From assembly GCF_024753565.1 (NCBI RefSeq), contig NZ_JANTPT010000001.1, positions 1,569,969 to 1,633,968 on the forward strand: a stretch of DNA of 64,000 nucleotides. Direction: 5' to 3'. The notes under the pieces were generated by a model. That model saw only the letters and a program-made list of their open reading frames with translations, had not been told where the DNA came from and did not search any database. Origin of the DNA: Mechercharimyces sp. CAU 1602. GTDB taxonomy: Bacteria > Bacillota > Bacilli > Thermoactinomycetales > JANTPT01. Below, piece after piece: positions 1-64,000 of this stretch (position 1 is the first letter of the stretch; each line of letters opens with the position of its first letter). The position numbers were made by a program, and so were the translations under genes.

Positions 1-1242
1 CACATCTATTTGCAATCCTGCACGCAGTAACTGCTCTGCTTTTCTCATCATGGCAACATTGAGTTGGAAAATCCAGTGATAAAATTGCAGGTGATCCACT
101 GCCTCTATCTGGTCTTCATCCACTGTCTGCACACGGTGAACGTGGATTCCTTCCACCTTTTCATAAGTAGGTGCTTCTTTTACTTCGTACGTAATCATAT
201 GCACTTCTATCTGTTGCTTGATTAAATGGCGTGCTAATTGATATACCGCTGTTCCCATTCCCCCTACAAATCGTGGCGGAAATTCCCAGCAGAGGATCAT
301 CACACTTAAGCTTTTTTTCGTCTCCCACCCCACTGTTTGAGAATCGCTTCTTTTCAGCAATTGCTCATCTTCTTTTATATCTGAATATTCATCTTCTTTT
401 TCCATCTGCTCTAACTCCACCGGATCAATTAAACCTAGGCGGATATCATCATAAATCTTAGTAAACTGTACTAAATGACCATGAATCCGTTCTATCGTCT
501 CATCCCGATCAACTCCCTTCTTATGTAGTGAGATCCAATCGGCCTGAGCACTACGTAGCCTTCTACTCGCCAGCACCATCGCACGCCGTTTAAGCGGTGA
601 AGAGCCACTCGTTATTTTCCCCATCCGTTTTTCTGCCATATGAAGATGACGATAAAGCCAATACTCCTGTTCCATCGCTTTTAATATTTCTGCATCAGCA
701 AACTTCTTTTCCTGCCCGCTTGTTGCTACTGATGTTGAAGAAAGTAAGGGAGTATACTGTGGAAGATGGATCCCTTCTTTGTACTTTAAACAGAGATAGG
801 CACAATAAATCCGATCCTCTGTTACATCTATAAAGCACTCCCGTGTAGTGGGATCAATCACCTTTTCCCAATACAGATCTCCATTCCCCTCATCTTTCGT
901 ATAAGTGATATCGTACACACACAACACCATGTCAGCCGATTGCTGATTCTTATCAAGAAAGGAAGCAATCATTCTCTTCAAGGAGGCATTCCATTCCCAA
1001 TAAAGAAAAACTTTTGTTGAACTGTAAGGATGCATAACTAACATATTTTCACCATAATCTTCTGGCAATAGCAATGACCATTTCTTAGTCGTGCTCGATT
1101 TCTGCTTGGGGATATTAGGTTTCTTCATCTCCTCATATAAAATAGTGTGTAATTGTGCCATCGAAATAGAGTAACGATTACTCAGAGTAGTCAATTTTTC
1201 TCCATTGCGAAATAAATTAATGATCTGTTCCTCTATGTTCAT
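1..1242 (-). CDS. DUF4912 / glycosyltransferase family 4 fusion, C-terminus off window
   Basis: This gene starts with ATG at 1242-1240 and is open for 414 codons to the left edge, so its C-terminus is missing. A GAGGTGG ribosome binding site lies 8-9 bases upstream. The first ~55 residues include a helix-turn-helix-like stretch. Residues ~55-165 resemble DUF4912, with the motif YGENMLVMHPYSSTKVFLYW. A charged linker follows. From about residue 315 the N-terminal Rossmann domain of a GT4/GT5 (glycogen-synthase-like) transferase begins: MILCWEFPPRFVGGMGTAVY, with the glycine-rich nucleotide-sugar loop. DUF4912 joined to a glycosyltransferase is a known arrangement in Bacillales and may serve storage-glucan or surface-glycan synthesis; the substrate cannot be read here. 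The next gene on this strand is the SleB-like hydrolase upstream, separated by a terminator. Confidence 0.85.
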   Translation of the reverse strand, partial: MNIEEQIINLFRNGEKLTTLSNRYSISMAQLHTILYEEMKKPNIPKQKSSTTKKWSLLLPEDYGENMLVMHPYSSTKVFLYWEWNASLKRMIASFLDKNQQSADMVLCVYDITYTKDEGNGDLYWEKVIDPTTRECFIDVTEDRIYCAYLCLKYKEGIHLPQYTPLLSSTSVATSGQEKKFADAEILKAMEQEYWLYRHLHMAEKRMGKITSGSSPLKRRAMVLASRRLRSAQADWISLHKKGVDRDETIERIHGHLVQFTKIYDDIRLGLIDPVELEQMEKEDEYSDIKEDEQLLKRSDSQTVGWETKKSLSVMILCWEFPPRFVGGMGTAVYQLARHLIKQQIEVHMITYEVKEAPTYEKVEGIHVHRVQTVDEDQIEAVDHLQFYHWIFQLNVAMMRKAEQLLRAGLQIDV

Positions 1243-1329
1243 TATTTTGCACCACCTCATTCATCGTGCGGGAATGATATGTTGTTATGGTTATGACCAT
1301 TAGATCTTCCCTATTCCCTTCCCCCAATA

Positions 1330-1367
1330 CAAAATAAAGAAGGGGCTGGTGAGTACCAGCCCCTTCT
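1330..1367 (-). terminator. Rho-independent terminator after the SleB-like gene
   Basis: A perfect 13-bp stem (1338-1350 pairs with 1355-1367, GAGT/ACTC loop) is followed on the minus strand by a T-rich tail. It ends the cortex hydrolase transcript just before the glycosyltransferase gene. Confidence 0.9.
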
Positions 1368-1368
1368 T

Positions 1369-2403
1369 CTACTTAGCAAAAATATGCTTGCCTATCTGTT
1401 TTGTCTGTGGGCGTCCCCAAATCCAATCGGACGAAGCAGTGTCTGGGTTAAAATAATATATAGATCCACCTGTGGGGTCCCATCCATTAAGAGCATCAAA
1501 GCAGGCCTTTCTCGCTTGTTCATTGGGATCCAACCAAAAAGTTCCATTGGCCACAGCTTCAAAAGCAAGTGGTTGAAAAATAACTCCGGATGGTGTGTTA
1601 GGAAACTTTTCATCATCCAACCGATTAAGGATAACAGCTGCTACTGCTACTTGACCCACATAAGGCTCACCGCGTGCCTCTGAATAGACCGCTCGCGCCA
1701 TCAACTGAATATCTCCCTCATCCATTCCCCCGGCTACTTTCTTGGTAAGCTGTTCTTCCCCTTTTCCTTTCTGCTGCTCGGATGTATCACCCTTCGGGGA
1801 TTCATTTTTTCCTTTTTTAACTATATCGCTATTTTCTTTGAAATCATCCGCTTTTGGATTCCAATTTTTTGTGGCAACCCATAATTTTTCACGCGTATTC
1901 ACACCGATTTTTCCATCTACGGGAATCCCAAATTCATATTGGAAAAGTCGTGCCGCTTTATACGTTCTCTCTCCAAAGTGACCATCCACTTTGCCCGTAT
2001 AAAAACCGAGATAGGAAAGGCGCTGTTGTAATTCCCATATATAGCCACCTGCATCCCCTTTTACATATATGCGTCCACTTAAACCTGGGGTCCACGCCTT
2101 CGTTGATTCCCATAATTTACGTTTAGTCTTGCCACCTACTACACCATCTACCTTCATACCAAAAGAGTACTGGAAGAGGCGCACCGCTTTTTCCGTGCGA
2201 TCAGCAAACTGTCCATCTACTTTCCCCGTATAAAAGCCTATATACTTCAATCTGTTTTGTAATTCATACACGTCTCCACCTTTTGCTCCTACTTTTAGCT
2301 CTTCACTACCAAAGGCAGAGACGACGGCTTGGTAAGAAAAGAACAAACTACCACCAAGCAATAACATACAAATTACCCATACCATTAATCGTCGTTTATT
2401 CAT
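1369..2403 (-). CDS. SleB-family spore cortex/cell-wall hydrolase with two peptidoglycan-binding domains
   Basis: A 344-residue exported protein. Residues 1-30 form a signal peptide or membrane anchor (basic start, then a hydrophobic core). Two PG_binding_1 modules follow, at ~36-100 and ~112-178, with near-identical RLxYxGFYTGKVDG motifs. A charged linker (~185-225) leads to a Hydrolase_2 (SleB/CwlJ) domain at ~230-344. The conserved AVYSEARGEP motif includes the likely catalytic Glu242. SleB of Bacillus usually has one PG-binding module, so the duplication is notable. The family cleaves muramic-lactam-containing cortex peptidoglycan as a lytic transglycosylase during germination, and that is the likely role here; no ypeB partner is adjacent. 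ATG at 2403 follows AAAGG about 10 bases upstream. Confidence 0.9.
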   Translation of the reverse strand: MNKRRLMVWVICMLLLGGSLFFSYQAVVSAFGSEELKVGAKGGDVYELQNRLKYIGFYTGKVDGQFADRTEKAVRLFQYSFGMKVDGVVGGKTKRKLWESTKAWTPGLSGRIYVKGDAGGYIWELQQRLSYLGFYTGKVDGHFGERTYKAARLFQYEFGIPVDGKIGVNTREKLWVATKNWNPKADDFKENSDIVKKGKNESPKGDTSEQQKGKGEEQLTKKVAGGMDEGDIQLMARAVYSEARGEPYVGQVAVAAVILNRLDDEKFPNTPSGVIFQPLAFEAVANGTFWLDPNEQARKACFDALNGWDPTGGSIYYFNPDTASSDWIWGRPQTKQIGKHIFAK

Positions 2404-2527
2404 TGCTTGTCAACCTTTCTCATGATTCGCTTTACCGTTATTATGTCAATCTCCTACGTGGATATGCACTACCATTCAACTTCACAACGATAGGCACGTA
2501 CGCAGCTGCATTTGTCAATACGTTATA

Positions 2528-2536
2528 TGCTATAAT
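2528..2536 (+). promoter_or_regulatory. Extended -10 element before the penicillin-binding protein gene
   Basis: TGCTATAAT is a perfect extended -10. A TTGTCA at 2512-2517 lies only 13 bases upstream, too close for a normal -35. The predicted transcript would start near 2543, almost at the AAGGAGGAG ribosome site (2542-2550). Confidence 0.55.
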
Positions 2537-2556
2537 GTCACAAGGAGGAGTTGGAA

Positions 2557-4869
2557 ATGAAAAAGGCACCGCAAGTAGGTTTTTGGCGTATGATGCGCCG
2601 CTACCTTTTATTATTTCGCAGTATGATCACAAAAAAATGGTTATTCTTCGTAGCAGGGGTTTCCTTCTCTTTGTTATTGATTGCATTGGCTACAGTTGCC
2701 CTCACCGCGAAAATTTATGATCTAGATGAGATGCAACAAATGCAATTTGCCTCCACCCTCTATGAAGCAAAGGGACAACCAGCACTAACTATGGGCGATA
2801 GTAACCGTGAGCACATAGCGCTCGAAGATATACAAACCCCTCTGCTCGTAAAAACCGTGTTAGCTGTGGAGGATTCACGCTTCTATGAACATAATGGTGT
2901 TGACTATTATGGTATCGTTCGCGCGCTCACCGTTAATGCTCGTACTTTAAAACCTGCTGAAGGGGGAAGTACGATCACAATGCAGGTAGCACGCAACACC
3001 ATTCTCCACAGTCGTAAAAAAAGAATGGTACGGAAAATCCGAGAGGTGTTTATTTCTTGGAACTTAGAGCGACGCTACAGTAAAGATGAGATCCTAGAAT
3101 CATATTTAAATTACATATACTTAGGAAACAATGTCCGCGGCATCAAGATGGCGGCAAAGATATACTTTGATAAAGATTTAAGCACAGATAAGCTTGAGCC
3201 ACATGAAATTGCCATGCTAGCCAGCCTACCCAAAGGTCCAGATATTTACAATCCATATAAAAACCCCAAATTAGCGAAAGAACGTCGAAACACTGTGCTT
3301 GCCGTCATGGCTAACTCAGGTCTGATAACCATTGAGGAGAAGAAAAAGTATCAGGCAGCTGACTTAGGTGTAAATCCTGATTACCTCTCCAAACATATAA
3401 AAAATGACCCATATCAAGCATATGTAGACCTTGTCGTTCAAGAAGCCGCTGAGCGTTACGAGATGGAAGCTGAAGAGTTTGTTAATGGAGGCTATAAAGT
3501 GTATACCGCTCTCCGTCCTTCTATCCAAACCTCTTTAGAAGAGAGTCTTGATGCAAATGAAACATATCAAGGACAAAACAACCTCAATAGTGGAGCAATC
3601 ATGCTTGATCCTTCAACAGGGGAGATTGTCTCCGTCGGTGGTGGTCGCAATTATAAACACGGATATACGCATGGTGCCTTGTTGCGTCGTCAGCCCGGTT
3701 CCACCATCAAACCGATTACTGTCTATTCTCCACTCATTGAGGAACATGGATACAACGAATATACTCAAGTCTCTGATGACCCTTATCACATCGGAGACTG
3801 GAAGCCGCAAAATGCCGATCAGACAACACACGGTAGTGTATATCTTAAAACTGCGGTTGCCCAATCGTATAATATTACGGCCGCCCGCTTACTTCATGAA
3901 GTCGTTGGTGAAGATAAAGCATATACGTATGGCTCAACAGCTGGCCTGACCTTAGACGAGAAAGATCGCTCACCCGCCGCCTTATCCCTCGGCGGTCTCA
4001 CTTATGGCGTAACGACAAAAGAAATGGCTGAGGCTTACAGTGCGTTAGCCAATGGCGGAGAGAAGACAGAAGCTCACGCTATCCGTCAAATCGTAGATGC
4101 TGATGGGAATGAAATTCAACCGAAAACAGAGCGTAAAACGATTCAATGGATCAGTAAAAAATCGGCCTATTATATGACTCGTCTATTACAATACGCTGTC
4201 GATCATGGTACGGGTAATAATGCTAAATTAGCAGACGGCCGTGTTGCCGCAGGAAAAACGGGAACTACACAAAACAGCGATGTTGGTTGGTTTGTTGGCT
4301 ATACACCTGAACTAGTGATGGCGGTCATGGTGTATCAAGAGGATCCTACACAACAATCAACACTTGCTGGGGGAACAATCCCTGCTCATATCTTTCAGAA
4401 GACCATGAGTCGCACCTTGGAAGGGGAGCCCATTCGCTCATTCCGAAACCCAGGGGTTCCTCTACCGCAACCTCCTTTTCAACTACAACAGGTACAAGAT
4501 TTACAAGGCTCTTATACCCAGAGTTCACAATCTATCTCCTTAACATGGAGTGACCAAGGCAAACGAGTTGCATACGAGGTACAGCGTTCAATCCAAAATC
4601 AAGATTGGGAAACCCTTACTACCGTAGATAAGGGAAGTTATACTGATACTTTAAAGGATGCCGACCTCCCCACTCCTTCAGAAGATGAGGAAGAGTGGGC
4701 ATACAGCTATCGCGTCATTGCTATCGACCAACAAAGTGGCAAGACATCCTCACCATCCAATCTATATCAAGTCACGTTAACAGCTCGCATCATCGACGAT
4801 GAAACAAATGAGGAAGAGCCCCCTCCCACTGAGGGAGAAGGCTCTATCGATCCTGAACATGATTTATGA
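2557..4869 (+). CDS. Class A penicillin-binding protein (transglycosylase/transpeptidase)
   Basis: A bifunctional peptidoglycan synthase of about 770 residues, acting at the outer face of the membrane. There is one transmembrane segment (~28-52), then a GT51 glycosyltransferase domain (~85-260) with the AVEDSRFYEH motif (catalytic Glu105) and GGSTITMQVARN. The transpeptidase domain has S382-x-x-K385 in QPGSTIKP, S437-Y-N439 and K567-T-G569. A fibronectin type III-like domain (~640-750) and an acidic tail follow. An in-frame TTG at 2551 is possible, but ATG 2557 is better placed behind the AAGGAGGAG site. It resembles PBP1A/PBP2c-type enzymes; the paralogue cannot be named from sequence alone. 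It is divergent from the SleB-like gene. Confidence 0.93.
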   Translation: MKKAPQVGFWRMMRRYLLLFRSMITKKWLFFVAGVSFSLLLIALATVALTAKIYDLDEMQQMQFASTLYEAKGQPALTMGDSNREHIALEDIQTPLLVKTVLAVEDSRFYEHNGVDYYGIVRALTVNARTLKPAEGGSTITMQVARNTILHSRKKRMVRKIREVFISWNLERRYSKDEILESYLNYIYLGNNVRGIKMAAKIYFDKDLSTDKLEPHEIAMLASLPKGPDIYNPYKNPKLAKERRNTVLAVMANSGLITIEEKKKYQAADLGVNPDYLSKHIKNDPYQAYVDLVVQEAAERYEMEAEEFVNGGYKVYTALRPSIQTSLEESLDANETYQGQNNLNSGAIMLDPSTGEIVSVGGGRNYKHGYTHGALLRRQPGSTIKPITVYSPLIEEHGYNEYTQVSDDPYHIGDWKPQNADQTTHGSVYLKTAVAQSYNITAARLLHEVVGEDKAYTYGSTAGLTLDEKDRSPAALSLGGLTYGVTTKEMAEAYSALANGGEKTEAHAIRQIVDADGNEIQPKTERKTIQWISKKSAYYMTRLLQYAVDHGTGNNAKLADGRVAAGKTGTTQNSDVGWFVGYTPELVMAVMVYQEDPTQQSTLAGGTIPAHIFQKTMSRTLEGEPIRSFRNPGVPLPQPPFQLQQVQDLQGSYTQSSQSISLTWSDQGKRVAYEVQRSIQNQDWETLTTVDKGSYTDTLKDADLPTPSEDEEEWAYSYRVIAIDQQSGKTSSPSNLYQVTLTARIIDDETNEEEPPPTEGEGSIDPEHDL

Positions 4870-4978
4870 TTCTATTTTTTGGATTCCACTATTCACATCA
4901 ATCCATACAGTATAGAAATCAGCCCTTAAACCATAACATCATTCGCTGCCTCCTGGCGCGATCTCTAGGTTGCTATGC

Positions 4979-5185
4979 TTAACCGCGACGGCGATTTCTT
5001 GTGTTAGTGTAGCTATACGATTTGCCATTTCCGGAAACCGTTTCTCTTGCACCAGATCCATTTACACTCGTCGCTACTGAACGACGACCACTTTTACGTC
5101 CCCCTCTAGTCGAAGCCGTCCGTCTATTGCGGGGCGTAGTTGCTAGTTCATTCATTAATTCATTCATTAAATCTCTCATCTTCAC
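4979..5185 (-). CDS. Small Arg/Gly/Ser-rich basic protein, unknown function
   Basis: A 68-residue product is read from a GTG at 5185, which sits 9 bases after AAGGAGG (5195-5201); an ATG two codons in is an alternative. The N-terminus contains a tandem repeat, LMNELMNEL, encoded by a 12-base duplication, and could form a short amphipathic helix. The remainder is low complexity and strongly basic (RNRR, GGRKSGRRS, TRNRRRG), likely disordered and able to bind nucleic acid or acidic polymer. I do not recognise the family. The strong ribosome site and isolated position support a real gene. A small spore or nucleoid-associated protein is only a guess. Confidence 0.6.
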   Translation of the reverse strand: MKMRDLMNELMNELATTPRNRRTASTRGGRKSGRRSVATSVNGSGARETVSGNGKSYSYTNTRNRRRG

Positions 5186-5286
5186 ACTACCCACCTCCTT
5201 TTTTTCTACTCACCATATGCTATGCGCTATTATGATTCTGGTAACAACCTTTGTATACTAAAGCGATAATTTCAACTTTTAACTAT

Positions 5287-5326
5287 AAAAAAGCAGCGAA
5301 ACGCGTTTACGTCTCACTGCTTTTTT
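5287..5326 (-). terminator. Terminator after cvpA
   Basis: AAAAAAGCAG (5287-5296) pairs with CTGCTTTTTT (5317-5326), with further partial pairing inside. The stem carries A/T runs on both sides, so it could act in both directions. It overlaps the cvpA stop codon. Confidence 0.85.
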
Positions 5327-5852
5327 ATGAGCTGATCGTTAATAATAACATATTAACTAACTCTGGTCCCCATTGTAAAAAATAAGGAGCCAATACTGAT
5401 TGATGTAACCATACCTGAACTTCGTCATGTGGTAGAACACTAAATAGATTAAGGCCAATCAATAGAATAAATACAGCTTGCAACGAGGCAAGCGCTAATC
5501 CACTCAATCCGTTGAGAGTAGAGAGCACTGGCAGCTGTGTCAACCGATTGATAGCGGAAGTTACCAACGATAACATCACTTTCATCATCACATATAAAAA
5601 GAAAAATGCGAGCAGATGGTACACCACGTCTTCAACAGGTATGAAACCGGACAACCCTTTACTGTCGATCGCTTGAGGGAGAGAAAATATCCGCTTGAGT
5701 ATCGGGACGAAATCATCTTTGAAGGAGTATGCAAATAGAACAGCTATCATCATATTAATCATAGACGCAACCTGCAATACAAATCCCAGTCGATAGCCAC
5801 GAAGCAAACGAATCCCAATAAAACATATAATCAAGCCATCGAGCACATTCAT
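5325..5852 (-). CDS. CvpA family membrane protein (YshB-like)
   Basis: A 175-residue protein with about four hydrophobic segments, at roughly 3-45, 70-92 and 108-140. The N-terminal pattern of a helix, RLLRGYRLGF and a second helix is typical of the CvpA/colicin V production family. In Bacillus the equivalent gene (yshB) follows zapA, as here: the zapA stop TAA shares its last A with this ATG, so translation is probably coupled. The molecular function of CvpA proteins is poorly defined; links to cell envelope and division are inferred from context. ATG start at 5852. Confidence 0.85.
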   Translation of the reverse strand: MNVLDGLIICFIGIRLLRGYRLGFVLQVASMINMMIAVLFAYSFKDDFVPILKRIFSLPQAIDSKGLSGFIPVEDVVYHLLAFFFLYVMMKVMLSLVTSAINRLTQLPVLSTLNGLSGLALASLQAVFILLIGLNLFSVLPHDEVQVWLHQSVLAPYFLQWGPELVNMLLLTISS

Positions 5853-6106
5853 TAGAGTTCCTCATCCTCAATCAGATGTAATATCTCTTCATGTTCACGC
5901 TGTAATTTCATATATTCATCCGCTATATTTACAGCTGATAATACTGCAATTCGAGTTGTATCCAGCCGTTCATTCGATTGCGCGATCGTATGCATCTTTT
6001 CATCGACCAGTCGAGCCACTTCACGCATATATCCGGGACTCGCCTTACCCGTAAGTGAATAGGTACGATCATAAATTTCTACATGTAGTTTGTTTTTGCT
6101 CATCAT
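5852..6106 (-). CDS. zapA: Cell division protein ZapA
   Basis: ZapA promotes FtsZ protofilament bundling at the division site. The chosen start (MMSKNKLHVEIYDRTY) gives 84 residues, the usual size; a reading frame open further upstream would add 24 poorly matching residues. A GGGGGAT ribosome site precedes the two adjacent ATG codons. The N-terminal beta-strand region (KLHVEIYDRTYSLTGK) is followed by the long C-terminal helix (~35-84), which is rich in heptads and forms the dimer/tetramer coiled coil. It lies between pheT and cvpA, as in Bacillus. It is separated from pheT by a terminator, so it must have its own promoter. Confidence 0.9.
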   Translation of the reverse strand: MMSKNKLHVEIYDRTYSLTGKASPGYMREVARLVDEKMHTIAQSNERLDTTRIAVLSAVNIADEYMKLQREHEEILHLIEDEEL

Positions 6107-6203
6107 CGATCCCCCATCCATGACACCCACAACCCATAACAAATAGGCTTGTTTCCTCTTATTATATAATGAGAGCATCGAAAAGCGAAAGAGCCACCAT
6201 CTG

Positions 6204-6241
6204 TTTTAAAAGTTGAGGAGCCGTCTATTACTCCTCAACTT
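6204..6241 (-). terminator. Terminator after pheT
   Basis: An 11-bp stem (6210-6220 with 6231-6241) is followed on the minus strand by TTTTAAAAC. It ends the pheST transcript. Confidence 0.85.
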
Positions 6242-6248
6242 CGCCTCT

Positions 6249-8681
6249 TTATTGCCTGAGCTCTGCTCCCAGTGTTTCTGTTATATGTTGTACGATTTTC
6301 CCATGCATTTGATGAACCTCTTCGTCCGTCAGCGTCCGCTCTGGATGGCGATAAGTTAGCGCATATGCCACACTTTTTTTACCAGCACCAATTTGGTTAC
6401 CCGCAAATACATCAAACAAGTTGACACGCTCCAACCACTCTCCACCAACACTTAAGATTGCTGTTTCAATCTGAGCTGAAGGGACATCTTCTCCTACAAC
6501 CAATGCCAAGTCACGCGATACTGCTGGATGACGCTTTAGCGCTTCAAATTTAATCTGTGGGCCTGCCACTTGAAACAGTAAACTAAGATCAATTTGGCAT
6601 ATAACAGTATCTTCCAAGCCATGCTGATCTGCTACAAGAGGGTGTAATTGACCTATCAATCCAATCACCTCTCCAGCAAGTACCATCTGTGCTGTTCGAC
6701 CTGGATGAAACCCTACTGGCTGTGCAGCCTGGTATTCAACCTCTTCGATACCCAAACGCATAAAGAGAGTATGGAGCACACCCTTGGCAACAAAAAAATC
6801 GATCGGAGGAGAGCTCATATTCCAGTTAGAAGGAATTAAATCCCCAGTCAACAAACCTGATAATTCCCACCGTTCATATGGTTGCTCTAATAAATCGTCC
6901 TTTTCATTAATGTACGTGCGGCCAATCTCAAATAACGATACCCGTTCATGTTGCCGCTTAATATTATACGAAGCCACCTCAATCAAGTGAGGCAACAGAC
7001 TGGTGCGCAATACACTATGCTCCCGACTCATCGGCATCATCACGGGAATGGGTTTAGGTTGTTCCTTTCCTGTAATCGATGCCATCTCTTTCCCAGCTGT
7101 CTCTTTCGTCAATGAATAAGTTTTTACTTCATGCATCCCCATCGAACGAAGAGTTTGACGTATCACACGCCGCATCTGCTGGTCTTTCGTCAATCCCCCA
7201 GGAGATTGTTTTCCCCAAGGTAACGTGGTAGGAAGGCGATCGTATCCGTAAAGACGCGCCACTTCCTCGATCAAATCAACATCTAGTGTTACATCTTGAC
7301 GACGTGAAGGTACCGTTACAAAGTATTGCTCCCCTTCCCGCTTAACATCAAAACGGAGCCGGTGAAAGATTTTTTCCACCTCTTCAGGATGAATTTGTAC
7401 ACCCAACAAAGTCGTTAAGCGCTCATGCTTTAGACTAATGGTCACATCTTCAATCCCGCCAACATGTTGCGAGGTCACAGAAGAACGTACACTCCCTCCT
7501 GCCAGTTCCACTAGTAATTGAACCGTTCGCTGTAGTGCTGGAATCACACGTTCAGGGTCAACACCCTTATCAAAGCGATTGCTCGCTTCAGTACGCAAAC
7601 CTAATTTGCGCGAAGTTTGTCTTACCATGGTTGGGGTGAAGTAAGCTGATTCTACTAACACACGAGTCGTTTCCGCTGTTACTTCAGAGGAAGATCCCCC
7701 CATAATACCCGCCAACGCAAGCGGTTCATCTTGCCCATCAGCTATCACCAACATTTCCTCATCCAGGATGCGCTCTACTCCATCCAAAGTTTGTATTCTC
7801 TCTTCAGCAAACGCATGCCGCACCTTAATTTTTTGAGCATTAATACGATCATAATCAAACGCGTGTAGCGGTTGACCATACTCTAACATCACATAGTTTG
7901 TAATATCAACAACGTTATTCACTGGGCGAATCCCCATCGCCATCAACCGGTTTTGCATCCATTGTGGTGAGGGAGCAATCTTCACATCAACCACTTGGCC
8001 TGCATACAACGGACATTCTTCTTCCGCCTGTAAGTGGATCTCAATATGTTCCACCGCACCTATACCAGGCTGGAGTTCTTCCGCTTGTGGTATAGAAAGA
8101 TCCCGTTCAAAGAGAGCCGCTACTTCATATGCCATTCCCCACATGGAAAGACAGTCAGAGCGATTAGGGGTAAGTCCTAGTTCCATTATCTGATCATCCA
8201 GTTCCAACACATCTGTAATCGGAGTTCCTACAGGCGCATCGCTCTCATTTAAAACGAGAATTCCTTCTTCCTTTCCCTTCGGTAAAAGTTTCTCTTCCAG
8301 TCCGATCTCTTTCGCCGAGCAGATCATCCCGCGAGACTCAACACCACGCAATTTAGAACGCTTAATCTTCATACCACCAGGAAGGCGTGCCCCTTCTATT
8401 GCAACAGGCACCCACTGCCCTTCTGCCACGTTGGGAGCGCCACACACAATTTGTCGATCTTCCTCTTCGCCTATATCTACGAAACAAATTCGTAATTTAT
8501 CTGCATCAGGATGAGCCTTTACAGAAACAACCCGTCCTAATAAGACTTTTGAAACTCCTTTATTGCGCGATTCTACTCCCTCTACCTCAATTCCGCCAAA
8601 GGTACATTTATCAGCAATCTTATCTACCGCTATATCCTGTACAGACACCACTTCTTGTAACCATCGGGTTGATATTTTCAT
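6249..8681 (-). CDS. pheT: Phenylalanyl-tRNA synthetase beta subunit
   Basis: The 810-residue beta subunit of the (alpha-beta)2 enzyme that charges tRNA-Phe. Visible domains in order are the EMAP/OB tRNA-binding fold (~40-155, GRVVSVKAHPDADKLRIC), the B3/B4 editing domain (~210-390, including PVNNVVDITNYVMLEYGQP), the B5 domain (~405-480), the catalytic-like core (~490-690) and the C-terminal anticodon-binding FDX-ACB domain (~715-808, FEALKRHPAVSRDLALVVG). Length is typical of Firmicutes PheT. It follows pheS by 12 bases and is co-transcribed under the pheS T-box. ATG 8681 has a modest AAGGAG site (ATAAGGAGTGAGTTAG). Confidence 0.97.
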   Translation of the reverse strand: MKISTRWLQEVVSVQDIAVDKIADKCTFGGIEVEGVESRNKGVSKVLLGRVVSVKAHPDADKLRICFVDIGEEEDRQIVCGAPNVAEGQWVPVAIEGARLPGGMKIKRSKLRGVESRGMICSAKEIGLEEKLLPKGKEEGILVLNESDAPVGTPITDVLELDDQIMELGLTPNRSDCLSMWGMAYEVAALFERDLSIPQAEELQPGIGAVEHIEIHLQAEEECPLYAGQVVDVKIAPSPQWMQNRLMAMGIRPVNNVVDITNYVMLEYGQPLHAFDYDRINAQKIKVRHAFAEERIQTLDGVERILDEEMLVIADGQDEPLALAGIMGGSSSEVTAETTRVLVESAYFTPTMVRQTSRKLGLRTEASNRFDKGVDPERVIPALQRTVQLLVELAGGSVRSSVTSQHVGGIEDVTISLKHERLTTLLGVQIHPEEVEKIFHRLRFDVKREGEQYFVTVPSRRQDVTLDVDLIEEVARLYGYDRLPTTLPWGKQSPGGLTKDQQMRRVIRQTLRSMGMHEVKTYSLTKETAGKEMASITGKEQPKPIPVMMPMSREHSVLRTSLLPHLIEVASYNIKRQHERVSLFEIGRTYINEKDDLLEQPYERWELSGLLTGDLIPSNWNMSSPPIDFFVAKGVLHTLFMRLGIEEVEYQAAQPVGFHPGRTAQMVLAGEVIGLIGQLHPLVADQHGLEDTVICQIDLSLLFQVAGPQIKFEALKRHPAVSRDLALVVGEDVPSAQIETAILSVGGEWLERVNLFDVFAGNQIGAGKKSVAYALTYRHPERTLTDEEVHQMHGKIVQHITETLGAELRQ

Positions 8682-8693
8682 CTAACTCACTCC

Positions 8694-9728
8694 TTATACT
8701 GACCGGAATTGACGTAAAAATTGAAGATCATTGGTATAGAAATGCCGAATGTCGTCCACTCCATATTTCAGCATTGCCACTCGCTCCACTCCAATACCGA
8801 AAGCAAATCCTGTATAACGCTTCTCATCATAACCACTACTTCTCAACACATGGGGGTGAACCATTCCTGCTCCCAAAATCTCAATCCATCCTGTCTCTTT
8901 ACAGATTCGGCATCCTCCACCATTACACTTCATACAGCGGATGTCTACTTCTACACTGGGCTCCGTGAAGGGGAAATAACTGGGACGCAATCGAATGGAT
9001 TGTTCTTCGCCGAACATCTGCTTTACAAAAGCAAGTAAGGTACCTTTTAACTCTGTCATCGATACACCCCGATCCACTACCAATCCCTCAATTTGCATAA
9101 ATTGATGAGAATGGGTAGCATCATCATCGTCTCGACGATACACGGTACCTGGACAGATGATACGAATCGGCACATGACCTTCTTTCTTACGCATCGTACG
9201 AATTTGCACTGGCGATGTCTGAGTACGAAGCAATAAATCCTCTGTCAAATAAAATGTATCTTGCATATCGCGAGCTGGATGGTCTTTCGGTACGTTGAGA
9301 GCTTCAAAGTTATAGTAATCTTGTTCCACTTCAGGTCCTTCAGCTACCGCAAAGCCCATTCCGATAAATATATCTTCTACTTGTTCGATCACTGCAGTTA
9401 AAGGGTGAATAGCCCCTAGAGGGCGAGGAACACCTGGCAATGTAACATCTACCTTCTCCTCCTGCAAACGTTGTTGCATCGCTTGTTTTTCCAATTCTTT
9501 CTCTTTCGTCTCTATAGCTGCCTCTACTTCTTGCCGCAAACGATTGGCTAATTGCCCCACACGCGGTCTCTCTTCCGCGGACAAACTACCCATCCCACGC
9601 AATACTTGCGTAATCTCCCCCTTTTTTCCGAGTACCTTTACACGTAACTCTTTCACTTGCTCCAGATCCGAAGCTGTAGCGAGCTGTGACAATGTATTTT
9701 GCTTAATCTCTTCTAAGCGCTCTTGCAT
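8694..9728 (-). CDS. pheS: Phenylalanyl-tRNA synthetase alpha subunit
   Basis: The 344-residue catalytic alpha subunit, a class II aminoacyl-tRNA synthetase. The N-terminal coiled coil (~1-85) binds tRNA. The class II motifs are seen in [19 protein letters not shown] (motif 1 region), [20 protein letters not shown] (motif 2) and [17 protein letters not shown] (motif 3). The start [10 protein letters not shown] at 9728 is chosen over an upstream in-frame ATG at 9770 because it matches the family length and has AGAAAGGGGTG before it. The extension would also run through the T-box terminator. Expression is controlled by the Phe T-box upstream. Confidence 0.97.
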
Positions 9729-9756
9729 CACACATACACCCCTTTCTATATACACA

Positions 9757-10050
9757 AAAAAATCCCTCATCCGATAAAGGGACGAGAGACCGCGGTACCA
9801 CCCTCATTGAACAGTGTGAGCGCATCCTAAACACGCTTATGTACATCACTATTCCTCTTCTACACGCAATAACGGGCGTACCCGGTACCTCCTACTCTCA
9901 CACCTAACTAACGGTCATTTTAGAGGACTGCTCCAGAGCGAACTTCAATCATTCATCATCATGAAGAGTGTTTCCAGTCGTGACACTCTCTCCCTGGCAA
10001 GGATGAATCATTTACTCTTCTCTTTCTTAGCATTTACCCTTGAAAATTCA
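9757..10050 (-). promoter_or_regulatory. T-box leader (tRNA-Phe sensing) of pheST
   Basis: The conserved T-box AGGGTGGTACCGCGG reads on the minus strand at 9790-9804. It is followed by a terminator (TCCCT/AGGGA stem and seven T) at about 9762-9785. A likely specifier TTC (Phe) lies at 9940-9942 in the context GAAGTTCGC, the usual position on the 3' side of stem I. Uncharged tRNA-Phe should pair with the specifier and the T-box bulge, favouring the antiterminator and read-through into pheS. Confidence 0.93.
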
Positions 10051-10056
10051 ACTTTT

Positions 10057-10085
10057 ATTATAGCAAGCTCCCTCTTTGCTTGCAA
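10057..10085 (-). promoter_or_regulatory. Sigma-A promoter of pheST
   Basis: On the minus strand TTGCAA (10080-10085), a 17-base spacer and TATAAT (10057-10062) form a near-consensus promoter. It starts just downstream of the methyltransferase stop codon. Confidence 0.85.
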
Positions 10086-10093
10086 GTGCGAGA

Positions 10094-10894
10094 CTAACCT
10101 TGCTGTCGTCTCACCCAATCATACAATAAGATTGCCGCTGAAACAGACACATTGAGAGACTCGACAGGAGCTTGCATTGGAATTTTCACTTTCAAATCGC
10201 ACAGTGTTTGTAAAGAGGGGTCTACTCCACTTCCTTCATTCCCAAATAAAAATGCCACCCGATCAGGATAGGAAGCTGAATAACAATCTATCGCCCCTTC
10301 AAGCGCCGTACCCACCACTAAAATTCCTCGCTGTTGTAAGTCTGAAATCCCCTCATATAAATCTACATGCCGTGTGCGTAGACGGAAAAGAGAGCCCATT
10401 GCCGCCCGCACTACCTTGCTATTGTATAAATCTACTGTTCCCTCACCAATCCATACTTCCGCTACCCCTGCTGCTTCCGCTGTTCGCAGAAGTGTTCCCA
10501 TATTCCCAGGATCTTGAATCTCATCTAATAATAGTAGCGGCCCGACGCCTTTATCGTCATCAATGCTCTCTATCTCAGCTGGAAACGAAACCTCTGCTGC
10601 TATTCCTTGTGGGGAATAGGTTTCCATCAATTGATGAAACAACCCACTCTCCAATGCATAGACAAGTTGATCATCCTCTTGATTAAAGTAGACCTCCACT
10701 TGCTGCCATGCTTTTTCATTTTCATCATCTATGATTACAGCGTTAACTTGCCAACCCGCTTGCATCGCCTCCTGAAGCAAATGCTCTCCCTCAATCAAGA
10801 GGGCGCGGTATTTTTTCCGTCCTTTACTCGTCTTTAGTTTCGACCAGCGCTTAAACTTATCATTGTGAGTGGAGCCGATTGCTTGTATCCGCAT
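10094..10894 (-). CDS. TrmH/SpoU family RNA 2'-O-methyltransferase (YsgA-like)
   Basis: A 266-residue SPOUT methyltransferase that uses S-adenosylmethionine to methylate a ribose in rRNA or tRNA. Residues ~1-110 form the N-terminal RNA-binding (L30e-like) domain. The three SpoU motifs are clear: LLLDEIQDPGNMGTLLRTAE (motif 1, catalytic Arg and conserved Asn), FLFGNEGSGVD (motif 2) and PVESLNVSVSAAILLYD (motif 3, knot region). In Bacillus the same gene (ysgA) lies upstream of pheS. The exact RNA target is unknown. It starts 3 bases after the KtrC-like gene ends, so the two are probably co-transcribed. Confidence 0.92.
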   Translation of the reverse strand: MRIQAIGSTHNDKFKRWSKLKTSKGRKKYRALLIEGEHLLQEAMQAGWQVNAVIIDDENEKAWQQVEVYFNQEDDQLVYALESGLFHQLMETYSPQGIAAEVSFPAEIESIDDDKGVGPLLLLDEIQDPGNMGTLLRTAEAAGVAEVWIGEGTVDLYNSKVVRAAMGSLFRLRTRHVDLYEGISDLQQRGILVVGTALEGAIDCYSASYPDRVAFLFGNEGSGVDPSLQTLCDLKVKIPMQAPVESLNVSVSAAILLYDWVRRQQG

Positions 10895-10897
10895 CGT

Positions 10898-11551
10898 TTA
10901 AGCCTTCTCCTCTAATTTTTTCAGATCATTGTTGTGCCCAATGACAACCAACATATCTCCTAAGCGAATCGTATCATCCGCCAATGGCGCGATATTAAAG
11001 CCCTTTCCACTTCTAATCGCCATCACGTTACAACCAAAGCGCGCACGAATATCTAGTTCTTGTAATGTTTTCCCCGCAAAAAACTCATTTGCACGGATCT
11101 CCACAATACTATAATCGTCCGCTAGTTCAATATAATCTAAGATATTGGGGGAGATTAGATGATGGACAACCCGTACACCCATATCTCTCTCAGGATAAAC
11201 GACTTTATCTGCTCCAATTTTATAAAGCACTTTACCGTGAAGATCATTTCGTGCCTTCACCACGACGTTACTCACACCACTTTCTTTCATCAATAGGGTG
11301 GTCATAATACTAGATTGGATATCTTCCCCAATAGCAACCACCACCACATCAAAATTTCGCAGTCCCAGTGCTTTTAGCGCTGATTCATCGGTCGAATTTG
11401 CCTCGACCGCATGCGTCACAATTTGAGCATACTCCTGAACACGCTCAGGATCACGATCAATCGCTAGCACTTCGTATCCCATATCATGGAGGGTTTTCGC
11501 TACACTACCTCCAAATCTCCCCAAACCGACTACAGCAAATTGTTTACTCAT
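10898..11551 (-). CDS. KtrA/KtrC-type potassium channel regulatory subunit (RCK)
   Basis: A cytosolic RCK protein of 217 residues that gates a KtrB/KtrD potassium channel in response to nucleotides (ATP/ADP, and c-di-AMP in Bacilli). The N-terminal Rossmann domain has the GxGxxG motif in FAVVGLGRFGGSVAKTL with acidic Asp at the end of strand 2 (AIDRD). The RCK_C domain (~140-217, SIVEIRANEFFAGKTLQEL) is the predicted c-di-AMP site. The MSKQFAVVGLG start fits the family length and has GGGGGAAGGG before it; an upstream extension would overlap sspI on the other strand. No KtrB/D gene is next to it. KtrA versus KtrC cannot be told with certainty. Confidence 0.88.
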   Translation of the reverse strand: MSKQFAVVGLGRFGGSVAKTLHDMGYEVLAIDRDPERVQEYAQIVTHAVEANSTDESALKALGLRNFDVVVVAIGEDIQSSIMTTLLMKESGVSNVVVKARNDLHGKVLYKIGADKVVYPERDMGVRVVHHLISPNILDYIELADDYSIVEIRANEFFAGKTLQELDIRARFGCNVMAIRSGKGFNIAPLADDTIRLGDMLVVIGHNNDLKKLEEKA

Positions 11552-11665
11552 ACCCTTCCCCCTTGTCCTCACAAGAAATCGTGGACTCATTATAACATAA
11601 TCGACCATCAACGGATAAGTCAGCCTCCGTTGGTCACAATAACACATGACAGGAGGTGGTGCGAG

Positions 11666-11893
11666 ATGAATTTCGATGTGCGAGGCGCTGTCATCTACAA
11701 CATCCATGAAATGGATAAAGAAGAGCTCTCTGGCATGATACAAGATTCCATCAAAGAGGGAGACGAAAAGCTACTCCCTGGGCTTGGAGTCGTATTTGAA
11801 TTAGTGTGGAAAAATAGCGATGAAGAAGAAAAACAGCAACTAGTTAACGTTTTACATCAAGCGATGCCTGAAAACGCAAAAGCCCCCTTATAA
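11666..11893 (+). CDS. sspI: Small acid-soluble spore protein SspI
   Basis: A 75-residue minor SASP made in the forespore and stored in the spore core. The sequence MNFDVRGAVIYN and the core EKLLPGLGVVFELVWKNSD match the SspI family closely. The start ATG lies 7 bases after AGGAGGTGG. It is divergent from the KtrC-like gene. A strong terminator follows. Transcription by sigma-G is expected from the family, but I could not find a clear -35/-10 pair. Confidence 0.93.
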   Translation: MNFDVRGAVIYNIHEMDKEELSGMIQDSIKEGDEKLLPGLGVVFELVWKNSDEEEKQQLVNVLHQAMPENAKAPL

Positions 11894-11898
11894 CCTAC

Positions 11899-11940
11899 AA
11901 AAAGAGACCTCCACCCTTGTTGGGTGAAGGTCTCTTTTTG
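11899..11940 (+). terminator. Bidirectional terminator between sspI and the M42 peptidase gene
   Basis: CAAAAAGAGACCT pairs with AGGTCTCTTTTTG with inner CACCC/GGGTG pairing. A and T runs on the two sides suit both convergent genes. Confidence 0.92.
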
Positions 11941-11956
11941 TAGATTCTATCATAAG

Positions 11957-13039
11957 CTATTGCTCCAAAATCTGTTTCACTGCTTGCTCATCCAGCTTAC
12001 GAATAACAGCTGTCAATAATGCGACCACTTGCTCAATGTCATCCTTTAATACCATAGCGGTGTGACCATGAATATAACGAGTGGGTACAGAGATCGAAAT
12101 CGTAGGCACACCACTGTTATTCAAATGAATGTAGCTAGCATCCGTTGCACCACCATTCATCCATTCATACTGCACAGGGATACCCGCTTCTTCCGCTGTT
12201 TGTTGCACAAAGCGCAATAAACCTCGATGAACTACATGGCCCCCATCAACCAACACCAGTGCCGGACCTTCCCCCACTTTGATTGGAGCATCGTCCGCTT
12301 TTACACCTGGAGTATCACCGGCAATGCCCACATCGACAGCAAAAGCAATATCTGGTTGAATAGCGGCTGCTGATGTACGAGCACCTCGACACCCTACTTC
12401 TTCTTGCACTGTGCCTACTGAATAGAGTGCATTAGGGAGAGCTTCATTCTGTAATTGACGCATCACTTCTACTGCTACAGCACATCCGATGCGGTTATCA
12501 AAAGCTTTACCGAGCCACATGTCAGTTCCATTCATTTCTGTAAAAGGAGAGTATGGCACGACTGTATCCCCTTGACGTACGCCCATCTCCTCTGCGTGCT
12601 CACGATCTTTTGCCCCGATATCAATAAAGAGCTCGCTCATCTGAAATGATTTTTTGCGCTGTTCCGCTGTCATAATATGTGGTGGAACCGAACCGATCAC
12701 ACCTAGGATAATGCCTTTATCCGTCATCACTTCCACACGCTGTGACAACATCATGTGGGTCACCCAACCACCCAGAGTTTCAAACTTAAGAAATCCTTCA
12801 TCCGTAATGCGAGTTACCATAAAACCGATTTCGTCGAGATGTCCTGCTATCATAACCCGCGGGCCTTTACTTCCTTTACGAGCAATCAGACTTCCCAGAC
12901 CATCACTTGTCAACTCATCTGCATATGGCTTCACCCATTTTTCCATAACCTTACGCACAGGTGCTTCGTTTCCAGATGGACCGGGAGTTTCGGTCAATTC
13001 ACGCATAAGTTCTTTCAATGTTTCTCTCTCATTTCCCAT
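11957..13039 (-). CDS. M42 family aminopeptidase (YsdC/FrvX-like)
   Basis: A 360-residue dinuclear-metal aminopeptidase that removes N-terminal residues from peptides in the cytosol. Metal and catalytic motifs are visible: AGHLDEIGF (first His and Asp), WLGKAFDNRIGC (bridging Asp), VQEEVGCRGA (catalytic and metal Glu pair), FAVDVGIAGD (Asp) and PTRYIHG (last His). Length is typical of the family (about 360). In B. subtilis ysdC lies in the same neighbourhood as sspI. ATG 13039 has an AAAGGAG site. Substrate preference (glutamyl versus general) cannot be decided. Confidence 0.92.
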   Translation of the reverse strand: MGNERETLKELMRELTETPGPSGNEAPVRKVMEKWVKPYADELTSDGLGSLIARKGSKGPRVMIAGHLDEIGFMVTRITDEGFLKFETLGGWVTHMMLSQRVEVMTDKGIILGVIGSVPPHIMTAEQRKKSFQMSELFIDIGAKDREHAEEMGVRQGDTVVPYSPFTEMNGTDMWLGKAFDNRIGCAVAVEVMRQLQNEALPNALYSVGTVQEEVGCRGARTSAAAIQPDIAFAVDVGIAGDTPGVKADDAPIKVGEGPALVLVDGGHVVHRGLLRFVQQTAEEAGIPVQYEWMNGGATDASYIHLNNSGVPTISISVPTRYIHGHTAMVLKDDIEQVVALLTAVIRKLDEQAVKQILEQ

Positions 13040-13086
13040 TATGTATTTCTCCTTTTATCGACTTGACACTCATCTTTATTCTAACA

Positions 13087-13115
13087 CAAAAACAAGCCTC
13101 AAAAAGAGAGGCTTG
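13087..13115 (-). terminator. Terminator after the YjcZ-like gene
   Basis: CAAGCCTC (13093-13100) pairs with GAGGCTTG (13108-13115), followed on the minus strand by TTTTTGTG. Confidence 0.88.
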
Positions 13116-13121
13116 AATCTT

Positions 13122-13295
13122 TTAGTAACAAGGGTTACAAGGCCCATAGCCACCGTATCCATAACCACCAAACCAAGATGAGAAGCCCCACCAACAAATA
13201 CATAGTACAAATAAGATGATCAATATAATGATGATCAGCCAAATACAACCCGATCCATAACCACCAAAGCAGCTACTAAGACTTGCATCACTCAT
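13122..13295 (-). CDS. YjcZ-like small sporulation membrane peptide
   Basis: A 57-residue peptide. A Ser/Gly/Cys-rich start (SLSSCFGGYGSGC) is followed by one strongly hydrophobic segment (~18-37, IWLIIIILIILFVLCICWW) and a glycine-tyrosine tail ending CNPCY. This layout matches the YjcZ/YjcM family of short sporulation-associated peptides in Bacilli, whose biochemical role is unknown. The start MSDASLSS lies 6 bases after AAGGAGGAG, a very strong site; an upstream in-frame ATG at 13352 would add 19 unrelated residues. Five cysteines make it unusually Cys-rich for a peptide of this size. Confidence 0.8.
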   Translation of the reverse strand: MSDASLSSCFGGYGSGCIWLIIIILIILFVLCICWWGFSSWFGGYGYGGYGPCNPCY

Positions 13296-13407
13296 CCCGC
13301 ACTCCTCCTTCATTTCGGCTGCCTCTCTATAAACTACGTTCTTTATCATCACTTGGTATAGTCGATATTGCCTCTATAAATCGCCTAACTTACGCATAGA
13401 TCCACTT

Positions 13408-13436
13408 TTTACTCTCTTGTTTGTTTACGATACAAT
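13408..13436 (+). promoter_or_regulatory. Possible sigma-A promoter of thiD-thiE
   Basis: TTTACT (13408-13413), a 17-base spacer and TACAAT (13431-13436). The -35 is weak. No TPP riboswitch (CTGAGA-type core) is seen in the short leader to 13474. Confidence 0.5.
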
Positions 13437-13473
13437 AATGAGAGGAACAAAAAGATTAAAAGGAGAATTTACG

Positions 13474-14280
13474 ATGAGCATTGCGCGAGCACTAACCATA
13501 GCAGGATCAGATAGCGGCGGCGGCGCTGGAATACAAGCTGATTTAAAAACATTTCAAGAGCTCGATGTATTCGGTATGAGTGCGATCACTGCTGTTACGG
13601 CGCAAAACACGGAAACAGTAACTGAGATTTATGAGCTCCCGCCCAAGATGGTGCAAGCACAAATCGAAGCGGTTGCCAGTGATATTGGCATTGATGCTGT
13701 AAAAACTGGAATGATCGCTAATAGTCGAATCATTGAAGCAGTTGCCGGAGAGATTATCCGCTTTCGCTTACCACGCGTTGTAGTAGACCCTGTCATGATC
13801 GCTAAAAGTGGTGATGCCCTACTTGCAGAAGAAGCTAAAGAAGCGTTGATTGACTTACTCATTCCACTCGCTACTTTAATCACCCCTAATATCCCGGAAG
13901 CTGAGGCACTCACAGGCCGCAAAATTAAACACTGGGAAGAGGTAAAAGAGGCTGCTCATGCTTTGTACGACTTGGGAGCGGGTGCCGTACTCATCAAGGG
14001 TGGGCATTGGCAGGGAGAACTTGCTACTGATCTCTTATTTGATGGGAAAAAGTTTTATACTTTTACACAAAAACGTTATACCACGATCCATACACACGGA
14101 ACGGGTTGTACATTATCTGCCGCCATCACCGCACAGTTGGCCCGCAAACAAAGCTTATCTGCAGCCGTTCAGCTGGGGAAAGACTTTATTACAGCTGCAA
14201 TCTCTTCACCCATAAATATCGGGAAAGGACACGGCCCTACAAATCACTGGGCGTATCAACAACGAAAGGAGGAAGTGTAA
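13474..14280 (+). CDS. thiD: Hydroxymethylpyrimidine (phosphate) kinase ThiD
   Basis: A 268-residue ribokinase-fold enzyme that phosphorylates HMP and HMP-P to HMP-PP for thiamine synthesis. The N-terminus ALTIAGSDSGGGAGIQADLK is the ThiD hallmark. The anion hole and catalytic Asp lie in HTHGTGCTLSAAITA near the C-terminus, and VDPVMIAKSG is also conserved. The start MSIARALTIAG is chosen over an upstream ATG (13417) because AAAAGGAG precedes it by 8 bases and the extension is not conserved. PdxK-type pyridoxal kinase activity in some Bacilli paralogues is an alternative, but linkage to thiE supports thiamine. The thiE start lies one base after the stop. Confidence 0.93.
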   Translation: MSIARALTIAGSDSGGGAGIQADLKTFQELDVFGMSAITAVTAQNTETVTEIYELPPKMVQAQIEAVASDIGIDAVKTGMIANSRIIEAVAGEIIRFRLPRVVVDPVMIAKSGDALLAEEAKEALIDLLIPLATLITPNIPEAEALTGRKIKHWEEVKEAAHALYDLGAGAVLIKGGHWQGELATDLLFDGKKFYTFTQKRYTTIHTHGTGCTLSAAITAQLARKQSLSAAVQLGKDFITAAISSPINIGKGHGPTNHWAYQQRKEEV

Positions 14281-14281
14281 C

Positions 14282-14923
14282 TTGACTAAAAGTAATATAC
14301 TACCCTCTCAACTACATACTTATCTCGTTATGGGAAGCCAAGATTGTCAGCACGCTTCCCCGCTCACTGTGTTAGAAGAAGCGATTCACGGCGGTATCAC
14401 CTGCTTTCAGTTTCGAGAAAAAGGCTCCCTTCTACCGATGAAAGAGATCGTCGAGTTAGGAACAAAATTAAGAATGCTCTGTAGCCACCATCACATCCCT
14501 TTCTTTGTGAATGATCGTATCGACTTAGCACTTACTTTAGAGGCAGATGGCGTGCATGTAGGGCAAACTGATCTCCCTGCAGCAGCCGTACGTCAATTAA
14601 TAGGATCAAAGCTCATCATGGGGGTCTCTGTCTCAACCCCGGCAGAGGCAGAACAAGCTCAGTTAGATGGTGCTGATTATCTTGGCATCGGTCCGATGTA
14701 CACTACCTTTTCTAAACAGGATGCAAGAGAACCCCTTGGACCGGATGCCATTCCTAACATACTCGCCACCCTGGACCAACCCCTTCCCACAGTAGGGATT
14801 GGTGGTATCACCGTAGAGAATGCGGCAAACGTACGTCGTTATGCCGACGGAGTAGCAGTCATCTCTGCCATCACCGCTTCCCAGAACCCTCGCAGAGCAG
14901 CCACCCACCTTAACAAAAGTTGA
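14282..14923 (+). CDS. thiE: Thiamine-phosphate synthase ThiE
   Basis: A 213-residue TIM-barrel enzyme joining HMP-PP and THZ-P to thiamine phosphate. Family motifs are FQFREKG, FFVNDRIDLAL, DGVHVGQTDLP, VSVSTPAEAEQA, YLGIGPMYTTFSKQDA and PTVGIGGI (phosphate-binding loop). It starts with TTG at 14282, placed 9 bases after GGAGG inside the end of thiD, so the two are translationally linked. ThiM and the thiazole genes are not in this window. No terminator is obvious before the next gene. Confidence 0.94.
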   Translation: MTKSNILPSQLHTYLVMGSQDCQHASPLTVLEEAIHGGITCFQFREKGSLLPMKEIVELGTKLRMLCSHHHIPFFVNDRIDLALTLEADGVHVGQTDLPAAAVRQLIGSKLIMGVSVSTPAEAEQAQLDGADYLGIGPMYTTFSKQDAREPLGPDAIPNILATLDQPLPTVGIGGITVENAANVRRYADGVAVISAITASQNPRRAATHLNKS

Positions 14924-14940
14924 TCATTTTATCGATGGCA

Positions 14941-14991
14941 TAATACATCTTTTAAAGGATATACTACAATTTGTTAAGGAAAACCCTTAAC
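14941..14991 (+). promoter_or_regulatory. Candidate promoter and inverted repeat before the Gln-rich gene
   Basis: TAATACA (14941-14947) and ACTACAAT (14963-14970), 15 bases apart, loosely resemble a sigma-E/K promoter. Directly after comes the inverted repeat GTTAAGG-AAAAC-CCTTAAC (14973-14991), near the predicted start site. Both assignments are tentative. Confidence 0.35.
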
Positions 14992-15022
14992 ACACATCCT
15001 TTCATTCGAGGGGGCCACTTTT

Positions 15023-15298
15023 GTGCAGACACAAAACCAAGCTCAGCAGATTCAACAAGCTATGCAAGCCGCTCAACAAGCTCATCAGGCCGTTCAACAA
15101 GCACAGGGCAGTATGAATCCGCAACAATTGCAACAAGCTCAGCAACAACTACAACAGGCGCAACAGCAAATCCAACAAGCTCAAAACCTTGCTAACGTCC
15201 AAGCTAATGCACAGCAAAAAAACCAGCTCCAACAGGCGCAACATCAGCTCCAACAAGCTCAACAAGAAATCGGACAAGCACAAAATTTGGCCTATTAA
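15023..15298 (+). CDS. Gln/Ala-rich repeat protein, unknown function
   Basis: A 91-residue protein in which nearly half of the residues are glutamine and about a fifth alanine. It is built from degenerate units such as QQAQQQLQQAQQQIQQAQ; the end units QIQQAQNLAN and EIGQAQNLAY match each other. Hydrophobic residues recur at 3-4-7 spacing, so a long amphipathic helix or coiled coil is likely. There is no signal peptide and no lysine or arginine except one Lys. The start is GTG at 15023, 8 bases after GAGGGGG. The DNA itself contains repeated CAACAAGCTCA and CAACAGGCGCA units, indicating slippage or duplication. I do not recognise the family; a spore-layer protein is conceivable from Gln-rich coat proteins elsewhere, but unproven. 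Confidence 0.7.
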   Translation: MQTQNQAQQIQQAMQAAQQAHQAVQQAQGSMNPQQLQQAQQQLQQAQQQIQQAQNLANVQANAQQKNQLQQAQHQLQQAQQEIGQAQNLAY

Positions 15299-15328
15299 AA
15301 AGAAGGGGAGAAGTCCCCTTCTTTTTAA
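15295..15328 (+). terminator. Terminator after the Gln-rich gene
   Basis: A perfect 15-bp stem (15295-15309 with 15314-15328), tetraloop and a T run on the plus strand. It overlaps the stop codon of the gene. Confidence 0.93.
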
Positions 15329-15408
15329 TAGGCCATTTCTATATGGATCACGGAATACAAGAAACATATATCCCATCCTCTCCCTCAGTTCAGTTACTCA
15401 TATCGAGT

Positions 15409-15430
15409 GTGAACTTTTAAAAGGGTTCAC
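15409..15430. repeat. Short inverted repeat before the CDGSH gene
   Basis: GTGAAC (15409-15414) and GTTCAC (15425-15430) flank a 10-base A/T-rich spacer, about 40 bases before the CDGSH start. It could be an operator or a small hairpin; no regulator can be named. Confidence 0.35.
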
Positions 15431-15468
15431 GAAAGGGGTGGAGAATACACTCATGAGGGGGTGTACAT

Positions 15469-15675
15469 ATGGCAGATGTAACGATTAAGGTAGCCGATCG
15501 AGGACCTTTGTTAGTAAAAGGGGAGGTTGAGTTGATCGATGCCGATGGGAATGCATTTACAACAAAAAAAGTATTTGCGCTGTGTCGCTGTGGTCTTTCG
15601 CAAAAGAAGCCGTTTTGTGATGGGGCGCACGCAGGGGAATTTGAAGATTGCGCACGTGCGAACAGCATGCTGTAA
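15469..15675 (+). CDS. CDGSH iron-sulfur domain protein
   Basis: A 68-residue protein binding a redox-active 2Fe-2S cluster through three Cys and one His. The signature is CRCGLSQKKPFCDGAH, with ligands Cys39, Cys41, Cys50 and His54. The family (mitoNEET-like in eukaryotes, small cytosolic forms in bacteria) is linked to cluster transfer and redox sensing, but the bacterial role is not settled. There is no membrane segment, so it is predicted to be soluble. A GGGGGTG site lies before ATG. It stands alone between two terminators. Confidence 0.92.
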   Translation: MADVTIKVADRGPLLVKGEVELIDADGNAFTTKKVFALCRCGLSQKKPFCDGAHAGEFEDCARANSML

Positions 15676-15760
15676 TGTAAAATAATCTCCAAACTGCTAC
15701 CGTATTCCGTACCTACTTAGCTCAAAACTAAAATCCAAGTACACCTTGCACTTATATGTT

Positions 15761-15800
15761 CAAAAAATCTCCTACTCTTTTGAGGAAAGGGGATTTTTTG
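15761..15800. terminator. Bidirectional terminator between CDGSH gene and alpha/beta hydrolase gene
   Basis: CAAAAAATCTCC (15761-15772) pairs with GGGGATTTTTTG (15789-15800). A/T runs on both sides suit the two convergent genes. Confidence 0.8.
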
Positions 15801-15822
15801 AATCTAGCACGAAGTCTTTGTG

Positions 15823-16611
15823 TTACAGCTTCGCTATAAAACGATCCACTAATACTTGCCATGCCTCTGGTTGATCATAGTGAATCACGTGTCCTGCATG
15901 AGGTACTTCAATATATGTACCATTTAATCGATCAGCCATCCTGATTAGCTCTTCCTTTGCTACATGACTCTCTTCGCCACCTACAACGAGGGTTGGACAT
16001 TCGATATGATCTAGCTCATCCCAGTACTCCCTGTTTTCATATCCGGCAATCGTTTGAATGATATGCTCAAACTGAACCATAGGACGATAACCATCGCTTT
16101 TTTTCACTAATAATTCCATAAAATTATTTGCTGAACTAGCATGATAAGCCCCAAAAAACTCATGCGCCGCTTTCAAGTCCGGAAAGGGAATAGGCCAACT
16201 ATCTAACCATTCTCTCCACTCTGCTTGTTTTTCTCCTTGTACCACTGACATATCCTCTATAATAAGACCTGATACTAAATCAGGACGGCGGGCAGCAACC
16301 CCCCAAGCATACAATGCACCCAGAGAGTGTCCGATGAGAACAGTAGGCTTCATTTTTAAATTTTCGATAACAGTAATAATATCATTTATATATTGATCGC
16401 GTGAATAATCATCCTCAACCTTTTCACTTAAGCCATGACCTCGTTGATCAAAAGCCACCACCCGATATTGTGTAGATTGCCATTGGTTCCTCTCAAACCA
16501 CCCTGCAGCTCGTCCCATTAAACCATGCAATAGTAGAACATTTGGACCCTTCCCCTGCTTCTCTAGATAATGTAGCTGAATATTATTAACATGAATATAG
16601 TGGTGATCCAT
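15823..16611 (-). CDS. Alpha/beta hydrolase
   Basis: A 262-residue alpha/beta-hydrolase-fold protein. The oxyanion HG motif is in VLLLHGLMGRAAGWF, the nucleophile elbow is GHSLGALYAWG (Ser in GHSLG), and the catalytic His is in PHAGHVIHYDQ. The acid is probably in LVVGGEESH. It has no signal peptide, so it acts in the cytosol. The substrate is unknown; the family includes esterases, haloperoxidases and MenH-like lyases, but the real MenH is elsewhere in this window. The start MDHHYIHVNN follows AGGGGGAAGTT. A 244-base A/T-rich gap with no gene lies upstream. Confidence 0.85.
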   Translation of the reverse strand: MDHHYIHVNNIQLHYLEKQGKGPNVLLLHGLMGRAAGWFERNQWQSTQYRVVAFDQRGHGLSEKVEDDYSRDQYINDIITVIENLKMKPTVLIGHSLGALYAWGVAARRPDLVSGLIIEDMSVVQGEKQAEWREWLDSWPIPFPDLKAAHEFFGAYHASSANNFMELLVKKSDGYRPMVQFEHIIQTIAGYENREYWDELDHIECPTLVVGGEESHVAKEELIRMADRLNGTYIEVPHAGHVIHYDQPEAWQVLVDRFIAKL

Positions 16612-16855
16612 AACTTCCCCCTAAATATAGATATGTATATCAATATTAATGTAACTATAGAGATTTCATATAAAAATATCACGATATGGAATACCATGTC
16701 AATAAAGAATATAGATATTTTTCACTTTTACGTTATCATGACCAAACCAGCAGTAAGTGGGCTCCATTTTGACTTAAGAGCCCCGCAGCGTAAATAAGAG
16801 AAGCGATGATCAGAACCTTAACGTGTAATTGACCGGACGGTAGAGAGCACACCCA

Positions 16856-18115
16856 TTACTCATATACACGCTCTCCTCTCGTATTCTCTAGTAGTAAACT
16901 TCCTTCTGTCTGCATTCTCGAAAAACAACTCGCTCCATATCCCGCAGAAACGAGCAACATCATTCCTGCTGCAATATAGATCCACTCCACCCCTATATAA
17001 GTAATAACAGAGGTAATGATCAACATCGAAAATAAGAAAATAACCTGCACCATGCTAGAACGAGCTGCCATCACTTTCGTTAAGGCTTCCGCATCTGTGC
17101 TATTTTGTATCATCGTTTCCTGAGCAAGATCCCGCATTTGATAGGCAGGACCCATCAAAAAAACGAGGACTAACGCTAACCATGGCTGTGATGTCAAGCC
17201 ATAAATCAATGTAAGCAATCCAAAGCTAGCTGCACCTAACACCATATAGATCCAAATCTTCTTTTCCATGCGTGTAGCAAACCGATAGACTAACCAACCA
17301 CCTGCAAATGTACCCAGATAGTATATTCCGTTAATATACCCCCACCACGCTTCTCCTTCCTGTAGAACTTGTTCTGTATACGCAAAGGTGACAGGAGCAA
17401 TCCAAATCGTTCCTGCCCAGGCTTCCCACCCATCCATTATAATCAGAGTGCGTAAGAAAGGCTGCTTCCAAATCACACGCCAGCCACTTGCCAGCCGTTT
17501 GCTCCACCTTTCCTTCATCTCACTCCCCTTCCGTTCTCTCCTCCCTACTGGCAACAAGAATAACATCAACATAGCGATGATCGTAAGAACTACTGTCACA
17601 AGCAATGCCACGTTGATTCCAAGCAGAGCTACAAAAACCCCTCCCAACGCCCATCCTGCAAATAAAAACATATGATCAATCGTACTCAGTATACTGTTCG
17701 CTCGTACTCGTCGTTTCTTCACTACCAAGAGTCGTACATAGGTACTTTTTAATGGATGGATCCATCCATTAAAAAAAGAGATTATCGCAATCAAGATAAA
17801 TAAGATGACAATAAAGTCCATGGAATCTTCCTTGTTTTCAAACTGAACGAGCACCCATATCAACATTGCAATGACGAGTTGTACAGCTTGCGCCCATCCC
17901 AATAAAGAGCGCGTTCTAAGTCGATCTACAAACAACGGTAAACACGTATTGCTAACAATACGCGCGCTCACAGACACAATAAAAATTGCCACTGCCGCTG
18001 AAGCGGATACCTGATACAGGCGCGTCACGACTGCCATTGTATAAAAGATATAAGCTAAGTTTGTCATACAAACTGTGAGAACCAACGCCGTAAACGAACG
18101 TTCTCCCCGCATCAT
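16856..18115 (-). CDS. MFS transporter
   Basis: A 419-residue membrane protein with about 12 hydrophobic helices in two halves joined by a basic loop (~195-210, GRRERKGSEMKERWSKR). The layout is that of the major facilitator superfamily, closest in feel to drug or metabolite exporters. The N-terminal segment FTALVLTVCMTNLAYIFYTM begins helix 1. No diagnostic motif gives a substrate. ATG 18115 is followed by a second ATG; GGAGGGAG lies 10 bases upstream. It is transcribed in the same direction as copA but separated from it by a terminator. Confidence 0.85.
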   Translation of the reverse strand: MMRGERSFTALVLTVCMTNLAYIFYTMAVVTRLYQVSASAAVAIFIVSVSARIVSNTCLPLFVDRLRTRSLLGWAQAVQLVIAMLIWVLVQFENKEDSMDFIVILFILIAIISFFNGWIHPLKSTYVRLLVVKKRRVRANSILSTIDHMFLFAGWALGGVFVALLGINVALLVTVVLTIIAMLMLFLLPVGRRERKGSEMKERWSKRLASGWRVIWKQPFLRTLIIMDGWEAWAGTIWIAPVTFAYTEQVLQEGEAWWGYINGIYYLGTFAGGWLVYRFATRMEKKIWIYMVLGAASFGLLTLIYGLTSQPWLALVLVFLMGPAYQMRDLAQETMIQNSTDAEALTKVMAARSSMVQVIFLFSMLIITSVITYIGVEWIYIAAGMMLLVSAGYGASCFSRMQTEGSLLLENTRGERVYE

Positions 18116-18236
18116 AAGCGCTCTCCCTCCACTTCTTCCATTCTCTTGCTCATTCTATCCAACTATAGAAATGAAGACATGCGCATATAGGATGAATGCT
18201 TCCTCCTCCTTTAGATGGAGAAAAAGATATTCTCAC

Positions 18237-18265
18237 ACAAAAAAGAAGCACCCATTGTGCTTCTT
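18237..18265 (-). terminator. Terminator after copA
   Basis: AAGAAGCAC (18243-18251) pairs with GTGCTTCTT (18257-18265), followed on the minus strand by a T run. Confidence 0.88.
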
Positions 18266-18292
18266 CCTATAGAAACGATCCCTGGAGTTTCT

Positions 18293-20695
18293 CTACACTT
18301 TTGCCCGTTGTAATCGCAGTGCATTAAGCACAACGGAAACAGAACTTAACGCCATCGCCGCTCCGGCAACCCACGGAGCTAAGAAACCCATAGCTGCGAT
18401 AGGAATGCCAAGCGTATTGTAACCCAACGCCCACCCCAGATTTTGCTTTATGTTGATCATAGTTTTGCGGCTCATTGTTATCGCATCAGCAATACGTGTC
18501 AGATCTCCTCTCATCAAGGTTACATCAGCCGCCTCCATCGCCACATCCGTTCCTGTGCCGATCGCCATCCCAGTATGAGCAACTGCTAAGGCAGGAGCAT
18601 CATTTATGCCATCTCCTACCATCGCTACCTTCTTCCCTGCTGATTGCAGCTTTTTCACTTCTTCTGCCTTATCAGTAGGTAATACCTCTGCCCGTACATG
18701 TTGAATGCCAACTTGATGCGCGATCGCTTGTGCAGTGCGCTCGTTATCCCCCGTGATCATCATCACCGTTAGCCCCATTTGTTGAAGGCGAGCAATAGCA
18801 GTCCGCGAACTTTCCTTTACCGTATCTGCTACAGCAACCATACCCGCATATTTACCCTCAATCGCTACTAACATTACAGTTTTCCCTTGCTCTTCCAGTA
18901 CCGCCATCTCTTCATATCCTGCTTTTGCATTCACACCACGCTGCTCCATCAATCTGCGCGTTCCAATCAACACTTCTTTTGTTGCGACTACCGCTTTAAT
19001 TCCAAACCCTGGAATCGCTTCAAACATGGAGCTTTTCTCTAGCTCAACTCCTCGCTCTTGAATCCCCCCCACTATCGCTTCTGCGAGCGGATGCTCAGAG
19101 TTTTTTTCTGCGCTCCCTACGGTTCGCAAAAAGTGACTTTCATCGTCAATGGCTATGATGTCCGTAAGCTCTGGCTCTCCTTTTGTTACAGTTCCCGTCT
19201 TATCTAATACGACCGTATCCACCTCATGCGTTTGCTCTAGATGCTCGCCGCCTTTAAATAATATGCCAAGTTCAGCCGCTCGTCCCGAGCCTGCCATGAT
19301 TGAGGTAGGTGTAGCTAATCCCAAGGCACAAGGGCATGCAATTACCAATACAGCGATCGCTTTTTCTAACGCCTCTGCAAACTGATTAGGGGTAATTATG
19401 AAAAACCATACAAAAAATGTAGCTAGTGCTATCGCAACCACGACTGGAACAAAGACTCCAGAAATCACGTCTGCCACTCGCTGGATCGGGGCTTTTGAAC
19501 CTTGCGCTTCTCGCACCACTTTAATGATGTGTGCCAACGCTGTATCCTTACCCACTTTTGTTGCTTTAACTTCCAACACGCCATTCCTATTTATCGTCGC
19601 ACCGATCACCATATCCCCTGGCTTCTTCTCGACAGGAAGACTCTCCCCCGTTAGCATCGACTCGTCTATCGAAGAAACACCTTCCAACACTTCTCCATCT
19701 ACGGGTACTTTTTCACCCGGGCGTATACGAAGAACATCCCCAACAAGCACGTCATCTATGGATATCGTAAGTTCTTCTTTATTACGAATCACAACTGCTG
19801 TTTTTGCCTGCAACCCCATTAAAGAGGTAATCGCTTCTGATGTCCTGCCCTTTGCCAGCGATTCAAACAGTTTACCCATTATCACAAGCGTAATTAAAAC
19901 AGCACTCGTCTCAAAATACAAGGATGGGATCTCATGATGAATCCCACCTTCAAGAAACCATTTGATGGTGAGATAACCACTATATAAATAAGCCGCCGAT
20001 GTACCCAATGCGATGAGCACATCCATATTCGCACTCTTATTACGCAACGCCTTATAGGCACCTACGTAAAACTGCTTGCCAATATAAAATTGAACTGGCG
20101 TTGCTAAGAGGAGCTGAAACCATGGATTCATCACCAAATCAGGAATATATATCGATGAAGTAAAGGAAAAGTGGGCGACCATCCCCCATAAAAGTGGGAG
20201 AGAAAGGAGTGCAGAGAAAAGAAGCTTGCGCTTCTGTCTTTCCAATTCCTCATCACGATGGTCTCCTTCCTTCTCCTCCGCGCGTACTTTCGCCCCATAA
20301 CCTAATTTTTCAACTTTCTTCTCCACCTCTACCGGTGATACTTCTCCTGGAGCATACTCCACACGAGCACTTTCCAGAGCAAAATTAACGGTAGCAGAGG
20401 ATACTCCTTCTATGTTACGAAGTCCCTTCTCAATTCGATTGGCACATGCAGCACACGTCATACCTGAAATTGAGAAATCTGCCACTTCGTTCACTGTATC
20501 ATAACCCAACTGCCTTACTTTCTCTTCTAACTGAGAACGATCTACCTCATTCGGATCGTAATCGAGAGTTGCCTGCTCAAGTGTAAAATTTACACTGGCA
20601 CCTGCCACCCCCTTCACTTTACTCAAACCTTTCTCGATCCGATTGGCACAAGCGGCACATGTCATTCCCGTTATATCTAAAGTCACCTGCTTCAA
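18293..20695 (-). CDS. copA: Copper-exporting P1B-type ATPase CopA
   Basis: An 800-residue copper pump of the cell membrane. Two N-terminal heavy-metal-associated domains carry the CxxC ligands Cys13/Cys16 and Cys81/Cys84 in [15 protein letters not shown]. Eight membrane helices follow, with the intramembrane CPC site in [12 protein letters not shown], the actuator TGES, the phosphorylation site [11 protein letters not shown], the SEHPL motif and [12 protein letters not shown]. Length and sequence are very close to Bacillus CopA, so Cu(I) export is the expected role. The only in-frame start is TTG 20695, which has no nearby ribosome site of its own; it overlaps the stop of a strongly initiated 8-codon leader ORF. 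No csoR or copZ lies next to it. Confidence 0.95.
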
Positions 20696-20718
20696 ATTGC
20701 TTTTATTTTCCCCATCAT
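20692..20718 (-). CDS. 8-codon leader ORF overlapping the copA start
   Basis: ATG-ATG-GGG-AAA-ATA-AAA-GCA-ATT-TGA reads MMGKIKAI and sits 4 bases after AAGGAGG (20723-20729). Its TGA overlaps the copA TTG as TTGA. This arrangement suggests that ribosomes terminating here restart on copA. Whether the peptide has any sensing role is unknown. Confidence 0.45.
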
Positions 20719-20999
20719 TCTTCCTCCTTCAAGTTGCGAAATCGGTTGCCAACGGATGTTTATTCTCCTCATCAGATAGAAATGGTTTTGTTATCAACCC
20801 ATCTGCCGCTCTATTAACATTTATATTTCGTATTCCCTTTTTTCTCTTAATCACAACGTTGTCATTTACGTAGTTAACGCCATTCACCCTCTACTTTGGG
20901 TACCTCTCTACTCTAAAGGAAACTAGCGATATGAACGTAGCAATCATATGGTCATTTTATACCCCTTAGTTTGCCTCGTTTAGGTTACTATTACTATGG
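20719..20999. other. Intergenic region between copA and the nucleotidyltransferase gene
   Basis: This A/T-rich stretch must hold the copA promoter. A minus-strand frame from GTG 20887 is open for 52 codons and its TGA (20729-20731) abuts the copA leader ribosome site, but its own start has poor ribosome-site spacing, so I do not call it a gene. A half site TATACCCC at 20959-20966 recalls a CsoR operator but lacks its partner. Confidence 0.4.
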
Positions 21000-21005
21000 T
21001 ATAGT
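20997..21005 (+). promoter_or_regulatory. Extended -10 promoter of the nucleotidyltransferase gene
   Basis: TGGTATAGT is an extended -10; no good -35 is seen at the proper distance. It predicts a 5' leader from about 21012. Confidence 0.45.
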
Positions 21006-21020
21006 GTGAAAGAAAAATGC

Positions 21021-21080
21021 AAGCCGCACCGAAAAAAGACGGTAGGGGAATGAAGCAAAGGATTGCCTACGAGGAGGCTT
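21021..21080 (+). promoter_or_regulatory. Structured 5' leader, unassigned class
   Basis: Three pairings can coexist: AAGCC (21021-21025) with GGCTT (21076-21080), ACCG (21028-21031) with CGGT (21040-21043), and TAGG (21043-21046 region) with CCTA (21066-21069). They form a three-way-junction-like fold whose closing helix overlaps the GAGGAGG ribosome site (21071-21077). It could switch translation. I could not match it to a known riboswitch. Confidence 0.35.
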
Positions 21081-21083
21081 TAT

Positions 21084-21653
21084 ATGAATTATGTACATCA
21101 TCTACATACATGGATAGAAGAGGACCCATGGATGATGGGAATACTAGAAGTAGCAGCGACACAGCAGTTACCTGATTGGTGGATTTGTGCGGGTTTTATC
21201 AGATCAAAAATATGGGATAAGATTCATGGCTTTACCAAACGAACCCCCTTACCTGACATTGATCTCATCTATTTTTCTCATCGTCCGGAAGAGAGTCACG
21301 AGAAAAAAATAGAACATACTTTACACCTACTCCGCCCTGATGTTCCATGGTCAGTCAAAAACCAAGCTCGCATGCATCATATTAATCACATTCCACCTTA
21401 TCGTTCAGCGAGCGATGGGATCGCTCACTTTCCGGAGACAGCAACTGCGCTAGGAGTTCGTCTTTGTAAGGATGGAAAGCTCCACTTTGTTTACCCCTAC
21501 GGCTTAAAAGATGCTTTTCAGTTGCGAGTATGTCCTACACCCTATGTTCGCACAAACCCTTCTATGATCGCTGTCTATACAAAGCGCGTTAAGCAAAAAG
21601 ATTGGCGCTCCACGTGGCCGCTCCTCCAAGTTGACCTTCCTGCCTCGCTTTAA
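21084..21653 (+). CDS. Nucleotidyltransferase family protein (DUF925-like)
   Basis: A 189-residue protein resembling the NTP_transf_6/DUF925 family. The motif PDWWICAGFIRSKIWDKIHG near residues 33-52 and the acidic PLPDIDLIYF that follows are its hallmark and correspond to the G-S and D-x-D elements of the nucleotidyltransferase fold. The C-terminal part (KTRVKQKDWRSTWPLL-like end) is typical of the family. The biological substrate is unknown. ATG 21084 is chosen because GAGGAGG lies 6 bases upstream; the longer TTG frame would start inside the structured leader. Confidence 0.85.
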   Translation: MNYVHHLHTWIEEDPWMMGILEVAATQQLPDWWICAGFIRSKIWDKIHGFTKRTPLPDIDLIYFSHRPEESHEKKIEHTLHLLRPDVPWSVKNQARMHHINHIPPYRSASDGIAHFPETATALGVRLCKDGKLHFVYPYGLKDAFQLRVCPTPYVRTNPSMIAVYTKRVKQKDWRSTWPLLQVDLPASL

Positions 21654-21763
21654 CTCACTCGTTTTTGCTTAAGCTAAAACACCGGGATATTAGATGGAGT
21701 TTGGACTTCATCTGATTGAAAAAACCACTAATAGATGTGGGGGTAACCCATTCGGACAAGATA

Positions 21764-21799
21764 AAAGCCCCATCTGTTACAATGAACAGATGGGGCTTC
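21764..21799 (-). terminator. Terminator of the infC-rpmI-rplT operon
   Basis: AAGCCCCATCTGTT pairs with AACAGATGGGGCTT around a short loop, followed on the minus strand by TTTTAT. Confidence 0.93.
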
Positions 21800-21807
21800 C
21801 TTCTTTT

Positions 21808-22167
21808 TTATGCATTTACTTTCGCTTTTGCTAGGTTAGCCAACTCGGCAAATGCTTTTTCGTCATTGATCGCGAGATCAGCCAGCATTTTACGGTTAAT
21901 ATCAATACCTGCTTGCTTCAAGCCGAACATCAACTTACTATAAGACATACCGTTCATACGTGCTGCCGCGTTAATCCGTGTAATCCAGAGCTTGCGGAAA
22001 TTCCGCTTTTTCTGCCGACGATCACGGTATGCAAACATTAAGGATTTCATTACTTGTTGTTTCGCCGTTTTGAAAAGCGTATGCTTAGAACCATAATAAC
22101 CACGGGCTAGCTTTAACACTTTTTTACGACGACGGCGAGTAACAACTCCGCCTTTCACTCGTGCCAT
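21808..22167 (-). CDS. rplT: 50S ribosomal protein L20
   Basis: A 119-residue r-protein that binds 23S rRNA early in assembly; in Bacillus it also represses its own operon by binding the infC leader. The sequence [20 protein letters not shown] with the basic N-terminal extension and [20 protein letters not shown] is unmistakable. The start is MARVKGG at 22167, after AGGAGG; two residues upstream are not conserved. It is the last gene of the infC-rpmI-rplT operon. Confidence 0.98.
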
Positions 22168-22192
22168 GTTCAAAACCTCCTAGGTGCTTCTA

Positions 22193-22393
22193 TTATTTCA
22201 TGTAAGTGATTTGCTGTGCGATACGCTTGGTATCCCCTTTGCTCAAAAGAGCACTCTTGCGCAGTTTACGCTTTGCACTTTTTGGCTTATTGATCTGCAT
22301 ATGGTTCATGAATGCATGAGACCGCTTGATCTTACCAGTTCCTGTCTTTTTGAAGCGCTTAGCCACACTACGACGTGTCTTCATTTTTGGCAT
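22193..22393 (-). CDS. rpmI: 50S ribosomal protein L35
   Basis: A 66-residue basic r-protein ([20 protein letters not shown], with [11 protein letters not shown]) of the large subunit. Length is exactly that of the family. It lies 25 bases before rplT and 18 bases after infC, the standard Bacillus order. A GAGGAGG-like site precedes the ATG. Confidence 0.98.
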
Positions 22394-22411
22394 GATTGAT
22401 TACCTCCTCAC

Positions 22412-22927
22412 TTAGTCTGTCGACTTAGGACCTAAAATCATGATCATATGGCGACCTTCCAACTTCGGATGACGCTCTACATCACCAAGTTCTTTCATAT
22501 CGTCAGCGATGCGTTTCATGATTGTGCGACCTAAATCTTGGTGAGTAATTTCCCGACCGCGGAAACGAATGGTCAATTTCACTTTATCGCCATTTTGTAA
22601 AAACTTCTTCACATTCCGCAGTTTCGTTTGCAAATCGTGTTCCTCAATCGAAGGACTAAAGCGAATCTCTTTGACCTGAATAATCTTTTGATTCTTTTTA
22701 GCCTCTTTTTCACGCTTGCTCTGCTCATAACGATACTTGCCATAATCCATAATACGACAAACGGGCGGCTTCGCCTGTGGTGCTACTGCTACCAAATCAA
22801 GCTCGGCCTCTTGAGCCATGCGCAACGCTTCCTTGGTTGGGATGATTCCAACTTGTTGACCGTCTTCACCGACAACACGCACCTCACGGGAGCGAATGGA
22901 ATCATTTACCTGATGATCCTTGCTAAT
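22412..22927 (-). CDS. infC: Translation initiation factor IF-3, AUU start
   Basis: A 171-residue factor that keeps the 30S subunit free and checks the start codon. The N-domain (to ~80) includes GKYRYEQSKREKEAKKNQ and the C-domain includes KEIRFSPSIEEHDLQTKLRN. No ATG/GTG/TTG gives the conserved N-terminus. ATT at 22927-22925, read in frame as (M)SKDHQVNDSIRSREVRVVGE, does, and lies 8 bases after GGAGGT (22936-22941). Rare AUU starts in infC are known and allow IF-3 to limit its own synthesis. A GTG 15 codons further in would remove conserved residues. Confidence 0.95.
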   Translation of the reverse strand: MSKDHQVNDSIRSREVRVVGEDGQQVGIIPTKEALRMAQEAELDLVAVAPQAKPPVCRIMDYGKYRYEQSKREKEAKKNQKIIQVKEIRFSPSIEEHDLQTKLRNVKKFLQNGDKVKLTIRFRGREITHQDLGRTIMKRIADDMKELGDVERHPKLEGRHMIMILGPKSTD

Positions 22928-22941
22928 AACTTGCCACCTCC

Positions 22942-23150
22942 GAAAGAGATATTCAGAAATCCCCGCTCACCTGTTATATCCATTAAAAAAGTGCGGAGCG
23001 TACATACGCCCGCACTTGTTCTTCCGTACCATCCCAAGAACCCGTCAACTGCTTTATCAGCGTCAAGCGGGTGAGAAGCGGGGCGCTTCTGCTTGTTACT
23101 TTCTGTATTCTATCATGCCTCATTGCCTAGCGTCAAGTACAGACAACCCT
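22942..23150 (-). promoter_or_regulatory. L20-type autoregulatory leader of infC-rpmI-rplT
   Basis: The leader before infC contains a strong attenuator hairpin at 22985-23017 (AAGTGCGG with CCGCACTT, extended by a weaker inner helix), followed on the minus strand by six T. In B. subtilis, L20 binds the equivalent leader and favours such a terminator. The L20 binding fold itself was not drawn here, so the assignment rests on position and the terminator. Confidence 0.75.
22985..23017 (-). terminator. Attenuator hairpin in the infC leader
   Basis: AAGTGCGG (23017-23010) pairs with CCGCACTT (22996-22989) and is followed by a T run, all before the infC ribosome site. Confidence 0.88.
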
Positions 23151-23160
23151 ATCTCCTGTC

Positions 23161-25071
23161 TTACTTGCGCTCCGCTATCGCCGTTTCAATCTCTTGGATC
23201 ACATCATCTATGGCGACAGCACCCACATCCCCTTCGGAACGTTTACGCACTGCCACTTGTCCGTTTTCCGCTTCTTTCGCTCCTACCACCAACATATATG
23301 GGATCTTAGCCAGCTGGGCTTCTCGGATTTTGTAACCGATCTTCTCATTGCGTTCATCTAATTGAGCGCGAATACCTGCCTGCTGTAAGCGCGCAACCAC
23401 TTCTTGCCCGTACTCTAACTGTGCTTCTGAAATAATCAACACTTTCGCTTGTACAGGAGCAAGCCATACCGGAAATGCCCCTGCGTAATGTTCAATCAAA
23501 ACTGCGATAAAGCGATCTAACGAGCCAAAAACAGCACGGTGAATAACGACAGGACGTTCCTTCTCGTTCTGTTCATCAATATAACTGAGCTCAAACTTCT
23601 CCGGCATTTGGAAGTCTACCTGAATGGTTGCACACTGGTGACTACGTCCCAATGCATCACGAATGTGAAAGTCAATCTTAGGACCATAAAAAGCCCCGTC
23701 CCCTTCGTTAACCCGATACTGCGCGCCCGAACGGTCTAATACATTTTGCAAAGCAGTTTCTGCCTGCTCCCATAGATGGTCCTCACCCATGGAGTCCTCC
23801 GGACGGGTAGAAAGTTCCATCGAATACGGAAATCCAAAGACAGAATACATTTGATCAACCAACTCTAATACCTTTTGTACTTCAACTTCGATCTGGTTAG
23901 GACGAACAAAGATATGTGCATCATCTTGAGTAAAAGTACGCACACGAAACATTCCATTTAATGCCCCAGAGAGCTCATGTCGATGCACTTGTCCAAATTC
24001 AGCGATCCGCATCGGCAACTCACGATACGAACGCAGCTCATTTTTAAAGATGAGCATATGACCAGGACAGTTCATCGGTTTTAGGGCATACACCGTGTCA
24101 TCTACATCGGTGAAGTACATATTTTCACGATAGTGATCCCAGTGACCCGACTGTTGCCACAAGCGTTGATTCATCATCAATGGGGTTTTCACTTCTTCAT
24201 AGCCCATCGGGGCAATCATTTCCCGCTCTAAACCCTGCAATTCATTCCACAGTGTCATGCCATTAGGAAGGAAAAACGGCATTCCAGGCGCTTCTTCTGA
24301 GAACATAAACAGCTTTAGTTCTTTCCCCAGTTTACGATGGTCCCGCTTCTTTGCTTCTTCAATCTGATATAGGTATGCTTCCAACTCAGACTGCTTTGGC
24401 CACACGGTTCCATAGATACGTTGTAACATCTGATTATCAGAATCGCCGCGCCAATACGCCCCTGCTACATGAAGTAATTTAAATGCTTTAATCTTACCGG
24501 TGGACGGCAAATGTGAGCCCCGGCATAAGTCGAAAAATTCACCTTGCTCATAGATACTAATCTCTTCGCCTTCTGGCAATTCCCGAATCAGCTCTAACTT
24601 TAGCGGATCACCCACTTCTTCGTAGATGCGCAACGCTTCTTCACGCGATACCACTTTTCGCCTAATCTGTAGGTTCTCTTTTACAATCTTCTTCATTTCC
24701 GCTTCAATCTTCGGCAAATCTTCTGGAGTCAAGTTTACCGATAAATCCACATCGTAATAAAATCCATTTTCAATAACTGGCCCAATCCCTAATTTCACGT
24801 CTGGATACAAACGCTTTAGCGCTTGCGCCATCAAGTGTGCGGTACTATGACGATACACTTCTAAACCCTCTTCATCCTCCAGGGTAACGATCTGCACTTC
24901 ATCTTGATCTTGTACCACCTTATTTAGGTCGACTACTTCACCGTTTACTTTCCCAGCAACCGCTTTTTTAGCTAAACTCTTACTAATAGAGGTTGCCACC
25001 TCGATTACGGACACCGGGTCCGTATACTCTTTAACTGATCCATCAGGTAACTTTACTGCTACACTCATCAT
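23161..25071 (-). CDS. thrS: Threonyl-tRNA synthetase
   Basis: A 636-residue class II synthetase. Domains are TGS (~1-65), the editing domain with HSTAHLMAQAL and YRGSH-like zinc/His motifs (~70-225), the catalytic core (~245-530, with MNCPGHMLIF, the zinc Cys, and RVRTFTQDDAHIF) and the C-terminal anticodon domain (~540-636, VAVRKRSEGDVG). Two adjacent ATG codons (25071 and 25068) follow GGGGAGAAG. It is controlled by a Thr T-box immediately upstream. The gene lies between ytxC and infC, as in Bacillus. Confidence 0.97.
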   Translation of the reverse strand: MMSVAVKLPDGSVKEYTDPVSVIEVATSISKSLAKKAVAGKVNGEVVDLNKVVQDQDEVQIVTLEDEEGLEVYRHSTAHLMAQALKRLYPDVKLGIGPVIENGFYYDVDLSVNLTPEDLPKIEAEMKKIVKENLQIRRKVVSREEALRIYEEVGDPLKLELIRELPEGEEISIYEQGEFFDLCRGSHLPSTGKIKAFKLLHVAGAYWRGDSDNQMLQRIYGTVWPKQSELEAYLYQIEEAKKRDHRKLGKELKLFMFSEEAPGMPFFLPNGMTLWNELQGLEREMIAPMGYEEVKTPLMMNQRLWQQSGHWDHYRENMYFTDVDDTVYALKPMNCPGHMLIFKNELRSYRELPMRIAEFGQVHRHELSGALNGMFRVRTFTQDDAHIFVRPNQIEVEVQKVLELVDQMYSVFGFPYSMELSTRPEDSMGEDHLWEQAETALQNVLDRSGAQYRVNEGDGAFYGPKIDFHIRDALGRSHQCATIQVDFQMPEKFELSYIDEQNEKERPVVIHRAVFGSLDRFIAVLIEHYAGAFPVWLAPVQAKVLIISEAQLEYGQEVVARLQQAGIRAQLDERNEKIGYKIREAQLAKIPYMLVVGAKEAENGQVAVRKRSEGDVGAVAIDDVIQEIETAIAERK

Positions 25072-25090
25072 CTTCTCCCCTTTTTAGACA

Positions 25091-25358
25091 AAATAAAAAC
25101 GCTCCGATCCCTGGAAAGGGACGAGCGTTGCCGTGGTTCCACCCTTGTTCGATCATCAAGAAAAACCTTGATCATCCTCAATCACCGATAACGGGGTGAA
25201 CACCGTCAACTGATACTAACTTCGAAAAGTGTTCCCAGTTTCCGCTCGGAGGGGGTACTCATTTGTGCGAAAAGGAAAAGGGCTTCCAGCCACTGGCCCT
25301 CTTTCTCTGGTTCTTCCGCTAACGAACAAGCGTGTCCTCGTCATTGCATTAAAATATT
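25091..25358 (-). promoter_or_regulatory. T-box leader (tRNA-Thr sensing) of thrS
   Basis: AGGGTGGAACCACGG (25131-25145, minus strand) is the T-box. The terminator AACGCTC...GAGCGTT with inner TCCC/GGGA pairing at 25096-25130 and a T-rich tail follows. A likely specifier ACC (Thr) is at 25254-25256 in the context GAGTACCCC. Read-through occurs with uncharged tRNA-Thr. Confidence 0.94.
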
Positions 25359-25364
25359 GTATGT

Positions 25365-25393
25365 AGTATACCCACCATTATCCTATATGTCAA
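25365..25393 (-). promoter_or_regulatory. Sigma-A promoter of thrS
   Basis: TTGACA (25388-25393), a 17-base spacer and TATACT (25365-25370) on the minus strand. The -35 TTGACA contains the TGA stop codon of ytxC. Confidence 0.9.
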
Positions 25394-26289
25394 GCATCTC
25401 CTTTCAGATATAGGCTGGCGGTACAATCGGAACAGCCTTCGCAGACGACAATTCGCCCTTCAAAAATTTGTACCAAGGTACGGATCACATTCTCTTCAAG
25501 GTGACGCGAGTGTAAAATCACATGTGCCGGGGCCATCGTAAGCAGTGTACTTACCACCAAATCTTCGTGTGAGTGTACCTGTTCCATCAGATCGGAAGAT
25601 GGGCTCCCCTCTACTTCTACTTGTACTGGTGAACCCTCACGATCCAAGAGACGAAAACGACGTTGTCCCACATGTAATACATGAACTAAAGGCATCTTTG
25701 ATTCTTGGATCTGTACAAAGTACCGCAGTAATTGAATAAACTCTTTGTACTCCTGATCCAGCATATAATCTTCAATCGCCTTTTCTACCACCCGCTCTAG
25801 TGAACGCCGATACGACTTCATCCGAAAATGGAGAAAGCCATCCACCGCCACCTGCTGATGAGCAGCCAAGAAATGGGCTACGCCACGTGCAACACGATCT
25901 TCGTATGTGAGCCGTACCCCCTTCTCTTTCTGTTTACGCTCTCGCTCACGGAGCAATAGATGCACATGCGCTTCAATTTCATCTGTCTCCTCTGGATGAG
26001 CATATTGAAACTGCTTCTGAATCAATGAACGTATAATAGCATGAGCCTTATATGAGAGAATATAATCAGCAAGTGCTAGACCCAGACCATAGCGAAAGCG
26101 TAACTCACCCTTGTTATGCGTATGCAACTGACAGCGGAAGATCGTACGCTCATTCTCTTCATACATTTCATATGTACAAGGATATCCAAGTCGAACTAAC
26201 TTATCTAATTGGAGCTGTAAAGAGTCTCTCATCTGCCCTACATCATCTAACCCATATGCCGCTGGTAACGTTATGCGATAAGCATTCAT
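25390..26289 (-). CDS. ytxC: Sporulation protein YtxC-like
   Basis: A 299-residue cytosolic protein of the YtxC family, found in spore formers; its biochemical role is unknown. The C-terminal portion is best conserved: the linker EKAIEDYMLDQEYKEFIQLLRYFV, the MPLVHVLH stretch and the two-Cys end VCEGCSDCTASLYL. The centre (~75-185) is helical and strongly charged. The start MNAYRITLPAAYG at 26289 follows GGAGAGGGCGGGG; an upstream in-frame start would add nine residues. As in Bacillus it precedes thrS, but dnaI, its usual upstream neighbour, is 13 kb away here. Confidence 0.82.
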   Translation of the reverse strand: MNAYRITLPAAYGLDDVGQMRDSLQLQLDKLVRLGYPCTYEMYEENERTIFRCQLHTHNKGELRFRYGLGLALADYILSYKAHAIIRSLIQKQFQYAHPEETDEIEAHVHLLLRERERKQKEKGVRLTYEDRVARGVAHFLAAHQQVAVDGFLHFRMKSYRRSLERVVEKAIEDYMLDQEYKEFIQLLRYFVQIQESKMPLVHVLHVGQRRFRLLDREGSPVQVEVEGSPSSDLMEQVHSHEDLVVSTLLTMAPAHVILHSRHLEENVIRTLVQIFEGRIVVCEGCSDCTASLYLKGDA

Positions 26290-26397
26290 TCCCCGCCCTC
26301 TCCTTTGTCCAACCATTTACTCATATTATATGGGCGACTACTAGAGAGTATACGCCGATCAAGCTAGGAGAGAGAGGAAAAAGCGCGAACACTTCTT

Positions 26398-27057
26398 TTA
26401 GAAATAAGATAATACCGATTCAATCCAGCTCATTGCCCATGTCCCTTCAACGAACAAACCATCAAAGAGAAACCATACGCACATAAGAGAAGCCATCCAC
26501 AAAGAAAGACGTCCTAATACACGGTCTCCCCATCCCCCTGTGGGAAAATGTAGACCGATGCGTCCAAATCCGATCCGAACGGACAGCGGCCACAAAAGTG
26601 GTACTCCCGCCGGGGTAAGCGAATCGGCTAACAAGTGCGAGGCATACCCTGCAACCATCGCTGGGACCAGAACCGGGGACGCCAAATATGTAATACCCGC
26701 TACGGCTGCCAATGCAAGTAGCGAGTGTGTAAATGAACGGTGTGGAACAAAAGCAACCGATAAGGCAAATAAACCCGCCAACAATACCCACAAGGGAGCT
26801 TGATAAAAAAGGGAGAACAGCATGATCGCCACACCGACAAAGGCAAGTGCGAACGAACGCCATGATTTGCGCACACCCTGAAAGAGAAATTTATTAACCA
26901 CGGAACCCTCATCATCAATATCTGGCAAAATTGAAGCAAGCGTTGCCACTACCACAGTAAGCACAGTGGCTACCGCATCCCCATGTACCGAATCTAATCC
27001 TGCTACAGCGACGCCAGACATGACACCAAGACCCCAATGAGTTTTACCTGTCACCAC
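26398..27057 (-). CDS. YdjM-family membrane protein (DUF457, metal-dependent hydrolase-like)
   Basis: A 219-residue membrane protein with about five hydrophobic helices. Conserved polar motifs are GKTHWGLGV (His near the N-terminus), ILPDIDDEGS, PHRSFTHSLLAL and GYASHLLADSLTPAGVPLLWP, which together make the His/Asp pattern of the YdjM/DUF457 family. These are annotated as membrane-bound metal-dependent hydrolases, but no substrate is established. It starts with GTG at 27057 (a second GTG follows), 6 bases after GGAGGG. In E. coli ydjM is LexA-regulated; here no LexA box is seen, but a perfect palindrome lies upstream. Confidence 0.85.
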   Translation of the reverse strand: MVTGKTHWGLGVMSGVAVAGLDSVHGDAVATVLTVVVATLASILPDIDDEGSVVNKFLFQGVRKSWRSFALAFVGVAIMLFSLFYQAPLWVLLAGLFALSVAFVPHRSFTHSLLALAAVAGITYLASPVLVPAMVAGYASHLLADSLTPAGVPLLWPLSVRIGFGRIGLHFPTGGWGDRVLGRLSLWMASLMCVWFLFDGLFVEGTWAMSWIESVLSYF

Positions 27058-27076
27058 TAAACCCTCCTTTCTATTA

Positions 27077-27088
27077 CAAACGTTTGTT
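27077..27088. promoter_or_regulatory. Perfect 12-bp palindrome before the YdjM-like gene
   Basis: ACAAACGTTTGT lies 20 bases before the GTG start and overlaps the probable promoter zone. It lacks the four-base gap of the Gram-positive LexA box, so the binding protein is unknown. Confidence 0.4.
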
Positions 27089-27156
27089 TGTTTTCACTCA
27101 TCATATCATGCTAGCAGCCGTTTTTCATTATGACAATGCAATATGAGCTCTATCCC

Positions 27157-28269
27157 TTACAGTTGCCTCTTTAGCGAGCGCACCGTAACCGCTCTTAATC
27201 GCTCCTCATCTATATGAAAGCCAATGCCCGTACCACTAGGTACACGAATCTTTCCCTGACTTACTTTCACCTCAGGCTTTGTTACATCTTGTTCCCAATA
27301 ACGTGTCGATGCTGATAGATCTCCGGGTATCGTAAAATTGGGGAGTGTTGCCAAAGCAAGATGTTGCGCACGTGAAACACCTGACTCGAGCATTCCGCCT
27401 ACCCAGACAGGCACCTTGTGGCGTGCACATAGATTATGGATGCGAATCGCTTCAGCAATCCCTCCTACACGACCGATCTTGATACTCATCACCTGACAAC
27501 TACCCAGTTCCAATGCGCGGCGAGCATCTTCAGCCGAGGTGATACTTTCATCCAAACAGATAGGAATACGCAGCTGCTTCGCCAAGGTGGCATGATCCAC
27601 AATATCATCAGCAGCCAGCGGTTGTTCAATCATCGTTAGTTTATAAGGCTCCAACAAGCGAAGGTGATCCAGGTCTGCCAAAGTATAAGCAGAGTTGGCA
27701 TCAGCAATTAACATTAACTGTGGAAATCTTTGTCGCAAACAATGAATAAGATCCACATCACGTCCTGGTTTAATCTTTACTTTTACGCGTTCATACCCTT
27801 GATCATGGTGAAGATAAGAAACTTCCTCCACGATCTGTGCCAGGGATGCCTTTAGCCCAACTGTGGCACCTGCTTTCACTTCACCCGGTTTCCCACCCAT
27901 CAAAGATGAAAGAGCTACCCCTTGACGGCGAGCAAAAAGGTCCCAAACAGCTCCCTCAATGCCCGCTTTTGCCATCGGATTACGGCGGACAGGAGCAAAT
28001 AGCTTACTCACCTCCCACACAGATGTGATGGTTACGCCTTGCAATAACGGAAGTAAAAAGTTGGTCATCACATGCCAAGCGGTGGTAATCGTCTCCTCTG
28101 TGTACCACGGAGAAGAAAAAGCAACGCATTCCCCCCATCCCTTCGTTCCCAGCTCATCTTCTAACTCCACTAAAATTAAGTTTCTTTCTTCCACAGTGGT
28201 CAAGCTGTTTACAAATGGGGTTTTCAGCCGCATGCAAATGTGATGGAGCGTAGCAGAGCAAACCCTCAT
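27157..28269 (-). CDS. menC: o-Succinylbenzoate synthase MenC
   Basis: A 370-residue enolase-superfamily enzyme that dehydrates SHCHC to o-succinylbenzoate in menaquinone synthesis. The N-terminal capping domain (~1-125) precedes the barrel, where the catalytic Lys is in VKVKIKPGRD, the metal Asp/Glu/Asp in LIADANSAY, IEQPL and CLDESI, and the second Lys in VMSIKIGRVGG. Some relatives are N-acyl-amino-acid racemases, but its place as last gene of the men operon supports MenC. ATG overlaps the menE stop by four bases (ATGA). Confidence 0.95.
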   Translation of the reverse strand: MRVCSATLHHICMRLKTPFVNSLTTVEERNLILVELEDELGTKGWGECVAFSSPWYTEETITTAWHVMTNFLLPLLQGVTITSVWEVSKLFAPVRRNPMAKAGIEGAVWDLFARRQGVALSSLMGGKPGEVKAGATVGLKASLAQIVEEVSYLHHDQGYERVKVKIKPGRDVDLIHCLRQRFPQLMLIADANSAYTLADLDHLRLLEPYKLTMIEQPLAADDIVDHATLAKQLRIPICLDESITSAEDARRALELGSCQVMSIKIGRVGGIAEAIRIHNLCARHKVPVWVGGMLESGVSRAQHLALATLPNFTIPGDLSASTRYWEQDVTKPEVKVSQGKIRVPSGTGIGFHIDEERLRAVTVRSLKRQL

Positions 28270-29756
28270 CTTTTCTCCTCCTTTATTAGCCTTTCTACGA
28301 GAAGGTGTCGCATTATTTTATTAGACGCATTACGCGGAATCTCAGAAACAACACGCACCTCTTTAGGCACTTTATAGGAAGCTAACGAAGCGGCACAATG
28401 TCGCCGCAATTCCTCTTCCTCTACACTTGAGTACAGGCTGACAAAAGCGATTGGCACCTGTCCCCAATGTTTATCTGCTTGCGCTACTACGGCTACATCA
28501 TGTACAGCCGGGTGTTGAGATATGATTGCTTCGATTTGTGCTGGGTAAATATTTTCTCCTCCAGAAATAATCAAATCCTTACGGCGGTCCAGCACATAGA
28601 GAAACCCTTCCTCATCCACTTTGCCAATATCACCCGTATAAAACCAACCTTCTTGAAACACTTCTCTATTTTTCTTTGGATGATTCCAATACCCTTTCAT
28701 TACATTGGGGCCACGCACAGCAATCTCCCCGGCCTGTCCCACTGGCTGTTGCTCACCCTCTTTTACGATGCACAGCTCCGCTGGAAATAAGGGTTTACCC
28801 GCTGATCCCAGTTTTCTCATCATATCTTCAGGTGCTAAAGTTGCCATTTGTGATGCCGTTTCTGTCATCCCATATGTCTGGTATACAGGCAATTCTTTAT
28901 CGCGACAACGCTCCAATAGATGAGTAGGTGCCGGGCCACCCCCTAACAACACACACCGCAGTGTATTCGGGCATGTTTTCCCATCCACATGATCCAGTAA
29001 TTGCTGAATCATAGTACTTACCACAGAAATATGCGAGATTCGATCGTGACAGAGTGAGTGATGCACACGCTCCACATCAAAGGAAGGATGAAGAACAACC
29101 CCCATCCCATAGATCACACTGCGCATCAAAATCGAAAAGCCACTCATATGAAATAAAGGGACACAGACGAGCCATCGATCACTAGCATTGAGCCCCAGAT
29201 TGAGAGCTGAACCAATCGCACTCCACCAATGATTTCCGTAGGTAAGCTGTACTCCCTTCGGGTCTCCAGTCGTCCCAGAGGTGTACATGATGGTAAATAC
29301 TTCATCCAAACAGAAGTGATCCTTGATCGGCACATACCCCTCTTTTAATTGTGATAATTGAGAAAAAGAAGAGACGTGCAGTGCTGCTTCTTTACCCACT
29401 GCGATCGCTTGCGTGCTATATGTATCATCTGTGATCAAAAATGTAGCCTCCGCATCACGCACTTGAAACAAACATTCTGCTTTCGCAAGGCGAGTATTAA
29501 GAGGAATAACAACAGCACCTAAGTAAGCCAGTGCATGAATACATTCTACCGTCACTTCTTTATTTCCCATCAAGAGCGCCACTCGATCTCCTTCCGCAAT
29601 TCCCCACGCCGCTAACTTTGCCGCAACCACACTAACTCGCTCATGCAATTGTTCAAAAGTTACATTCCTGCCTTCATCCGAAATCATGGCGATTCGGTCT
29701 GGTGTGGTATGCGCTCTCTTTTTTAACCAGTTAGGCAACATCTGCTCTGATAACAT
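28266..29756 (-). CDS. menE: o-Succinylbenzoate-CoA ligase MenE
   Basis: A 496-residue ANL-superfamily adenylating enzyme that converts o-succinylbenzoate to its CoA ester. The P-loop TIMYTSGTTGDPKGVQLTYG, the YQTYGMTETASQ motif, the hinge YTGDIGKVDEEGFLYVLDRR and the catalytic Lys region PRNASNKIMRHLL are all present. The start MLSEQMLPNW at 29756 is preceded by AAAGGGGAG; a GTG 18 bases upstream is weaker. It follows menB after a terminator-like hairpin and overlaps menC by four bases. Confidence 0.95.
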   Translation of the reverse strand: MLSEQMLPNWLKKRAHTTPDRIAMISDEGRNVTFEQLHERVSVVAAKLAAWGIAEGDRVALLMGNKEVTVECIHALAYLGAVVIPLNTRLAKAECLFQVRDAEATFLITDDTYSTQAIAVGKEAALHVSSFSQLSQLKEGYVPIKDHFCLDEVFTIMYTSGTTGDPKGVQLTYGNHWWSAIGSALNLGLNASDRWLVCVPLFHMSGFSILMRSVIYGMGVVLHPSFDVERVHHSLCHDRISHISVVSTMIQQLLDHVDGKTCPNTLRCVLLGGGPAPTHLLERCRDKELPVYQTYGMTETASQMATLAPEDMMRKLGSAGKPLFPAELCIVKEGEQQPVGQAGEIAVRGPNVMKGYWNHPKKNREVFQEGWFYTGDIGKVDEEGFLYVLDRRKDLIISGGENIYPAQIEAIISQHPAVHDVAVVAQADKHWGQVPIAFVSLYSSVEEEELRRHCAASLASYKVPKEVRVVSEIPRNASNKIMRHLLVERLIKEEKR

Positions 29757-29787
29757 ATGAGACTCCCCTTTCACTCCTATAAAAAAG

Positions 29788-29832
29788 TGATCAAAAACAG
29801 CTTAGCTCTCATCAGCCAGCTGTTTTTGATCA
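29788..29832 (-). terminator. Terminator-like hairpin between menB and menE
   Basis: A perfect 15-bp stem TGATCAAAAACAGCT/AGCTGTTTTTGATCA (29788-29802 with 29818-29832) with a T run after it on the minus strand. It lies within the men operon and would lower menEC expression relative to menFDHB. Confidence 0.85.
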
Positions 29833-29865
29833 TCATAATAGATCCATACTCACACTTGCTTCAAC

Positions 29866-30681
29866 TTACGGAAAGCGAGGGAATTGACCGAAATCCGGCT
29901 TCCGCTTCTCTTTAAAGGCATTGCGACCTTCTTTTGCCTCTTCCGTGGTGTAATACAGAAGTGTCGCATCTCCGCCTAACTGTTGTAGGCCGGCTAACCC
30001 ATCGGTGTCGGCATTGAAAGAAGCTTTGAGGAAGCGTAACGCTGTCGGCGACTTTTCCAAGATCTCTTCTGCCCACTGTACCGTCTCCTCTTCAAGCTTG
30101 TCCAGTGGTACTACCGTGTTGACTAATCCCATATCCAGTGCTTCCTGCGCACTGTATTGACGACAGAGGAACCATATTTCACGTGCCTTTTTGTGGCCGA
30201 TAATACGAGCCAAGTAACCTGCCCCATAGCCAGCGTCAAAGCTACCTACTTTAGGTCCAGTCTGACCAAAGATCGCATTATCGGCGGCAATAGTTAGGTC
30301 ACATACGATATGTAACACATGTCCTCCGCCAATAGCATATCCGGAAACCATCGCGATAACAGGCTTTGGAATAACACGAATAAGGCGTTGCAAATCCAAT
30401 ACATTGAGGCGCGGGATCTGATCATCGCCTACATATCCGCCATGACCACGGACGGATTGGTCCCCACCAGCACAAAATGCTTTGTCACCAGCTCCAGCTA
30501 ATAAGATAACGCCAATATTAGAATCATCACGCGCATAAGAGAAGGCATCGATCAACTCATGAACCGTTCTTGGACGAAAAGAGTTGCGTACCTCTGGACG
30601 ATTAATCGTCACTTTCGCAATACCGTTATATGTTTCATAAAGAATATCTTCATAGTTTCGTTCCGACTTCCATTCAATCAT
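29866..30681 (-). CDS. menB: 1,4-Dihydroxy-2-naphthoyl-CoA synthase MenB
   Basis: A 271-residue crotonase-fold enzyme closing the naphthoate ring. Visible features are [18 protein letters not shown] at the N-terminus, the oxyanion and active-site loop [38 protein letters not shown] and the Asp-bearing [18 protein letters not shown]. The C-terminal [11 protein letters not shown] is typical of MenB. Size and motifs are clear-cut. ATG 30681 lies inside the menH end (8-base overlap) after AAGGAGG. Confidence 0.97.
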
Positions 30682-31540
30682 GGGTGGAACCTCCTTCTCT
30701 GTTTAGACTAGATTGTGAATTAAGATACTGCATTACTATTTTATCAAAAACCTGCGTTTGTTCCACATGAATTGCGTGACCAGCTTGTGAGATCTGCACC
30801 AGTTCAGCATATGGTAATTCCTTCTTCATTGCATCTGCTATCTGACAAAACTTATGATCCCACTCTCCCACCATGAGCAACACCGATATCGTTAAATTTT
30901 GTAACTTACTCCAGTATGAAGGTTGCGCCCCTGTTCCCATGCCACGTAAACTATTAGCTAAGCCGAGCGGGCGATGCTGCATACGTTCGGATCGAAGTCT
31001 GGCCCGAAGAGCAAGTGGCAGTTGTGTCTGGGTGCGGAAAAGCGGGATGTTTTCCCAATAAGATACGAATGAGTCCATCCCTTCTCGCTCAATTTGTTCC
31101 GCCAGACGATGATCTTGTTCTCTTCGTTTCTTTCGTTCCTCACACCGCTCCAACCCCGGCGAAGTGCTTTCTAAAAGAAGCGACTTCACGCGTTCTGGAA
31201 AAGTGAGGGCAAACGCAAGCGCCACTCGTCCTCCCATCGAGTATCCCAAGAGATGGGTATGATCGATCTGAAGACGATCCAGAATGCAGCAAAGATCTAT
31301 AAGAACTTGCTCCATTGAGTAATGTGATATTTCAGCTGGTGTATCTGTTTTTCCATGCCCAGGAAAGTCTACCATCACAAGTTGATAATGCTTCTCCCAA
31401 CTGGGGATGAACGAGGACCAGGTACGAGTAGAGCCCGTAAACCCATGTAACAACAACAGAGGTTCACCTTCTCCTCTTACTTCCACATAATAGTGAAATC
31501 CATTCACATCAATACGGATTTCCTCACCCCCTACCCTCAT
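30674..31540 (-). CDS. menH: SHCHC synthase MenH
   Basis: A 288-residue alpha/beta hydrolase-fold lyase that eliminates pyruvate from SEPHCHC. The triad is Ser in [13 protein letters not shown], Asp in [11 protein letters not shown] and His in [12 protein letters not shown]; the HG oxyanion motif is [14 protein letters not shown]. Placement between menD and menB supports MenH rather than a generic esterase. The gene overlaps menD by 17 bases and menB by 8. Confidence 0.92.
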
Positions 31541-33287
31541 ACTGACAAGCTTGCTCTACAGCTTCCCACATCTGACGATGTATGTTTGCGTTAAATGTTC
31601 GTTCCGTTCGGACTTCAATCACATTTAGACCCCCGGTTTGGATCGCTGTCTGAACTCGAGGTGTGAGCGCCTCCCCTTCTACAACTCGCTGAAAAGTTCC
31701 TTCATACATGCGAACCACGGCCTCATAATCTAAGCCGAGGGGAGTTCCAAACAAGGTTTCAAAGTGGGCTTCCTGCTTTGCTTGTGGGAGAAAGGAAAAA
31801 ATCCCACCTCCATCGTTATTAACCACGACGATAGTGAGCGAAAGTGGATACAGTTTAGCAGCGATCAACCCGTTTAAATCATGATAGAAAGATAAGTCAC
31901 CCACAACAAGCACAACCGCCTCTTCTCTCAACGCACTTACACCCAGAGCAGTAGAAACAAGCCCATCAATCCCATTAACTCCACGGTTAGCCATTACCTG
32001 TATCGGGCTGCCCCCACTGTGGAGAAAAGTGTCCAAATCGCGTATAGGCATACTATTACCTACAAACAGCGTTGCATCTGGTGGCAATGCCTCAATCACT
32101 TCATGCATGATTTTCCCTTCAAAGTGATGGTTGCTTCCTCCAAAATCAGAAACGACCATCCGTGCATCCCGATTGCGTCTCCCCCATTCCATCTCCCATT
32201 CTTCGTTTGCTCGTATAGCAGGTTGAGTAGTCAGTTGACTTACTAACTGCCCACAAAACGATACGGGATCTGTCCATATCACTTCCTGCACCAATAAGGT
32301 GGGGTCTCGCCAACCATTTCCGTCATCAACCATCCATGTCTCCACTTGAGGATGTACTTGCAAAAACTGTAACAACGGCTTAGAAACAGGCATTGCCCCG
32401 AAGCGAAGAACCAGTTGTGGTGACAAACGCTTATCTTTTAACCCGTGACGCAAAAAGGCATCATAACTATCTATTATCCATTCACTCGTCATGCCACCTC
32501 TACGCACCTGCGACAACGGATCAGCAAGCAGTGGATATCGCAAATACTCCGCCAAGTGGACCAGAGTTTGTGCTAACTCTCTATCCTCTTGAGGACCGCA
32601 TATAATTAATCCACGTTCGATCTCCCGTAACCGCTTCAACAAAGGCTCCATTTGCACTAGCTCCATATGTTTACTTCCCGCCGTCACGGTTACATATGGA
32701 TTGCCCTCACTTCTCCCTTCCCGCCACAATTCTGGGGCATCTAAACGCGGTATCAGTGGTTCTCGCAATGGAAAATTGAGATGAACCGGTGCTTGTGGCG
32801 TCACTGTAGCCGATGAAAACGAACGAGCTGCCACAGTGCGGGCATAACGCTTCATGGTTGGGGAAGCTTCAGGGAGGGCAACTTCTTGATACCACTTCAC
32901 GAAAGATCCGTATAGTCCCTGCTGACGCATGGTTTGAGGCGCACCCACCTCACGTAATTCATGAGGACGGTCAGCAGTTAATACCAGTAAAGGTATACGG
33001 GAGTGCCACGCTTCTGCAATCGCTGGGTAATAATTAGCAGCTGCAGTACCAGAAGTACAGAGCAAGCCTACCGGCCTTTTCTCTGCTTTCGCCATTCCCA
33101 ATGCAAAAAAGGCGGCTGAACGCTCATCTACATGCATCCATATCTGAATCTGAGGATGGGCGGCAAATAACATAGCAAGGGGAGTCGATCGAGAACCAGG
33201 ACTAACCACCACATGCTTTAAGCCCAACCGTGCCCACTCATCTACAAATGCAGCCAAATAATACGTCAATTCATCTTGATGATTCAC
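31524..33287 (-). CDS. menD: SEPHCHC synthase MenD
   Basis: A 587-residue thiamine-diphosphate enzyme adding 2-oxoglutarate to isochorismate. The N-terminal PYR domain contains the conserved ThDP Glu region VVSPGSRSTPLAM, and the C-terminal PP domain has GDLSFYHDLNGLIAAKLYPL and NNDGGGIFSFLPQA, the ThDP/Mg2+ site. Length is normal for the family. ATG overlaps the end of menF by four bases. A 17-base overlap with menH follows. Confidence 0.97.
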   Translation of the reverse strand: MNHQDELTYYLAAFVDEWARLGLKHVVVSPGSRSTPLAMLFAAHPQIQIWMHVDERSAAFFALGMAKAEKRPVGLLCTSGTAAANYYPAIAEAWHSRIPLLVLTADRPHELREVGAPQTMRQQGLYGSFVKWYQEVALPEASPTMKRYARTVAARSFSSATVTPQAPVHLNFPLREPLIPRLDAPELWREGRSEGNPYVTVTAGSKHMELVQMEPLLKRLREIERGLIICGPQEDRELAQTLVHLAEYLRYPLLADPLSQVRRGGMTSEWIIDSYDAFLRHGLKDKRLSPQLVLRFGAMPVSKPLLQFLQVHPQVETWMVDDGNGWRDPTLLVQEVIWTDPVSFCGQLVSQLTTQPAIRANEEWEMEWGRRNRDARMVVSDFGGSNHHFEGKIMHEVIEALPPDATLFVGNSMPIRDLDTFLHSGGSPIQVMANRGVNGIDGLVSTALGVSALREEAVVLVVGDLSFYHDLNGLIAAKLYPLSLTIVVVNNDGGGIFSFLPQAKQEAHFETLFGTPLGLDYEAVVRMYEGTFQRVVEGEALTPRVQTAIQTGGLNVIEVRTERTFNANIHRQMWEAVEQACQYEGRG

Positions 33288-34693
33288 TCAGGCCGCACCC
33301 CCAGAGCAGACAGCATCGGGCGAAATTTTGTCTGCGTCTCGAGATATTCACACACAGGATTAGAATCACCCATGATACCTCCACCTGCAAACAGAGAGGC
33401 ATAATTATCACGCAACAATCCCGATCGGATAGCAACGACAAACTCCCCATCCCCATACTGATCAATCCAACCAATCGGTGCAGCGTACCAACCACGATCC
33501 CATTTTTCCTCTTGGCGAATCACCTCAAGTGCACGAGCAGAAGGATGCCCCCCAAGCGCAGGTGTCGGATGCATTTGTGCTACAACATCTAGCAATGTTA
33601 GCTCTTTTTTGATCTGTCCAGAAACGGGAGTATACAAATGCTGGTAATCTCTTAGTTTCAGCAGAACAGGTGCCTCTGGAACATCGACCTCCCCACACAT
33701 CGCAGTATATGCTTCCGTAATTTTACGAACCACTACCGCATGCTCTTCTCGGTTTTTCTGGTCATGAAGGAGCTCATCACCTAGGTATTTATCCTCAGAC
33801 GGCGACTTTCCACGACGAGTAGTTCCCGCTAGACAGGTTGAGAGAAGTTCATCTTCCTTCTTTTTGACCAACCTTTCTGGGGTTGCCCCAATAAAACAGT
33901 CTCCTTCGCGCTCGAACGCAAACAAATAACTTCCCGATTGTTCATCAGCAAGTCGCTTCAATACGTGCTCCGCCTGTAGAGAATGCTCCAATGATAACCT
34001 TAACTCCCGTGCGATCACTGCCTTATCCAACTCACTCGTACGTACTGCATAAGCGACATTGGCAACGGCATTTAAATACGCTTCCGGCGCAACTTCCTCT
34101 ACCGTATAACAACTAGAAGGGGGGTTCAATCCCTTCGTGCATCGATGCTGAAGGAGTTCGTTCCACTCGTGCTGCCAGCGTACACGTTCATCTTCCATCT
34201 TCATTCCCGGCATAAGGATACGATTCATTGTCAGCCATGTCCCTGTGCTGGTTGCACTTAAGAGGAAGGTAGGCAACACCATCGAAGCAGACTTATACTT
34301 TTCCCACAGTACATCTTTTTCCTTTAACGGATCAAAAGAAAACCCACCGAGAAGGAGCGGCCCCACTCCCACTTGATCCGTTTTCTTATCCACAAAGCTG
34401 CGCTCCAACAGTGTTGACCATTTAGTCTGCACAAACTGAAAGCGCGTCTCATTTTCTTCTGTCTCTATTATATATTCATAGCCCAAACCAACCAAAGTAA
34501 GATCGTTTGTAGGAGTTCCCCAAAATGCACGCTTTCCACCATAATGTTCTTTTCCAGCATGAAAAAACACAAGCGGCGAAACTCCCTCTACCCGTTCGGA
34601 AACACTGAGCAATACGGGCTGACCTGTTTGGTTAGCTTGCGCAAAAGCTTCTGTACTCAAATCCACGATTGTTGAATATTGTGTTGCTGTCAC
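33284..34693 (-). CDS. menF: Isochorismate synthase MenF
   Basis: A 469-residue chorismate-utilising enzyme and first gene of the men operon. The conserved ADC synthase-fold motifs are present: ELDKAVIARELRLSL, GATPERLVKKK, CLAGTTRRGKSPSEDKY, MHPTPALGGHP and GWYAAPIGWIDQYGDGEFVV, with the Mg2+-binding Glu in FAGGGIMGDSNPVCEYLET. DhbC-type siderophore isochorismate synthase is excluded by linkage to menD. ATG follows GGGAGCAATGTG. A sigma-A promoter lies upstream. Confidence 0.95.
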   Translation of the reverse strand: MTATQYSTIVDLSTEAFAQANQTGQPVLLSVSERVEGVSPLVFFHAGKEHYGGKRAFWGTPTNDLTLVGLGYEYIIETEENETRFQFVQTKWSTLLERSFVDKKTDQVGVGPLLLGGFSFDPLKEKDVLWEKYKSASMVLPTFLLSATSTGTWLTMNRILMPGMKMEDERVRWQHEWNELLQHRCTKGLNPPSSCYTVEEVAPEAYLNAVANVAYAVRTSELDKAVIARELRLSLEHSLQAEHVLKRLADEQSGSYLFAFEREGDCFIGATPERLVKKKEDELLSTCLAGTTRRGKSPSEDKYLGDELLHDQKNREEHAVVVRKITEAYTAMCGEVDVPEAPVLLKLRDYQHLYTPVSGQIKKELTLLDVVAQMHPTPALGGHPSARALEVIRQEEKWDRGWYAAPIGWIDQYGDGEFVVAIRSGLLRDNYASLFAGGGIMGDSNPVCEYLETQTKFRPMLSALGVRPE

Positions 34694-34741
34694 ATTGCTC
34701 CCTCACGATCTATATAACCCCAGTATTCTCTCTCGTATTTT

Positions 34742-34771
34742 AGCATACTTTCACATCTCATTTCCTGTCAA
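34742..34771 (-). promoter_or_regulatory. Probable sigma-A promoter of the men operon
   Basis: On the minus strand TTGACA (34766-34771), an 18-base spacer and TATGCT (34742-34747). The -35 is perfect; the -10 has two mismatches. Confidence 0.6.
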
Positions 34772-34898
34772 TCTAAGTAGTCCTTCCCGTCCTCTTCAAT
34801 CGGCAATCATCTTGATGTAAAATGAATAAGCACTCACATGCTGCCGCTTTTTTCTCATCTATCTCTTGTTTAATATACTTGTAGTAAGGAGAATCATT

Positions 34899-35816
34899 AT
34901 GAAAAAACCAACATCTTCATCCACTTCATCCAGCTGGCATATATGGTGGCGACTTCTTCGTCCTCATACATTGACCGCATCGTTTGTTCCTGTCAGCGTG
35001 GGCACCGTCCTATCACTATCCTATGGTAGACTCGATTGGCTTCTCTTTTTTGCCATGATGGTTGCTTCCATTCTCATACAAGCGGCCACCAATATGTTTA
35101 ATGAGTACTACGATTATAAACGAGGATTAGATACAGCAGATTCAGTGGGGATCGGCGGAGCAATTGTAAGGGATGGCATTCCACCACAAAAGGTTTTCAA
35201 TCTTGCCATCGCCTTTTGCATCGTCGCCATTTTATTAGGAGTTTATATATGCCAAATGACGAGCTGGATACTTGCTCTCGTCGGGCTTGTTAGCATCTTT
35301 ATCGGCTATGTATACACAGGAGGACCTTTTCCTATCGCCTATACCCCTTTTGGTGAATTAACCGCTGGGATATTTATGGGAAACTTCATCGTTCTTATCT
35401 CTTTTTATATTCAGACAGGTACCGTCACAGGGAAAAGCGTATTCGTCTCTATCCCTTTAGCCATTTTAATCGCAGGTATTTTATTAGCAAATAACATCCG
35501 CGATCGCGTGGGCGACCAAGAACGAGGACGAAAAACATTAGCCATCTTTCTTGGGCATCGGGGTGCGGTCCGCCTACTTACCACTCTCTTTCTACTCGCT
35601 TATAGCTGGACTATCTTGGGAATCTTTCTTCATTTCACTTCGGCTTGGGTACTCATTGTCCTTCTCAGCCTTCCTAAAGCGGTAACCGCTATCAAGGGAT
35701 TTAGCGACTCTTCCTCTCCCAGTAAAATGATGCCCGCCATGCAAGCAACCGCACAAACCAATACACTTTATGGGCTACTGCTCACAATCGGCCTACTAGT
35801 AGATTTTTGGCTATAG
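34899..35816 (+). CDS. menA: 1,4-Dihydroxy-2-naphthoate polyprenyltransferase MenA
   Basis: A 305-residue integral-membrane UbiA-family enzyme with about nine helices that attaches the isoprenoid side chain to DHNA. The two Asp-rich sites are NMFNEYYDYKRGLDTADSVG (first, N-x-x-x-D type) and NNIRDRVGDQERGRKTLA (second). It diverges from menF, so the menaquinone genes surround one regulatory region of 205 bases. ATG 34899 follows AAGGAG by 8 bases; an upstream in-frame ATG at 34866 lacks a ribosome site. Confidence 0.95.
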   Translation: MKKPTSSSTSSSWHIWWRLLRPHTLTASFVPVSVGTVLSLSYGRLDWLLFFAMMVASILIQAATNMFNEYYDYKRGLDTADSVGIGGAIVRDGIPPQKVFNLAIAFCIVAILLGVYICQMTSWILALVGLVSIFIGYVYTGGPFPIAYTPFGELTAGIFMGNFIVLISFYIQTGTVTGKSVFVSIPLAILIAGILLANNIRDRVGDQERGRKTLAIFLGHRGAVRLLTTLFLLAYSWTILGIFLHFTSAWVLIVLLSLPKAVTAIKGFSDSSSPSKMMPAMQATAQTNTLYGLLLTIGLLVDFWL

Positions 35817-35821
35817 ATGAC

Positions 35822-35849
35822 GTGACACCATACCACCATATGCTATACT
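35822..35849 (+). promoter_or_regulatory. Probable sigma-A promoter of queDEC
   Basis: GTGACA (35822-35827), a 16-base spacer and extended TGC-TATACT (-10 at 35844-35849). Transcription would begin near 35856, right before the riboswitch. Confidence 0.65.
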
Positions 35850-35858
35850 GAGTACAGA

Positions 35859-35902
35859 AAGAGTGTCGAAAAGCCCACCACTCTTTAAACAAAACTAGGG
35901 AG
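35859..35902 (+). promoter_or_regulatory. preQ1-I riboswitch, translational type
   Basis: The helix AAGAGTG (35859-35865) / CACTCTT (35879-35885) encloses a 13-base loop with CCC at 35874-35876. The A-rich tail TAAACAAAACTAGGG follows, matching the type II/III preQ1-I pattern (as in Thermoanaerobacter). Tail GGG (35898-35900) can pair with loop CCC as the H-type pseudoknot and is part of the GGGAG ribosome site of queD, so preQ1 should block translation. Confidence 0.78.
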
Positions 35903-35911
35903 CGTGTAATT

Positions 35912-36439
35912 ATGCCCAATGACAATTCAACTCATGTAACTCCTTCTCAGCTCGACACAGAAGGAGCTTTTACTTTTCCGCCGAAACTTCAATACTTCGG
36001 CAAAGATATTACCAAAGATCAGCTGCGATATCATCACCGGCGTGTCGCAGTAGAAAAAGAATTTACTTTTGATTCCTCTCACCATCTACACCTATATGAG
36101 GGAAAGTGTAAAAGTTTGCACGGTCATACCTACCGCCTCATATTACAAGTGAGTGGAAAGGTGGATGAAATCGGCTTAGTTATTGACTTTAAAGATTTGA
36201 AAAAACTAGTCAAAGAGCGAATTATGAAGCCTTTGGATCATCAATATATCAATGAAGTGCTCCCACTTATGAACACGAGTGTTGAAAACATGATCGTATG
36301 GGTTTGGGAAGAGCTGGAACAAGGACTACTCACCATGGGTACCCCTGAGCAAGAACTGCGTTTAGAAGCAATCCGTCTCTATGAAACTCCAACCAGTTCC
36401 GCCTATCTCAAACGGGAATGGATGGTGGATGAAGCATGA
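35912..36439 (+). CDS. queD: 6-Carboxy-5,6,7,8-tetrahydropterin synthase QueD
   Basis: A 175-residue PTPS-fold enzyme converting 7,8-dihydroneopterin triphosphate to 6-carboxytetrahydropterin in queuosine/preQ0 synthesis. Zinc His residues are in FTFDSSHHLHLY and SLHGHTYRL; the catalytic Cys is in EGKCKSLHGH. The catalytic Glu/Asp region LDHQYINE is also present. About 45 residues at the N-terminus (to RYHHRRV) are extra relative to usual QueD proteins of ~120-150 residues. An internal start is unlikely because the riboswitch and ribosome site lie at 35912. It overlaps queE by four bases. Confidence 0.94.
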   Translation: MPNDNSTHVTPSQLDTEGAFTFPPKLQYFGKDITKDQLRYHHRRVAVEKEFTFDSSHHLHLYEGKCKSLHGHTYRLILQVSGKVDEIGLVIDFKDLKKLVKERIMKPLDHQYINEVLPLMNTSVENMIVWVWEELEQGLLTMGTPEQELRLEAIRLYETPTSSAYLKREWMVDEA

Positions 36440-37140
36440 GTACCCTTGCTTTGGAAACAAGCATCCCGATGGTAGAGATCTTCGAAACAGTAGAAGGGGA
36501 AGGGTTAAAGACAGGTTACCCAACCACCTTTATCCGCTTGTACAATTGTAATCTACGTTGTACCTGGTGTGATACACCCTATAGCTACGCCCCCCACAAA
36601 CCAGAATATACTGCTACCGTCACAGAGATAATGACCGATGTAGACTCGTACCAAAATCGCTACATCTGCTTAACCGGGGGTGAGCCCTTACTCTACACAG
36701 AAAAAGCGCTTATCCTGATTCAACAATTAGCGGAACGTCCATATATTGAAGATATTCATATAGAAACCAATGGGGCGATCGACCTTACTCCTTTTCACCA
36801 ATGGCGCATCCAACATCCTCAAGGAGATAAGGTCCGGTTTATCATGGATTTCAAGTTGAGCAAAAGCGGGGAACGCACCCGTATGCTTATGCGCAACTTT
36901 GAAGATCTTCTCGCTCGTGATGAAGTGAAGTTTGTTATATCCGACCGCGAAGATTTTGTTGAAGCTCTGGAAACGGTTACTCATGAAGTAAAGGAAGGAG
37001 AAATCCTCTTTAGTCCCGAGTGGACCTCACTTTCCCCGCAGACACTTGTCGAGTGGATGCTCGCCTCGAATCAAAAACAGATCAGACTAAATCTACAAAC
37101 CCATAAATATATCTGGCATCCTGATCAGCGCGGGGTATAA
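36436..37140 (+). CDS. queE: 7-Carboxy-7-deazaguanine synthase QueE
   Basis: A 234-residue radical-SAM enzyme that contracts 6-carboxytetrahydropterin to 7-carboxy-7-deazaguanine. The 4Fe-4S Cys motif is C-x3-C-x2-C in YNCNLRCTWCDTPYSY. The EIFETVEGEGLKTGYPTTFIR start and the SAM-binding TGGEPLLY motif are characteristic. ATG overlaps the queD stop (ATGA), indicating coupled translation. Length is normal for the family. Confidence 0.95.
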   Translation: MSTLALETSIPMVEIFETVEGEGLKTGYPTTFIRLYNCNLRCTWCDTPYSYAPHKPEYTATVTEIMTDVDSYQNRYICLTGGEPLLYTEKALILIQQLAERPYIEDIHIETNGAIDLTPFHQWRIQHPQGDKVRFIMDFKLSKSGERTRMLMRNFEDLLARDEVKFVISDREDFVEALETVTHEVKEGEILFSPEWTSLSPQTLVEWMLASNQKQIRLNLQTHKYIWHPDQRGV

Positions 37141-37179
37141 AATTGAGTTTATCCACTTGGGAATGGAGGAAAATATAAT

Positions 37180-37851
37180 ATGAATAAAAAAGCAGTCGTT
37201 ATTTTGAGCGGCGGATTAGATAGTACAACCTGTATGGGCATCGCCTCTCAGGCAGGATATGAGATCTACGCCCTCACATTTAACTATGGACAACGGCACG
37301 ATAAAGAGATAGAACATGCCCGCCACGTTGCAGAGCATTATCAGGCTAGAGAGCACCGCATCGTTAACATGGATTTCCTCCAGCAGATCGGCGGCAGTGC
37401 CTTAACCGATGATAAATTAGATATTCCGACCCATGGTGAAGAAGAAGGCATTCCGATCACCTATGTTCCGGCTCGCAATATCATCTTCCTCTCCCTCGCT
37501 ACTTCCTATGCCGAAGTGGTTGGGGCAGAACGCATCTATATCGGGGTTAGCGGTGTCGATTACAGTGGCTATCCAGACTGTCGTCCTGAATTTATTGAAG
37601 CGATGAATGAGGCAATGAAACTGGGTACCAAAACATCGCAAGAAAAAGAGCCACTTGTAATTGAAGCCCCACTTGCTCATCTATCTAAAGCGGCGACGAT
37701 TAAATGGGGGCATGATCTAGATGTCCCTTATCACCTTACTACTTCTTGCTATCAAGGGGAGACAGAGGCTTGTGGGGTGTGCGATAGCTGTCGCCTCCGC
37801 CTCAAAGGTTTCCGGGAGTTAGGTCTTACTGACCCTATTTCCTACCGGTGA
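37180..37851 (+). CDS. queC: 7-Cyano-7-deazaguanine synthase QueC
   Basis: A 223-residue ATP-dependent amidotransferase-like enzyme that forms preQ0. The PP-loop SGGLDSTTCMG is at the N-terminus and the zinc site is C-x8-C-x2-C-x2-C in TTSCYQGETEACGVCDSC near the C-terminus. It follows queE by 39 bases. No queF (preQ0 reductase) is found beside it; the B. subtilis operon has queF as the fourth gene. A terminator follows. Confidence 0.96.
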   Translation: MNKKAVVILSGGLDSTTCMGIASQAGYEIYALTFNYGQRHDKEIEHARHVAEHYQAREHRIVNMDFLQQIGGSALTDDKLDIPTHGEEEGIPITYVPARNIIFLSLATSYAEVVGAERIYIGVSGVDYSGYPDCRPEFIEAMNEAMKLGTKTSQEKEPLVIEAPLAHLSKAATIKWGHDLDVPYHLTTSCYQGETEACGVCDSCRLRLKGFRELGLTDPISYR

Positions 37852-37858
37852 CATACTC

Positions 37859-37891
37859 AAAAAAGACAGCCCAGGTATGGCTGTCTTTTTT
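37859..37891 (+). terminator. Terminator of queDEC
   Basis: AAAAAAGACAGCC (37859-37871) pairs with GGCTGTCTTTTTT (37879-37891). Confidence 0.94.
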
Positions 37892-37929
37892 CATTCTTTC
37901 TCATGTATAATACCTAAACCTGTAAACCT

Positions 37930-38335
37930 CTACTCTCCTGCTAACTCAGTGCGAATCTGCATTAAAATAACACCCAACATGTTTTTCCCCGTCCCCTTTT
38001 TGCCGCAGCCCCAATAATAGTCGTTACTCGTCTGCTCCACAATCTCTTCCTCTCCCGTCGCAAGTAACGTTTCTCTTAAATCAGGATGTTGCTCAAATTT
38101 AGCCTGTACTGCTATTCGCACCTCATCTTTCACTTCTTCCCAATCGGCACGCAGCGGTTTCTGCCGATCACGTCCAGCAATCCCCGCTTCCATCGGGTTA
38201 GAAGCAAGACGAATCTCTTCTTCATATGGGCTATCCGACTGTATTCCACACCCGTCCCTCCACCGTTATGGGACTAGGGTAAAAGTTAGAAAAGCATCCG
38301 TGCTCTTCACTCACTTTATAAAAGTATATAGTCAT
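37930..38335 (-). pseudogene. Broken NADAR (YbiA-like) family gene
   Basis: The 3' part is open for 87 codons (GRDRQKPLRADWEEVKDEV, NDYYWGCGKKGTGKNMLG) and matches the C-terminal half of NADAR N-glycosidases. The matching N-terminal half (MTIYFYKVSEEHGCFSNFYP, starting at 38335 after a strong ribosome site) lies in another frame. The two parts meet near 38235-38245, where the first frame reads WNTVG then TAG. The central segment, usually EHYFQAQKF-like and part of the active site, is missing by about 11-13 residues in a non-triplet deletion. The gene is therefore almost certainly inactive, unless the deletion is an assembly error. Confidence 0.8.
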
Positions 38336-38366
38336 CTCCTCACCCCTCAACCTCTCTATTATAAAG

Positions 38367-38392
38367 AAAAACACCCTAGATAAGGTGTTTTT
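38367..38392 (-). terminator. Terminator after the nitroreductase gene
   Basis: AAAAACACC (38367-38375) pairs with GGTGTTTTT (38384-38392); A/T runs flank both sides. Confidence 0.85.
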
Positions 38393-38981
38393 ACCCTAAA
38401 TATGAAATATCTTCACTCATCCAAACTGTCTTTTCTTCGATTAATGTCCGACGACCCTCTTTAGGCTTCATATCCGGATAACCCAGGTAGATAAATCCTA
38501 ACATCTCGTCCTTCTCTTTTAGCCCAAACAGCTCCTTCATCTTCGGATGGTATGTAGGTTTACCTGTACGCCAAATCGCTCCCAAACCACGAGCGTGTGC
38601 GGCAAGCAATAAATTTTGTACTGCCGCGCTCGCAGCTGCCACTTCTTCTATCCATATCGACTTTGGATGCTCGGGCGGAGTAAGAGCGACCGCAATAACT
38701 ACTGGAGCCCGGAAAGGCTTTTCGCTCTTCTTCATCACCATTTTTTTACCCTCATCACTCGTCGGATCCTCTAACTTTTCCATTGCAATCTCACCTAGAA
38801 CTCGCCCTAGAGGACGGCGACCTTCCCCTGTCAGCACAAAGAACTTCCACGGTTCTGTTAAATGATAGTTTGGTGCCCATCGTGCTGCCTCCAATAGTTC
38901 TTCAATCACATCTTTAGAGATTGGGTCTTGTTTTACTTTCCCGATTGTACGACGGGTTTTAATCGCTTCTATCACATTCAT
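38391..38981 (-). CDS. Nitroreductase family FMN protein
   Basis: A 196-residue flavoprotein of the nitroreductase superfamily. FMN-binding motifs are the N-terminal IKTRRTIGK (Arg-Arg), AARWAPNYHLTEPWKFFVLTG (conserved N/W region) and the C-terminal FIYLGYPD with a basic tail. HARGLGAIWRTG is the second FMN loop. Natural substrate unknown; quinones, flavins or iron-linked reductions are possible. Start MNVIEAIKTRR follows CGGAGAG. A Fur box overlaps its start site, so it is likely iron-regulated. Confidence 0.9.
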   Translation of the reverse strand: MNVIEAIKTRRTIGKVKQDPISKDVIEELLEAARWAPNYHLTEPWKFFVLTGEGRRPLGRVLGEIAMEKLEDPTSDEGKKMVMKKSEKPFRAPVVIAVALTPPEHPKSIWIEEVAAASAAVQNLLLAAHARGLGAIWRTGKPTYHPKMKELFGLKEKDEMLGFIYLGYPDMKPKEGRRTLIEEKTVWMSEDISYLG

Positions 38982-39009
38982 TCATAATCACTCTCCGCGG
39001 TACTCTATT

Positions 39010-39028
39010 GTAAATGATAATCATTTTC
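39010..39028. promoter_or_regulatory. Fur box of the nitroreductase gene
   Basis: GTAAATGATAATCATTTTC matches the 19-base Fur consensus GATAATGATAATCATTATC at 16 positions. It lies just downstream of the -10 and covers the predicted start site, so Fe2+-Fur should repress. Confidence 0.88.
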
Positions 39029-39029
39029 A

Positions 39030-39058
39030 ATAGTAACCAGTTTCTCTCTATCTGTCAA
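39030..39058 (-). promoter_or_regulatory. Sigma-A promoter of the nitroreductase gene
   Basis: TTGACA (39053-39058), 17 bases, then TACTAT (39030-39035) on the minus strand; start near 39023, inside the Fur box. Confidence 0.8.
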
Positions 39059-39088
39059 GTTCATCAGTGAATCCTAGTCAATATATAC

Positions 39089-39130
39089 TAAAAAACCTTC
39101 CCTAACGAGTTTACTCGTCAAAGAAGGTTT
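39089..39130 (-). terminator. Terminator of the tRNA cluster
   Basis: AAACCTTC (39093-39100) pairs with GAAGGTTT (39123-39130), enclosing an inner ACGAG/CTCGT hairpin, followed by a T run on the minus strand. Confidence 0.85.
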
Positions 39131-39135
39131 ACGGT

Positions 39136-39224
39136 TGGTACCGAGGGTCGGACTCGAACCGACACGGTGGGAACCCACCCCGGGATTTTAAGTCCCGTGC
39201 GTCTGCCTATTCCGCCACCCCGGC
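39136..39224 (-). tRNA. tRNA-Leu (TAA)
   Basis: An 89-base class II tRNA with encoded CCA. Anticodon loop CTTAAAA gives TAA; a variable-arm helix and the TTCGAGTCC T-loop are present. The acceptor pairs as GCCGGGG with CCTCGGT. Confidence 0.97.
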
Positions 39225-39228
39225 AAGA

Positions 39229-39303
39229 TGGAGCGGAAGACGGGATTCGAACCCGCGACCCTCGCCTTGGCAAGGCGATGCTCTACCCCTGAGCCACTTC
39301 CGC
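39229..39303 (-). tRNA. tRNA-Gly (GCC)
   Basis: A 75-base tRNA with encoded CCA. The anticodon loop TTGCCAA gives GCC; the acceptor GCGGAAG pairs with CTTCCGC. It begins 4 bases from tRNA-Leu. Confidence 0.97.
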
Positions 39304-39306
39304 TTA

Positions 39307-39382
<76 letters not shown>

Positions 39383-39404
39383 ACTTTATTGGCTGACAAA
39401 ATCT

Positions 39405-39433
39405 ATTGTAGCACGGATTAATTTTCCGTGCAA
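39405..39433 (-). promoter_or_regulatory. Promoter of the tRNA cluster
   Basis: TTGCAC (39428-39433), 17-base spacer, TACAAT (39405-39410) on the minus strand. The spacer lies inside an inverted repeat, GCACGG/CCGTGC (39411-39416 and 39426-39431), which may also act as a hairpin after dnaI. Confidence 0.8.
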
Positions 39434-39453
39434 GTACTTTTATAAAATGATCT

Positions 39454-40383
39454 CTATTTTTTTTCACGACGATTAGGGCCCTCTACTAAGATGGGTCTCA
39501 CATAGTGCGAGATTCGCTCCATAATACGGAGTGCCTTGGTTCGTTCTACTCCACCCTTATTAGAATAGGCCAAGTGATCGGTCAACTCCTCCAAACTCAT
39601 ATTGGAGGTATATACGACAGGTAGGCCCTCTGCCACCCGGTATTGTAGAATTGCACCCAGAATCTCGTCTCGAATCCACGGGGTAAGTGACTCTGCACCT
39701 ATGTCATCTAATATCAACACAGTCGCCTTTTTAAGCGCCTCTAGTTTTTTACTGAGTGAACCATCATTAACCGCATCTCGAATTTCTCTCATAAAGTCGG
39801 GTACATACACCATAAGCGAGTCTACATCATGACGAGTTAAATCCTGCGCAATCGCACCAGCAATACGACTTTTACCCACACCAAAGTCACCGTACAAGTA
39901 CAATCCCTTTTGTGGTCGTTCATCACCAAATTGTTCACAAAAATGAATAGCTGCTTGAACAGCAGCAATACGAGCTGGATTGGCCGTAATCGTTTCAAAT
40001 GTAGCTTCTAAAATATCTTTTGGGATGTAATGACTTTTAATCAATTTCTCTTTCTGCTGTTTACGTTGCTCTGCTTTCCACAGTGAACACGGCTGCATCC
40101 GTAATTCTATATAACCACTCGTAGCTGAGAGCTCGGGTTTATGACCACTCATCATATTGGGGCACTTCGAAAGACCCGGACACTGCAAACACTGTTCCTG
40201 TTCCTTTACATATTGACGCACATGGAGGAGTGAACGGATATAAACCTCACGAGTCAAGTGGGGGTGATGCCCCTGAAACTCTTGCAACAATGGATGTTGA
40301 AGAAGTAAACGCAACTGTTCATTGGCCCGCCGTTTCCCTATCTGAGATTCCTTTCTTCCTAAATTTTCTCCGATCCGTTTCAT
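39454..40383 (-). CDS. dnaI: Primosomal protein / helicase loader DnaI
   Basis: A 309-residue AAA+ helicase loader that opens the DnaC (DnaB-type) helicase ring onto DNA. The N-terminal zinc-binding region has Cys in EQCLQCPGLSKCPNMMSGHK and CSLW. The ATPase has Walker A YLYGDFGVGKSRIAGAIAQD, Walker B VLILDDIGAES, and sensor ERISHYVRP near the end. The ATG overlaps the dnaB stop by four bases. In B. subtilis it is followed by ytxC; here tRNA genes come next. Confidence 0.95.
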   Translation of the reverse strand: MKRIGENLGRKESQIGKRRANEQLRLLLQHPLLQEFQGHHPHLTREVYIRSLLHVRQYVKEQEQCLQCPGLSKCPNMMSGHKPELSATSGYIELRMQPCSLWKAEQRKQQKEKLIKSHYIPKDILEATFETITANPARIAAVQAAIHFCEQFGDERPQKGLYLYGDFGVGKSRIAGAIAQDLTRHDVDSLMVYVPDFMREIRDAVNDGSLSKKLEALKKATVLILDDIGAESLTPWIRDEILGAILQYRVAEGLPVVYTSNMSLEELTDHLAYSNKGGVERTKALRIMERISHYVRPILVEGPNRREKK

Positions 40384-41828
40384 CTGCTCTGCCTCTTTTC
40401 ACGCATTCTCTGATCTAAGCGACTGCGCATCCGTTGGAGTTGCTCCATAATCTCTGCTTGTGCTTGCGGATCTGCATCCCATTCTTCTTTTGCTTCGTTT
40501 TTCGCCTGCTGATCTCTTCCTTTGGCAACAGCTTCTGGAACTTTATCCCTCTTAGTAATAGGAGATCGTCGTGGCTTTGCCACTCTTTTCACATCCGAAT
40601 TTTGCCTTCCTTGCCCATGACGTTCTCTAAGTGCCAACTCCACTGCTTCTGTTACAGTATTTACACGTTCTCTCTTCCAGTGTCCTGCAATCTTTTCTAC
40701 TAAGGGGCGCGGAAGCTTGTTGTTATGTGTTTGCAGCACATAGTCGAGCAGCACATTAATGACGCCGTGCGGTAGACGATAATCTGTCATCAAACACTCA
40801 ACCAATTCCATATCGGCTTTAGGAATACGCGTTCCTTGATGATAGTATGACATGAACTCAAGTGGAGAAATTGACTCCAACTGGCGAAAATGCTTCTCTT
40901 CTTCTGTTTCCACTTCATCTCGTTCCACTTGCTGTTGCTGCGGGGATGGGTTGTCTTTCACTATTGACATATCCGGGGCACTGCGCTGAGACCTGGCCTG
41001 ATATTCACTTCGTATAAATGAACGGAGTCGCTCCATATCGATATGTCCAGCTCTTGTTACCTCCGGATTTTGGAGTGCACGCAACAAGTCCCACTCACTC
41101 AATTCATATAGGAGCTGAATCTGTTGCAACTGCTCTTGCAACGTTTCAGTCCAGACATGCTCATGTAACAGCGGTCGCATCCGGCTATATATATAGTTTA
41201 GGTTTGACTCCTCCGCAATGGAGATGGTGGGCGTTGTTTTTTGTTTTTGGACCCCTTGCGCCGGAACCGAGACTGCTTTAGTCTCTATCTCCGCTGCTAC
41301 CTGCATTTCTGATGGGGTTAGTGTACCAAATACATCTTGAAATGATTTAGTCACTTCCATCCATGTTCCACGCTGTTCTTCTGTCTCTAGCGGCTGTATC
41401 ATTTGCTTACGCAAGTTGGTATACTGCTCTTTACCTAGCCGATGAAAGAGAGTAATGTTTAGTACATCACTCGCGAAAAATTGAGCTGGCGAAAGCGGCG
41501 CAATCCACTCATATTCGAAGCAGCGTCTATCATTTTTTTGTGAAACTCGTGTAGTCAGCAAGCCGACTCCTTCCAGCTGATACCTGGCTTCTAGCATCTG
41601 TATAAAAGGCAATGCCGTTAAATTCATGAGGTAGCGATGAGGAAACCACGCTGATCGTCCACTTTGTTGAAATGGAGGCTGGTGAGCCAATGTCAAATAT
41701 AAACTAGCAGCTGTCGCTCCCACCATCGGTTGATACAGATGGAGCAACGCATTGATGTCACTGAATTGAATCGGACTTTCCGTCCGCACCCGAAAGAGAT
41801 CCATGGGTGAGCACTCTTTCCAATTCAT
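40380..41828 (-). CDS. dnaB: Replication initiation and membrane attachment protein DnaB
   Basis: A 482-residue Firmicute primosome protein (DnaD/DnaB-like family), which recruits the helicase loader with DnaD at oriC. The N-terminal winged-helix region (~1-130) has DINALLHLYQPMVGATAASLY. The C-terminal DnaB_2 domain (~315-400) contains SPLEFMSYYHQGTRIPKADM and LPHGVINVLLDYVLQTHNNK. The C-terminal ~80 residues are basic and likely disordered. ATG 41828, seven bases after GGGGG, is preferred to an upstream TTG. Confidence 0.93.
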   Translation of the reverse strand: MNWKECSPMDLFRVRTESPIQFSDINALLHLYQPMVGATAASLYLTLAHQPPFQQSGRSAWFPHRYLMNLTALPFIQMLEARYQLEGVGLLTTRVSQKNDRRCFEYEWIAPLSPAQFFASDVLNITLFHRLGKEQYTNLRKQMIQPLETEEQRGTWMEVTKSFQDVFGTLTPSEMQVAAEIETKAVSVPAQGVQKQKTTPTISIAEESNLNYIYSRMRPLLHEHVWTETLQEQLQQIQLLYELSEWDLLRALQNPEVTRAGHIDMERLRSFIRSEYQARSQRSAPDMSIVKDNPSPQQQQVERDEVETEEEKHFRQLESISPLEFMSYYHQGTRIPKADMELVECLMTDYRLPHGVINVLLDYVLQTHNNKLPRPLVEKIAGHWKRERVNTVTEAVELALRERHGQGRQNSDVKRVAKPRRSPITKRDKVPEAVAKGRDQQAKNEAKEEWDADPQAQAEIMEQLQRMRSRLDQRMREKRQSR

Positions 41829-41910
41829 CAGCAAACCCCCATTCTCTGTACAAAAACTATCTTATCATTTTAGCATAATTAAGGTTTATTTGCTTTTCGG
41901 TACCCACTTT

Positions 41911-42405
41911 CTACTCTTTTTCTTTACCCTTCTCAGTCGAGCTACCTTCACGTGATCTACCCAGCAGATCTTCCAACTCACGCACAAAGACATTAATATC
42001 TCGAAATTGCCGATATACTGAAGCGAAACGAACATAAGCCACTTCATCCACATGAATCAATCGCTCCATCACCCGTTCTCCAATCTCACGAGATGGAACC
42101 TCAGCTTCCCCTACTTCACGCAGGGATTTTTCAATATCATCCACCATTTCCTCAAGCTCACCAACGGGAACCGGTCTTTTCTCACACGCACGTATCAAGC
42201 CATGCAATAACTTTTCACGCGAAAACTCTTCTCGTTTTCCATCTTTTTTGACGACAATCAAAGGTTTTACTTCCACCATCTCAAACGTAGTAAAGCGACG
42301 TTCGCATTTGTCACATTCTCTTCTACGTCGGATCGTGCGTCCATCGTGCACCGGACGTGAATCTAATACTTTACTCCCCGTAAAATGACAAAAAGGGCAC
42401 CGCAT
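41911..42405 (-). CDS. nrdR: Transcriptional repressor NrdR
   Basis: A 164-residue ATP-cone repressor of ribonucleotide reductase genes. Zinc ribbon C-x2-C...C-x2-C is in [18 protein letters not shown] and [16 protein letters not shown]; the ATP-cone spans ~48-140 ([20 protein letters not shown]). In Bacillus it lies upstream of dnaB, as here. ATG 42405 follows GGGAGGGAT. No nrd genes are in the window, so targets are distant. Confidence 0.96.
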
Positions 42406-42470
42406 TCGCTATCCCTCCCGAATCGGACTACCCTTTTAGTCTCTCCCATTTATTAGACAACGTCAAGCGT

Positions 42471-43511
42471 TCAAACGCTACTCGTAGTCTCTTCTACTGC
42501 CTCTTTCCCTACAGATTCTCCTACTAAGTGGACAAGATCAACCACCCGACAAGAGTATCCCCATTCATTATCGTACCATGCTAATACCTTAACTTGTTTC
42601 TTTCCTGTAACCATTGTCGTTAAGCCATCTACAATGGCAGAGTGGTCATTCCCGTTATAGTCACTAGAAACAAGAGGTTCTTCCGTATACGCCAATATCC
42701 CTGCCAAGGTGGTGTTTGCTGCTTGCGCAAACGCTTTATTTACTTCGTCTGCTGTCACTTCTTTCTCTAGATCCACCACCAGATCAACAATAGAGACGTT
42801 TGGTGTAGGTACCCGCAAAGCAATTCCGTTCATTCGTCCCTCTAACTCCGGTAAAACTTCACTAATTGCTCTAGCTGCCCCTGTTTTCGTGGGAATGATC
42901 GACTGAGCACATGCACGAGCACGACGTAAATCTTTATGAGGATTATCCAAGTTCTTCTGATCATTTGTATAGGCATGAACAGTCGTCATCAATCCATGTT
43001 CGATCCCAAAAGTTTCATGTAGCACTTTCACTACGGGAGCTAAACAATTTGTCGTACACGAAGCATTAGAGATAATGTGATGCTTCGTCGGTTCATAGGT
43101 ATCTTCATTTACACCAATAACCACTGTTGCATCCTCATTTTTTCCAGGAGCCGTAATAACTACTTTTTTGGCTCCCGCTTGCAAATGTAACCCTGCTCCT
43201 TCACGATCCCGAAACTTCCCTGTCGCCTCCACCACAACATCAATCTGTAGATCCTTCCACGGAAGGCGTGCAGGATCACGATCCGCTACTAGCAGCACAC
43301 GCTCACCATTTATTAAAAGACTGTTATCCTCAGCCCGAATATCATCTTCAAGCGCTCCATGAAGCGTATCATATTTTAAAAGATGAGCAAGGGTTTCAGC
43401 AGGATAGCTAGCGTTAATAGCTACAATTTCTATATTTTTATCGTGCATGGCACGGCGAAATACCATTCGTCCGATTCGTCCAAATCCATTTATAGCAATA
43501 CGTGTAGTCAT
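42471..43511 (-). CDS. gapB: Glyceraldehyde-3-phosphate dehydrogenase, GapB type
   Basis: A 346-residue gluconeogenic, NADP-preferring GAPDH. The Rossmann start is TRIAINGFGRIGRMVFRRAM, the catalytic Cys is in SNASCTTNCLAPV and the His in TVHAYTNDQKNLDNPHKDL. The sequence INASYPAETLAHLLKYDTLHG is close to B. subtilis GapB rather than GapA, and the conserved position next to nrdR and coaE agrees. ATG 43511 is preferred (AAGGGG site, 41-base leader). An upstream ATG at 43544 has a strong AGGAGG site, but the predicted transcript starts at that site. A CcpN-like operator lies in its promoter. Confidence 0.95.
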   Translation of the reverse strand: MTTRIAINGFGRIGRMVFRRAMHDKNIEIVAINASYPAETLAHLLKYDTLHGALEDDIRAEDNSLLINGERVLLVADRDPARLPWKDLQIDVVVEATGKFRDREGAGLHLQAGAKKVVITAPGKNEDATVVIGVNEDTYEPTKHHIISNASCTTNCLAPVVKVLHETFGIEHGLMTTVHAYTNDQKNLDNPHKDLRRARACAQSIIPTKTGAARAISEVLPELEGRMNGIALRVPTPNVSIVDLVVDLEKEVTADEVNKAFAQAANTTLAGILAYTEEPLVSSDYNGNDHSAIVDGLTTMVTGKKQVKVLAWYDNEWGYSCRVVDLVHLVGESVGKEAVEETTSSV

Positions 43512-43530
43512 AATTATAAACCCCTTCCCT

Positions 43531-43541
43531 CTAATGTCACA
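43531..43541 (-). promoter_or_regulatory. Possible second CcpN site in the gapB leader
   Basis: TGTGACATTAG (minus strand) matches 8 of 11 positions of TRTGHYATAYW. B. subtilis gapB also has two sites. Confidence 0.4.
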
Positions 43542-43558
43542 CATTAATTCCTCCTACC

Positions 43559-43586
43559 ATTATAATCAGTATGACACATATTGCAA
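43559..43586 (-). promoter_or_regulatory. Promoter of gapB
   Basis: TTGCAA (43581-43586), 16-base spacer, TATAAT (43559-43564) on the minus strand. Start near 43552. Confidence 0.82.
43568..43578 (-). promoter_or_regulatory. CcpN operator in the gapB promoter
   Basis: TGTGTCATACT fully matches the CcpN recognition pattern TRTGHYATAYW as I recall it, and lies between -35 and -10, as in B. subtilis gapB. It predicts repression of gluconeogenic GapB under glycolytic conditions. Confidence 0.7.
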
Positions 43587-43600
43587 TGCAAATAAAAGGA

Positions 43601-43633
43601 AAACCCGTGCCTATTCTTGTGGACTACGGGTTT
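43601..43633 (-). terminator. Terminator after the lytic transglycosylase gene
   Basis: AACCCGT (43602-43608) pairs with ACGGGTT (43626-43632), with TTTTCCTTTTA following on the minus strand. The 3' end of the gene lies inside the hairpin. Confidence 0.75.
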
Positions 43634-44249
43634 CTGGCTCTAAATTTAAGGTCTTATAGACGGCTTCATACTTCTCGTAATAGAAAAATACTTTTTCTAC
43701 ATACTCACGTGTTTCCTTAAACGGAATGTTCTCGACATGCTCCATACTTCCATCCCACGTTCCTTCACGCATCCATCTCTTTACACTACCAGGTCCTGCA
43801 TTATAACCAGCGACCATAGCTACTTGATTCCCATTAAATTCCTTTTCCAACCAATCCAAATACCACGTACCCATACGAATATTAATGCCAGGGTCATTAA
43901 CCTCCTGATTAAATGAGGGGGAGAACCCACCACTTTCCACAATATGCTTCACTGTATCTGGCATGAGCTGCATCAAACCTTGTGCGCCTTTGTGCGATTC
44001 ATTATTCGGATCAAAACGACTCTCTACTCGAATAACCGCCATCACCAAATACGGATCCATATCGTGCACATCAGCACTATAAAAAATCTCCTCCTCATAT
44101 GCCAGCGGGTATCTCCACTCTTCATAGTAAGGCGTAAAAAAGAAGAAAGCAGCAGCAGCAATGAAAAATAGAAAAATAATGGAACGAAACGAAGGAAACA
44201 CTCTCTTTACTGATTTAGTTCGTCTTCTTTTCGCGTGAGTTGTCTCCAT
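43611..44249 (-). CDS. Membrane-anchored lytic transglycosylase (SLT domain)
   Basis: A 212-residue protein with a basic N-terminus, one hydrophobic helix (~24-40, FLFFIAAAAFFFFTPYY) and a soluble SLT/goose-lysozyme-like domain. The catalytic Glu is in AVIRVESRFDPNN; GAQGLMQLMPDT and VAGYNAGPGSVKRWM are the conserved later motifs. It should cleave peptidoglycan glycan strands. It begins inside coaE (43-base overlap on the same strand), so it is co-transcribed with the coaE group and separated from gapB by its own terminator. Confidence 0.92.
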   Translation of the reverse strand: METTHAKRRRTKSVKRVFPSFRSIIFLFFIAAAAFFFFTPYYEEWRYPLAYEEEIFYSADVHDMDPYLVMAVIRVESRFDPNNESHKGAQGLMQLMPDTVKHIVESGGFSPSFNQEVNDPGINIRMGTWYLDWLEKEFNGNQVAMVAGYNAGPGSVKRWMREGTWDGSMEHVENIPFKETREYVEKVFFYYEKYEAVYKTLNLEPETRSPQE

Positions 44250-44821
44250 AATAGATCCACCTGTCTTTCCGTATCCACAAGATCTTTGGAATTATCTATA
44301 CAAAAATCAGCCATTTCCTTTTTCTTTTCAATCGACCATTGCGCAGCAAGCATGCGTTCAGCAGCAGCTTGTCCCATCTGATCGCGCAATATTAGTCTTT
44401 CTAATTGTATCCTGAATGGCACGTATACGACAATCACACTTTCCACCATATGCGTCAATTGAGATTCATATAGCAAGGGAATATCGAGAATAATCACTTC
44501 TTCCGGATCAGCTTCTCGATATCGCATGATCTGTCTGCGCATCTCTTGCCGTACTAATGGATGTATGATTTCATTTATCGCTGTGCGCAGGGATTCATCT
44601 TGAAAAATTAGGTGGCGCAAGCGTCCACGATCCAGCTCGCCCTCGGTCGTTATAACGCTTTCTCCAAACTTAGCCCGCACCTTTGCCAAACCCTCCGTTC
44701 CAGGCTCTACAACGGTGCGTGCTAGCTGATCCGCATCAATCAATCTGGCTCCACGGGCGACCAACATCTTCGCAACAGTACTTTTTCCCGTCGCAACTCC
44801 ACCAGTTAACCCTACTATCAT
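44207..44821 (-). CDS. coaE: Dephospho-CoA kinase
   Basis: A 204-residue P-loop kinase that performs the last step of CoA synthesis. P-loop MIVGLTGGVATGKSTVAKML is at the N-terminus; DADQLARTVVEPG, IILDIPLLYE and RQVDLLWRQL-type elements follow. The ATG is chosen over an upstream in-frame start because GGAGGACGGGTG precedes it. The C-terminus (NSKDLVDTERQVDLLWRQLT) overlaps the lytic transglycosylase start by 43 bases. Order coaE-ytaF-mutM-polA is as in Bacillus. Confidence 0.95.
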   Translation of the reverse strand: MIVGLTGGVATGKSTVAKMLVARGARLIDADQLARTVVEPGTEGLAKVRAKFGESVITTEGELDRGRLRHLIFQDESLRTAINEIIHPLVRQEMRRQIMRYREADPEEVIILDIPLLYESQLTHMVESVIVVYVPFRIQLERLILRDQMGQAAAERMLAAQWSIEKKKEMADFCIDNSKDLVDTERQVDLLWRQLTRKEDELNQ

Positions 44822-44835
44822 CACCCGTCCTCCTC

Positions 44836-45498
44836 TCAAGGTATACTTTTCAAAAGTCCGATCACAATTAATATAAGTCCAGGTATATATTTGAAGAATG
44901 AAATTTTTCCGTTCTTATTTATCCGAAACCCGACCTCCAGCCCCACTCGTAAAAATAATGCACACATGACAGCGATCATAGTAGCCACTGGCCAAGATGG
45001 GTAGCCGAGAAATGCTACTCCAATCCCTGCCCCAAAAGCGTCCAATGATAATGCCATCCCTAACAAAACGGCTTCGGTGGCAGAAATTGTTCCCGATTGA
45101 TCACGATCGGCTGACATCGGGGTGCGTAAAATTTGAATCATGAATCCCAAAGTACGAAGTTCGATGGAGAATAACTCTCTTTCTGAGTGGATTGAAGCTG
45201 TTTGAATGGTGAAAGCCTGCTTTTGATGTGACTGTTTCCATGCTTGCAGTAAACTCCATCCTCCTAATAAAACTAAAATCCATGCCCCTAGCGCCTGTGT
45301 TGCCTGCGGCGAAAACCAATCCTTGCTCCAATATCCGACTGTCATGGACAATGCCATTACCATTCCCGAACACCCAGCAATGATGAAGATCGATGTAAGA
45401 GGTAAGCGCATTCCCCTCATTCCATACGTTAGACCCACTCCAAAGCTGTCAATACTGATGGCAGATGAGATAAAAATCAATGAGATAAAAGCCCACAC
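44836..45498 (-). CDS. ytaF: YtaF-like sporulation membrane protein (MntP family)
   Basis: A 220-residue integral-membrane protein with about six helices, related to the MntP/YebN manganese exporter family. The conserved SSAISIDSFGVGLTYGMRGM near the N-terminus and MALSLDAFGAGIGVAFLGYP later carry the paired Asp residues of that family. The insertion containing SADRDQSGTISATEAVLLG is notable. GTG 45498 is preferred over TTG 45522: GAGAGG stands 6 bases before it. Ion export is inferred; a role in sporulation is suggested only by Bacillus annotation. Confidence 0.85.
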   Translation of the reverse strand: MWAFISLIFISSAISIDSFGVGLTYGMRGMRLPLTSIFIIAGCSGMVMALSMTVGYWSKDWFSPQATQALGAWILVLLGGWSLLQAWKQSHQKQAFTIQTASIHSERELFSIELRTLGFMIQILRTPMSADRDQSGTISATEAVLLGMALSLDAFGAGIGVAFLGYPSWPVATMIAVMCALFLRVGLEVGFRINKNGKISFFKYIPGLILIVIGLLKSIP

Positions 45499-45589
45499 CC
45501 CCCATCCTCTCCCTCCACACAAGATTCTAACCTATCTTATGGAAAGGGAGGAAAAGGTGTGCGTCTAGAGCTTCACCCCACCTTCTTAG

Positions 45590-46417
45590 CTATACTTTCT
45601 GACAGTTAGAGCAGTAATGCGTTCCTCGTCCCGCTACTACCGTTCGTGTAATTGGGGTGCCACATTGATAACACGGTTCTTCTTTCCGACCATACACTTG
45701 GATCTGTAATTGAAACATCCCCATCTCCCCATTTCCATCCACATAGGAACGAACTGAGGAGCCTCCGACAGCAATCGCTTTTTTAATCGTAGACTGAATG
45801 CTGTCATATAGCTTTTCCTGCTCTTCCTCCGACAGAGTTGCAACACCTCGTTCAGGATGAATCTTGGCATGATGAAGTGCTTCATCCACATAGATATTGC
45901 CTAAGCCCGCAACAAAAGACTGATTTAGCAGTAACGCTTTAATATTTGTTTTCCGTTTTACCATCCTTGATCGAAAATTCTCTAGCGTAAACGCCTTTGT
46001 CAACGGCTCTGGACCTAATCGATCTAAAGGCTTACTCGTTTCTTCCTCTCCTGCTTTAAATAAATGCATCGTTCCAAATTGCCGTACGTCCAAATAGCGC
46101 AGTTCACTCCGATCCGAAAATCGGAAACGAACATGCGTATGTTTCGCCGGAGGCTCAGAAGCATCTTCTACACGATACTTCCCCTCCATTCGCAAATGAG
46201 AGACGAGCACCCATCCATCAAAATAAATTTTTAAAAACTTACCTCTTCGTTCGATTCGTTGAATCGTCGTCCCCAACAACTGTTGTCGAAACTCTTCCAG
46301 ATCACTGGGTCGCTGAATGATACGAGGTAGTGTGATGATCACATCAGCTACTTGTTTTCCTACAATAAGCTCTGTTAGCGTCCTTTTGACAGTTTCTACT
46401 TCTGGTAGTTCTGGCAT
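45590..46417 (-). CDS. mutM: Formamidopyrimidine-DNA glycosylase MutM/Fpg
   Basis: A 275-residue base-excision enzyme removing 8-oxoguanine and FaPy lesions. The processed N-terminus PELPEVETVKRTL contains the catalytic Pro2 and Glu3. The helix-two-turn-helix includes LLNQSFVAGLGNIYVDEALH, and the zinc finger is C-x2-C-x16-C-x2-C in CYQCGTPITRTV...HYCSNC at the end. It is 30 bases from polA and in the same direction, a repair cluster found in Bacillus. Confidence 0.97.
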   Translation of the reverse strand: MPELPEVETVKRTLTELIVGKQVADVIITLPRIIQRPSDLEEFRQQLLGTTIQRIERRGKFLKIYFDGWVLVSHLRMEGKYRVEDASEPPAKHTHVRFRFSDRSELRYLDVRQFGTMHLFKAGEEETSKPLDRLGPEPLTKAFTLENFRSRMVKRKTNIKALLLNQSFVAGLGNIYVDEALHHAKIHPERGVATLSEEEQEKLYDSIQSTIKKAIAVGGSSVRSYVDGNGEMGMFQLQIQVYGRKEEPCYQCGTPITRTVVAGRGTHYCSNCQKV

Positions 46418-46446
46418 CTTTACGTCACCTGCTCGTCCTTTCTATC

Positions 46447-49098
46447 CTACTTGGCTTCATACCATGAAGAGCCACTGCTAACCTCCACTTTTAGAGGAAC
46501 GCGAAGTGAAACAGTCCCCTCCATCACTTCCTTTACCAACTGTGTGAGAGTGTCAATCTCATGTTGCGGCACCTCAAACACTAATTCATCATGCACCTGT
46601 AATAGCATGCGGCTTTCCAATCCACGTTCTCGCAATTCATGATCCATCTCTACCATCGCTTTTTTGATGATATCTGCATTCGATCCCTGAATGGGTGTAT
46701 TCATTGCCGTGCGTTCAGCAAAACTACGGCGGTTAAAATTAGACGAGTGAATATCTGGTAAATAACGACGTCGCTGAAAGATCGTCGTTACATAGCCTTC
46801 TTTTTTCGCCTTCTCAATCACATCATCTAGATACTTTTTCACATCAGGATAGCTACTAAAATACTTATCAATGATGGCAGCCGCTTCTTTACGGGAAATA
46901 TCGAGATTCTGCGATAACCCATAATCACTAATTCCATATACAATCCCAAAATTAACAGCTTTTGCATGACTGCGCATCAAAGAAGTAACATCGTCCTCAT
47001 TAACCCCAAAAATATCCATTGCTGTTTGGGTATGAATATCCCTTTCCTCGATAAAGGATTGAATCAACGTTTCATCCCCTGAGATATTTGCCAAAATCCG
47101 CAATTCAATCTGCGAATAATCCGCTGCTAAAATAGACCAACCTGGCTTCGATGGCACAAACACTCGTCGAAGACGACGTCCCTCTTCTAAGCGAATAGGG
47201 ATGTTTTGTAAATTAGGATTCGTGCTGCTTAATCGTCCTGTCGCAGTTATCGCCTGGTTAAACTGAGTATGAATTTTACTCTGCTCTTTTTCAATCACTT
47301 TGAGCAAACCTTCAATATAGGTAGATATCAGTTTGCCTACTTGACGATAATGCAAGATATACTCTACGATTTCATGTTGGGGAGCAAGCTTCTCCAACAC
47401 ATCTGCACTTGTCGAATACCCCGTCTTCGTCTTTTTAATGACAGGGAGCCCCAGTTTATCAAACAAAACCTCTCCCATCTGCTTAGGGGAATTAATATTA
47501 AATTGTGTGCCAGCCAAGTCATAAATCTTATCTGTCAACTCATTTAGGCGAGCCCGCAATTCTTCACCCAATGCTTCTAATCCTTCTACATCGACTCGAA
47601 TCCCTTCTTGCTCCATTCGAGCCAGCACATCCGTTAAAGGGAGTTCGATATCGAAGTAAAGCTTGTCTAGCTCTACCTCTTTCAATTTAGTCCGTAACAG
47701 CTCTTCTAGTTGCGTTACCACAACTGCTTTTCGCGCCAAATGCTCCCCTAGTGCTTCTCCCTGAAGTGCTTGTCGCTTTGCTCCTTTTCCATATACCGCT
47801 TCATCAGTGGGCAATCCGCCCCCCAGGTGCTGTTCCATAATCTCACTTAACGAAATCTCGGATTCTGAAGGGTTTAGTAAATATGCCGCCAACATGATGT
47901 CAAAAGATAATCCATTAACTCTAAAACCTTGTCGTGTTAAAGAAACTTGTGTTCTCTTAGCATCGTAAACAATTTTTTCTTTACTCCCGTCTGCCAACCA
48001 AGTGCGAAAAGCCTTCCACTCCTTCATCACTTCACACGGAAGGTAAAGTTGTTTTTCTCCATCAGAAAGAGCCATCCCAATAACTTCGCCATGATGGTAG
48101 TGCTCATCGCTCAACTCGACTACACAACCCAACTTTTCTTGCAAGAACCACTCGGCTAAGTTTTCATCTATCTCCGACACCATCTGATAAGAGACCTCTT
48201 GCAAATGAACAGCACTTTCCTCTTCCGGTTGAGAGGATTCTGGATCCAATCTTTCCAGTAGCTTCTTAAACTCTAATTTTTTAAAAAGGGTGCGCAGCTG
48301 ATCGTGATTGGGCTCGTCACACCGTAAATCCTGTGCGGATAGTTCCAATGGAACTTCACAATAAATCGTAGCCAGCTCTTTACTGATCCGAGCTTGTTCT
48401 TGATGAGCCGCAACCTTCTCCTTCAGTTTCTTCCCCGGGAGTTGGTCGATATGATCCAACACACTTTCTACGCTCTCAAACTGATGCAACAATTTAAGTG
48501 CAGTCTTCTCCCCCACCCCTGGAATCCCTGGGATATTGTCGGAAGAATCACCCATCAAACCTTTTAAGTCACGAATCTGATCTGGAGTTAACCCGTACTG
48601 CTCCTCAATTTTAGCACGGTCATAACGGGTTGCATCCGTCACTCCCTTTTTGGTCATCAAGAGAGTAACATTATCATCCACCAACTGCAATAAATCCTTA
48701 TCCCCCGTCACAATGAGGACTTCCTCTGCTTCACTTTTTAAAGAGTGAGCTAAGGTGCCAATAATATCATCTGCTTCATACTGCTTCTTTTCATAGTGAT
48801 GAATCCCCATGGCATCCAACACTTCGCGCATTACGGGTAACTGCTCCGATAGCTCACTGGGTGTTTTCTGTCTGGTGCCCTTGTACTCTGCATACTGCTT
48901 ATGACGAAACGTCTCTTTCCCCGCATCAAAAGCAACAAAGAGATGGGAAGGTTTCTCCTCTTCCATCAACTTCATCAACATCATCGTAAATCCGTACACT
49001 GCGTTTGTAAACTGACCTGATTTATTGGTTAACAGAGGCAACGCATAAAATGCGCGAAAGGCAATACTATTACCATCGACGAGAATCAACTTTTTCAT
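46447..49098 (-). CDS. polA: DNA polymerase I
   Basis: An 883-residue family A polymerase for Okazaki fragment and repair synthesis. The 5'-3' exonuclease domain (~1-290) has GDKDLLQL and GVGEKTALKLL. The 3'-5' exonuclease-like domain (~300-470) lacks the usual DxE pattern (VVELSDEHYHHGEV instead), so proofreading is probably lost, as in Bacillus. Polymerase motifs: A (LAADYSQIELRILAN), B (RSHAKAVNFGIVYGISDYGL) and C (LLQVHDELVFE). The ATG lies after a small GGCTG/CAGCC hairpin; an alternative short frame starts 9 bases upstream. Confidence 0.97.
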   Translation of the reverse strand: MKKLILVDGNSIAFRAFYALPLLTNKSGQFTNAVYGFTMMLMKLMEEEKPSHLFVAFDAGKETFRHKQYAEYKGTRQKTPSELSEQLPVMREVLDAMGIHHYEKKQYEADDIIGTLAHSLKSEAEEVLIVTGDKDLLQLVDDNVTLLMTKKGVTDATRYDRAKIEEQYGLTPDQIRDLKGLMGDSSDNIPGIPGVGEKTALKLLHQFESVESVLDHIDQLPGKKLKEKVAAHQEQARISKELATIYCEVPLELSAQDLRCDEPNHDQLRTLFKKLEFKKLLERLDPESSQPEEESAVHLQEVSYQMVSEIDENLAEWFLQEKLGCVVELSDEHYHHGEVIGMALSDGEKQLYLPCEVMKEWKAFRTWLADGSKEKIVYDAKRTQVSLTRQGFRVNGLSFDIMLAAYLLNPSESEISLSEIMEQHLGGGLPTDEAVYGKGAKRQALQGEALGEHLARKAVVVTQLEELLRTKLKEVELDKLYFDIELPLTDVLARMEQEGIRVDVEGLEALGEELRARLNELTDKIYDLAGTQFNINSPKQMGEVLFDKLGLPVIKKTKTGYSTSADVLEKLAPQHEIVEYILHYRQVGKLISTYIEGLLKVIEKEQSKIHTQFNQAITATGRLSSTNPNLQNIPIRLEEGRRLRRVFVPSKPGWSILAADYSQIELRILANISGDETLIQSFIEERDIHTQTAMDIFGVNEDDVTSLMRSHAKAVNFGIVYGISDYGLSQNLDISRKEAAAIIDKYFSSYPDVKKYLDDVIEKAKKEGYVTTIFQRRRYLPDIHSSNFNRRSFAERTAMNTPIQGSNADIIKKAMVEMDHELRERGLESRMLLQVHDELVFEVPQHEIDTLTQLVKEVMEGTVSLRVPLKVEVSSGSSWYEAK

Positions 49099-49400
49099 AT
49101 TTCATGGCTGTCCACCAGCCCTAACCTCCCTAGGTTTATCGCTCTTCGCATTTTCACAGTAGGAGCATAACTATTACTCTCATTGTATCATGTGGGAAGA
49201 GCCGCTTCCAGGAAAGAAGGTGCTTCGATGGAGGGGATCGTTTGATATGTAAATAGCTGTATGATTATGTGATGCCAAAACAAAAAAGCATGGGAACGCC
49301 AACATTATGGTAAGATATACATGGTCATCTATGTGGCAATCTATATAACCAAAGTGGATGTTCCAACAGCCCCTATATCATTATTACTAGGAGGATCACT
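49099..49400. other. Intergenic region between polA and the thioesterase gene
   Basis: It holds divergent promoters: an extended -10 (TGA-TACAAT, 49182-49190) for polA on the minus strand and TGG-TAAGAT (49308-49316) for the plus-strand gene. Near polA, GGCTG-GTGGA-CAGCC makes a hairpin, and ATG 49107 opens an 11-codon frame overlapping the polA start. No other gene is seen. Confidence 0.5.
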
Positions 49401-49883
49401 ATGACGCGACAATCAGTAACTTGCGATCGATCTCGTACCATTCAATCTAAAATCGTCCTACCTCCAGATACCAACTACTTAGGTAACGTATTCGGTGGAA
49501 AAGTGCTCGCCTTTATAGATGAGGTAGCAGCTATTGCTGCAATGAGACATTGTGGCTCAATGGTGGTCACCGCCTCAATCGATTCTGTCGATTTTCTCAC
49601 TCCTGTCCGTGAAGGAGATATTATCACCCTTGAAGCGTTTGTCACATGGACTGGACGTACATCGATGGAAGTATACTGTAAAGTGTTGAACGAAGATATC
49701 CGAACCGGAGTACAAGAAGTGACCACCACCTCTTTTCTCACGATGGTGGCCATCGATGAAAACGGTAAGCCTATTCAGGTGCCTGCTGTCATCCCCACCA
49801 CCGAAGAGGAAGAGGAAATCTATCGCACGGCACCCAATCGTCATCAGAAGCGCCGAGAACGTAAGAAAAATTCATTCTCATAA
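49401..49883 (+). CDS. Acyl-CoA thioesterase (YkhA-type hotdog protein)
   Basis: A 160-residue hotdog-fold protein. The family signature DTNYLGNVFGGKVLAFIDEVAA includes the catalytic Asp and the GG loop; SMVVTASIDSVDFLTPVREGD and the acidic C-terminal tail follow. Related proteins hydrolyse medium- and long-chain acyl-CoA. The last ~25 residues (EEEEEIYRTAPNRHQKRRERK) are highly charged. ATG follows AGGAGG by 7 bases. It converges on the SBBP repeat gene with only 12 bases between stops. Confidence 0.92.
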   Translation: MTRQSVTCDRSRTIQSKIVLPPDTNYLGNVFGGKVLAFIDEVAAIAAMRHCGSMVVTASIDSVDFLTPVREGDIITLEAFVTWTGRTSMEVYCKVLNEDIRTGVQEVTTTSFLTMVAIDENGKPIQVPAVIPTTEEEEEIYRTAPNRHQKRRERKKNSFS

Positions 49884-49895
49884 TAGACTTATATA

Positions 49896-51872
49896 CTATC
49901 CCTCAGATTCGCCACCTCGCGGACCTCTCGCTCCTCGTGGACCGCGGGGACCACGAGGTCCCGTTGCACCGGTCGCTCCTCTGAGCGAGTCGTTACGAAA
50001 TGCCGTTATGGTTGCATAAAAATCAAACGAACCACCTTTTACAGGGGCTATTTCTTGGAAAGCCCCGTCAGTCGTAGGGAAATTATTGGAGGTGGCTGAC
50101 CCAGTTAGATATACACAGTTGCTAGTATCAACCGCTATATCAGAACCTAGATCTTGTCCTGTCCCCCCAAGAAAAGTGGAATATAAAATCCCACGCCCAC
50201 TCGAACTTACTTGCGTCACAAAATAGTTCATCGATCCCACTCTACCCAGGTGAGCTTGATACGCGTCGGAGGTTATCGGAAAATCCGTAGATAATGTCCC
50301 CCCCACAACCCATGCGTTTTGATCACGGTCAACCGCAATTCCCGCGCCTATATCTGATACACTTCCCCCTAAAAAGGTGGAGAACTTCAGCATACTTCCC
50401 ACATCATTTAATTTGCTCACAAACGCCGTGCCATCTTCTGCCTTATTTATAGTCTGAAAAGCAACCGCGGTAGTTGGAAAATCTCTTGAAAAAGCGGTCC
50501 CTGTCACGTATGCGTTCTCAAAAGAATCAACAGTAATAGCACATCCACTATCCCCCCTACTTCCACCTAAATAGGTGGAATAGGCAAGTGAGGTTCCCTG
50601 CGCATTTAATTTAGTGATAAAGGCATTGTTATTATTCATTCCTCCTAGTTGCGTCTGAAAAGCACCACTGGTAATGGGGAAATCTTCAGAATCTGTAAAG
50701 CCTGTAATATACGTATTATGATTGGAGTCAAGAGCGATATCTTCACCGAAATCTACACCCGATCCACCGATATAAGTAGCAAATAAGAGCGAACTACCTG
50801 TCGGGTTTAGCTTCGCTATATATGCGTCTTCATTTCCCCCAAACACGGTTTGAAAAGCACCACTCGTCACGGGAAAGTTAGTCGATTGAGTTGCTCCTCC
50901 TACATAGGCATGACCATCGTCGTCAATCGCCACCTTCGCATTTGGTTCCTGACCCCCACCACCCAAATACGTAGAATAAAAGAGGGTTGAACCCGTAGCA
51001 GATAACTTTGTAATAAAGGCATCTGTTTCGCCCTTTAGCCCCGTTTGAAAAGCACCACTTGTCACAGGAAAGTTAAATGAGTTGGTTTGCCCCGATACAA
51101 ATACGGTACGGTTACTTGCGACCGCAATCCCAAGTCCCCCATCGATATTACTTCCTCCTAGATAGGTAGAAAAAAGAAGCGACGTTCCACTAGCGTTTAG
51201 CTTACTTACAAACGCATCCACCTGCCTAAGCCTAGTCTGAAACACTCCACTTGTCACAGGAAAATTAGTTGAGCTTGTATTTCCTGTGACATAGGCATTT
51301 CCATCATGATCAACTGCTATCGCTAGTCCAAAATCTGAACCGCTCCCTGCCAGATAGGTGGAATAAATCACAACAGGATCTACTATTAATGTCTTCGTTT
51401 CGTCGTACTCCCCTTCTATGTTAAAGCCGATATCTTCATCTGCATACTGTTGGTACGATGTTACAATCGGTCTACCCCAATTCTGCTGAAAACTTATCGG
51501 CTTACGATCCGTTAGCCATCCCTTCCCCCATTGTAACTGCATGTTCCCCTCATGATCAATAAAAGTAGCTTTCACACCACTAAACCAAAATCGAATATCA
51601 GTTACCTTCGCCCCTGGCGAAACTTCAAATTCATACTTTAACTCCCGTCCTTTATAAAGAATGGCATCAATTCCATCCCACAAACGTCGATATACGATCT
51701 TATCGTCTTCCTCATGTAAGCGAACCCCAGCATCATGGTTTCTAAAATGGAGTCCTAGAGGAGAAACATTTCCTTCAGGGTGGGAAAATAATATTCGATC
51801 CCGCTGACAGATTAGGGTGTACTGGTCATAAGGAATGTGAAACGAAATATCTTCTGCATGCTGGATTGACAC
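49896..51872 (-). CDS. Seven-repeat SBBP beta-propeller protein with C-terminal collagen-like tail
   Basis: A 658-residue protein in three parts. Residues 1-165 resemble the N-terminal domain found before SBBP repeats (DIGFNIEGEYDETKTLIVDP at its end). Residues ~169-625 hold seven SBBP repeats of ~57-66 residues, each like YSTYLGGSxxDxGxxIAVD then NAYVTGxTxSxNFPVTSGAFQT; seven suits a closed seven-bladed propeller. The last 27 residues carry G-X-Y triplets from Gly632 (GATGATGPRGPRGPRGARG), a collagen-like tail. No signal peptide is visible. GTG 51872 follows GGGAGGAAGG. Collagen-like tails are seen in spore-surface proteins of Bacilli, so a spore-coat or exosporium role is inferred. Confidence 0.85.
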   Translation of the reverse strand: MSIQHAEDISFHIPYDQYTLICQRDRILFSHPEGNVSPLGLHFRNHDAGVRLHEEDDKIVYRRLWDGIDAILYKGRELKYEFEVSPGAKVTDIRFWFSGVKATFIDHEGNMQLQWGKGWLTDRKPISFQQNWGRPIVTSYQQYADEDIGFNIEGEYDETKTLIVDPVVIYSTYLAGSGSDFGLAIAVDHDGNAYVTGNTSSTNFPVTSGVFQTRLRQVDAFVSKLNASGTSLLFSTYLGGSNIDGGLGIAVASNRTVFVSGQTNSFNFPVTSGAFQTGLKGETDAFITKLSATGSTLFYSTYLGGGGQEPNAKVAIDDDGHAYVGGATQSTNFPVTSGAFQTVFGGNEDAYIAKLNPTGSSLLFATYIGGSGVDFGEDIALDSNHNTYITGFTDSEDFPITSGAFQTQLGGMNNNNAFITKLNAQGTSLAYSTYLGGSRGDSGCAITVDSFENAYVTGTAFSRDFPTTAVAFQTINKAEDGTAFVSKLNDVGSMLKFSTFLGGSVSDIGAGIAVDRDQNAWVVGGTLSTDFPITSDAYQAHLGRVGSMNYFVTQVSSSGRGILYSTFLGGTGQDLGSDIAVDTSNCVYLTGSATSNNFPTTDGAFQEIAPVKGGSFDFYATITAFRNDSLRGATGATGPRGPRGPRGARGPRGGESEG

Positions 51873-51987
51873 ACGCCTTCCTCCCTTTATACCTATTTCT
51901 TCATAGCATATGATTAACTAAAAGCGACAGTTCCAGCATATGTAAAATATTTTTAAATGCGTTCATCCACGTACTTTTCAAAGACAT

Positions 51988-52022
51988 AAAAAAAGCATGG
52001 AGAGCTGAAAAGCTTTCCATGC
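51988..52022 (-). terminator. Terminator of the pst-phoU operon
   Basis: GCATGGAGAGCT (51995-52006) pairs with AGCTTTCCATGC (52011-52022) and is followed by seven T on the minus strand. Confidence 0.93.
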
Positions 52023-52033
52023 AATCACTAAAA

Positions 52034-52693
52034 CTAGTTCAAGTCCACCCTTTTCCCCGTCTCAATATAAACAATGCTTTCCGCAATGTTGGTCGCATGA
52101 TCAGCGATCCGTTCCAAATACCGGCCGACGAAACAGAGTTGCAACGCTACTTCGGTGTACTGCTCCTGTTCGATCATATACTGTAATAACTCTTTAACCA
52201 CTTTCTCATAAATATGATCCACTTCATCATCCGTTTTTGCTAATTCGCGCGCTAATTCTACGTTCCCATCAATAAAGCTATTAATCCCATCATGCACCAT
52301 TTTCTGTGTGATTTTAGCCATACGTGGAATATCGACGAGCTCTTTAAAAAGCTTTTGATCGTTACGTACCATCTTAACTGTAACTTCTGCAATATTACCC
52401 GCCAGATCGGCCATCCGCTCCATATCAGAAGCAATTTTCATAGCGGCAATCACTCTACGTAAATCAGTGGCAACAGGCTGACGAGTGGCAATCAACAACG
52501 CTACCATGTCATCGATCTGATCTTCCATACGGTCGATAACCTCATCTTTTGCCAGTACTTCTTGTGCCAAATTCACATCCAGATGTACCAATGAGCGAAC
52601 CGCCTTATCAATGGCAATCTCCAGTTTTTCACCCATGTCCAAAAGTGCTTGTTTCAACTCTTGCAGGGATTGATCAAATTGTCTCACTACCAC
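52034..52693 (-). CDS. phoU: Phosphate signalling protein PhoU
   Basis: A 219-residue helical protein built of two three-helix bundles. Conserved metal-binding acidic patches are in VLAKDEVIDRMEDQIDDM and the paired RMADLAGNIAEVTVKM and RIADHATNIAESIVYIETG motifs. PhoU links the Pst transporter with PhoR signalling. It is the last gene of the pst operon, 15 bases after pstB. Start (ATG or GTG near 52693) follows a GGGAGGAG site. Confidence 0.95.
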   Translation of the reverse strand: MVVRQFDQSLQELKQALLDMGEKLEIAIDKAVRSLVHLDVNLAQEVLAKDEVIDRMEDQIDDMVALLIATRQPVATDLRRVIAAMKIASDMERMADLAGNIAEVTVKMVRNDQKLFKELVDIPRMAKITQKMVHDGINSFIDGNVELARELAKTDDEVDHIYEKVVKELLQYMIEQEQYTEVALQLCFVGRYLERIADHATNIAESIVYIETGKRVDLN

Positions 52694-52708
52694 TTTTCAC
52701 TCCTCCCG

Positions 52709-53467
52709 TTACCCGAAACGGCCTGTGATATAATCCTCTGTTTTTTGATTTTCTGGTGTGGAGAACAACTTCTCTGTATCACTGTATTCAACAAGATCAC
52801 CATTTAGAAAAAACGCTGTCTTATCCGAAATTCGCGCCGCTTGTTGCATATTGTGAGTAACAATGACGATGGTATAATTCTTCTTCAGTTCCTGCATTAA
52901 CTCCTCAATCTTGCCCGTTGAAATCGGATCAAGGGCAGATGTCGGCTCGTCCATTAAAATGATTTCTGGTTCTACCGCTAATGCGCGTGCAATACAGAGA
53001 CGCTGTTGTTGTCCTCCCGACAAACCAGTAGCTCGATCTTTAAGGCGATCCTTCACTTCGTCCCACAATGCAGATTGTTGTAGGCTTCTCTCTACAATTT
53101 CATCTAGCTTCTTCCGATCGCGAGTACCATGGATACGCGGACCATAGGCAATGTTATCATAGATGCTTTTTGGGAACGGATTGGGGGATTGAAATACCAT
53201 TCCAACTTGCTTGCGCAGTACCTCTACATCTACGCGCTTATCATAGATATTTTCCCCATGGATATTAATTTCACCTTCAATACGCACTCCCTCGATCATA
53301 TCGTTCATGCGATTTAATGTGCGCAGAAAGGTAGACTTCCCACATCCAGATGGTCCGATCAGCGCAGAGACAGAATAGGAATCCATGTCCATCGATATCT
53401 GATTTAATGCCTTCTTTTCTCCGTAATAAAGATCTAATTTATCTACAGAAATTGCTATATGCGACAT
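52709..53467 (-). CDS. pstB: Phosphate ABC transporter ATP-binding protein PstB
   Basis: A 252-residue cytoplasmic ATPase of the Pst system. Walker [17 protein letters not shown], signature [13 protein letters not shown], Walker [14 protein letters not shown] and the H-loop [13 protein letters not shown] are all intact. The start [12 protein letters not shown] follows AAGGAGGG. An upstream in-frame start at 53527 would add 20 residues and lie inside pstA. Confidence 0.97.
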
Positions 53468-53480
53468 GTGCTTTCCCTCC

Positions 53481-54401
53481 TTAAGGTTTTTGCTGAAACT
53501 TATTACGTAAATATATCGCAATCGCATTCATTGAGAGTAACACACCCAGCAAGACAATAATGCCAGCTGCTGCAAGGAATTGGAACTCCTCCTTTGGTTG
53601 TCCAACCCAACTATAAATCTGAATAGGTAGTACAGTAAACGAATCCAGCACATTTTCCGGAGTAAAAGCGACATACGTAGCAGCACCGATCATAATTAAC
53701 GGAGCTGTCTCCCCAATCGCACGCGAGAGTGCAAGAATCGTACCTGTTAAAATTCCTGGCATCGCATAAGGTAGTACCACCTTTTGAATTGTTTGCCAGC
53801 GTGTCGCGCCCATGGCATAGGATGCGTTCCGCAAAGCTTGAGGTACACTTACAATCGCTTCGCGAGAAGCGACAATCACGATCGGCAATACCAATAAGGA
53901 CATGGTAAATGCTCCAGCCAAAATACTTGGACCTAAGCCGAACTCTCGTACAAACAACGTAAGGCCCAAAATCCCAAACACGATAGAAGGAACTCCAGCC
54001 AAGTTACTAATATTGAGCTGAATGAGACGACTAAACCAGTTCTTACGTGCATATTCCTCCAAATAGATCGAGGTAGCTACACCTAAAATAAATGTAATGG
54101 GAGTGGTTAACCCAATCACCCAGATAGAGCCCCACAAAGCGGCTTTAATCCCCGCACGTTCAGGCAGGCGCGACGCAAAGTTTTCAAAAAAGTGAGGAGT
54201 AATCCAAGCTGCCCCATCGCGGAAAACGTCGATGAGTAACACTGCCAGTACCACAATCCCAAATAGCGTCGAGAGAAAGAACAAGCCGAAGGCAAGTCGA
54301 TTTTTAAAACGCCGGAATCCAACCCGCCTCCGTTCTTTATTTGCAGAACCCTGATCATTAGCTGATATATTTCTGCTTTCGCTGATGGAATCACCTCGCA
54401 T
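53481..54401 (-). CDS. pstA: Phosphate ABC transporter permease PstA
   Basis: A 306-residue membrane permease with six core helices (from ~35 onward) after a hydrophilic N-terminus. The EAA-type cytoplasmic loop is [21 protein letters not shown] with the later [17 protein letters not shown] 54401 overlaps the pstC stop by one base and has AAGGAGG in front. Gene order pstS-C-A-B-phoU is standard. Confidence 0.96.
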
Positions 54402-55333
54402 CAATATTCCTCCTTATAGCGACGAGCAATAAATTGCGCCAACATATTCATAATAAATGTAAAGATAAATAAGGTCATACCGACAGCATAGATGGAAAGG
54501 TACGGTGTACTTCCATATGTGTTATCCCCAGTAGCCGCTTGAACCATATAAGCCGTCATCGTTTGAATCGAATCCGTCATATCTAATGTTAAGTTTGGCG
54601 TAGCACCTGCAGCGATAGTAACAATCATCGTCTCTCCAATCGCTCTGGAAATACCCAGCACAAACGAGGCAATCACACCTGACAGAGCGGCTGGTAGAAC
54701 CACTCTGACCGCCACCTCCAATTTGGTCGCCCCTAAAGCATACGCTGCCTCGCGAATTCCACGAGGTACAGAACGCATAGCGTCTTCTGACAACGAAGCA
54801 ATCATAGGGATAATCATAATACCTACCACTAAGCTAGCGCTAAGTGCGTTAAACACACCCATGCCCGGGAAAACCTGTCGTAATAACGGTGTTACAAAGG
54901 TAAGGGCAAAAAACCCATATACAATCGTCGGAATCCCAGCCAAAACTTCTAACATCGGCTTTACTACTTTCCGCAATCCATCTGGAGCATATTCACTTAG
55001 AAAAATAGCACTACCAATTCCGATGGGGATTGCCACGAACGCTGCACCCACTGTCACCAACAACGTTCCTGCCACTAGCGGCATAATCCCAAATTCTCGC
55101 TGTTCCGCGCTAAATAATGCAGTCCATTTGTCTGCGGTTACAAACTCTAAAAATGAAACCTCGCGAAAGAAGGCAACCGTTTCAAAGAGCAATGTAAGAA
55201 CGATCCCTATTGTTGTAAATACAGATATCAATGCCATAAATAATAATACTTTCGGGATTAATGCTTCGACCCGATGACGTCCTGTCCGGGGAGAACGGAA
55301 GCGACTCCCGTTATGTTGTGCCACTTTATCCAA
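54401..55333 (-). CDS. pstC: Phosphate ABC transporter permease PstC
   Basis: A 310-residue membrane permease with six helices. The EAA loop reads [21 protein letters not shown] and is followed by the [15 protein letters not shown] motif. It starts with TTG at 55333 (AAAGGAGAGG site). A long hydrophilic N-terminal segment (~1-28) precedes helix 1. An intercistronic hairpin separates it from pstS, so pstC levels may be lower. Confidence 0.95.
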
Positions 55334-55364
55334 CTAAATCCTCTCCTTTCGTAAAACGGCAAAC

Positions 55365-55406
55365 GTGCGGTGCGCTAAGGGAACACATTCCCTGAGTACA
55401 CCACAC
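55365..55406 (-). promoter_or_regulatory. Intercistronic hairpin between pstS and pstC
   Basis: A 19-position stem with three mismatches (55365-55383 with 55388-55406, tetraloop CACA/TGTG). There is no T run, so it more likely acts as an mRNA processing or 3'-stability element for pstS than as a terminator. Confidence 0.6.
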
Positions 55407-55424
55407 GATCCCTATCCAATATTC

Positions 55425-56354
55425 CTACTTAATCAGCTCTAACGCTTTCTCGTATTCTTCCTCTGGCATCAAGATATATCCTACACTTGGAATTAACTCT
55501 TTGCCATCCGTTAAGTAATATTCAATAAACGCTTTTACTTCTTTTTTCTGTAATGCTTGTTTGTTCGGATAGATGAAGACTGGACGAGAAAGCTTATATG
55601 ATCCATCATTAATTGTCTCTTCAGTCGGTTCTACTGCATCGGCATCCGCTTTAATCTTAACAGCTTTCAGCTTATCTTTATTTTCGATGTAATAATGGTA
55701 TCCGAAGTATCCCAAACTGTATTCGTCACCCGCAACTCCTGTAATCAACACATTATCGTCTTCACTCTGTTGATAATCAGTACGGCTTTTCCCTTCTTCG
55801 CCCACCACTTCATCTGTAAAGTAATCAAAGGTTCCCGAAGAGGTTCCTGGCCCGTATAATTTAATTGGTTTATCTGGGAAGTCCGAACGCACGTCTTTCC
55901 ATGACTTCACTTTACTATCTGGTTCCCATATCTTCTTTAATTCTTCCATCGTCAGTTCATCGACGAAGTCGTTATCTTTGTTTACAACTACGGTAATGCC
56001 ATCGAAGGCGACTGGAATTTCAATCGGCTCTATATTATTTTCTTTTGCTTTGTTGGTCTCTTCATCTTTAATCGGGCGAGAAGCGTTATTAATATCGATT
56101 TCACCCTTCACCCACTTCTCAAAGCCGCCACCTGTACCAGAAGTACTAACATTCACCTCTACCTCAGGGTTTTCCATCATAAATTCTTCTGCCATCGCTT
56201 GAGTGATTGGATATACTGTGCTGGATCCATCAATTTTTACTGTACCTGATAGTTCAGCCCCATTTTTATTTCCTTCTTCGCTGCTACTACAGCCGATCAT
56301 CATACCAAATGATAGAGCAAAGGCCCCAACTAAAAGTATGGTGCGCTTAAACAT
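55425..56354 (-). CDS. pstS: Phosphate-binding lipoprotein PstS
   Basis: A 309-residue extracytoplasmic receptor. The signal peptide MFKRTILLVGAFALSFGMMIGC ends in a lipobox with Cys22, so the protein is membrane-anchored. Phosphate-binding stretches are KIDGSSTVYPITQAMAEEF, VSTSGTGGGFEKWVKGE, INNASRPIKDEE and YGPGTSSGTFDYFTDEV. A PhoP box lies upstream. The hydrophilic linker (SSEEGNKNGAELSG) is typical of Gram-positive lipoproteins. Confidence 0.96.
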   Translation of the reverse strand: MFKRTILLVGAFALSFGMMIGCSSSEEGNKNGAELSGTVKIDGSSTVYPITQAMAEEFMMENPEVEVNVSTSGTGGGFEKWVKGEIDINNASRPIKDEETNKAKENNIEPIEIPVAFDGITVVVNKDNDFVDELTMEELKKIWEPDSKVKSWKDVRSDFPDKPIKLYGPGTSSGTFDYFTDEVVGEEGKSRTDYQQSEDDNVLITGVAGDEYSLGYFGYHYYIENKDKLKAVKIKADADAVEPTEETINDGSYKLSRPVFIYPNKQALQKKEVKAFIEYYLTDGKELIPSVGYILMPEEEYEKALELIK

Positions 56355-56428
56355 AACTGTGTTTCCCCCTTGGGCGAGTGTGAATTAACTTCTACAATTC
56401 ATAGATTAGCGTACCCATTTTGTGAGAT

Positions 56429-56456
56429 CATAAACGAAATGTAAAGGTTATGTTAA
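56429..56456 (-). promoter_or_regulatory. PhoP box of the pst operon
   Basis: On the minus strand TTAACA (56451-56456), TTTACA (56440-56445) and TTTATG (56429-56434) repeat every 11 bases, which is the PhoP pattern TT(A/C/T)ACA-N5. The last copy may stand in for a -35. Confidence 0.85.
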
Positions 56457-56518
56457 AGCGTAGAAATAAAATGCTCCAATCATAGAATGGACTACAACTC
56501 TCTAACTCAATACACAAC

Positions 56519-56551
56519 GAAAGACACACGCTTAATCCACGTGTGTCTTTC
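56519..56551 (-). terminator. Terminator of phoPR
   Basis: A perfect 12-bp stem, GAAAGACACACG (56519-56530) with CGTGTGTCTTTC (56540-56551). The T-rich tail after it is short, so strength is uncertain. Confidence 0.75.
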
Positions 56552-56553
56552 TA

Positions 56554-58326
56554 TTAGTTATCGCTAGATTTTTCCTTGTGTTCCATGAATACCAGCGGAA
56601 ACGTAGCAGAAAAGGTCGTTCCTTCTCCCACAGAACTCTTCACCTCTAATTTACCCTCATGTGCCTCCACTAAGTGTTTTACAATAGCTAAGCCTAAGCC
56701 TGTTCCTCCAGATTCGCGCGAACGTGCTTTATCTACCCGATAAAAACGCTCAAATATACGGGATAAATCCTCTTCAGGTATCCCAATTCCTGTGTCTTTT
56801 ACCTCCAGACGCCATTCATCGGCTATCTGTATCACTTCAACAGTGATCTGTCCTCCAGGTGGCGTATAGGCAATCGCGTTAGAAAGTAAATTGAGCAGGA
56901 TTTGCTCAAATCGATCTCTATCGATATATACAGGGAAAGGATTCTCTATACATAGCTGCAAGTCCTGTTGTCGCTTTTCCACTTTTGTACGGAAAGAACG
57001 TACTGTAGACACCACTAACTCATCTACTTGTACCCAGTCTCGCTCCAATGTTAACTTTTTCGACTCAATCCGGGATAGATCCAACAAATCACTAATTAAC
57101 CGTTCTAAGCGTAAACTTTCTCCCAACACAATGTTTAAAAACTCACGCGCGGTCTCCTTATCATCAATCGCACCATCTAATAAAGTCTCTGTAAATCCTC
57201 GCAATGAGGTGACAGGTGTTTTTAATTCATGGGAAACATTTGCGACAAACTCAGTTCTCATTTTTTCTAAACGACGTATAGCGGTAATATCATGAAGAAC
57301 AGCTACTACGCCTAGCCTTTCATTTTGACCCCCAATTGGTACCACCCGCACTTCAATGATCCGATCTTCAGGAAGATACAGATGAATCTCTTCGCGAATT
57401 CGTTCCCCCTGTTCGATACAACGGTTTAAAAGTGTGCGAATTTCATGCGGATAAGGAATCATCTGCACATCCGTACCTATTACCTGCTCATTTTCTACTC
57501 CTAACATTTCTTCCAGCGCTCGATTAGCTAAATTAATTTCTCCTTTTCCATTAACCATGAGCAAACCACTGTCCATCGTCTCAATGACAGTGGTTAATCG
57601 ACGCTTACTTTTACGCACTGATGCCATCTGCTTCTGATGACTACTTGCCATTCGATTAATCGCTTGCCCTAGGCGACCGATCTCATCCTCACTCTGAACC
57701 GTCACGATACGCTGAAAGTTTTTTTGTGCAATATCTGTAGCAATTCGGGTCACCTCTTCTATTGGCTTCGTCAATCCGTATGCCATCAGCGCACTTACGC
57801 CTACCGCTAGCATCACAGCGATCACACCGACTAAAAGTAGATATATCCAATATCGAAGAATACTACTACCAAACGATGAATCCACTAGCTCAATCCGAAC
57901 TGCCCCCGTAACTTCTTGCTTACTGTTTAAGATAGGAACAATAACAACTTGAGATTGATCCCATAGTGTAGAGCTTGTATATGATTCACCCGACTCAAAT
58001 ACCCTTTGTACTTGTCGCTTCTCAGAAGCCGAATCGCGCTTCCGCTCACTTTCATCCGCTACGCTCTCCTCTTTAGAAGAAAACAGAGATACTTCCGCTT
58101 GTAATATTTGAGAGTATGTTCTGCCTGCCTCTTGCCACGAGGCATGCTGAACATCATCTCTGTCAATAGCGGTAACAATCATGTTGGCCTCTTGCAACAA
58201 ACGCTCTTCTATTCTTTCGTTATAAGAAGACTTAGCTAAAGAAATTACAATAATACCAGTCACGAGTATTGAAATGCTAATCGCCCACAAAAACTGAGTG
58301 GTTAATCTTTTACGTAGCGTTTTCAT
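56554..58326 (-). CDS. phoR: Phosphate sensor histidine kinase PhoR
   Basis: A 590-residue membrane kinase. Helix 1 (~8-30), an extracytoplasmic domain (~31-160) and helix 2 (~160-185) are followed by a HAMP linker, a PAS domain (~245-350, RLTTVIETMDSGLLMVNGKG), the phospho-His in FVANVSHELKTPVTSLRGF, the N-box NLLSNAIAYTPPGG and the G boxes DTGIGIPEEDL and GGTGLGLAIVKHL. It phosphorylates PhoP under phosphate limitation. Its ATG overlaps the phoP stop (4 bases). Confidence 0.95.
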   Translation of the reverse strand: MKTLRKRLTTQFLWAISISILVTGIIVISLAKSSYNERIEERLLQEANMIVTAIDRDDVQHASWQEAGRTYSQILQAEVSLFSSKEESVADESERKRDSASEKRQVQRVFESGESYTSSTLWDQSQVVIVPILNSKQEVTGAVRIELVDSSFGSSILRYWIYLLLVGVIAVMLAVGVSALMAYGLTKPIEEVTRIATDIAQKNFQRIVTVQSEDEIGRLGQAINRMASSHQKQMASVRKSKRRLTTVIETMDSGLLMVNGKGEINLANRALEEMLGVENEQVIGTDVQMIPYPHEIRTLLNRCIEQGERIREEIHLYLPEDRIIEVRVVPIGGQNERLGVVAVLHDITAIRRLEKMRTEFVANVSHELKTPVTSLRGFTETLLDGAIDDKETAREFLNIVLGESLRLERLISDLLDLSRIESKKLTLERDWVQVDELVVSTVRSFRTKVEKRQQDLQLCIENPFPVYIDRDRFEQILLNLLSNAIAYTPPGGQITVEVIQIADEWRLEVKDTGIGIPEEDLSRIFERFYRVDKARSRESGGTGLGLAIVKHLVEAHEGKLEVKSSVGEGTTFSATFPLVFMEHKEKSSDN

Positions 58327-59033
58327 CCAGACTTCGGTCCTTCAAACTTGTAGCCAATTCCCCGTACGGTTTTAATATAAATAGGTTTCCGAGTATCTTT
58401 TTCTATTTTTTCTCGTAAATGACTCACATGTACATCTACAATGCGTGAATCTCCCACGAAGTCATAATTCCAAACTGCATTTAATAACTGATCTCGTGAT
58501 AACACTCTACCCTTACTCCTAGCCATAAAGAGCAACAATTCAAATTCCTTAGGTGTAAGCTCTAACAATTCACCGTCTAATTTTGCTTCATACCCTTCAG
58601 GTAGTATCATCAACTCTCCTATATGGATACACTCTTCCTTCGATTCAGCAGATACAGGGGCATGAACAGCTTCCACTCGGCGAAATATTGCTTTAATGCG
58701 AGCCAGTAACTCCCTAGGGCTAAAAGGCTTTGTCATATAGTCATCAGCGCCGAGCTCTAATCCTAGCACACGATCAAACTCTTCGTTTTTAGCTGTGAGC
58801 ATAAGGATGGGCATATAATGTTTTTCTTGGCGTAAGCGCCGACAAACTTCAAGTCCATCCATTTGAGGTAGCATTAAGTCTAAAACGACTAAATCTGGAT
58901 CTTGGTTTTTTGCCATCTCCAATGCAGTAGAGCCATCTGTAGCAATATCAACTTTATATCCTTCTTTTTCTAAGTTGAATTGGACTAGCTTAACAATAGA
59001 GGGCTCATCATCTACGACGAGAATACGCTTCAT
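58323..59033 (-). CDS. phoP: Phosphate response regulator PhoP
   Basis: A 236-residue OmpR-family regulator. The receiver domain has acidic VVDDEPSIVKLV, phospho-acceptor Asp in LVVLDLMLPQMDG and KPFSPRELL (Lys). The winged-helix DNA-binding domain ends with HVSHLREKIEKDTRKPIYIKTVRGIGYKFE. It activates the pst operon through the PhoP box. ATG 59033 follows GAAGGGG; a TTG codon before it is out of best spacing. In Bacillus it follows mdh. Confidence 0.96.
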   Translation of the reverse strand: MKRILVVDDEPSIVKLVQFNLEKEGYKVDIATDGSTALEMAKNQDPDLVVLDLMLPQMDGLEVCRRLRQEKHYMPILMLTAKNEEFDRVLGLELGADDYMTKPFSPRELLARIKAIFRRVEAVHAPVSAESKEECIHIGELMILPEGYEAKLDGELLELTPKEFELLLFMARSKGRVLSRDQLLNAVWNYDFVGDSRIVDVHVSHLREKIEKDTRKPIYIKTVRGIGYKFEGPKSG

Positions 59034-59100
59034 CAATACCCCTTCTCCCTGTATTTATGTGTGAGAATACATTCTCTTCCTTTCTCATCATAGCATAAAT

Positions 59101-59151
59101 AAAAAAAGAGAGACCAAAAAAAAGAGTATCCGGAAATAGCCCCTTCTCTCT
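59101..59151 (-). terminator. Possible terminator after the MaoC-like gene
   Basis: AGAGAGA (59107-59113) pairs with TCTCTCT (59145-59151), with seven T after it on the minus strand; the loop is long. Confidence 0.5.
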
Positions 59152-59223
59152 TCAAAGGGTCCCGATTACTCCTAGAATATATATCACACCAACCATTTGA
59201 CCGCAGCTCTCAGCTATTTATCT

Positions 59224-59700
59224 TTAAAAATTATCATAGGTTTGCTGTAAGATCGACTTCGTTATAGGCGGAATCACCTGTATTTCACCCACAGTCACAT
59301 CTTCCGATTGTTCATTCTGTATATGAACAGCCACTGATATCCGCTGCTGAATTTCATCCTTGTGTATTACTTCTAGTGAGCACTCCACCCGTTCTCCATG
59401 AGTCACCTGTTTAGGAAATGTGAGAGACTGGGCACAAATGAGACTCCCTGCACCTGGTAATTTCGTAGATATCAAAGACTCTACCCAGCCACTTAATAAC
59501 CCGGAAGGGACCAACAACTGTTCATATGGGGTTTGATGCACATAATTAGCTTCTACAAACACTGGATTTGTATCGTCTGTCAGCCCAAGATATAAGACAA
59601 TATCCCGAACTGCTAATACCTTCTTCTCATGGACGCTCTCCCCTATTTTTAATTCATCCCATCTCTTCCCTTGTCCTCTTTTTTGCCCCAACACGCTCAT
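59224..59700 (-). CDS. MaoC-like hotdog protein (possible enoyl-CoA hydratase)
   Basis: A 158-residue hotdog-fold protein. The MaoC-type pattern is weak but visible: an N-terminal RWDELKIGESVHEKKV, then LYLGLTDDTNPVFVEANYVHQTPY in place of the catalytic D-x4-H segment, and LLSGWVESLI. The His of the usual hydratase motif is replaced (DDTNP), so activity is uncertain. It stands alone between phoP and the SGNH hydrolase. ATG follows AAAGAGGAGGACG. Confidence 0.7.
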   Translation of the reverse strand: MSVLGQKRGQGKRWDELKIGESVHEKKVLAVRDIVLYLGLTDDTNPVFVEANYVHQTPYEQLLVPSGLLSGWVESLISTKLPGAGSLICAQSLTFPKQVTHGERVECSLEVIHKDEIQQRISVAVHIQNEQSEDVTVGEIQVIPPITKSILQQTYDNF

Positions 59701-59884
59701 CGTCCTCCTCTTTGTATGCGCTTACATTATATCGTTTTCCAGATATGAACTCAATGAATTACAATTTCGTCACAACTATGCTGTATCCCTTGATTTTTTC
59801 CTTCTAAATCAGCGAAAATAGAATAGTAAGTGAATAACGCATCATATACACTCATTAATTTGAAGTTAGAACGGAGTTCTATTT

Positions 59885-61165
59885 ATGAAAAAATGGAAAA
59901 AAATTGTTTTTATATTGATAACAGTCTCCATTTTCCTGACTGCTTATGTACTAGATACTATCATTTTAAAGGAACCTGTTGTAGGTGAACACCCTTCTGC
60001 TCAACAAAACACCCTGAGTATAAATGAACCCAAACAGCCCACCCCTTCAACCTCATGGATATCCACATGGAGTACAGCTCATCAGCCACCTTCTGGAGCC
60101 GCACAAACAGGCATCACAAATCGAACCTTGCGCATGATTATTCGTCCCTCGATCGGCGGAAACAAAGTTCGGGTTCATCTTACTAATCCATATGGAGATA
60201 CAGCAGTTGCCTTCAAGGAGGTAACCATAGGGTTAGTTAAAGAAGGTGCAACCTTAGTTCCTGGTTCACTTCACACCGCTACCTTTGATGGTAAGCAACA
60301 TATCACATTAGCTGTAGGTGAAGAAGTCTATAGTGATCCCATAAACATGGTGGTTTCACCAGAAACAGATATTGCGATCAATCTATATATTCCAGGCAGA
60401 AGTGGAGCGATGAGTTGGCACCGCATTGCTAAACAAACTTCTTACTTATCGACACCAGGAAATTATTCCTTAGACCCATCTGAGCATGCCTTCGCCTCTT
60501 CCCTTTACTCTTGGTTTTATATCGCTGGATTAGATGTACAACGCCTAGATCAAACCTTTTATACCCTTGTTACTGTGGGAGATTCAATTACAGATGGTTC
60601 CACCTCTACACAAGATAACAACCAACGATATCCCAACCATTTGGCTACGTTACTACGCCAAGAAGATTTACCGATCGCCGTCGTTAATACTGGGATTTCG
60701 GGAAATAAACTTTTGCGTGACCATCCGATTTATGGAGAAAAACTTTTGGGTCGCTTTCAGCGCGATGTGCTACAACGCTCTGGTGTTACTGATGTCATCG
60801 TTTTAATTGGAATAAATGATATTGGAGCACAACCTACTATCTCTGCTGAAACAATGATTGCCGGTTATCGAAAACTGATCAGGGAGGCACACGATCAAGA
60901 CGTTCGTATTTATCTGGGTACACTTCTTCCATATAAGGGCGCTCGGTTTTACACTGCAGAGGGTGAACGTGTCCGCCAACAAGTAAATGAATGGATTCGC
61001 CAAAGCGGTGAAGCAGACGCTGTTATCGATTTTGAGCATGCACTTCAAGATCCTGCCGACCCACAGCGTCTCCTCCCCATCTATGATTCTGGCGATCACT
61101 TACACCCAAGTGATCTAGGATATCAAAAGATGGCACAGACGGCCTACCTCTCTCTGCTTCCATAA
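59885..61165 (+). CDS. Secreted SGNH/GDSL hydrolase
   Basis: A 426-residue exported esterase-like protein. The N-terminus (KKWKKIVFILITVSIFLTAY) is a signal peptide or anchor. A beta-rich domain (~60-215) precedes the SGNH domain: block I TVGDSITDGST (Ser), NTGISGNKLLRD (Gly), GINDIGAQ (Asn) and DHLHPSDLGYQKM (Asp/His). The order matches secreted SGNH proteins of the carbohydrate-esterase or lipase kind; the substrate is unknown. ATG follows GGAG by 8 bases. A terminator lies just after. Confidence 0.9.
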   Translation: MKKWKKIVFILITVSIFLTAYVLDTIILKEPVVGEHPSAQQNTLSINEPKQPTPSTSWISTWSTAHQPPSGAAQTGITNRTLRMIIRPSIGGNKVRVHLTNPYGDTAVAFKEVTIGLVKEGATLVPGSLHTATFDGKQHITLAVGEEVYSDPINMVVSPETDIAINLYIPGRSGAMSWHRIAKQTSYLSTPGNYSLDPSEHAFASSLYSWFYIAGLDVQRLDQTFYTLVTVGDSITDGSTSTQDNNQRYPNHLATLLRQEDLPIAVVNTGISGNKLLRDHPIYGEKLLGRFQRDVLQRSGVTDVIVLIGINDIGAQPTISAETMIAGYRKLIREAHDQDVRIYLGTLLPYKGARFYTAEGERVRQQVNEWIRQSGEADAVIDFEHALQDPADPQRLLPIYDSGDHLHPSDLGYQKMAQTAYLSLLP

Positions 61166-61180
61166 TTCCGCTCATCTGCT

Positions 61181-61225
61181 ATGACTTCTTCTTTAGAGTA
61201 TCCTAGAAGAAGTCATCTTTTCTTT
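61181..61225 (+). terminator. Terminator after the SGNH hydrolase gene
   Basis: ATGACTTCTTCT (61181-61192) pairs with AGAAGAAGTCAT (61205-61216), followed by CTTTTCTTT. It overlaps the 3' end of the convergent PH-domain gene. Confidence 0.85.
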
Positions 61226-62689
61226 ATCATTGCGAAGCATATCATGCCATCGCTCCCCTTCTTTCTCATCGACATCAATCACCCGATAATAACCCGATCC
61301 ACTCCCTGAGGCTATTTGTACCTCAACTGTACATACACGAGCCCTTCGTTGAAAACAGTTCCTCTTCAATACCAGGGCTTGAATGCGGGGGCGAGTTACG
61401 ATAACGGTGGTACGCCTCCACACTCCTTGCCACCGCAGACGATACAAAAAATTTCCTTCCCTGCCCACACCTGCGAATCGGTACTTCCACCAACCCCATG
61501 CTACAGCCGGAGGTATAAAAAAGAGCGATAGTAATCCCAACGGATAAAACATCATCGTAAGCACCGGTACACCCACTAACGGCATCCACAGGGAGCGTAC
61601 GATATATCGCTTTCGCACGTGTTTCGGTAGGCTAGTAACCACCACATCTGTTGAAAATTCCGGAACAAACTCCGCTAAAAAAGGTTTTATATCTCTCATA
61701 CGAATTAAAGGGAACAAAACGGTTGAATCGCCATTTTCATTCCCAAAACCTGCACTTTCCACATGCAAAGCTGCTAAACCAAAAGGTTGCCGCAGAACTC
61801 CCTCTACAACTCGGATTGCTTGAATGCGCGCTAATGGAATGGATACCCTTTTTTTCTCCAACCATCCTCTCTGTAATAGTAAATCATTTCCTTCTCGTCG
61901 AACCGTAAAGTGAGCATTTGTAAGTATAGTTCCCACTATCGCCAACATCCAAGAAAGAAAGAGAACGCTAAACAATACTAAGAGAACCGTAGCCACCGAT
62001 AGGGCAGAAACGGAAGACTGAAATAAATGAAACCAATCTAATGATGACCACCACTCACTCATTTGTAACAACTCATATACTGTAGAGAATAGCCCTCCGA
62101 TCAATGGAAAGACGATTCCAATTCCGCCTGAAGTCGCTCCCGCAAGAAGGAGCTCCTTTGTCTGCAGTTTTCGTTCACTCTTCCTCTGATCAGCTTTTAT
62201 ACTACCCTCGCCACTCTTTTCGTCTTCTTTTTCAGATAAATTCTTTTTCAGCGCTATTTGTAGGTTATACGCATCACTTCTTAACAAGGCATCCATCGCC
62301 ACCTCAGGCTCAGACCCTCCTGCGGTTTCAATTCGCACACGAACCAACCCAAATAAGCGATGAAATATCCCCTCTGTCAAATCGATAGATTGAATTCTTG
62401 ATTGTGGGATTATTCGCTGTTTGCGAACCCAGATCCCACTATGAATGACCAGCTCATTTCCTTTAATCATGTATGTATACCTACGCCAACTGTAAAATCC
62501 CAATCCCAAGAATATTAGAATCATAAAGATGAGCGAACTCCCTACAACCACTAATAAGTTTCCGCTCAACCTACCTGATGTCACCGCATACACAACAAGA
62601 AAAACGGAAGGAGATACCCATGATCTAATCGCTTGAAATAAATGAATAAGGACATAGAGAGGATGTTGTCTTCGTGGCTCAAACATCAT
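61193..62689 (-). CDS. YdbT-like membrane protein with PH-like (DUF304) domains
   Basis: A 498-residue membrane protein with about six helices in three pairs, each followed by a bacterial PH-like domain. Two repeats are easy to align: VIHSGIWVRKQRIIPQSRIQ-SIDLTEGIFHRLFGLVRV and LLQRGWLEKKRVSIPLARIQ-AIRVVEGVLRQPFGLAAL. A third, diverged copy ends the protein. The family partners with YdbS and may give resistance to cell-envelope toxins (e.g. SdpC-type) in Bacillus. It overlaps the YdbS-like gene by 11 bases. Confidence 0.9.
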   Translation of the reverse strand: MMFEPRRQHPLYVLIHLFQAIRSWVSPSVFLVVYAVTSGRLSGNLLVVVGSSLIFMILIFLGLGFYSWRRYTYMIKGNELVIHSGIWVRKQRIIPQSRIQSIDLTEGIFHRLFGLVRVRIETAGGSEPEVAMDALLRSDAYNLQIALKKNLSEKEDEKSGEGSIKADQRKSERKLQTKELLLAGATSGGIGIVFPLIGGLFSTVYELLQMSEWWSSLDWFHLFQSSVSALSVATVLLVLFSVLFLSWMLAIVGTILTNAHFTVRREGNDLLLQRGWLEKKRVSIPLARIQAIRVVEGVLRQPFGLAALHVESAGFGNENGDSTVLFPLIRMRDIKPFLAEFVPEFSTDVVVTSLPKHVRKRYIVRSLWMPLVGVPVLTMMFYPLGLLSLFFIPPAVAWGWWKYRFAGVGREGNFLYRLRWQGVWRRTTVIVTRPRIQALVLKRNCFQRRARVCTVEVQIASGSGSGYYRVIDVDEKEGERWHDMLRNDKEKMTSSRIL

Positions 62690-63155
62690 CTATCACCCGC
62701 GCTAACTCCGCGATGCGATCTCGCAGCAACTCTGCTGTTAATTCCTCTAACGCTGGTATTTCATGAGTTCCAGCCGCAGTGGAAATCATTACTGCAGCTA
62801 AACCATATCGGCGTAATAATGGTCCCTGTTTCGTATCCACATGCTGGACACGTACCATCGGTATCAAGGTACGCTTTACTATCCATACCCCGTACTGAAG
62901 TTCAATCTCATTCTCTGTCACTTCATAACGCCACCGCTTCCAGCGTAGCTTAGGCCATCCCCATATCATCCACGAGCCTATAACCACTAGAATAGGTATC
63001 ACTAGAGCAGTTAGCCACATGCTCACTTCTATTCGATATAGTGCATATATAAGTACACTGAACAGTCCAATCAGGACTAAACCTATGATAACCCCTTCCC
63101 AATACCAGACTGTGAGTGCTTTCTCATCAATACGATGTTTAGGCTCGGCTCGCAT
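62679..63155 (-). CDS. YdbS-like PH-domain membrane protein
   Basis: A 158-residue protein with two helices (~18-38 and 45-66) and one PH-like domain, with IELQYGVWIVKRTLIPMVRV-QHVDTKQGPLLRRYGLAAV. It is the small partner of the YdbT-like protein, as in Bacillus ydbS-ydbT. ATG 63155 is chosen because GGGAGGGG precedes it; longer readings would translate the mdh terminator. Function is inferred only. Confidence 0.9.
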   Translation of the reverse strand: MRAEPKHRIDEKALTVWYWEGVIIGLVLIGLFSVLIYALYRIEVSMWLTALVIPILVVIGSWMIWGWPKLRWKRWRYEVTENEIELQYGVWIVKRTLIPMVRVQHVDTKQGPLLRRYGLAAVMISTAAGTHEIPALEELTAELLRDRIAELARVIDDV

Positions 63156-63181
63156 CTGAACGTCCCCTCCCGCTTGGCAAA

Positions 63182-63216
63182 AAACCCAGGAAACATCATC
63201 CATGCCTCCTGGGTTT
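63182..63216 (-). terminator. Terminator of mdh
   Basis: AAACCCAGG (63216-63208) pairs with CCTGGGTTT (63190-63182) on the minus strand, followed by a T run. Confidence 0.88.
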
Positions 63217-63244
63217 CTCATCTTATTCTTTATTATCTAATGTA

Positions 63245-64000
63245 TTACAATAACTTCATTACGTTACGAACTGAATCAGCTGATTGATCCAATGCTTTTT
63301 TCTCTTCATCAGATAGATCCAATTCGATGATCTTCTCAATACCAGCGCCACCAATCACTGTGGGTACACCAAGGTACATATCTTGATAACCATACTCACC
63401 CTCAAGATAAGCGATCGCAGGCAAAATACGTTTCTTATCTTTCAAAATAGCTTCTGTCATTTGTGTGAGTGAAGCTGCAGGTGCAAAATACGCGCTTGCA
63501 TTCTTCATCAAACCTACGATCTCACCGCCACCCTTACGAGTACGCTCTACAATCGCATCTAAGCGATCTTGTGGTATCAGTTTGGAAAGAGGAATGCCCC
63601 CCGCGTAAGAGTAACGAATTAATGGTACCATATCATCACCGTGTCCACCCAATACGAAGCCACTTACATCCTCTACGGACACGTTAAGCTCCTGTGCGAC
63701 AAAAGTACGGAAACGAGCGGTGTCTAGTACACCAGATTGTCCAATGACACGGTTTTTCGGGAACCCACACGTACGGAATACTTCATATGTCATTGCATCC
63801 ACCGGGTTGGTCAAAACGATGATGATACTTTCTGGAGAGTGTTTTGCTACTTCTTGCGCAACGCTCCTCATAATCTTAGCGTTAGTCGCAACCAGATCAT
63901 CACGGCTCATACCTGGTTTCCGTGCAATTCCAGCTGTAATGATAACAACATCTGAACCAGCGGTCTCTGCATAATCAGAGGTGCCAACAATGTTAGAATC
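63245..64000 (-). CDS. mdh: Malate dehydrogenase, N-terminus off window
   Basis: The last 251 residues of an LDH-like malate dehydrogenase, open to the right edge (64000 is a codon boundary). Missing are about 60 N-terminal residues with the GxGxxG start. Visible are [52 protein letters not shown] and the active-site His in [33 protein letters not shown] follows. The Arg after IARKPG is the oxaloacetate-binding residue of malate rather than lactate dehydrogenases. In Bacillus mdh precedes phoP; here a few other genes separate them. Confidence 0.95.

Follow-up and report, generated by a model that had tools for sequence, protein, structure and literature searches.

The collagen-like proteins known from spore surfaces consist, to our knowledge, of an extended G-X-Y stalk that carries the head at its C-terminus. 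The closest examples are BclA and BclB of the exosporium nap in the B. cereus group and BclA1-3 of C. difficile. Transcription of bclA and bclB depends on sigma-K, with a B. thuringiensis bclA promoter reading CAC-N16-CATATGTTA (PMC4750369), and bclA1-3 of C. difficile are likewise sigma-K dependent (PMC3789822). Large radiations of collagen-like genes have also been described in spore formers, namely in Pasteuria ramosa and in Thermoactinomyces sp. DSM 45891, for which 47 such genes are reported (PMC13233619).

Here, we analyzed a gene in a 64,000-nucleotide stretch of the genome of Mechercharimyces sp. CAU 1602 (the window) and its relatives in the same genome. As in the BclA/BclB systems, a collagen-like segment occurs in a spore former, a globular domain stands at one end, and the promoter sequence matches the sigma-K type (AC-N16/17-CATATGYTA). 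In contrast to them, the polarity is reversed, with the head at the N-terminus and the collagen at the C-terminus; the head is a propeller instead of a jelly-roll; and 40 genes of a single genome carry 8–22 triplets closing in an Arg block. The window protein has only a few residues after its G-X-Y block and thus no C-terminal jelly-roll head of the BclA type. The sets of P. ramosa and DSM 45891 resemble the present one in that a spore former has undergone a species-specific radiation to about 40 collagen-like genes. However, the present family has propellers, of which the text of PMC13233619 makes no mention, and the present genome is without ordered gene triplets. It also has no LanM gene, in which it differs from DSM 45891 with its LanM-type synthetase TlaM (PMC13343206), and the two are very probably not the same strain. 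Judging from the sequence features described below, it is likely that these roughly 40 proteins form a lineage-specific spore-surface family expressed in the mother cell, in which a propeller head sits on a short collagen stalk rich in Arg.

The window gene and its relatives

The gene (49896..51872, minus strand) starts with GTG, encodes 658 amino acids and is preceded by the ribosome-binding site GGGAGG, read from the sequence at 51880..51885 (minus). Its product consists of an N-terminal domain with DUF7948 (51372..51815, minus; approximately residues 20–167, beta-sandwich-like in the model), a seven-bladed SBBP propeller (49995..51371, minus; residues 168–626) and a collagen-like tail (49899..49979, minus; residues 632–658). 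The initial annotation had counted seven SBBP repeats, and Pfam gives the same number (PF06739; 134.9 bits against a gathering score of 20.5, E 8e-40). Its reading of eight G-X-Y triplets from Gly632 also holds (GAT GAT GPR GPR GPR GAR GPR GGE, plus SEG), as does its statement that no signal peptide is seen, none being evident by eye in the window protein. It had, however, overlooked DUF7948 (PF25778; residues 57–167, 92 bits against a gathering score of 27, E 7e-26), whose match spans only positions 103–214 of the 214 in the profile. The Collagen profile (PF01391) reaches 13.5 bits in the window protein, under the cut-off of 27.2 bits that 22 other family genes pass.

In addition, a gene that had been treated singly proved to be one of 41. 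Searching the 2.93-Mb genome with the window protein returned 48 matches, mostly with 45–54% identity to it, and reading the frames gave 41 intact family genes including the window gene, 40 of them with a G-X-Y tail. The genes are scattered over the genome, some of them grouped locally in twos to fours, and the propellers share on average 53% and the DUF7948 domains 38% identity. Three tailed members of about 500 amino acids are without DUF7948 and begin directly at the propeller. The sole intact gene without a tail (C1:1407336-1409435) sits on by far the longest branch of the family tree, at the midpoint root, which is compatible with, but no proof of, a single gain of the tail. Long and short tails require 7–8 changes on the same tree. 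Outside the family, only one collagen-like frame of 59 codons was found in this genome (E<=0.001), and the family therefore comprises essentially its only collagen-like proteins.

Some further loci are related to the family in part. A 77-codon remnant (C1:1349432-1349593) consisting of the last blade and a degraded collagen tail is a decayed member, and a member cut to 230 codons (C1:83169-83861), of which DUF7948 and the first part of blade 1 are left, is apparently a pseudogene. An ORF with DUF7948 only and no propeller (C1:693002-693880, about 290 amino acids) has the FVPNQGQ N-terminus found in ordinary DUF7948 proteins.

Such ordinary DUF7948-SBBP proteins of other Bacillota, with four loci as examples, share the order of DUF7948 followed by SBBP repeats. 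Unlike the family, they occur in one or a few copies per genome, and their C-termini consist of the propeller or other domains, never of a G-X-Y tail in those read. SBBP relatives are present in a few of 42 genomes of the order. Among the frames read from these 42 genomes and from samples at the level of the class (399 genomes) and of the phylum (398 genomes), all from outside the genus and family of the present genome, there was no homologue bearing the tail. A tail profile at E<=1e-8 matched this genome only among 399 genomes. A contig scan with the window protein yielded a single distant SBBP match and says little about other species, and a tblastn search of plasmids matched SBBP proteins, the best of which, read through, had no tail. 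The initial annotation would have abandoned its reading if homologues lacked the tail; this condition cuts both ways, as within the genome 40 family genes have it, while every SBBP C-terminus read outside is without. We found no description of SBBP–collagen fusions in the open-access literature searched. Long collagen-like ORFs are numerous in other genomes of the order (G036, G037 and G039, genus g25; five loci), where LanM is present in several copies as well; these are apparently separate collagen radiations.

Upstream regions and sporulation genes

Between -65 and -30, the motif CATANNNTA, the -10 consensus of sigma-K, is found in 18/36 family genes as compared to 8/117 controls (p=4e-8), the controls being the other genes of the loci examined and not the whole genome. 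Together with an AC 15–18 nt upstream, it is found in 12/36 family genes and 5/117 controls (p=1.5e-5). Gibbs sampling upstream of the same number of members (36) converged on tCATAgGaTA, located mostly at -37 to -45, with a score of 204 as compared to 140–154 in shuffles. The window gene itself has AAC-N17-CATATGCTA upstream, with the sigma-K-type -10 element CATATGCTA at 51904..51912 (minus) and the AC of a putative -35 element 17 nt ahead of it at 51930..51931 (minus); this arrangement closely resembles the Bacillus bclA promoter read by sigma-K (PMC4750369). The two-block architecture of sigma-K promoters and its spacing have been described (PMC517825). A perfect -10 element is absent from half of the family: some of these members lie downstream in tandem clusters or have uncertain starts, and others simply show none. 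As the -10 element of sigma-E resembles that of sigma-K (PMC3789822), the safe wording for these candidate promoters is a mother-cell sigma factor, most likely sigma-K. AC-N15-18-CATANNNTA likewise stands upstream of three window genes outside the family, at 25389 (minus), 35911 (plus) and 44835 (minus), whose expression may belong to the mother cell.

The genome contains intact sigE and sigG, sigK in pieces, and cotE; CotZ-family coat proteins were not found in it. Gaps of about 18 and 65 kb separate the three sigK pieces (C1:306862-307125, 325469-325726 and 390705-390899). Each outer piece has a large serine recombinase next to it, and a 16-bp direct repeat, AATGAGATTACACTAA, is present at the second junction. 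The gene is thus split by two skin-like elements.

A role at the spore surface, as suggested by the initial annotation, gains indirect support from these data, namely from promoter sequences of the sigma-K type, which about half of the family including the window gene carries, from the presence of sigE, sigG, sigK and cotE, and from the precedent of sigma-K-driven collagen-like exosporium genes (PMC4750369, PMC3789822). Mother-cell-type promoters, proteins with no evident export signal, a family that supplies essentially all collagen-like proteins of the genome, and the BclA precedent together point to the spore surface. With about 40 related genes, many of them with predicted late-sporulation switches, the family would probably build a diversified spore surface jointly.

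The main alternative, which we regard as unlikely, is that the proteins are secreted or vegetative cell-surface adhesins, whose propeller binds a ligand outside the cell while the basic collagen tail adheres to anionic wall polymers. Such a basic tail would suit teichoic acids, and collagen-like proteins of bacteria frequently act as adhesins or in biofilms (PMC8968730). However, neither a signal peptide nor an anchor of the LPXTG or S-layer kind is evident in the frames read, and the mother-cell-type motif in the upstream regions likewise argues against a vegetative function.

The collagen-like tail and the propeller

No segment of the proteins is better conserved than the tail, whose mean entropy in the family alignment is 0.53, the propeller reaching 1.49 and DUF7948 2.08. 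Retention of the tail by 40 family genes is far beyond chance. Across the family, the tails proceed from neutral triplets to the Arg block and a short acidic end, the commonest triplets being GPR (131/512), followed by GAT, GPT, GAR and GRR. Conservation peaks in the Arg block, in the window protein GPRGPRGPRGARGPR (49917..49961, minus; residues 638–652). Over an Arg block of 11 residues, identity is 0.86 for the residues but 0.29 for third codon positions where residues agree. With synonymous sites saturated and residues conserved, the tail is therefore maintained by selection on the protein sequence. The initial annotation had pointed to a perfect 8-bp hairpin, which lies in the Arg block, and to a G+C-rich tail; both are present (68–72% G+C against about 44% in the surroundings), but neither carries information beyond the peptide, because an arm of 8 bp or more also arises in 20% of random synonymous recodings of the same peptide, whose mean G+C is 73% (72% observed). 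We therefore rejected both as DNA-level features, as they are expected from coding Gly-Pro-Arg. The idea of a tag common to unrelated proteins was rejected as well, the strong matches to the tail in this genome being only family members and one decayed remnant.

The Arg-rich C-terminus, for the initial annotation a putative anchoring or assembly tag, is most simply read as a triple-helix clamp that would at the same time serve as a basic anchor. Arginine at the Y position is reported to stabilize the triple helix nearly as well as hydroxyproline (PMC12862961); no trimerization domain was recognized in the proteins. The invariant spacing of the Arg residues, the strong positive charge and the absence of an evident export signal would also suit intracellular polyanion binders, whose tail contacts nucleic acid or polyphosphate and forms no triple helix. 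This reading has, in our view, a still smaller chance than an adhesin, as a strict glycine at every third position and neutral GAT and GPT triplets fit a triple helix and not simple charge. It is very improbable that the family is of little function and spreads by copy-paste and gene conversion, with tails alike through homogenization alone. Many copies, tandem clusters and a few decayed copies would agree with this, but the codon analysis contradicts it, the third positions of the tail being saturated despite conserved residues, and so do a dN/dS of 0.22 in the closest pair and 41 intact frames of about 2 kb each.

The family alignment was also used for structural modelling. In the AlphaFold2 model (mean pLDDT 88), the SBBP repeats form one closed seven-bladed propeller, as the initial annotation had proposed, next to an all-beta N-terminal domain; the tail is disordered in this monomer model. 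Taken alone (pLDDT 92), the N-terminal domain gives matches of middling strength (Z 7–10) to GLMP and to beta-sandwich domains of carbohydrate-active enzymes, a likeness that may reflect merely a shared arrangement. For the propeller, the best PDB match is the likewise seven-bladed propeller of CylK (7fh6, 7ron; Z 48, rmsd 1.7 A over 391 residues, 22% identity), a cyanobacterial alkylating enzyme without a collagen tail. That propeller and N-terminal domain form a CylK-like active site, with the tail merely oligomerizing, is nevertheless highly improbable, as the high Z concerns the propeller only, the N-terminal domain is DUF7948 and is missing altogether from three members, and an identity of 22% in a repeat fold is no sign of catalysis.

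Among paralogs, blade variation is highest at offsets 8, 10, 12, 27 and 29 of each repeat. We do not claim diversifying selection there, given the saturation of synonymous sites and the differences at these offsets even between repeats within one protein.

A possible assembly at the spore surface

Returning to the preferred reading of a mother-cell-expressed spore-surface family, the features described above can be combined into a model. Late in sporulation, the mother cell would turn on most family genes via sigma-K promoters, and the proteins, devoid of an evident export signal, would be made in its cytoplasm. Three chains would then associate via their C-terminal G-X-Y tails, with the Gly-Pro-Arg clamp at the extreme C-terminus stabilizing the triple helix without hydroxyproline. 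The same strongly basic clamp might dock on the underlying spore coat or exosporium layer, so that the DUF7948-propeller heads would point outward and, varying among paralogs, give a mosaic surface. The arrangement would be analogous to the BclA nap with its polarity reversed, the head being N-terminal and the collagen stalk and anchor C-terminal. More tentatively, and with a rather low chance of being correct, the surface could be combinatorial: one scaffold in 40 variants, with blades varying at fixed repeat positions and near-identical tails that would allow mixed trimers.

If this combinatorial surface exists, it would represent a diversified recognition coat built on an SBBP scaffold independently of BclA. 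An N-terminal propeller head on a short, near-invariant Gly-Pro-Arg tail, encoded by 40 genes, would be an independent solution, and would add a distinct family to the collagen-like radiations of Pasteuria and its relatives. If the proposed role of the tail is true, it would also provide a naturally occurring triple-helix clamp that needs no hydroxyproline and, possibly, a portable tag for anchoring to spores.
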